34,544 bases of DNA, taken from Bacillota bacterium. GTDB taxonomy: Bacteria > Bacillota > UBA5301. Location of the stretch: positions 1-34,544 of the forward strand of contig JAAYHC010000047.1 of assembly GCA_012735535.1 (NCBI GenBank), written 5' to 3'. A program made the translations under genes and the position numbers. The notes under the pieces were generated by a model, which was not told the origin of the DNA, searched no databases, and saw only the letters and a list, made by a program, of their open reading frames with translations. Below, in pieces: positions 1 through 34,544 of the stretch (position 1 is its first letter; the number at the start of each line of letters is the position of its first letter).

Positions 1-73
1 TAAAGACGACGTGATTCTTTCTGGTTCAAGTAAACATCACCTTTCATGCTGGGATAATTCTACAGATGAAAGG

Positions 74-120
74 GGGTGACATTTTCTCAGTCCCCTTATA
101 GGGTGACATTATCACAGTCC
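74..120. repeat. Two direct 20-bp repeats GGGTGACATT(T/A)TC(T/A)CAGTCC (74-93 and 101-120), possible insertion-sequence end remnant
   Basis: 18/20 identity between the two copies, 27-bp period; tandem end repeats of this kind are typical of IS termini; no transposase in window. Confidence 0.45.
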
Positions 121-143
121 AATAACAGAATGTGCAAATAGTG

Positions 144-172
144 TTGACACAACTATAGGTGCAAGCTAAAAT
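144..172 (+). promoter_or_regulatory. Candidate sigma-A promoter TTGACA-17-TAAAAT upstream of SAM riboswitch
   Basis: TTGACA 144-149, TAAAAT 167-172. Confidence 0.55.
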
Positions 173-217
173 ATAAGCTAACATTATCAAATTTAATAGA
201 TCTAACCAATTAAACAA

Positions 218-320
218 CCTAATCAAGAGAGGTGGAGGGACTGGCCCTATGAAACCCGGCAACCGCCAGCAATGGAAATGGTGCCAATTCCTGCAGGACT
301 TTGATCCTGAGAGATAAGGG
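218..320 (+). ncRNA. SAM-I (S-box) riboswitch aptamer
   Basis: aatcaagagaggtggagggactggccctatgaaacccggcaaccgcc...ggtgccaattcctgc...gagagataaggg matches the S-box consensus; upstream of metNIQ. Confidence 0.93.
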
Positions 321-343
321 AGAGTGACGAGTTGTGTACTTAG

Positions 344-369
344 AGCCCTCCGTTATCGAGGGCTTTTTT
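344..369 (+). terminator. Riboswitch-controlled intrinsic terminator
   Basis: AGCCCTC-CGTTATC-GAGGGCT followed by T-run, just before metN. Confidence 0.9.
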
Positions 370-370
370 A

Positions 371-1432
371 GTGGGAGTGAAGAGATTGATTAGAATCGAA
401 AATCTCAGCAAAACTTTTGGTAACCGTGACAATGGAGTAGTGGCTCTGGATAATGTCAGCTTGACGATCGAAAAGGGGCAGATTTTTGGCATTATCGGGC
501 TAAGCGGTGCCGGCAAAAGCACCTTGATTCGCTGCATTAATATGCTGGAGAAACCCGACCAAGGGCGGATTTTCATCGGCTCGAAAGAGATCACGGCGCT
601 CTCCGGCAAACAGCTTCGCCGCGAACGCAGCAAAATCGGGATGATCTTTCAACACTTTAATCTGTTGTCATCCCGAACCGTGGCGGATAATGTCGCTTTT
701 CCATTGGAAATCGCCGGTGTTCCCCGGACCGAAGCCAAAAAGCGTGTGGCCGAACTCCTGAGATTGGTAGGAATTGAGGATAAAGCCAACGCTTATCCCA
801 GCCAGCTTTCGGGTGGCCAAAAACAGCGAGTCGGTATCGCGCGAGCTTTGGCCAATAATCCGGAGGTGCTGCTTTGCGACGAGGCCACCTCAGCCCTCGA
901 CCCGCAAACAACGAAAACGATCTTAGCTTTATTGCAGGATATTAACCGGCGATTAGGGCTGACGATCGTCTTGATCACCCATGAAATGAACGTGGTCAAG
1001 GAGATCTGCGACTCGGTAGCGATTATTGATAACGGCCGGATCGTTGAAAAAGGCACCGTCTTGGAGGTCTTCGCCCATCCGCAGACCGAGGCGGCGCGAC
1101 GCTTCATCAAGGGCGTAATTCAAATCGACTTGCCCGAGGAGATTAAGAACCGCAGCCTGATTACCTTTGAGCCCAGTGAAAAAGTCATGCTGGTCAGACT
1201 TTCCTTTATCGGAGAATCGGCCGGTGAACCCGTCGTCTCGGCCCTGGTGCGCAAATTCGACGTCGATGCCAATATCCTGGCGGGTAATATCGACCATATT
1301 AAAGAGGTGCCCTTCGGCACTCTCGTCTTGGAACTGCGCGCCAAAAACGGAGGCCTGGATGCTGCTTTAACCTACTTGAGAGAACGCGGTATAGAAATTG
1401 AGGTGTTAAAAGATGAGTCAACCCCGGCTTAA
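371..1432 (+). CDS. metN: Methionine ABC transporter ATP-binding protein
   Basis: Walker [18 protein letters not shown] signature, C-terminal ACT-like/NIL region; start may be TTG at 386 (MIRIENLSK). Confidence 0.95.
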
Positions 1433-2201
1433 CGGTAAAGTGAATTCTCTGCAGCGGTTTCTACCCGGAATTCTTGGCGTGGTAGCCTTGACGGCCTTTT
1501 ATTGGCTGGGCACGCAAGTCGAGTTGCCCGGGATTCTGGCCAACCTCACCGCTCCGATGCTCTGGCGAATGTTGATGGCTTCATTCTGGGAGACCCTATT
1601 GATGGTGGGAGTTTCTGTAGCTCTGGCCTTGGTCGGAGGATTGCCGCTCGGGGTCCTCTTGGTGACTACCTCGCCGGGCAATATTACGCCAAATATGGCG
1701 GTATACAAGGTGTTAAGCACGGTAGTCAATATCGGCCGTTCGATCCCGTTTATCATTTTGATGGTGGCGATTATCCCGTTTACCAGGATGATCGTGGGCA
1801 CCTCAATTGGCACCACCGCAGCTATCGTGCCGCTGACCGTTGCCGCGATTCCTTTTGTGGCCAGAATTGTCGAGTCCGCTTTGCGTGATGTGGACCGCGG
1901 AGTTGTCGAAGCAGCCCAAGCCATGGGAGCTTCTCCCTGGCAGATTATCAGTAAAGTGCTGTTGCCGGAGGCCTTGCCGACTCTAGTCCTAGGCGTCACC
2001 ATCACTGCAGTTAATCTGATTGGCTACTCGGCGATGGCGGGAGCCATTGGGGGCGGCGGCCTCGGAGACTTGGCGATCCGCTACGGATATCAGCGGTTCC
2101 GTGGCGATGTGATGCTGATGACCGTAATCGTATTGATTCTGTTGGTCGAGATCGTCCAGGCAGTGGGCGATTGGGCGGCCGAGAGTCTCAATAAAAAATA
2201 A
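1413..2201 (+). CDS. metI: Methionine ABC transporter permease
   Basis: MetI-type permease with [13 protein letters not shown] loop; overlaps metN. Confidence 0.95.
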
Positions 2202-2227
2202 TTGATCAAGAGATGGAGGAATGAGTA

Positions 2228-3028
2228 ATGAGTAGGAGAGTATTGAGTGTCATCCTCGTAGTCACCTTGGCAGCAGTCTTCTGTGTAGCATTTCAGGTCA
2301 GTAGTTTGGCAGCGACGGTGTTGAAGGTCGGCGCTACCCCCGTGCCGCATGCGGAGGTTTTACGTGTTGTCCAACCGCTCTTGGCTAAGCAGGGGATCGA
2401 ACTACGGATCATCGAGTTCACCGACTATGTCCAACCTAACTTGGCTTTGGCTTCTGGTGATTTAGATGCAAACTATTTCCAACACATTCCGTATCTGGAG
2501 CAGTTTTCGGCTGATCACCGCTTGAATCTGACATATACGGCCAAAGTACATATCGAGCCGATGGCGGTATTTTCAGCGAAACACAAGAATCTGGCTGACC
2601 TGAAACGAGGCGCCCAGATCGCCATTCCGAATGATCCGACCAATGGTGGCCGCGCCTTGCTGTTGCTGGAGAGCGCCGGTCTGATCAAGTTAGCATCCGG
2701 GGTCGGCTTAACCGCAACCCCCTTTGACATCGTGTCCAACCCGCTCAACCTGCGGATAGTCGAGCTTGAGGCGGCGCAACTGCCCCGCTCGTTGTCGGAT
2801 GTCGATGCAGCTGTGATTAACGGTAACTATGCCCTCGAGGCAGGCCTGTCGGTCTTAAGAGATGCGCTGTTCATCGAGACTGCCGATTCTCCGTATGTGA
2901 ACGTTTTGGCAGTGCGCAAGGGCGATACCAACCCGGCCCTGGACAAACTGGCCGAGGTTCTGGCCAGCCAAGAGGTTAAGGACTTTATTCTCAAGACCTA
3001 TAACGGTGCTGTCGTGCCGGCCTTCTAG
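2228..3028 (+). CDS. metQ: Methionine ABC transporter substrate-binding protein
   Basis: NlpA/MetQ family (LKVGATPVPHAEVL, DANYFQHIPYLEQF); signal peptide present. Confidence 0.93.
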   Translation: MSRRVLSVILVVTLAAVFCVAFQVSSLAATVLKVGATPVPHAEVLRVVQPLLAKQGIELRIIEFTDYVQPNLALASGDLDANYFQHIPYLEQFSADHRLNLTYTAKVHIEPMAVFSAKHKNLADLKRGAQIAIPNDPTNGGRALLLLESAGLIKLASGVGLTATPFDIVSNPLNLRIVELEAAQLPRSLSDVDAAVINGNYALEAGLSVLRDALFIETADSPYVNVLAVRKGDTNPALDKLAEVLASQEVKDFILKTYNGAVVPAF

Positions 3029-3050
3029 AGCAGCCTGACCCAGATGGGAG

Positions 3051-3078
3051 AGCCCACCGTGTGAGCGGTGGGCTTTTT
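3051..3078 (+). terminator. Intrinsic terminator after metQ, shared with convergent hemerythrin-like gene
   Basis: AGCCCACCG-TGTGAG-CGGTGGGCT then TTTT. Confidence 0.85.
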
Positions 3079-3080
3079 GC

Positions 3081-3488
3081 TTAGCCGAGCAGTGGGTAGA
3101 GTTCTTTGCTTTCTCGCCGGATCCGCTTTTCCAGCTGCGTCAATAAGTCATGGGTTTGGCGACGAAAGGACGGGAAAGAATTCCGGATTTGGGCTGCGGT
3201 TTGATAATCGGCGCGATACGTGGTAAAGGCGTCGACTAGGCCGCCTTGTTCGGTGAGAAACTTGGTGGCGGTCGCTTTGACCAGCGGATCGGCGGCTGAG
3301 AGCAGTGTGGGGTAGAGGCCGTTATCTTCTGCGGCCAAATGGATCAGAAGTTTGCCGGAAAAGATGTTCAGCGTGGAAACGAGTTTGGCCCAATCGACAT
3401 CGGCGTCCTCGATCAGTTGGCGGATTTTCGCGGACATCTCCAGCAACTCGGCATGTTGTCTGTTTAGATTTTTCAACAGCATGGACAT
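3081..3488 (-). CDS. Hemerythrin-like (HHE domain) protein
   Basis: QHAELLEM, HLAAEDNGLYP, RRESKELYPLL pattern of HHE cation-binding domains. Confidence 0.75.
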   Translation of the reverse strand: MSMLLKNLNRQHAELLEMSAKIRQLIEDADVDWAKLVSTLNIFSGKLLIHLAAEDNGLYPTLLSAADPLVKATATKFLTEQGGLVDAFTTYRADYQTAAQIRNSFPSFRRQTHDLLTQLEKRIRRESKELYPLLG

Positions 3489-3504
3489 CTTGCACCCTCA
3501 CCTC

Positions 3505-3533
3505 ATTTATAACTGAGTTACTTAGTTATAAAT
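3505..3533. promoter_or_regulatory. 29-bp inverted repeat ATTTATAACT-GAGTTACTT-AGTTATAAAT, candidate operator
   Basis: 10-bp perfect arms; lies 17-45 bp upstream of the hemerythrin-like start codon. Confidence 0.6.
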
Positions 3534-3617
3534 TACCGGAAAAGTCTTCATTTCCCTGCCGGGTTGGCGAAATTTACATGTCGTCAAGGGGGAGTAAGCG
3601 AAAAGTTACAAAAAGAA

Positions 3618-3692
<75 letters not shown>

Positions 3693-3739
3693 ACTAAACA
3701 TGAACATCTTTTAGGCTGATAATGCTTGAAGCAAAATAT

Positions 3740-3768
3740 ACATTATCACGTTTACGGCCACTTGTCAA
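3740..3768 (-). promoter_or_regulatory. Promoter TTGACA-17-TAATGT for tRNA-Arg
   Basis: Minus-strand hexamers; the tRNA-Thr(TGT) promoter has the same hexamers. Confidence 0.6.
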
Positions 3769-3835
3769 CAACCGCGAAAAGGAGTACGCCGATTGGGCAG
3801 CGAACTTCTAAGCATTCCCGCGCTGGAGGAGAAAC

Positions 3836-6483
<2,648 letters not shown>

Positions 6484-6532
6484 TCCGTGGTAGCAGGGAT
6501 AACTGACAATACACGCGAATATCTTAAGTGTA

Positions 6533-6551
6533 GGCCGGGGTGACCCCGGCC
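6533..6551 (+). terminator. Perfect hairpin GGCCGGGG-TGA-CCCCGGCC downstream of guaB; weak terminator or attenuator
   Basis: 8-bp GC stem, triloop, weak T-tract. Confidence 0.5.
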
Positions 6552-6574
6552 GCCATTTTAAGGATGATGCGCCA

Positions 6575-7339
6575 TTGCCGGAATTTCTACTATTACCCGC
6601 AAAAACACGCAGTTGGCGGTTGCTGGATGTCTTTGTCATCCTGGTTCTCGCCATGCTCATCATTCCCCTGATTTGCGTCTGGGCGGTCAAGATCGGCTAT
6701 CAGATTAGAGGCATTGAGGTTACTTTAGAACAACTCCAAGAGACGACCCTGTTGCCGGCGCTTTTCCTGCAGGAGCTGGCTTTGCTGTGGTTGACGGTGG
6801 CCTCCGTCAGGCGCGGGTATGGCCGACCGCTAGCGGCCATCGGTATTAACCGGGTGCCGCCGGTAAGGACAATTTTCTCCGGCTTACTGTGGGGTGCAGC
6901 CCTTTTTTGGGCTCAGGTGATGGCCGAACAGATCTCCTTTCTCTTCTTTTCCGTTTTTCTTGGGCAGGAAGAGCTCACCAAAGTCCTAACCGAAGAAACG
7001 CAACAAATAACCAGCTTGTTTGGGCTTGGGCGCGACCCCCTTTCGCTGGTCCTGTTAATCCTATTGTTTGTTGTGCTGGTTCCCTTGGCGGAAGAGGTCT
7101 TTTTCCGCGGTTTTGCCTTTCAAGTCTTTAAGGAGCGTTACGGTGGTCGAGGGGCCGTTTTTGCCACCGCCTTGTTATTCACCTTGATGCACGGCTACGT
7201 TGTGGAGTTCCTACCTATTTTTGCGGTCGGCATTGGTCTCGGGTATATCACTAAGCACTTCCAATCAATCTGGCCCGGTGTGATTGGACACGCACTAATT
7301 AATCTGATCTCAGTTGTAACAGGCGTTTTCTTTCAGTAA
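6575..7339 (+). CDS. CPBP-family intramembrane metalloprotease
   Basis: EEVFFRGF and HALINLIS motifs (CPBP/Abi), multiple TM segments; TTG start. Confidence 0.88.
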   Translation: MPEFLLLPAKTRSWRLLDVFVILVLAMLIIPLICVWAVKIGYQIRGIEVTLEQLQETTLLPALFLQELALLWLTVASVRRGYGRPLAAIGINRVPPVRTIFSGLLWGAALFWAQVMAEQISFLFFSVFLGQEELTKVLTEETQQITSLFGLGRDPLSLVLLILLFVVLVPLAEEVFFRGFAFQVFKERYGGRGAVFATALLFTLMHGYVVEFLPIFAVGIGLGYITKHFQSIWPGVIGHALINLISVVTGVFFQ

Positions 7340-7355
7340 GAGGAGCTGTTAACAG

Positions 7356-8762
7356 ATGACTGACAAAACAATGAGTTGTGAGCCGCATGCTCCGGTGGAT
7401 GCTTCACCACAGGTGAAGGCTGAGGTACGCCGGAGTGTTTTGCTTTTAGCTTGGCCGGCAGTGATCGAGATGTTGTTGCAGATGAGCGTAGGCATTGCCG
7501 ACATGGTCATGGTCGGCAGACTCGGAGCTGCAGCCCTAGCTTCGGTCGAGATCACCAACCGCTTGATCAACTTGGCCATCGCCATCTTTGCCGCGATTAG
7601 TACCGGAGCTACCGCACTCGTGGCCCGGCATATCGGTGCCGATGAACCGGGCGAAGCCAATCTCATTGCCAGGCAATCACTCGTCCTGGTGGCCATTTTG
7701 GGGGTATTAGTCGGCCTTGGTGGGGTCTTATGGGCTGAGCCTTTGACCGAGTTCATGCTCATCTTTGGTGAACAGTCTGATCCGGAAGTCGTGGTTTTGG
7801 GCGGTAAGTATCTCGAAATTGTGGCCTATTCAATGCCGCTATCAATGATCCTGCTGGTGGTCAACGGTATATTACGCGGCGCCGGCGACACCAAAACCCC
7901 GATGTGGGTGACCGGTTTGGTCAATATTCTTAACATCTTTGGCAACTATCTATTAATTTTCGGCAAATTTGGTTTCCCCGCTCTGGGTGTGGCCGGTGCA
8001 GCGTGGGCAACTGCCATATCGCGCGCGGTAGGCGGCATTATAGTGCTGGTGATACTGTTTCGAGGCCATAATCCGCGGCTCCGTCTGTCCATTAAGGATC
8101 GCTATTACCCTGATTGGCCGGTGATTAGAAGGGTGATGCGGATCGGCGTGCCGGCTGCGGTGGAGCAGTTCGTGCTCAGGGCGGGACAGTTATTATATGG
8201 CATGATTGTTGCCGGTATGGGCACGACCGTACTTGCCGCCCACGCTATTGCCCTCACGGCGGAGTCACTTTCATTTATGCCCGGCTCCGGTTTTGGTTTG
8301 GCCGCGATGACTCTGGTCGGACAGAATCTGGGGGCCGAAGAACCAAAACGCGCAGAGATCTCCGTTGCCGAAGCCGGCAAGACAGCGATGTACAGTATGG
8401 GCATTATGGGAATCATCTTCTTTCTCTGGGCAGAGCCGATCATCAAGTTGTTTACCGCCGATCCTGCGGTGATTCCTTTAGCCAGCTTGGCGTTACGCAT
8501 TGTTGCGATCAGCCAACCGGCCCTGGCTTGGACGATGGTGATCTCCGGCGGATTGCGCGGGGCCGGTGATACCAAGTATGTTATGTACATTATGGCCGCC
8601 GGCATATGGGGGTTGCGGGTACCGTTGGCCTATTTCCTCGGGAGCACCCTCGGGTTGGGTTTGGCTGGTGCTTGGTACGCGATGATTGTCGATTTGTTCA
8701 TCCGAACGATCCTGTTTGGCTTCAGGTTCCGCCACGGCGGGTGGAAACAGTTGGCGGTCTAA
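7356..8762 (+). CDS. MATE-family efflux transporter
   Basis: 12-TM hydrophobic protein with GAGDTKTPMW and GAGDTKYVMY repeats. Confidence 0.93.
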   Translation: MTDKTMSCEPHAPVDASPQVKAEVRRSVLLLAWPAVIEMLLQMSVGIADMVMVGRLGAAALASVEITNRLINLAIAIFAAISTGATALVARHIGADEPGEANLIARQSLVLVAILGVLVGLGGVLWAEPLTEFMLIFGEQSDPEVVVLGGKYLEIVAYSMPLSMILLVVNGILRGAGDTKTPMWVTGLVNILNIFGNYLLIFGKFGFPALGVAGAAWATAISRAVGGIIVLVILFRGHNPRLRLSIKDRYYPDWPVIRRVMRIGVPAAVEQFVLRAGQLLYGMIVAGMGTTVLAAHAIALTAESLSFMPGSGFGLAAMTLVGQNLGAEEPKRAEISVAEAGKTAMYSMGIMGIIFFLWAEPIIKLFTADPAVIPLASLALRIVAISQPALAWTMVISGGLRGAGDTKYVMYIMAAGIWGLRVPLAYFLGSTLGLGLAGAWYAMIVDLFIRTILFGFRFRHGGWKQLAV

Positions 8763-8814
8763 CGGCAGGATTTCGCTGGTGCTTGCCGAAAAATGTCAGG
8801 AGAGATAGGAATTT

Positions 8815-9288
8815 GTGACGGAAGGGGACAAGCCAATGCAAAGCGTCCAAATCGTGGTATTTAGGGTTGGCGGGCTTGAGTATGCTGTTGGTATCGAACA
8901 GGTACAGGAAATAATCGACCGCGCCGAGATAACCAGAGTCCCCCATGCTCCCGATTTTATATTAGGGGTTTTTAATTTACGCGGTAAAATCATCCCGGCG
9001 ATCGACCTGATGCGACGACTAGGACTCGGTTCAACCAGTCAGGACGCGCAAATTATTGTCGAAGTGGCTACCGATGACCATACAATCGGCATCCTAGCCG
9101 ACTATGTTACAGAGACCACCGAGGTCCCAGCCGAGGATATCGAGCCGCCTTCGGTGATGATCGGTGATACTAGCCAGAAATATATTAAAGGTATCGTCAA
9201 GATCGATGATCGGCTGATCAGCCTCTTGGACTTGGAGGCTCTATTAAACATTGACGAAACCACCGCTAGCGAAAGGCAGGTGAGATAG
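8815..9288 (+). CDS. cheW: Chemotaxis adaptor CheW
   Basis: CheW domain (GLEYAVGIEQVQEIID, VFNLRGKIIPAIDL); alternative ATG start at 8836. Confidence 0.93.
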   Translation: MTEGDKPMQSVQIVVFRVGGLEYAVGIEQVQEIIDRAEITRVPHAPDFILGVFNLRGKIIPAIDLMRRLGLGSTSQDAQIIVEVATDDHTIGILADYVTETTEVPAEDIEPPSVMIGDTSQKYIKGIVKIDDRLISLLDLEALLNIDETTASERQVR

Positions 9289-9303
9289 CACCGCCGGTGC
9301 TAT
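9285..9303 (+). promoter_or_regulatory. Perfect palindrome ATAGCACCG-C-CGGTGCTAT between cheW SD/stop region and cheA start
   Basis: 9-nt perfect arms; 7-8 bp hairpin possible; SD AGGTGA 9278-9283 upstream, ATG 9309 downstream. Confidence 0.65.
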
Positions 9304-11444
9304 GGCATATGGATATGTCCCAATACCTAGGCATCTTTATCGATGAGGCCAAAGAACACGTCCAAGCAATGAATGAGGGCTTGCTGGCCTTGGAGCAAGA
9401 TCCGGAAAACGAACACACCATTGAGGCGATCTTCCGGGCTGCCCACACGCTCAAAGGTATGTCCGCTACAATGGGTTTTGAAACCATCGCCGAGCTTACG
9501 CACGCGATGGAGAATGTACTTGATAAAATCCGGCATCACGAGATCAAAGTGACTCCGGAAACGATGGACACTTTGTTTAAGTGCCTGGATTCTTTAGAAG
9601 CGTTTTTAACTGCTATTACCACTGATGAGACCAATTTGCCTGAGGTCGAGCACTTGATTGCCGAGCTCCAGGCCCATCTCGAAGGCAATCGGCCGGTGCG
9701 CTCCGAAGTCGCGGCTGCCTCCGAGCCGGCCTTAGAGGCTGATGTGCCTGCCGAGCCCGTAGTGGAGCCGGAAGTCAACCTGATTCCCTTGACCGAGCGA
9801 GAACTCGAGGAAATGCGGGAAGAGATTTCAAAAGGGCTGAACCCGCTGCAAATTAAAGTGAGTTTGGACGCCAATTGTGTTTTAAAATCGGCTCGGGCCT
9901 ATTTGGTCATCCGCAACCTCGAAGAGCGGGGTCAAATCATTAAGGTGATCCCGTCCCTCAACGACCTCGAAGAGGAGAATTTTGACCGCTCGTTTGAGGT
10001 GGTTTTCCTGTCCTATCTGAACCTCAACGAGGTGCGCTCGATAATTGAGCACATTTCCGAGATTGAAAAGGTCGAAATTGTGCCGTATCCGGTTCCCATG
10101 CACGCGGCTCAGCAGAAGCAACCCTCCGAGCAGGCGGTTAGTCAACAGCAACCCAAGCAGACCCAACAACAGTCGAAGAATGGCCAGGCCGCCAAAGAAC
10201 AGGCTAACAATGGTGTGCAGAAGAATAAAGTGCGCCAGACCGTCCGGGTTGATATCGAAAAGCTCGACAGCCTGATGAATTTAGTAGCTGAACTTGTCAT
10301 TAACCGAAGCCGCCTGGCCCAGATCGGTATCGAGATCAAATCTGCGGTCTTCAACGAAACAATCGGACAATTAGCGCAGATTACCACCGATCTGCAAAGC
10401 TTGGTGATGAAGGCGCGCATGGTGCCGATTGACCAAGTGTTTAGTCGGTTCCCGCGCATGGTCCGCGATCTCTCCCGCGAACTCGGCAAAGAGATCAACT
10501 TGGTTATTGACGGTGCTGATACCGAGCTCGACCGGTCGGTGGTTGATGAGATCGGCGACCCGCTGATTCACCTGTTGCGTAACGCCGTCGATCACGGGAT
10601 TGAACCTCCGGAGGTTCGTGAGCGACAAGGAAAACCCAGAGTTGGTAGGATTCATCTCTCCGCACGGCACGAGGGGAACCAGGTTGTTGTTGAGGTCAGT
10701 GATGACGGCGCGGGCATCAACTACGAGAAAATTAAGCGAAAGGCGATTCAAAGAGGCATTATCAGCGAAGAAGACGCTGCTAGTTTGACCAATGAGGAAA
10801 TTGCCAAATTGCTGTTCAAGTCCGGCTTTAGTACGGCCGATAAGGTTACGGATGTTTCCGGACGCGGGGTAGGTCTTGATGTGGTCGCCTCCAAAATTCA
10901 GGCCTTAAATGGAACCGTAGATTTGGAGAGTGTACCTGGCCAAGGGTCGACGTTCAGTATTAAATTACCCTTGACTTTGGCTATTATTCAAGCCCTCCTC
11001 GTAAAGCTGGGCCGCTCGGAAGTATATGCTTTGCCGCTAGAAAACATTGAGGAAATCATCAACGTCAGTCCCAAAGACCTCAAGATGGTCCAGGATCAAC
11101 AATACATCCTGTATCGTGGTCAGGTTATTCCGGCCGTGGATCTCTCCGTGCTGTTTGAGGTTCCGGATTGCTGTCGTCAGGAGACCGAGAAGCGGACGAT
11201 GGTGGTGGCGAAAACCGCCGGACGCCGTATCGGCTTGATGGTTGATGATCTGATCGGACAGCAAGAAATAGTCATCAAATCGCTTGACCAGCTGCTCAAG
11301 GGTGTTGAAGGATTTGCCGGGGCGGCAATTCTGGGTGATGGTACGGTTACGCTGATCCTGGATGTCTTGGAGATCGCCTTGATTCAGAGACGGTTGGCCA
11401 GAAAAAGCCAGGCTGAAAAAGAACTGGTAGCAATTAGCGAATGA
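9297..11444 (+). CDS. cheA: Chemotaxis histidine kinase CheA (GTG 9297 or ATG 9309/9315 start)
   Basis: Hpt (AAHTLKGMSATMGF), NAVDHGIEPPEVR, DDGAGI, GRGVGLDVV, C-terminal CheW-like domain. Confidence 0.96.
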   Translation: MLWHMDMSQYLGIFIDEAKEHVQAMNEGLLALEQDPENEHTIEAIFRAAHTLKGMSATMGFETIAELTHAMENVLDKIRHHEIKVTPETMDTLFKCLDSLEAFLTAITTDETNLPEVEHLIAELQAHLEGNRPVRSEVAAASEPALEADVPAEPVVEPEVNLIPLTERELEEMREEISKGLNPLQIKVSLDANCVLKSARAYLVIRNLEERGQIIKVIPSLNDLEEENFDRSFEVVFLSYLNLNEVRSIIEHISEIEKVEIVPYPVPMHAAQQKQPSEQAVSQQQPKQTQQQSKNGQAAKEQANNGVQKNKVRQTVRVDIEKLDSLMNLVAELVINRSRLAQIGIEIKSAVFNETIGQLAQITTDLQSLVMKARMVPIDQVFSRFPRMVRDLSRELGKEINLVIDGADTELDRSVVDEIGDPLIHLLRNAVDHGIEPPEVRERQGKPRVGRIHLSARHEGNQVVVEVSDDGAGINYEKIKRKAIQRGIISEEDAASLTNEEIAKLLFKSGFSTADKVTDVSGRGVGLDVVASKIQALNGTVDLESVPGQGSTFSIKLPLTLAIIQALLVKLGRSEVYALPLENIEEIINVSPKDLKMVQDQQYILYRGQVIPAVDLSVLFEVPDCCRQETEKRTMVVAKTAGRRIGLMVDDLIGQQEIVIKSLDQLLKGVEGFAGAAILGDGTVTLILDVLEIALIQRRLARKSQAEKELVAISE

Positions 11445-11448
11445 TTGG

Positions 11449-12489
11449 ATGACGGGCGTGGAGATTAAACCAATTCGGGTTTTAGTAGTCGATGATTCGG
11501 CGTTTTTTCGCCGGATTATCTCTGAAATCATTGAAAGTGATGACCGCTTCGTAGTCGTTGATACCGCGCGCAACGGCCAGGAGGCCGTAGAAAAAACAGA
11601 GCTGCTTAAACCCGACATCATTACGCTGGACATTAATATGCCGGTGATGGACGGGTTGGAGGCTCTGCACGCGATCATGACTACACAGCCAACTCCGGTT
11701 ATTATTCTGAGCAGTTTGGCTGTTGAAGGGGCCTATGTCACCGTTCGGGCGCTCGAAGAGGGTGCGGTTGACTTCCTGTTAAAACCGCAAAGTTGGGCGA
11801 CGATCAGCCAAGAGTGGAAACGGGAGTTACTTCAGAAAATTCTGGTTGGTTATCGGGCCAAATTGATTGGCCCGGCCGGCCAGGTGAAAAAAACTCCTAT
11901 CACGCGCACCCAGCTTGAGAAAGGAAGCAGCCGCAGACGAATTGTGGCTATCGGCAGCTCGACCGGTGGACCCCGCGCTTTACGCGAGGTAATCACGCGT
12001 TTGCCTGCCACTTTTCCCGCTGCGATTTTGGTCGTACAACATATGCCGCCATTATTTACCCGAACTTTGGCTGAACGCTTGGACAGCGCTGCTGCGGTTA
12101 CGGTAAAAGAGGCCGAAAGCGGCGAATCGATCCGTCCGGGCACCGTCTATATTGCCCCCGGTGACTACCACATGGTAGTTGGTAAAAGCGGCTCGATTGT
12201 CTTAAATCAGGATCCGCCGATTGGCACGCTGCGGCCTGCCGTCGATGTTCTGTTTGCTTCGGTTGCCGAACATTATGGGGCGGAAGTGGTTGCGGCCGTG
12301 CTCACCGGCATGGGTTCTGATGGTCGCAGAGGCGCCAAACTCATTAAAGAAAAGGGCGGGGTGGTTCTGGCTCAATCCGAGGAGACTTGTGTTGTTTACG
12401 GGATGCCACGAGCCGTGGTAGAGGCGGGTTTGGCGGATGCGGTCTTACCGCTGGATCACATCGCCGACGAGATTATCAAGCTTTTATAA
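11449..12489 (+). CDS. cheB: Protein-glutamate methylesterase CheB
   Basis: Receiver VLVVDDSAFFRR plus GSSTGGPRALREV, VVQHMPPLFT, TGMGSDGRRG. Confidence 0.96.
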   Translation: MTGVEIKPIRVLVVDDSAFFRRIISEIIESDDRFVVVDTARNGQEAVEKTELLKPDIITLDINMPVMDGLEALHAIMTTQPTPVIILSSLAVEGAYVTVRALEEGAVDFLLKPQSWATISQEWKRELLQKILVGYRAKLIGPAGQVKKTPITRTQLEKGSSRRRIVAIGSSTGGPRALREVITRLPATFPAAILVVQHMPPLFTRTLAERLDSAAAVTVKEAESGESIRPGTVYIAPGDYHMVVGKSGSIVLNQDPPIGTLRPAVDVLFASVAEHYGAEVVAAVLTGMGSDGRRGAKLIKEKGGVVLAQSEETCVVYGMPRAVVEAGLADAVLPLDHIADEIIKLL

Positions 12490-12500
12490 TAGTCGCCCAC

Positions 12501-13109
12501 TCATTTTTCGCTCAGTTTTCGGATTAACTGCTTGTCTAGGAGATTGGCAATAACCCTTTCCGTAGCGTTGATCGGTATCTGAGCCGAGATCGTCACCGCT
12601 TCTCCGAATGTTAACGGGCTTACCGAGCCTCCAACCTGAGTAATGAGATAGCTGACCATGTCCAGATGAGCATAATCGATTTCCAATATAAACTCGCGGG
12701 TGATCGGTCGCGTGATCACCCCGGCTGCTTCCAACGCCGCAGCGCTTGCTCTGGCGTAGGCATCGATAAGACCCCGAACACCTAGTTTTCGCCCCCCAAA
12801 GTATCTGGTGACAACAACAACGGTATTGGTGAGGTCGAGGCGGTTGATGGAACCCAGAATGGGTTTGCCGGCCGTACCGGAAGGCTCGCCATGGTCATGA
12901 AAGTGGACCTGCTGATTTTTGCCCCAGCCGATGACATATGCGTAACAGTTATGGGTGGCCTGAGCATGCTCGGAGCGGATTTGGCTGATAAAGTCTTGGG
13001 CTTCCTGAACAGAGTTGGCGCCACCAGCATGACCAATAAAGAGCGACTTTTCAATTTTTAATTCTACGGAAGCCGTTGTAGCTACGGTACGATACTCACA
13101 TAGTTCCAT
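12501..13109 (-). CDS. YigZ/IMPACT-family protein
   Basis: KSLFIGHA, DHGEPSGTAGKPIL, VVVTRYFGGRKLGVRGLIDAY; ORF extends to 13130. Confidence 0.93.
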   Translation of the reverse strand: MELCEYRTVATTASVELKIEKSLFIGHAGGANSVQEAQDFISQIRSEHAQATHNCYAYVIGWGKNQQVHFHDHGEPSGTAGKPILGSINRLDLTNTVVVVTRYFGGRKLGVRGLIDAYARASAAALEAAGVITRPITREFILEIDYAHLDMVSYLITQVGGSVSPLTFGEAVTISAQIPINATERVIANLLDKQLIRKLSEK

Positions 13110-13205
13110 GAGATAGTTCTTCCACCCCAAAGTTATTCATCCTTCTTGCCGCGGGAAAGGTTGCCGCCGGTTAAAGTGAGTATAATAAGTTTGGGAGGCC
13201 TGAAT

Positions 13206-14603
13206 ATGCAACAAATGGTATATGATGTTATCATAGTCGGTGCCGGTCCGGCAGGGATATTTGCTGCTTTCCGGCTGGCTAGTACCCCCGGGCGGCGTAT
13301 TCTGATTATCGAGAAAGGACCAGGTATCCGCGGCCGGAGTTGCCCTTCGGCTGACCGCAAGATTTCCTGCATCCGCTGTGAACCGTGCCGAGTAGTTGCC
13401 GGTTGGGGTGGTGCCGGAGCGCTCAGTGACGGCAAACTGACTCTGTCGGCCGATGTCGGGGGAAACCTCGAAGACTATATCGGCCGCGAGCGCCTGATTC
13501 AGTTGATCGACGAAATTGATGCGATCTATCGTCGCTTTGGTGCTCCGGAGGAGCTGCACGGGGTTGATCAGGAGAAGATTGCGGAGATTGAGCGCCGGGC
13601 AACGCTGGCCGAACTGAAGTTGATCAACTCTAAGGTCCGCCACTTGGGTTCCGGTAGAACTATCGAAATCCTCGAACGCATGTATGACTATTTGGCCGAT
13701 AAGGTCGATATCGCTTTGAACACCGAGGTCGAACGGTTAATCGTCAAGGATCGCCGGGTGTTAGGCGTCGAACTCAGCGACGGGAAAATCATCGAAGCGC
13801 AGTACGTCGTGGTGGCGCCTGGCCGAGCGGGGGCGGAATGGCTCGCCAAAGAAGCCGAAGAGCTCGGGCTCGAACTGGCCGTGAACCCGGTGGATATCGG
13901 TGTGCGGGTCGAGCTCCCGGCTCCGGTACTCGAAGAACTAACCGATGTAGTGTGGGAGGCCAAGCTGGTTTACCATTCTGCCACCTTCGATGATCGGGTG
14001 CGGACCTTTTGTATGTGTCCGTACGGTTCGGTAGTCACCGAAAACAACGACGGATTGATCACGGTGAACGGGCATAGCCATGCCGAGATCCGCACCGAAA
14101 ACACTAATTTTGCTCTGTTAGTCAGCAAGAGCTTCACCGAGCCTTTCAAAGATCCAATCAGTTACGGACGGTATATCGCCGGACTGGCCAATTTGCTTGG
14201 CGGCGGGGTTATCGTCCAAAGGTTGGGCGATCTGCTGAGCGGTCACCGGAGTACGCACGAACGGATTAAGAAAGGTCTGGTCCGCCCGACCTTAACCGAT
14301 GCTACCCCGGGAGATCTCAGCCTGGTTTTCCCCTATCGTCATCTGGTCGGACTTTTGGAAATGCTCCAAGCCCTCGACAAGATGGCTCCGGGCGTCTATT
14401 CACGCCATACCTTGCTCTACGGGGTCGAGGTCAAGTTTTATTCTTCGCGGCTGAAGCTGACCAACAATCTGGAAACCGAGATCGCCAATCTCTTTGCCGT
14501 TGGCGATGGCGCCGGGGTAACGCGGGGACTCGTCCAGGCTTCGGCGAGTGGAATCATCGTTGCTGAAGGAATCGAAGCGAGATTAGCTAAAATTTCCAAG
14601 TAG
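13206..14603 (+). CDS. FAD-dependent dehydrogenase (COG2509-like)
   Basis: DVIIVGAGPAGIFAAFRLA, GWGGAGALSDGKLTLS, VGDGAGVTRGLVQASASG; SD before ATG 13206. Confidence 0.88.
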   Translation: MQQMVYDVIIVGAGPAGIFAAFRLASTPGRRILIIEKGPGIRGRSCPSADRKISCIRCEPCRVVAGWGGAGALSDGKLTLSADVGGNLEDYIGRERLIQLIDEIDAIYRRFGAPEELHGVDQEKIAEIERRATLAELKLINSKVRHLGSGRTIEILERMYDYLADKVDIALNTEVERLIVKDRRVLGVELSDGKIIEAQYVVVAPGRAGAEWLAKEAEELGLELAVNPVDIGVRVELPAPVLEELTDVVWEAKLVYHSATFDDRVRTFCMCPYGSVVTENNDGLITVNGHSHAEIRTENTNFALLVSKSFTEPFKDPISYGRYIAGLANLLGGGVIVQRLGDLLSGHRSTHERIKKGLVRPTLTDATPGDLSLVFPYRHLVGLLEMLQALDKMAPGVYSRHTLLYGVEVKFYSSRLKLTNNLETEIANLFAVGDGAGVTRGLVQASASGIIVAEGIEARLAKISK

Positions 14604-14607
14604 GGGG

Positions 14608-14636
14608 TTGTTCTTTCAGCTAAATATGATTATAAT
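14608..14636 (+). promoter_or_regulatory. Sigma-A promoter TTGTTC-17-TATAAT for ctsR operon
   Basis: Hexamers at 14608-14613 and 14631-14636. Confidence 0.65.
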
Positions 14637-14638
14637 AA

Positions 14639-14664
14639 AGTCAAAAGGTAAAACTAAGGTCAGT
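14639..14664 (+). promoter_or_regulatory. Degenerate CtsR-box-like heptads AGTCAAA-a-GGTAAAA-ctaa-GGTCAGT
   Basis: Resembles the (A/G)GTCAAA half-site of CtsR boxes; spacing non-canonical; immediately downstream of -10. Confidence 0.45.
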
Positions 14665-14686
14665 ATCGCATGAGGGGGGTTGAGTC

Positions 14687-15160
14687 ATCAGCAACCTCAG
14701 CAATCTGATTCAAAATTACATCGCCGCAATGCTCGCCCAAAGTGGTCAGGGCGTGGCTGAGTTTAACCGTAAGGAGCTCGCGGAGAAGTTTCAGTGTGCA
14801 CCTTCCCAGATTAACTACGTTTTAGAGACCCGGTTTTCACTTGATCATGGCTTTGTCGTGGAGAGTCGCCGCGGGGGTGGCGGATACATCCGGATCATCC
14901 GGGTGGCACCGCAAAACGTTCAGAGTATACGGGACTGGCTCCAAGCCGAACTTGCTGATCCGATTTCACCGCGGAAGGCCGAGTTAATTCTCAATCGGTT
15001 GATCGAGGAGGATGTCATAAGCAAACGCGAGGCCGTCTTGATCATGCGAGTATTGCAAGCCGAGACTGCCGAGGTTGGTTCGTCACTCGCTGATGTTTTT
15101 CGGGCGGTGATTTTGAGGAGTATCCTCTACGTAATTCTACACTCTGAGCGGGAGGGATAG
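14687..15160 (+). CDS. ctsR: CtsR transcriptional repressor; probable AUC start at 14687 (ORF-track ATG 14729 truncates the N-terminus)
   Basis: KFQCAPSQINYVLETRF...VESRRGGGGYIRI; upstream in-frame ISNLSNLIQNYIAAM aligns to the normal CtsR N-terminus. Confidence 0.85.
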   Translation: MSNLSNLIQNYIAAMLAQSGQGVAEFNRKELAEKFQCAPSQINYVLETRFSLDHGFVVESRRGGGGYIRIIRVAPQNVQSIRDWLQAELADPISPRKAELILNRLIEEDVISKREAVLIMRVLQAETAEVGSSLADVFRAVILRSILYVILHSEREG

Positions 15161-15163
15161 CTT

Positions 15164-15667
15164 ATGATGTGTCAGCGGTGTGGAGTCCGCCCCGCCAACA
15201 TCTCCTTCACCAAGATCGTCAATGGAGAAAAGAGCGAGGCTAAATTGTGTCAGCAGTGTGCGGCTGAAGTTGGAGAGTTCAGTTTTGGCACCGGAATGGG
15301 TATGTCTTTCCAAAACTTTCTCTCCGGTTTGCTAAATCAAAATCTGTGGGGGCACTCGCTTGTTCCGGATGAGACTTCATGTACCAATTGTGGTTTAACC
15401 TATAACCGGTTTCGGCAGAGCGGCCGGTTTGGCTGTGCCAGGTGTTATGATGCTTTTGATGAGGAGCTCGATCAGTTGCTCCGGCGGATTCAGGCTGGGA
15501 CGCTCCATAAAGGAAAGACGCCTCACCAGGATGCGCAGGTCTCCAAGCTTAGTGAGTTGGAGCGTCTGCAGGCAGAGCTCAAGAAAGCGGTCGAAGTCGA
15601 GGACTATGAACGCGCTGCCGAGCTAAGGGATGCCATTCAGGCTCTGAAAAAGGAGGGCGGGCTCTAA
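15164..15667 (+). CDS. mcsA: McsA, zinc-finger/UVR-domain activator of arginine kinase
   Basis: CQRCGVRPA, CQQCAAEV, CTNCGLTY, CARCYD plus UVR motif. Confidence 0.93.
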   Translation: MMCQRCGVRPANISFTKIVNGEKSEAKLCQQCAAEVGEFSFGTGMGMSFQNFLSGLLNQNLWGHSLVPDETSCTNCGLTYNRFRQSGRFGCARCYDAFDEELDQLLRRIQAGTLHKGKTPHQDAQVSKLSELERLQAELKKAVEVEDYERAAELRDAIQALKKEGGL

Positions 15668-16723
15668 ATGGACTTGGAGCGAGTTTTTCGGGAACACTTG
15701 AGTTCCTGGATCACCCAGTTGGGGCCTGAGGGCGATGTTGTTCTCTCCAGCCGCATTAGGTTGGCGCGCAACCTCGATGATATCCTTTTTCCTAGTGTCG
15801 CATCTGAGGAGCAGCTGCTCAAAGGTTTAGCTATGGCGGACCGGTTCGTGGCCAAGAGTGACCGCCAGTTCAAACTAATCAGACTGGCGGGGATAGATGA
15901 GGTTTCCCGGCAGGAGCTGGTGGAAAAACATTTGATTAGCCCGGAGCACGCCGAAGCTTCGCCGGTCAAAGGGGTGATCGTGAGCCCGGCCGGGGACATC
16001 AGCATCATGGTCAACGAAGAGGATCATCTGCGGATCCAGGTGCTCAAGGCCGGTCTGGACCTTCACGAAGCCTATAAGCTGGCCGATGAGATCGATGATG
16101 AGCTGGCGGCGGCCATGCCGATAGCCTACTCGCCCAAGCGCGGTTATTTAACGGCCTGTCCGACCAATGTCGGTACCGGCCTCAGGGCCTCGGTTATGCT
16201 GCATCTACCGGGAGTCGTTTACAGCGGTCAGACCAATCAGATCGCCGGTATTTGCGGCAAATTAGGCTTGGTTATTCGGGGCTTATATGGTGAAGGCACG
16301 GCTCCGTCGGGAGAGATTTTCCAGGTGTCGAACCAGGTCACTTTAGGCTACTCCGAAGAGGAGATTCTGACCCATCTGACCTCTTTCTGCGAGCAGATCA
16401 TCGCTGAAGAGCGAAGATTGCGACAGTATCTCTGGGAGAGCAAACGGGATGAGTTTGAAGATCAAGTCTTTCGCGCGCTGGGCACCCTATCATATGCCCG
16501 GCGGATGAGCTCCAACGAGGCGATGGAGCTGCTGTCTCGGGTAAAGTTAGGGATTGACCTAGGGATTATTCCGAAGTTAAATTCCGTGATTTTAAAAGAG
16601 TTGATGGTCGTCATTCGTCCGGCTTTGCTCCAAAAAATCGTTGGGCAGACTTTGGGTCCACAGGAACGTGATCTCACCCGAGCCGGATTGATTCGGGAGC
16701 GGTTGTCCCAAATTAACTCATAG
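15668..16723 (+). CDS. mcsB: Protein arginine kinase McsB
   Basis: [34 protein letters not shown]. Confidence 0.96.
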
Positions 16724-16736
16724 GGGGTTTGAGACA

Positions 16737-19217
16737 ATGTTTGGAAGATTTACGGAAAGAGCTGAAAAAGTCATTCTACTTTCGCAGGATGAGGCTCGCC
16801 GCTTAGGCCATAATGTCGTCGGTACCGAGCACCTCTTGCTCGGCCTGGTCCGCGAAGGACAAGGTATCGCCGCCAAGGTTTTACAATCGCTTGGTTTAGG
16901 TTTGGAACAGATCCGAGCAGAGGTTGAGAAGGTTATTGGTCGCGGGGAGGAGGTTGTCACCGGAAAAATCGGTTTCACACCGCGCTCGAAACGGGTCATG
17001 GAACTGGCGCTCGATGAAGCCCGCACCCTCGGTCATAACTATATCGGCACCGAACATATTTTGCTGGGTCTGTTGCGCGAGGAGGAGGGGGTAGCCTCGA
17101 AAGTACTCCGCAACCAGGGCGTGGACATCAGCAAAGCCCGGCAAAAAACTTTGGAACTACTTGGCTCGCATTTTGCCGGAATGTCCGGCCCTAACCCGCA
17201 GCAGGCCGGAATCGGTCCGGACCAAGTTAGTGGTAGCCGGAGCAATACCCCGACTTTGGACCAGTTCGGTCGGGACTTAACTGAGTTGGCGAAGGAGGAA
17301 AAACTCGATCCGGTCATCGGCCGAGCCAAAGAGATCGAGCGGGTTATTCAGATTCTCAGCCGGCGGACCAAGAATAATCCGGTGCTGATCGGTGAGCCTG
17401 GTGTAGGTAAGACGGCGATCGTCGAGGGCTTGGCTCAAATGATCGTCCAGTCCAAGGTGCCTGAAGTGCTCAAAGGTAAGCGCGTGGTTACCCTCGATAT
17501 GGGTTCGTTGGTGGCCGGCTCCAAATACCGGGGCGAGTTTGAAGAGCGGCTGAAAAAGGTGATGGACGAGATCAAAGCGGCCGGCAACGTCATTCTCTTT
17601 ATCGATGAGATGCACACCATTATTGGGGCTGGAGCTGCTGAAGGTGCCATTGATGCCTCCAATATTCTCAAACCTGCGTTAGCCCGCGGCGAATTGCAGA
17701 CGATCGGAGCTACCACTTTGGATGAGTACCGGAAACATGTTGAGAAAGATCCGGCTTTAGAACGCCGCTTCCAGCCGGTGATGGTCGATGAACCGAGCCA
17801 AGAAGAGGCGATTGCGATCTTAGAGGGGCTGCGCGACCGGTACGAAGCGCATCACCGGGTCAAAATATCTGATGAAGCGATTAGAGAGGCGGTTGTCTTG
17901 GCCGACCGGTATGTTTCGGACCGCTTCTTACCTGATAAGGCCATCGATCTAATCGATGAAGCGAGCTCGCGGGTCAGATTACGGGCTTTAGAGCCTTCCG
18001 ACGAGATTAAGGAGCTACAAGAGCAGATCAAAGCGATCGGGCTGGAGAAAGAGGAAGCCGTCAAGAACCAAGAGTTTGAAAAAGCGGCCCAGTTGCGCGA
18101 CCGTGAGCAGCAACTGCAAGAGGAATATCGGCAAAAAATGAATGAATGGGAGCAGCAACGCAGTCAGCAGGTCGGGGAGGTTACCGTAGACGACATTGCC
18201 TATGTCGTCTCCAGTTGGACTGGGATCCCGGTTACTCGGTTGGCCGAGGATGAGAGCGAACGGTTGCTGCGGCTCGAAGAGATTTTACACAAGCGGGTCG
18301 TCGGCCAAAAAGAGGCGGTCAGCGCGGTGGCCAAAGCAATCCGTCGGGCTAGAGCCGGCCTGAAGAACCCGAAGCGTCCGATTGGTTCCTTTATCTTCTT
18401 AGGGCCGACCGGTGTCGGTAAAACCGAATTGGCCAGGGCTCTGGCCGAGGCGATGTTTGGCGATGAAGACGCGATGATCCGGATTGATATGTCCGAATAC
18501 ATGGAGCGTCATGCCGTGGCGCGGCTGATTGGCGCACCTCCCGGATATGTCGGTTACGATGAGGGTGGACAATTAACCGAGAAAGTGCGGCGCAAACCAT
18601 ATTCGGTAGTCTTGTTTGACGAGATTGAAAAAGCACATCCGGAGGTATTTAACGTACTGCTGCAAGTTCTCGAGGATGGGCGGTTGACCGATGGGCGCGG
18701 CCGGACGGTTGATTTCCGCAACACCATCCTGATTATGACCTCCAATGTCGGGGCGGCTGATATTAAGAAATCTGCTTTGGGCTTCCGTGCGGGAGGGGAA
18801 GATCAGGCCAAAGATGAATACGAGAAGATGAAGAGCCGCGTCTTGGAGGAGCTGCGGCGGACCTTCCGTCCGGAGTTTCTCAACCGTCTCGATGAGATCA
18901 TCGTCTTCCACGAATTAAGTAAAGAAGAGCTGAAGCAGATCGTCAGCTTGATGGTGCAGGAGTTCCAGCGCAATGCTGCCGAGATGGGGCTAAATGTCGA
19001 GGTGACCGAAGCGGCACAAGATCTCTTGTTGGAGAAGAGCTACGAGCCCGAGTTTGGTGCTCGCCCATTGCGTCGGGCGCTAGAACAGATGATTGAAAAT
19101 CCGTTGGCCGAAAAGATGTTGGAGAAAGACTTCGATCGTTCCAGCCGGATTGTCGTGACCGCCGAGGATGGAGAGATCAAGTTCAATATCCAGGACCTCG
19201 CCGAAACATCCAGTTAG
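16737..19217 (+). CDS. clpC: ATP-dependent Clp protease ATP-binding subunit ClpC
   Basis: N-terminal Clp repeats, two AAA+ modules ([18 protein letters not shown]), UVR motif. Confidence 0.97.
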
Positions 19218-19229
19218 GGGGTGTAACTG

Positions 19230-19430
19230 TTGGCTGACAAGCAGAATTGGGTGACCGTCTACGAAACCCAAGAAGCGTACGATGCGATGGAGGTCAAGAA
19301 TTTGCTGTCGGAGCACGGGGTGCCAAGCAAAATCAAGGGCAGCGGATATGTGCAAGTGCCGGTAAAGTATGCCGCTCTGGCCAAAGAGTTGGTCGATACC
19401 CGGCCGGATCAAGATGAGTATTTTCGGTAG
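19230..19430 (+). CDS. DUF2007-like signal-transducing protein
   Basis: VYETQEAYDAMEVKNLLSEHGVPSKIKG; TTG start. Confidence 0.65.
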   Translation: MADKQNWVTVYETQEAYDAMEVKNLLSEHGVPSKIKGSGYVQVPVKYAALAKELVDTRPDQDEYFR

Positions 19431-19445
19431 ATAGGTGGTACCGGG

Positions 19446-20822
19446 GTGAAAAAGTCACAGTCGATCTTTGTCTGTACCGAATGTGGTACCGAATCGCCGA
19501 AATGGTTTGGTCGGTGTCCAGGCTGTCAAGCTTGGAACAGTTTGGTGGAAGAGCGACCGGTCAAAGACCGGACCGAGGTTTCTCGGTCCGGTTTCTCGCT
19601 TGCTTCCTCCGGGCAACCGGTACCGCTTACCGAGGTGCGCGGCGGGCAAGAATTCCGCTTAGGCACCGGCCTGGGCGAGCTGGACCGGGTCTTAGGCGGT
19701 GGGGTGGTTCCCGGCTCCTTGGTCCTGGTCGGAGGGGAGCCCGGGATCGGCAAGTCAACTTTATTGCTACAGGTAGCCGGATTATGGTCCACGACTCGCG
19801 GCCGGGTTTTGTATGTCTCGGGAGAAGAATCGGTCGAGCAAATCAAATTGCGGGCCGATCGCCTGGGTATCGCCGCCGATCAGCTCTTGGTCGTCACCGA
19901 AAACAGTATCCCCGCGATTATCGCGATGGCCGATGCAGTGCAGCCAACCCTGTTGATTCTCGATTCAATTCAAACCGCCTACTGTCCGGACCTCACTTCT
20001 GCCCCCGGCAGTGTGGCCCAGGTGCGCCAGGCAACCGCAGACTTGCTCCGCTGGGGCAAATCGGCACAGGTCCCGGTCTGGTTAATCGGTCATGTGACCA
20101 AAGCCGGCTCGTTGGCCGGACCGAAGGTTCTCGAGCATATGGTCGATACGGTCTTGAGCTTTGAGGGCGATCAGGCGCAGTTTTACCGGATTATTCGCGC
20201 TACCAAGAATCGTTTTGGTTCGACCAATGAGATCGGAGTTTTTGAAATGCGCGACACCGGCCTGGTGGAAGTAAACAACCCCTCACAACTTTTTATCAGC
20301 CAGCGGGCTGCCGGAAGCACGGGTTCGACGGTGGTTGCAACCATCGAGGGGACCCGGCCGATTTTGGTGGAAATCCAGGCTCTCACTGCGCGGGCCGGTT
20401 TTGCTGGGACGGCGCGCCGACAGAGCATCGGTTTTGATCATGGCCGGGTCGCGATCTTGTTGGCGGTTCTGGAAAAACGGGCAGGTTTACATTTGGAAGA
20501 TCATGATGTCTATGTGAATGTCGCCGGGGGAGTGCGGATCGCTGAACCGGCAGCCGACCTTGGTGTGGCGCTTGCGATTGCTTCTAGCTTCAGGAATCTT
20601 CCGATTAACCCCCGACTATGTATAATTGGAGAGGTCGGGCTCTCCGGGGAGGTCCGACGGGTCAGCCGGGTTGAGGCCCGTTTGACCGAAGCGGCCAAAC
20701 TCGGATTTCAGGAGGCAATTATCCCACAGGCAAATTATCACGAATGCAAAAAAATCGAAAGGTTACGCCTAATTGGCGTAGAAAATATTGGCGAAGCTTT
20801 AGATTATGCGGTTTCTAGGTGA
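19446..20822 (+). CDS. radA: DNA repair protein RadA
   Basis: CTECGTESPKWFGRCPGC zinc finger, GGEPGIGKSTLLLQ, KNRFGSTNEIGVFEM. Confidence 0.97.
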   Translation: MKKSQSIFVCTECGTESPKWFGRCPGCQAWNSLVEERPVKDRTEVSRSGFSLASSGQPVPLTEVRGGQEFRLGTGLGELDRVLGGGVVPGSLVLVGGEPGIGKSTLLLQVAGLWSTTRGRVLYVSGEESVEQIKLRADRLGIAADQLLVVTENSIPAIIAMADAVQPTLLILDSIQTAYCPDLTSAPGSVAQVRQATADLLRWGKSAQVPVWLIGHVTKAGSLAGPKVLEHMVDTVLSFEGDQAQFYRIIRATKNRFGSTNEIGVFEMRDTGLVEVNNPSQLFISQRAAGSTGSTVVATIEGTRPILVEIQALTARAGFAGTARRQSIGFDHGRVAILLAVLEKRAGLHLEDHDVYVNVAGGVRIAEPAADLGVALAIASSFRNLPINPRLCIIGEVGLSGEVRRVSRVEARLTEAAKLGFQEAIIPQANYHECKKIERLRLIGVENIGEALDYAVSR

Positions 20823-20841
20823 TCAGGGGGAATGCTGACCA

Positions 20842-21912
20842 ATGGCCGAGATGGACGACAAACTGTTTGAGACGCTGCGGATGGTGGCTCCCGGTACCGA
20901 TCTTTACGAAGGCCTTGAGAACATCCTGCGCGCCCGTACCGGAGCTTTGATCGTCGTCGGTGATTCCGAAGAAGTCTTGGCGCTGTGTGACGGCGGTTTT
21001 AAGATCGACACGGAGATGCGCCCGACCTCTCTTTATGAGCTGGCGAAGATGGACGGGGCGATCGTGCTTTCGCGTGATGCGAAAAGGATCTTGCTCGCCA
21101 ACACGCAGTTGATCCCCAATCCGCTGATCCCGTCGATGGAGACCGGCACCAGGCACCGGACGGCGCAGCGTGTGGCTGTGCAAACCGGTGAGCTGGTTAT
21201 TTCGATTAGTCAGCGCCGCAATGTGATTACCCTCTACCGTGGCAGCAGCAAGTATATCCTCCATGATGTCAGCGTGATTCTCGCCAAAGCCAACCAGGCT
21301 CTGCAGACGTTGGAGAAATATAAGAGCGTTTTGGAAGAGGTCTTGACCAATCTGACCGCGGTCGAGTTTGAAGATTTAGTGACCGCGATGGATGTAGCCA
21401 CAGCGATCCAGCGGGCCCAGATGGTCTTCCGGATTTCCAAAGAGATCGAAAAATACATTTGCGAACTGGGCACTGAGGGCAGACTGGTGAGTATGCAGCT
21501 CGAGGAGTTAATGGTCGACATCGAAGATGAAGGGCTGCTGGTCATTAGGGACTACAAGAGCGCCGAAGAGAAGCGTACGCCCGAAGAGATCTGGAAGATG
21601 CTGTCCAAGTGGAGTTCCGAGGATTTGCTTGATCTGAATCTGATTACGCGCGCTTTGGGCCATGGCGGCAGTATGAATTCCTTAGAAACTTTACTTACTC
21701 CGCGCGGATTTCGCACTTTGTCCAAGATCCCGCGTTTACCGATGCCGGTTATCGAAAACCTTGTCGAGACCTTCGGTACATTGCCGCGCATTCTCGATGC
21801 GTCCATCGAGGAGTTGGATGCGGTCGAAGGTATTGGCGAAGTGCGGGCAAGGGCAATTAAAGAAGGCCTGCGTCGTTTCCGAGAACAGGCCTTGATCGAT
21901 CAGCATCTGTAA
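20842..21912 (+). CDS. disA: DNA integrity scanning diadenylate cyclase DisA
   Basis: GALIVVGD, MDGAIVLS, MET-GTRHRTAQR, C-terminal HhH. Confidence 0.97.
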   Translation: MAEMDDKLFETLRMVAPGTDLYEGLENILRARTGALIVVGDSEEVLALCDGGFKIDTEMRPTSLYELAKMDGAIVLSRDAKRILLANTQLIPNPLIPSMETGTRHRTAQRVAVQTGELVISISQRRNVITLYRGSSKYILHDVSVILAKANQALQTLEKYKSVLEEVLTNLTAVEFEDLVTAMDVATAIQRAQMVFRISKEIEKYICELGTEGRLVSMQLEELMVDIEDEGLLVIRDYKSAEEKRTPEEIWKMLSKWSSEDLLDLNLITRALGHGGSMNSLETLLTPRGFRTLSKIPRLPMPVIENLVETFGTLPRILDASIEELDAVEGIGEVRARAIKEGLRRFREQALIDQHL

Positions 21913-21914
21913 AC

Positions 21915-22322
21915 TTATGTTAAGGTAAAACAGCCCAGCGTGGCTACCCGCGAATATTCTTTGGCCAACACCTCATTCATATTCAGTTCGAGCAGATCAC
22001 ACAAGGCCGCGATGTAAAATTGGGTTCGTCCGATTTCCGCTTCGATGATCTCTTTGCAGTGTGGGCAGAGATCACCTTCGAGGTGGGTGTGCATATAATC
22101 TTTAAGATCGCTATAAGACTCCAGATCTTGTGGAAAAGCTTGTCGCTCCGCCCTGACTCGGACACACCCGCAGAGCGTTACGGACTTGGCAACCGCTCGG
22201 TTGATGCGGGCGCAGGACTCTTGAAGTTTCGTTGTGACATCGAGGATGCTTTTGTGCCGGATTAGGCACTGGGATACGGTCTGCTGAAACTTGTCATAGG
22301 TACAGCCATCCACTGAACACAC
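21915..22322 (-). CDS. Conserved hypothetical, Cys-rich helical protein (start GTG 22322 or 22313)
   Basis: ARINRAVAKSVTLCGC...HLEGDLCPHC...KEYSRVATLGCFTL; SD and promoter upstream. Confidence 0.75.
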   Translation of the reverse strand: MCSVDGCTYDKFQQTVSQCLIRHKSILDVTTKLQESCARINRAVAKSVTLCGCVRVRAERQAFPQDLESYSDLKDYMHTHLEGDLCPHCKEIIEAEIGRTQFYIAALCDLLELNMNEVLAKEYSRVATLGCFTLT

Positions 22323-22343
22323 CTTCTTTCCATCGTCCTTTTC

Positions 22344-22373
22344 ATTATAACTACCAGAAAATTAGGTTGTCAA
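22344..22373 (-). promoter_or_regulatory. Promoter TTGACA-18-TATAAT for the Cys-rich hypothetical
   Basis: Minus-strand consensus hexamers. Confidence 0.7.
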
Positions 22374-22426
22374 GGAAAGGTGCGCAGGGCTAATAGTGCG
22401 GCCTGCTTTTTCTGGTGTCAAAAACG

Positions 22427-22496
22427 TTGACAACCACCAAGGCTCAATGATATAATACAAATTTTATTGACTTTCCAGACTAAAGTACGATACAAT
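22427..22496 (+). promoter_or_regulatory. Tandem carD promoters: TTGACA-18-TATAAT (22427-22456) and TTGACT-18-TACAAT (22467-22496)
   Basis: Near-consensus hexamers with identical spacing. Confidence 0.7.
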
Positions 22497-22543
22497 TATT
22501 GTGAGTATAATTATGAGCGAAAATCGGAAATGGAGGCAAAGCG

Positions 22544-23041
22544 ATGTTTAATGTCGGAGACCGTGTGGTTTATCCGATGCACGGGGCCGGGATTATCGAG
22601 GCTATCGAGGAGCGCGAAGTGCTGGGAGAAAAACAAAGTTACTACATTATGCACCTCCCGGTTGGTGATATGAAGGTCATGGTTCCCGTCAATGCGGTTG
22701 CCGACATTGGTTTGCGGGAGGTAATCACCAAAGAGGAGATCCCCAAGGTTCTGGAAATCTTGGATGGCGAGACCGAAAAGATGTCCTCCAACTGGAATCG
22801 GCGCTATCGAGCCAACTTGGAAAAGATCAAATCCGGTGATATCTATGAGTTGACCGAGGTAGTGAAATACCTTTCCGTTCGCGAGCAAGAAAAAGGCTTA
22901 TCAACCGGAGAACGGAAGATGTTGGAGAACGCCAGGCAGATTTTGGTGAGTGAGCTCGTCTTGGCCGGCAATAAAACCGAAGAAGAGGTGAGAGAACTCC
23001 TAGAACAAACTTTACAGAACTCTACAGCTACAAGTGAATAA
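22544..23041 (+). CDS. carD: CarD/CdnL-family transcriptional regulator
   Basis: FNVGDRVVYPMHGAGIIEAIE. Confidence 0.93.
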   Translation: MFNVGDRVVYPMHGAGIIEAIEEREVLGEKQSYYIMHLPVGDMKVMVPVNAVADIGLREVITKEEIPKVLEILDGETEKMSSNWNRRYRANLEKIKSGDIYELTEVVKYLSVREQEKGLSTGERKMLENARQILVSELVLAGNKTEEEVRELLEQTLQNSTATSE

Positions 23042-23111
23042 ATTAATGGGCAAGGGAACTATTTAGAACCTTTTTACAGTTATAGTAGCCATGAGAGAGG
23101 AGGTGAAGACG

Positions 23112-24224
23112 CTGAATAAATTCTTTCGCCTTTTCTTCTTGACTCTGGGAGCTTTTATCGGATACCACATGGCTCGGCACGGATTGCCCATAATTTATGA
23201 CGGTGAATTTGTCGCGGTAGCCGTAACCAGGCAGACCTTGATGTATGCGATCGTTATCGGTGGGTTAATCGGATTTCTTGGATCACCGTTCTTGGTGCGA
23301 TGGATAGCTGGCATTATTAATTTTATTCTTTCCCATCTGCACAAGCTGCCGTTTTTGGACGTGGTGGCCGGGACGATCGGAGCCGTTAGCGGGCTTTTGG
23401 TAGCCTTCTTGTTGACGATGACCTTTCCCGAGGATGTCCCCATTCTTGGTGACTTTCTGCCGGTGATCATCAGTCTGTTATGTGGCTATCTGGGGATGGC
23501 TTTGCTGGTCAAGAAAAAAGAGGATTTGTTTAATCTGTTGTCCTTCACTGATCAGCGTGCCAAAGATGACGGCGAGCGGAGTCAAGAGGAAAGATTAGCA
23601 CCAAAAATTCTTGATACCAGTGTGATTATTGACGGTCGGATCTTCGATATCTGTCAGTCCGGTTTTATTGAAGGAGATTTGATTGTACCCGGCTTTGTGT
23701 TGGAGGAGATCCAGCATATTGCAGACTCGGCGGACTTACTCAAAAGAAATCGCGGGCGGCGCGGTTTGGATATCTTAAACCGGATGCAGAAAGAGCTTCC
23801 GGTTAAGGTGCGCATCGTGCACAAAGACTACCCCGAGATTTCTGAGGTTGACAGTCGCATTGTCCAGCTGGCCAAGGATCTGCGCGGTAAGGTTTTGACC
23901 AACGATTACAATCTGAACAAAGTCTGCGAGTTGCAAGGGGTCAAGGTTCTGAACATTAATGAGTTGGCGAATGCGGTCAAACCGGTAGTCTTGCCCGGAG
24001 AAGAAATGGCGGTGCAAGTGATTAAAGACGGTAAGGAAGCCGGGCAAGGGGTGGCTTACCTTGATGATGGGACGATGATTGTCGTTGACGGCGGTCGACG
24101 CTATATCGGAGACACCATCGATGTCTTGGTGACGAGTGTCTTGCAGACGGCCGCGGGGCGAATGATCTTCGCCAAACCGAAAAATGCGGCGGACCAGGGT
24201 GTTGACGCCAAAGCTTCGTATTAA
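23112..24224 (+). CDS. PIN/TRAM-domain membrane protein (YacL-like); probable CTG start at 23112
   Basis: N-terminal TM segments, PIN (LDTSVIIDGRIFDI), TRAM; SD AGGAGGTGA 23098-23106; ORF track starts at 23091. Confidence 0.85.
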   Translation: MNKFFRLFFLTLGAFIGYHMARHGLPIIYDGEFVAVAVTRQTLMYAIVIGGLIGFLGSPFLVRWIAGIINFILSHLHKLPFLDVVAGTIGAVSGLLVAFLLTMTFPEDVPILGDFLPVIISLLCGYLGMALLVKKKEDLFNLLSFTDQRAKDDGERSQEERLAPKILDTSVIIDGRIFDICQSGFIEGDLIVPGFVLEEIQHIADSADLLKRNRGRRGLDILNRMQKELPVKVRIVHKDYPEISEVDSRIVQLAKDLRGKVLTNDYNLNKVCELQGVKVLNINELANAVKPVVLPGEEMAVQVIKDGKEAGQGVAYLDDGTMIVVDGGRRYIGDTIDVLVTSVLQTAAGRMIFAKPKNAADQGVDAKASY

Positions 24225-24235
24225 CGCCACCTAAT

Positions 24236-24254
24236 AGGCCCCTCAGGGGCCTTT
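24236..24254 (+). terminator. Hairpin AGGCCCC-TCA-GGGGCCT-TT
   Basis: 7-bp stem with short T-tract between PIN/TRAM gene and ispD. Confidence 0.6.
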
Positions 24255-24278
24255 CCCATGTATCTGGGGGGATCAGCC

Positions 24279-24980
24279 ATTGCTGTTTCGGTAATTATTC
24301 CTGCTGCCGGGTACGGCAAACGGATGGGCAGTGAGATCAATAAACAGTTTCTGCTGCTGGGCGGTATTCCGGTGGTCGGCCGGACTGTCCGGATCTTTGC
24401 CGAGATGCCGGAGGTGGCCGAGATTGTGCTGGTAGTCAGGTCCGATGAACTTGCCTTCGCTTTGGAAACTGTGGTACAAGCTTATGGGCGCGGTAAAACC
24501 AGGGCGGTGGCCGGTGGCCGAACTCGGCAGGAATCGGTATATCACGGTTTGGCCGCTCTTTCAGCGGAGAGTGAGGTTGTACTCATTCACGATGGGGCCA
24601 GACCCCTGATCGAGCCGGGGTTGGTGCGCCAGGTTATTGCTGCAGCCGAAGAGAACGGGGCGGCGATCGCTGCTGTGCCGGTGAAAGATACGATTAAGGT
24701 TGTGGAGAATGGATGGGTCAGCGAGACCTTGCTCCGGGACAAGCTCTGGGCGGTCCAGACCCCCCAGGCCTTTAAACGGGAGATCATCTTGGCAGCACAT
24801 CAAGGTGCTATCGGGCTTGAGGCTACCGATGATGCCGCGCTGGTGGAAAGACTGGGGTATGCGGTCCGGGTTGTTCCCGGTTCTTACAAGAATATCAAGA
24901 TCACCACACCGGAAGATTTGCTTCTGGCCGAGGCCTTTCTCAAGGAGGATAACCGAGATGCGGGTAGGAATAGGATATGA
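24279..24980 (+). CDS. ispD: 2-C-methyl-D-erythritol 4-phosphate cytidylyltransferase; probable AUU start at 24279
   Basis: [40 protein letters not shown] 24266-24272; ORF track starts at 24258. Confidence 0.92.
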
Positions 24981-25440
24981 TGTTCATCGCCTGGTTGAGG
25001 GCAGACGTTTAGTCCTGGGCGGGGTTGTGGTCCCCTTTACCAAAGGCTTGCTTGGTCATTCTGATGCCGATGTACTGGTCCATGCGATTATGGATGCTCT
25101 GTTGGGGGCGGCCGGGCTGGGGGACATTGGCAAGCACTTTCCGGATACCGATCCGCAGTACAAGGATATCTCCAGCCTGGAACTGTTGGAGCGGGTCGGC
25201 GGCCTGTTGCGATCAGCCGGGTATCAGGTTGTCAACATTGATGCGGTGGTGATTGCCGAAGCACCAAAATTAGCACCCTATATTCAGCAAATGCGCGCCA
25301 ATATTGCGGCCAGATTGCAGATCGCACCGGAAGGAGTCGGAGTCAAAGCGACTACCAGCGAAGGTTTGGGCTTCGTCGGTACGGGGCAAGGCATGGCGGC
25401 GCAAGCGGTCTGTTTACTGGCGTGCCGAGAAGAGGAGTGA
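24958..25440 (+). CDS. ispF: 2-C-methyl-D-erythritol 2,4-cyclodiphosphate synthase
   Basis: [51 protein letters not shown] 24958, overlaps ispD. Confidence 0.96.
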
Positions 25441-25446
25441 GCGTGG

Positions 25447-26229
25447 ATGTTAATTAGAGAAGTAAAGGAATGGATGCAAACTTTTCCCGCGAAAGTTCAC
25501 TACGATGCCACCGTGGCTGAGGCGCGGGATCTAATGCTCGAAAGCAAGTTCGGTCGGATTCTGGTGGTCGACCGTGAAGATAGATTAATGGGGATTCTCA
25601 CCGATAGTGATGTGCTCGCTGCAACCGATCATTCCGTGAAGGTTGAGACGATCATGACACCGGTGGTGGTCTCGGTTTACGAGAATCAGACTATTCGCGA
25701 TGCCGGCAGATTGCTGGTGGAAAATAAGATTGCCGGGGTCCCGGTAGTCGACTCCGAGGGCAGGGTGGTCGGGCTGCTGACGGCCCGCGATATCCTCAGA
25801 GGTTACTTGGCGGAAGAGGATGAAGTCCGGTTGAGCATGGAGACTCTCGCCATTAACTTGGCGATGACCAGACACCGGGAGGATGAGCGGTATTGGTTGG
25901 ACCGGTCTAAACATTTTGGTTACCGGGCAGCGATCACTCAGGTGGGGGCCGGCCCCGATAAACTCGCGACCAAACTACGGGAGAGCACAATCGCGGCGGC
26001 GATCGCTCGCAAAGTCATCAGTGAGGATTCCCGGGAAAAGATTGCCGTTTCCCAAGCGGTCCGGGATGCGTTTTTCCAGCTATCCTTGATTAATCCCGGT
26101 CTCGGCGGGGGTTTTAAGGTTTCGGCGGTTCGCGGTGACGGCAGAATCACCGTGGTGATCTTCGGCCGCTTCGGCCATGCTTTAGCGGATGGACCGGAGC
26201 AAATCGCCGTGGGTTATAGTGTTATTTAA
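25447..26229 (+). CDS. CBS-domain pair fused to HutP-like C-terminal domain
   Basis: Two CBS motifs (residues ~10-120) then LAMTRHREDERYW...GYRAAITQVGAG...GFKVSAVRGDGRITVVIFGRFGHALADGPEQIAVGYSVI resembling HutP. Confidence 0.75.
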   Translation: MLIREVKEWMQTFPAKVHYDATVAEARDLMLESKFGRILVVDREDRLMGILTDSDVLAATDHSVKVETIMTPVVVSVYENQTIRDAGRLLVENKIAGVPVVDSEGRVVGLLTARDILRGYLAEEDEVRLSMETLAINLAMTRHREDERYWLDRSKHFGYRAAITQVGAGPDKLATKLRESTIAAAIARKVISEDSREKIAVSQAVRDAFFQLSLINPGLGGGFKVSAVRGDGRITVVIFGRFGHALADGPEQIAVGYSVI

Positions 26230-26241
26230 GGAGATGGAACT

Positions 26242-27705
26242 ATGGTGGAGCGGGTCAGGGCGCGCTTTGCCCCCAGCCCAACAGGGCTGTTGCATATCGG
26301 AAATGTACATACCGCGCTATTTACTTGGCTTTTTGTCCGCCATCACGGCGGAGAGTTCATCTTAAGAATCGAAGATACAGACCGTGAGCGGTCAACTGCC
26401 GAGTATGAGCGGTTAATTTTAGAGGACCTTAAATGGCTAGGGCTTGACTGGGACGAAGGAGTCGATATTGGCGGACCCTACGGGCCTTATCGACAGACCG
26501 AGCGGATGCAGATTTACCGGGAGTATGCCGAACTGCTTCTCGCGCGAGGTTGGGCTTATTACTGTTATTGTACCCCTGAGGAGCTGGCAGCCGACCGAGC
26601 AAGAAGTGCCGCTTTAGGCGAGCCGCCGCGGTATTCGGGGCGGTGCCGGAACCTGACCGCAGCCGAGCGGGCGGCTTTAGAGGCCGAGGGTAGACAACCG
26701 GTACTGCGGTTTAAGACTCCGCCGGGAGAGGTGGTGGTCGTGAAAGACCTCCTCCGCGGCGAGATCAGCTTCAATACCGATGATCTGGATGATTTTGTCC
26801 TGGTCAGATCGAATGGGGTTCCGCTTTATAATTTTGCGGTGACCGTCGACGATTTGACGATGAAGATTACCCATATCGTGCGGGCCGATGAACATATCTC
26901 CAATACCCCCCGCCAGATCTTGATCTATCGGGCTTTGGAGGCCGAGCCGCCGGAATTCGCCCATGTATCCATGCTCTTGGGGCCGGACCGGTCTAAACTC
27001 TCCAAACGACATGGTGCCACCTCTTTACGTGAGTATAAAGAGAAAGGGTATCTGCCGGAAGCGATCTTCAACTATCTGGCAACCTTAGGTTGGAGCCTGC
27101 CGGACGATCGGGAGATTGCCGACCGGGAGGAGCTGATCCGCCTCTTTGACCTCTCCCGGGTTAGTCGCTCCCCGGCCGTCTTTGATCCGGAGAAAGCGGC
27201 CTGGATGAACGGGGTTTACCTACGACAGGCTGATTTAACCGTCCTGACAGAGCTGGCTTTACCGTATCTGCGGGAAGCTGGGTTGCTTTCCGAAGGCGCA
27301 CCGGTCGACCTTGACTGGCTGCAGCGGGTCGTAGATATCGGTCGAGAAGGGATTTCTTGTTTGAGCGAGCTACCGGCGGCGGTTGAGCTCTTTTTCACAG
27401 CCCAACCGGATTACGATCGTGAAGCGCTGGCGATCCTTGCGCACGAAGGTGTACGCGAGATTCTCCGACGTTTTCGGGATAGTATCGCCACTTGGGATGA
27501 TTTTAACCCGGAGGCGGTCCGGGAGGCAATGAAGGAAGTTCCCCGCGCTATGGGGCTGGGGTTGGGCAAAGCCTTCAAACCTTTGCGCGTGGCTTTGACC
27601 GGCCGGGTTTCCGGGCCGGAGTTGTACCAGGTTATCAGCTTATTTGGTCGCGACAAAGTCCTGGCCAGGCTGGATTATGTCACCGACCACCTGTTGACAG
27701 AGTGA
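26242..27705 (+). CDS. gltX: Glutamyl-tRNA synthetase
   Basis: RARFAPSPTGLLHIGNVHTALF, SKLSKRHGATS. Confidence 0.97.
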   Translation: MVERVRARFAPSPTGLLHIGNVHTALFTWLFVRHHGGEFILRIEDTDRERSTAEYERLILEDLKWLGLDWDEGVDIGGPYGPYRQTERMQIYREYAELLLARGWAYYCYCTPEELAADRARSAALGEPPRYSGRCRNLTAAERAALEAEGRQPVLRFKTPPGEVVVVKDLLRGEISFNTDDLDDFVLVRSNGVPLYNFAVTVDDLTMKITHIVRADEHISNTPRQILIYRALEAEPPEFAHVSMLLGPDRSKLSKRHGATSLREYKEKGYLPEAIFNYLATLGWSLPDDREIADREELIRLFDLSRVSRSPAVFDPEKAAWMNGVYLRQADLTVLTELALPYLREAGLLSEGAPVDLDWLQRVVDIGREGISCLSELPAAVELFFTAQPDYDREALAILAHEGVREILRRFRDSIATWDDFNPEAVREAMKEVPRAMGLGLGKAFKPLRVALTGRVSGPELYQVISLFGRDKVLARLDYVTDHLLTE

Positions 27706-27721
27706 CCGGGCATGGTATAAT
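27694..27721 (+). promoter_or_regulatory. Promoter TTGACA-16-TATAAT for cysE-cysS leader
   Basis: Hexamers overlapping the end of gltX. Confidence 0.7.
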
Positions 27722-27764
27722 GAAAGCAAATTAAACCTGACTGACATAGTCAGATTGATATTGA

Positions 27765-28010
27765 CGATGAAAGGGAGAGTAGGCCGGCTGGAACTGGCGG
27801 CAGAGACCATTGGTCGGCGGCTGAGAGCCAATGGGCCAGATGCTTGGACCGAAGTGCACCCTGGAGTTGACAGCCCGAACTTGATAGTAGGGTTGTCCGC
27901 TTGGTAGCGTTAAAACCGCATGAGGGGGATCAGGCCGTTGTTGGCCGATCCAAACAGAGTGGAAACGCGAGGACTTCGTCTCTGTAGGCAACTACGAGGC
28001 GAAGTTTTTT
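27765..28010 (+). ncRNA. T-box leader, tRNA-Cys specificity, with terminator 27973-28010
   Basis: gatgaaagggagagtagg AG-bulge-like motif, specifier gaagTGCacc (UGC 27855-27857), T-box AGAGTGGAAACGCG, terminator ACTTCGTCTC...GAGGCGAAGTTTTTT. Confidence 0.88.
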
Positions 28011-28034
28011 AATGTACGAAAGGGGTCGGTTGTG

Positions 28035-28757
28035 ATGTTTAAGACATTACGAGCCGATATTCAAGCTGTTTTTCAACGTGATCCGGCGGCCCGGAGTTAC
28101 TTGGAGGTCTTGTTGTGTTATCCTGGCCTCCATGCTCTGATTTTGCATCGTATCGCCCACTGGTTGTATCGCCACCGGCTCAAATTGATCGCCAGGATCA
28201 TCTCCCACTGCAACCGCTTTTTAACTGGGATTGAGATCCATCCGGCGGCGAAAATTGGCCGCGGCGTCTTTATTGACCACGGCATGGGTGTGGTGATTGG
28301 GGAGACAGCGGAGATCGGCGACAACGTCACCATTTATCAGGGTGCCACCTTAGGCGGTACAGGCAAAGAAAAAGGTAAGCGGCATCCCACGATCCGCGAT
28401 GGGGTGGTAATTTCGGCCGGGGCGAAGGTCTTGGGCGGCTTTACCGTCGGGGAACACTCGAAGATCGGTGCCGGTGCGGTGGTTCTCAAAGAAGTACCGC
28501 CGTATTCGACGGTCGTCGGTGTGCCTGGGCGGGTGGTTGTTAGTCACGGAAAACGTGTAGGTATCGATCTCGACCACGACAAACTGCCGGATCCAACCGA
28601 GACGATGATGAAGTGTCTGCTGACGACAATTACCAATCTGGAAAATAAGGTGCAAAAGTTGGAGGAAGAACTGGCGCGCCTTAAAGAAACAACTACTTTA
28701 GGGCCTGAGTATGCTAAGGAGGTCGTGACCGGTGAGAATATACAACACTATGACTAG
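28035..28757 (+). CDS. cysE: Serine O-acetyltransferase
   Basis: [45 protein letters not shown]. Confidence 0.96.
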
Positions 28758-30186
28758 GCAAAAAGAGGAATTTACCCCGCGCGAACCTGGTAAGGTCGGA
28801 ATTTATGTCTGTGGGGTTACTCCGTATGCCCAGACGCATATCGGCCACGCCCGGGTGGCGGTGTTATGGGATGTTTTCAAACGTTACCTGGAGTTCAAGG
28901 GCTTTGAAGTCACCTTGATTTCCAACTTCACCGATGTCGATGATAAAATCATTGCCAAAGCCAATCAGGAAGGACTCTCAGCCCGAGATATAGCTGAACG
29001 GTATATCGCCGATTACTTCGAGGCGATGCAGGCCTTGGGCGTGCGTCCGGCGGACCGGCATCCACGGGTGACGGAGGAGATATCCGAGATTATCAAAGTG
29101 GTCAGCGCACTCATTGAAAAAGGGCATGCTTATGAGGCCGGGGGCGACGTTTATTTCGATGTGGCCAGTTTTCCGGAATACGGAAAGCTTTCCGGGCGCA
29201 GTCCCGAGGAGATGGAGGCCGGAAGCCGGGTGGAAATCAACCCGCTCAAGCGAAATCCGCTGGATTTTGCCTTATGGAAGGCGGCCAAGCCCGGGGAACC
29301 GGCCTGGGAGAGTCCCTGGGGTCCCGGACGCCCTGGTTGGCACATCGAGTGTTCGGTGATGAGCCTCAAATACTTGGGTGAAGGTTTCGATATTCACGGC
29401 GGTGGACTCGATCTGGTTTTTCCCCATCATGAAAATGAGGTGGCCCAGTCCGAGGCGTTCATCGGTTCGCCATTTGCCCGTTACTGGGTACATAACGGCA
29501 TGGTCCAGGTCGACCAGGAGAAGATGTCCAAATCCGTCGGAAACACCGCGGCGGTGCGCGAGGTTATTAAGCACTGGGACCCGCTGGTCATCCGCTTTTT
29601 CTTGATTTCAACGCACTATCGGAGCCCGCTTAACTTTGGACCCGAGGAACTGGCGGCGGCGAGCAAAGGCTGGGAGCGTTTGGTCAACGCCAAACATCGC
29701 CTCGATAAAGTGGTGCTGGTGGCGGCGAGCGGAGAGGGCGAGGAGACTCCGGAAGTGGTCGCAGTGCGCCAGGCCTGTGCCGAATGTCGCGAGAAATTCG
29801 TTGCTGCGATGGATGATGATTTTAATACCGCTTTAGCTATCTCGGCACTCTATGAGCTGGTGCGCGCAGTTAATCCTCACCTGAACCAGGCTTTACAGGG
29901 CAATAATAATTACCGGACCGCTGTGTGGCTCGCCGCTTTTGCCGATTGCCAAGGGCTGTTAACGGTTTATGGTCAGATCCTCGGGATCTTCCCGCAGGGC
30001 GGGACTGTTGACGAGTCTGATCCCGGGCTGGTAGCGGACTTGGTTGAGTTATTACTTGAACTACGGGCGGAAGCTCGGGCCGCGAAGAACTGGGCGCTGG
30101 CCGATCACATCCGGGATCGGCTCGGTCAGATCGGTGTGGAAGTTAAGGATACCCCGTCCGGAGCAACCTGGGAGTTGAAGCGATGA
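28732..30186 (+). CDS. cysS: Cysteinyl-tRNA synthetase
   Basis: [38 protein letters not shown]. Confidence 0.97.
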
Positions 30187-30590
30187 CCGATTACCAGCAT
30201 CTGTCACCGGAGGTCTGGGCCTACCTGGGCGATGCCGTCTTCGAACTGTTGGTTCGGCAGTATTTTGTACTTAATTGCCCATGTAAAGCAGGGGAATTGC
30301 ACAAGCGAACCACCGCAGTTGTCAACGCCGAAGCCCAGGCCCGTATGGTTAGACGCCTGCAGCCATATTTGACCGAGAGCGAGTGGGAGATTGTCAAAAA
30401 AGGGCGTAATATTTCGGTGCGACACGGTCCGCGCTCCGGTTCGGTGCATGAGTACCGCTATAGCACCGGATTAGAAGCATTATTTGGGCTGCTCTTTCTC
30501 CAAGGTGATCTGGCGCGAGCGGCCGAGCTGCTTGATATAGGGCTGAGGGGGAATGAACACAATGGATGTGCAGATCTTAACGATGACTGA
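30183..30590 (+). CDS. mrnC: Mini-ribonuclease 3
   Basis: AYLGDAVFELLVRQ, RGRNISV-like KGRNISVRHGP, STGLEALFGLLFLQG. Confidence 0.94.
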   Translation: MTDYQHLSPEVWAYLGDAVFELLVRQYFVLNCPCKAGELHKRTTAVVNAEAQARMVRRLQPYLTESEWEIVKKGRNISVRHGPRSGSVHEYRYSTGLEALFGLLFLQGDLARAAELLDIGLRGNEHNGCADLNDD

Positions 30591-31215
30591 GAATCCGCTC
30601 AAAGTGATTTGGACTGCGGCACGGACTTGCTACAGCGCCTCCACGCCTAGTCAGCTCTGGACCTCGGAGCCGACACCGGAGGAGATGTTCCGCTTGGTGA
30701 AGCGGATTTTTCTCGCCAAGCACTTAAGCGTGGCCGAACATGCTTGCGTGACCTTTGCCGTTTCCGGGGTTTCCCGCACCTTACTGGCTCAATATACCCG
30801 CCACCGGATCGGAGTTAGCATCTCCGTGCAGTCGCAACGCTATGTTTCCGAGGGGTCGGCCAAGAATAACGGACTGTTTGGCCATGTCGTTCCCCCAACC
30901 ATCGCCGCTAACCCGGAGGCCAAACTGTTGTATCTCGATCATCTGCAGCAGGTACAGAAGGCTTATGACGCCTTACTGGCTTTAGGAATACCGAAAGAAG
31001 ATGCTCGGTTCGTTTTGCCGGGAGGGGCGGATACTAATTTTGTCACCACGGTAAATTTCCGTTCACTGCTGGATCTATATACCAAACGGGTCTTAGTGCC
31101 CGGGGCCCAAGCCGAGATCAAGGAATTGGTTGCGAGGATGGTTGAACTGGTGACGGAGCGGGAACCATGGCTGAAGGAGATAATCGATAGTATGGCAGCA
31201 GGTGAAGAAGCGTGA
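30553..31215 (+). CDS. thyX: FAD-dependent thymidylate synthase
   Basis: RHRIGVSISVQSQRYV ThyX motif. Confidence 0.96.
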   Translation: MNTMDVQILTMTENPLKVIWTAARTCYSASTPSQLWTSEPTPEEMFRLVKRIFLAKHLSVAEHACVTFAVSGVSRTLLAQYTRHRIGVSISVQSQRYVSEGSAKNNGLFGHVVPPTIAANPEAKLLYLDHLQQVQKAYDALLALGIPKEDARFVLPGGADTNFVTTVNFRSLLDLYTKRVLVPGAQAEIKELVARMVELVTEREPWLKEIIDSMAAGEEA

Positions 31216-31937
31216 TTCAGATAGAAGGACGCAATCCGATCCGTGAAGCCCTGCGGGCGCGCAGGGTTAAACGGATTTTTGTGGCCAAAGAGGTCAAAGA
31301 GTCCGGGATCAAAGACATCCTCGACGCAGCGGCCCGCCAGAATCTGCCGATAATCCGGTTGACCAAACAGGAGCTTGTTCAGCGAGCACACACGGAGGGG
31401 CACCAGGGGATTATCGCCGAAGCCGAGCCGATCAGGACTTTAAGCTTAAAAGAGTGGTTGGCGAAGCTTAACGGCCGGGATGATGCGGTCGTCTTGGTCT
31501 TGGACGAGATCACCGATCCCCGTAATTTGGGATCTCTCTTGCGCACTGCTGATGCGGCCGGGGTCGCCGGGTGTATCATTCCGGAGCGTCGCGGGGTTGG
31601 GATCACGGCCGTGGTCGAGAAGGCCTCGGCCGGGGCGGCCCAATACGTACCGGTTATCGAGGTGCCGAATATTGTCGGAGCGCTCGACCAATTGAAACAG
31701 GCCCGTTTTTGGGTCTATGGGGCTGATGCCGAGGCCCCTATCCATCTCTATTCCGGGCTTGATTTCAGCGGCCGGGTGGCTTTGGTGATCGGAGCTGAAG
31801 GCAAAGGGCTTAGAAGGTTGGTCAAAGAGCACTGCGACCTCTTGGTATCGATACCCATGCGCGGCAAAATCCAGTCGTTAAATGCCGGAGTAGCCGGAGC
31901 GCTGTTTATGTATGAGGTTCTGCGCTCTCGGCTGTGA
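31212..31937 (+). CDS. rlmB: 23S rRNA 2'-O-ribose methyltransferase, RlmB/TrmH family
   Basis: EGRNPIREAL, DPRNLGSLLRTADAAG, VIGAEGKGL, IPMRGKIQSLNAGVAG. Confidence 0.93.
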   Translation: MIQIEGRNPIREALRARRVKRIFVAKEVKESGIKDILDAAARQNLPIIRLTKQELVQRAHTEGHQGIIAEAEPIRTLSLKEWLAKLNGRDDAVVLVLDEITDPRNLGSLLRTADAAGVAGCIIPERRGVGITAVVEKASAGAAQYVPVIEVPNIVGALDQLKQARFWVYGADAEAPIHLYSGLDFSGRVALVIGAEGKGLRRLVKEHCDLLVSIPMRGKIQSLNAGVAGALFMYEVLRSRL

Positions 31938-31949
31938 AGCTGCGGTGAC

Positions 31950-31979
31950 TTGACTTGTCCAACACCGGTAGTGTATAAT
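31950..31979 (+). promoter_or_regulatory. Promoter TTGACT-18-TATAAT for sigH
   Basis: Near-consensus hexamers. Confidence 0.65.
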
Positions 31980-32034
31980 GAGTGTGTCCGAAAAGCGCAT
32001 TATAAGCTAGTTTTGGGGCAGTTGGGGGCGGTGA

Positions 32035-32697
32035 TTGGTGGGAGCAAGCCAGGCTCATAAGCAGATTTACGCTAGGTTTGAGGACCTTCCTGATGAAGAG
32101 ATCGTAGCGCTGGTCAGAGACGGCTCGGATGATGCGGCAATCGAGTATTTGATCAACAAATACAAAAATTTTGTGCGGGCAAAAGCCCGTTCGTATTTTT
32201 TGATTGGTGCCGATCGCGAGGATATTATCCAAGAGGGCATGATCGGCCTCTATAAGGCGATCCGGGACTTTCGCCATGATAAATTGGCGTCGTTTAGGGC
32301 ATTTGCCGAGTTGTGCATTACGCGCCAAATTATTACGGCGATCAAAACGGCAACCAGGCAAAAACATATGCCGTTAAATTCGTATGTTTCGCTAAATAAG
32401 CCGATTTATGATGAGGAATCCGACCGGACTCTATTGGATGTCTTGTCAGGGGTCAAAGTCACCGATCCTGAGGAGCTTATTATCAACCAAGAGAATTATA
32501 TTGACATTGAAAACAAAATGGGTGAGTTTCTCTCAGAGTTAGAGTGGAAAGTGCTGATGTATTACCTGGAAGGTAAATCCTATCAGGAAATTGCCGATGA
32601 TTTGGGCAGACATGTCAAGTCCATCGACAATGCCCTCCAACGCGTCAAACGTAAACTGGAGCGGTATATCCAAAAGCGCAACGAGAAGCTCAGCTAA
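32035..32697 (+). CDS. sigH: RNA polymerase sigma-H factor
   Basis: SigH-type sigma70 regions (REDIIQEGMIGLYKAIRDF, SYQEIADDLGRHVKSIDNALQRVKRKLE). Confidence 0.94.
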   Translation: MVGASQAHKQIYARFEDLPDEEIVALVRDGSDDAAIEYLINKYKNFVRAKARSYFLIGADREDIIQEGMIGLYKAIRDFRHDKLASFRAFAELCITRQIITAIKTATRQKHMPLNSYVSLNKPIYDEESDRTLLDVLSGVKVTDPEELIINQENYIDIENKMGEFLSELEWKVLMYYLEGKSYQEIADDLGRHVKSIDNALQRVKRKLERYIQKRNEKLS

Positions 32698-32707
32698 TTA
32701 ATAGTTC

Positions 32708-32737
32708 TTGACAAAAAAAGCGGTTCTATGCTAATGT
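32708..32737 (+). promoter_or_regulatory. Promoter TTGACA-18-TAATGT for tRNA cluster
   Basis: Hexamers 16 bp upstream of tRNA-Thr. Confidence 0.6.
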
Positions 32738-32752
32738 ATTTGTTGCTGGTGC

Positions 32753-32828
32753 GCTGGCGTAGCTCAATTGGTAGAGCAGCTGACTTGTAATCAGCAGGTT
32801 GCGGGTTCGAGTCCCATCGCCAGCTCCA
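32753..32828 (+). tRNA. tRNA-Thr(TGT)
   Basis: GCTGGCG acceptor, loop CTTGTAA, CCA encoded. Confidence 0.97.
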
Positions 32829-32837
32829 GTTCTAACC

Positions 32838-32867
32838 TTGATAAAGCACCATAAGCGTGCATATAAT
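32838..32867 (+). promoter_or_regulatory. Possible internal promoter TTGATA-18-TATAAT before tRNA-Gly
   Basis: Hexamers in the tRNA-Thr/tRNA-Gly spacer. Confidence 0.45.
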
Positions 32868-32880
32868 TTAGGTACACCGA

Positions 32881-32957
32881 GCGGGAGTAGCTCAGTTGGC
32901 TAGAGCATCAGCCTTCCAAGCTGAGGGTCGCGGGTTCGAGTCCCGTTTCCCGCTCCA
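32881..32957 (+). tRNA. tRNA-Gly(TCC)
   Basis: GCGGGAG acceptor, loop CTTCCAA, CCA encoded. Confidence 0.97.
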
Positions 32958-32962
32958 AACAT

Positions 32963-33038
32963 CGCGGGGTGGAGCAGTTGGCAGCTCGTCAGGCTCATAA
33001 TCTGAAGGTCGAGGGTTCGAGTCCCTCCCCCGCAACCA
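32963..33038 (+). tRNA. Initiator tRNA-fMet(CAT)
   Basis: C1:A72 mismatch (CGCGGGG...CCCCGCA-ACCA), A11:T24, anticodon loop CTCATAA. Confidence 0.93.
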
Positions 33039-33081
33039 AATGACAATATCGATCTTTCGATATGCTATTTTTGTTTTTTGG

Positions 33082-33157
33082 GCCCACATAGCTCAGTCGG
33101 CAGAGCGCATCCATGGTAAGGATGAGGTCGTCAGTTCGATTCTGACTGTGGGCTCCA
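33082..33157 (+). tRNA. tRNA-Thr(GGT)
   Basis: GCCCACA acceptor, loop ATGGTAA, CCA encoded. Confidence 0.97.
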
Positions 33158-33162
33158 TCTTA

Positions 33163-33194
33163 TATATCCTCCGCTAAGGGCGGGGTATTTTTTT
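33163..33194 (+). terminator. Terminator-like hairpin after tRNA-Thr(GGT)
   Basis: atatcctccgc-taa-gggcggggtat followed by T-run. Confidence 0.65.
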
Positions 33195-33342
33195 GGACTA
33201 ACAGCTGCCACATGCTGACAGAGCGCGTGAGTTTTTCCTATTCGGTATGATTCCGGATAGGTGGGCATAACCTACTTACATAAGTAGGGGCCAAGCCTGT
33301 GTTTCGGGCCAATTAACAATATCCTTTAAGGGGGAACCAAAA

Positions 33343-34544
33343 GTGGCGAAACAGAAATTTGAACGTACAAAACCGCACGTAAATATCGGTACTATTGGTC
33401 ACGTCGACCATGGTAAGACCACGTTGACGGCAGCGATTACGATGATGCTGTCCAAGAGTGGTAAGGCTGCCTTCAAGCGTTACGACGAGATTGACAATGC
33501 TCCGGAGGAGAGGGAGCGCGGTATTACAATCAACACCTCACACGTTGAGTATGAGACCGATGCGCGTCACTATGCGCACGTTGACTGTCCAGGTCACGCC
33601 GACTATGTGAAGAACATGATCACCGGTGCTGCGCAGATGGACGGCGCTATTCTGGTTGTTAGCGCGGCTGACGGTCCGATGCCGCAGACCCGTGAGCATA
33701 TTTTGTTGGCCCGTCAGGTTGGCGTTCCGAACATCGTTGTCTTCATGAACAAGGTCGACCAGGTTGATGATCCGGAGCTCTTGGAGCTTGTAGAGATGGA
33801 GATTCGTGAGCTCTTGTCGAGCTATGAGTTTCCAGGCGATGAGATTCCGGTGATTAAAGGTTCGGCGCTGAAAGCGCTGGAATGTGGTTGCGGCGACACC
33901 GGCTGCGAAGCTTGCAAAGCGATCCACGAATTAATGGCGGCAGTTGACTCCTACATTCCGACACCGGAGCGGGCGAAAGACAAGCCGTTCTTGATGCCGG
34001 TTGAGGACGTGTTTACGATTACCGGTCGTGGTACGGTGGCTACCGGTCGTGTAGAGCGTGGTACGGTCAAGGTTGGCGACGAGGTAGAGATCGTTGGTTT
34101 GAGCAACGAGACGCGCAAGACGGTTGTAACCGGAGTTGAGATGTTCCGGAAGCTGCTTGATCAGGCTGAGGCCGGGGATAACATTGGTTGTCTGCTGCGC
34201 GGTGTTGACCGTGATGAGATCGAGCGTGGCCAAGTGTTGGCCAAACCGGGTTCGATCACACCGCACACGAAGTTTTTGGCCCAGGTATACGTATTGAGCA
34301 AGGAAGAAGGCGGACGTCATACTCCGTTCTTCCCTGGCTATCGTCCGCAGTTCTACTTCCGGACGACGGACGTTACCGGCACGATTACGCTGCCGGAGGG
34401 CGTTGAGATGGTCATGCCTGGCGACAACATCGAGATGCAGGTAGAGTTGATCACTCCGATTGCGATGGAGGAAGGTTTGCGCTTCGCGATTCGCGAGGGC
34501 GGCCGGACCGTTGGCGCCGGGGCAATCACCAAGATCCTTGCGTA
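33343..34544 (+). CDS. tuf: Elongation factor Tu (window ends one base short of the expected stop codon)
   Basis: GTG start with [53 protein letters not shown]. Confidence 0.97.

Follow-up and report, generated by a model that had tools for sequence, protein, structure and literature searches.

A conserved CBS–HutP fusion encoded behind ispD and ispF in Bacillota, a probable metabolic regulator

HutP is the textbook RNA antiterminator that is triggered by an amino acid, and it binds RNA with NAG repeats. To our knowledge, HutP biology has been confined to histidine use, and the only member of the HutP superfamily known to us as characterised is an RNA binder. Sensors built on CBS pairs, such as DarB/CbpB, OpuCA, AcuB and CcpN, form the second group of described systems relevant here. 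The protein analysed in this work, hereafter CBS-HutP, combines both. It resembles HutP of Bacillus in a homologous domain (PF09021) whose predicted order of helices and strands is apparently that of HutP, and differs from it in carrying a fused CBS pair and in lying outside a hut operon. With the CBS-pair sensors it shares the CBS pair with its ribose-binding motifs and structural matches to binders of AMP, Ap4A, c-di-AMP and SAM, whereas its effector is a HutP-fold domain. The gene lies in a contig of 34,544 nucleotides from a Bacillota genome, referred to as the window, and the features on which the analysis depends are as follows.

25447 to 26229, plus strand: CBS-HutP gene, an open reading frame of 260 aa with Pfam CBS and HutP matches
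25447 to 25812, plus strand: CBS pair by Pfam, about residues 1–122, with G-h-h-[T/S]-x-x-D ribose motifs at residues 49–55 and 109–115
25837 to 26226, plus strand: HutP-family domain, residues 131–260 (PF09021, 2e-24); all of 33 orthologues agree at 56 of its 130 positions
24258 to 24980, plus strand: ispD (Pfam IspD), the upstream partner in almost all CBS-HutP loci
24961 to 25440, plus strand: ispF (Pfam YgbB), immediately upstream with a 6-base gap
26242 to 27705, plus strand: gltX (Pfam tRNA-synt_1c), 12 bases downstream, replaced by murA in another carrier group
22427 to 22456, plus strand: predicted sigma-70-like promoter ahead of carD, perfect consensus (consensus scan, 12/12 matches)

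The reading frame starts with ATG just downstream of a Shine-Dalgarno-like GAGGAG. As the first-pass annotation had proposed, Pfam finds a CBS pair (2.4e-30 over two stretches) followed by HutP at residues 133–256 (2e-24; 86.7 bits, where the curated Pfam cut-off is 25), and this is the sole HutP-family protein of the host genome. The fusion is probably already visible in domain databases. A literature search of open-licence PMC articles found no paper pairing HutP with CBS domains. Among the best 25 NCBIfam matches, of which the 25th scores 23.2 bits, there was neither a full-length equivalog for CBS-HutP nor the HutP equivalog, so the protein stays under the cut-off of the latter (155 bits).

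Kinship of the C-terminal 130 or so residues with HutP, claimed from sequence patterns, is borne out by profile comparison, and the predicted topology is compatible with it. A family profile from 22 HutP-family members, CBS-HutP included, retrieves the solved Geobacillus HutP 4ok9 at E=1e-6; such a profile was needed, as a single-sequence phmmer search of the C-terminal domain against solved structures returned no HutP. Profile–profile comparison by hhalign with six true HutPs gave a probability of 90.5% (E=1.4e-6, 122 columns), and other groups of the family matched more strongly, namely solo HutP types with HxxxH (98.6%), RxxxR (97.4%) and GxxxG (97.0%) at the ligand helix. In an AlphaFold2 model from 33 orthologues (mean pLDDT 88), the C-terminal domain is ordered helix-helix-strand-helix-helix-strand-strand-strand, which we take to be the order in HutP as well. 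A model of this domain alone, made without an alignment, reached a pLDDT of 42 and was not used. Foldseek with the full model returned CBS-type structures for all of the best 50 matches, including binders of AMP, Ap4A, c-di-AMP and SAM.

Residues important in HutP have largely been exchanged. Profile–profile alignment with true HutPs places SREKIAVSQAVRDA opposite YRESHALYHATMEA and DGPEQ opposite KGLEH, so that the ligands H73, H77 and H138 correspond to I199, Q203 and Q252, exactly the I, Q and Q of the first-pass annotation. In 33 orthologues position 199 varies (I/M/L/V/S), position 203 is N in 28, Q in three and S in two, and position 252 is Q throughout. Loss of the histidine ligands is thus fixed in the subfamily and, as had been asked of its homologues, is conserved together with the CBS fusion, which every complete member shares. 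RNA contacts in HutP are presumably made by T56, T99, T128 and E137. The three threonines are invariant in the true HutPs aligned here and appear in CBS-HutP as A183, G220 and R241; of the four, E137 alone has a preserved counterpart, E251. Hence the RNA target of CBS-HutP, if there is one, is probably other than that of HutP. The acidic residue E81 is also retained, as D207.

CBS-HutP is a real, conserved and uncharacterised subfamily that forms one clade. Searching 399 Bacillota genomes with a profile of the C-terminal domain identified it in 35, the window's own included. Thirty-four complete matches score 230–264 bits in open frames of at least 256 aa, all of them CBS fusions, and in the remaining carrier (G197) contig ends divide the gene into pieces of 217 and 65 bits; beyond these 35 genomes no match exceeds 58 bits. 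Carriers spread over 14 family labels and include seven of seven sampled genomes from the class of the window. Plasmid and phage collections gave no match. In the tree CBS-HutP is a single clade (support 98/94; 35 rows including one fragment) on a long stem, and because several long branches meet, the deep order is unsure.

Conservation is distributed very unevenly along the protein. Pairs of the 33 orthologues share on average 76% identity across the HutP domain and 40% across the CBS pair, where only 5 of 117 positions are invariant; judged from these alignments, the core of the protein under strong constraint is its HutP domain. The ribose-binding motif is nevertheless retained in both CBS repeats (T/S52 in 26/33 and D55 in 33/33 orthologues; T/S112 in 33/33 and D115 in 32/33), and both sites therefore look usable.

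The position of the gene is equally constant. As far as contigs reach, the 35 loci follow the order radA-disA-carD-PIN/TRAM-ispD-ispF-CBS-HutP, with disA missing from the cluster in five loci of one genus (f53/g133). Directly upstream is ispF in 32 and ispD in 2 of 34 testable loci, and one contig ends at this point. Gaps to ispF mostly range from overlap to about 30 bases; larger gaps occur in some genomes of high GC and may come from the choice of start site. Of 22 sampled genomes that lack CBS-HutP, 11 have gltX directly behind ispF, at a distance of −14 to 121 bases, and the other 11 have other genes after ispF or no detected gltX. These counts and the Pfam assignments of the neighbours agree with the earlier remark that a gene between ispF and gltX is unusually placed.

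As the next recognised downstream gene, 19 loci have gltX and 14 have murA, and gltX was rejected as a constant partner since murA holds its place in a large group of carriers. In addition, a terminator-like hairpin follows cbs-hutP in one locus (L112), and a hairpin with a promoter-like site precedes gltX in another (L125), which argues against gltX as a constant target. The site ahead of carD is a candidate promoter for carD-PIN/TRAM-ispD-ispF-cbs-hutP-gltX. A further promoter-like site with perfect consensus (27694–27721) lies ahead of the cysE T-box, and, judging by the placement of these two sites, cbs-hutP is probably co-transcribed with its neighbours from carD to gltX. No common leader-type RNA element was recognised by eye in the gaps after the CBS-HutP gene. 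The only nearby Rfam cis-element is the T-box ahead of cysE, an ordinary leader between gltX and cysE (27758–27986, plus strand, 107 bits).

Solo HutP relatives help to understand what the fused domain may do. True HutPs adjoin histidine ammonia-lyase in four genomes (G335, G292, G066, G244). The host genome lacks this enzyme, and so do 14 of 27 other tested carriers, 15 of 28 altogether; where carriers do have it, it is encoded elsewhere in the genome, away from CBS-HutP. Histidine use is therefore an unlikely task for CBS-HutP. The commonest solo type, GxxxG, has G, G and E at the three ligand positions, and in 48 of its 57 loci the very next gene encodes a chorismate mutase of the AroH type. 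The RxxxR type has R and R at the helix positions and keeps the third histidine (L137, L145, L147, L158), and a further type keeps HxxxH and the third histidine (L144, L152, L155, L156, L159). All of these lack CBS domains, and the tree separates them from the CBS-HutP clade. Since the same positions are changed in solo types without CBS, histidine loss is independent of CBS fusion.

The clostridial GxxxG type deserves its own mention (loci L004-L057 and L143; examples L133:5388-6170 and L130:5841-12001). Further along these loci, DAHP synthase, an aminotransferase, prephenate dehydrogenase, AroA and Cmk are often found. The type appears to be a regulator of aromatic amino acid synthesis that is so far undescribed; our literature search found no paper on it in this role. 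It is like CBS-HutP in having a HutP domain without the histidine triad, and unlike it in lacking CBS domains, in forming a separate clade with a long stem, and in its neighbour, which is chorismate mutase instead of ispD/ispF.

According to the model that we tentatively prefer, at somewhat less than even confidence, CBS-HutP would be a dedicated intracellular regulator in which a nucleotide-binding CBS pair controls a HutP-fold effector, most likely one acting on RNA. The CBS pair would bind a nucleotide that contains adenine (AMP/ADP/ATP, SAM or c-di-AMP), and the bound nucleotide would set the state of the effector domain, whose oligomerisation we infer. The effector would then act on RNA, probably the transcript of its own ispD-ispF cluster, working without the histidine/Mg2+ switch of HutP and probably on a target other than NAG triplets. 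Membership in the HutP family by HMM and profile–profile comparison speaks for this model, as do the canonical ribose motifs in both CBS repeats, the fusion in every complete member of one clade with a sharp score gap, and the strict place behind ispD/ispF, where gaps are mostly small or the genes overlap. Moreover, HutP relatives are tied to single pathways, true HutP to hutH and the commonest solo type to aroH. Loss of T56, T99 and T128 and the lack of a common leader-type RNA after the gene speak against it, and a HutP domain so highly conserved could also be a ligand-binding or catalytic one. CBS-HutP is probably a metabolic regulator; its putative RNA binding is suggested by family membership. 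That it founds a separate, new class of RNA-acting regulators within Bacillota, with a CBS-driven, histidine-free HutP fold coupling adenylate or c-di-AMP status to ispD/ispF expression, is a more specific proposal that we consider unlikely.

The main rival to an RNA-acting effector is a metabolite-binding or protein-partner domain, for instance one sensing an MEP intermediate or tuning IspD/IspF, to which the CBS pair would add energy status. Many of the 56 invariant HutP-domain positions are basic or polar, among them R142, R144, K176, R178, K198, K224, R229, H244, D207 and Q252. The closest constant neighbours are ispD and ispF, the presumed RNA contacts of HutP are gone, and the hairpins and promoter-like site of L112 and L125 speak against gltX as the constant target. 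However, the one characterised protein of the superfamily is an RNA binder, and the gene order kept in an old housekeeping cluster may reflect descent and not function, so we hold this alternative to be possible, on the less probable side. The first-pass annotation had instead supposed a HutP-like antiterminator in which CBS domains replaced the histidine/Mg2+ switch. HutP homology, histidine loss, the conserved fusion and the locus have all stood, and ligands lost and CBS gained do coincide in one clade; the replacement itself is not supported in that form, since solo types lack these ligands without having CBS domains. With three of four presumed RNA contacts also exchanged, the strict form of this model is improbable.

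A further reading would make the CBS pair a receptor for c-di-AMP specifically, in the manner of DarB/CbpB or OpuCA. CBS proteins include known c-di-AMP receptors (PMC7900238). Upstream of cbs-hutP, disA is present in most loci, and all 35 carrier genomes have a diadenylate cyclase domain. Most Bacillota have such a domain, however, and with c-di-AMP near universal in the phylum the co-occurrence is weak: it allows c-di-AMP as a ligand and hardly supports it. In the five f53/g133 loci without disA in the cluster another cyclase serves. Absence of c-di-AMP from carriers without cluster disA, which would exclude it as ligand, was rejected as well, on the same 35/35 count. We regard specificity for c-di-AMP as distinctly improbable.

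Found in the hut operon, beside genes for aromatic amino acids and in an isoprenoid-linked CBS fusion, the HutP fold may be a broader regulatory platform of Bacillota. If so, sensing of other metabolites by this fold and gating of RNA binding by CBS domains become directly testable.

Some further elements of the window were recorded. Between disA and carD, a Cys-containing protein of 135 aa (21918–22322, minus strand) had no Pfam or NCBIfam match, and roughly half of the CBS-HutP loci conserve it there. Two divergent promoter-like sites with perfect consensus lie beside it, at 22344–22373 on the minus strand and at 22427–22456 on the plus strand. An ordinary SAM riboswitch (217–320, plus strand, Rfam 85 bits) and an ordinary cluster of four tRNA genes (32753–33154, plus strand) are also present.
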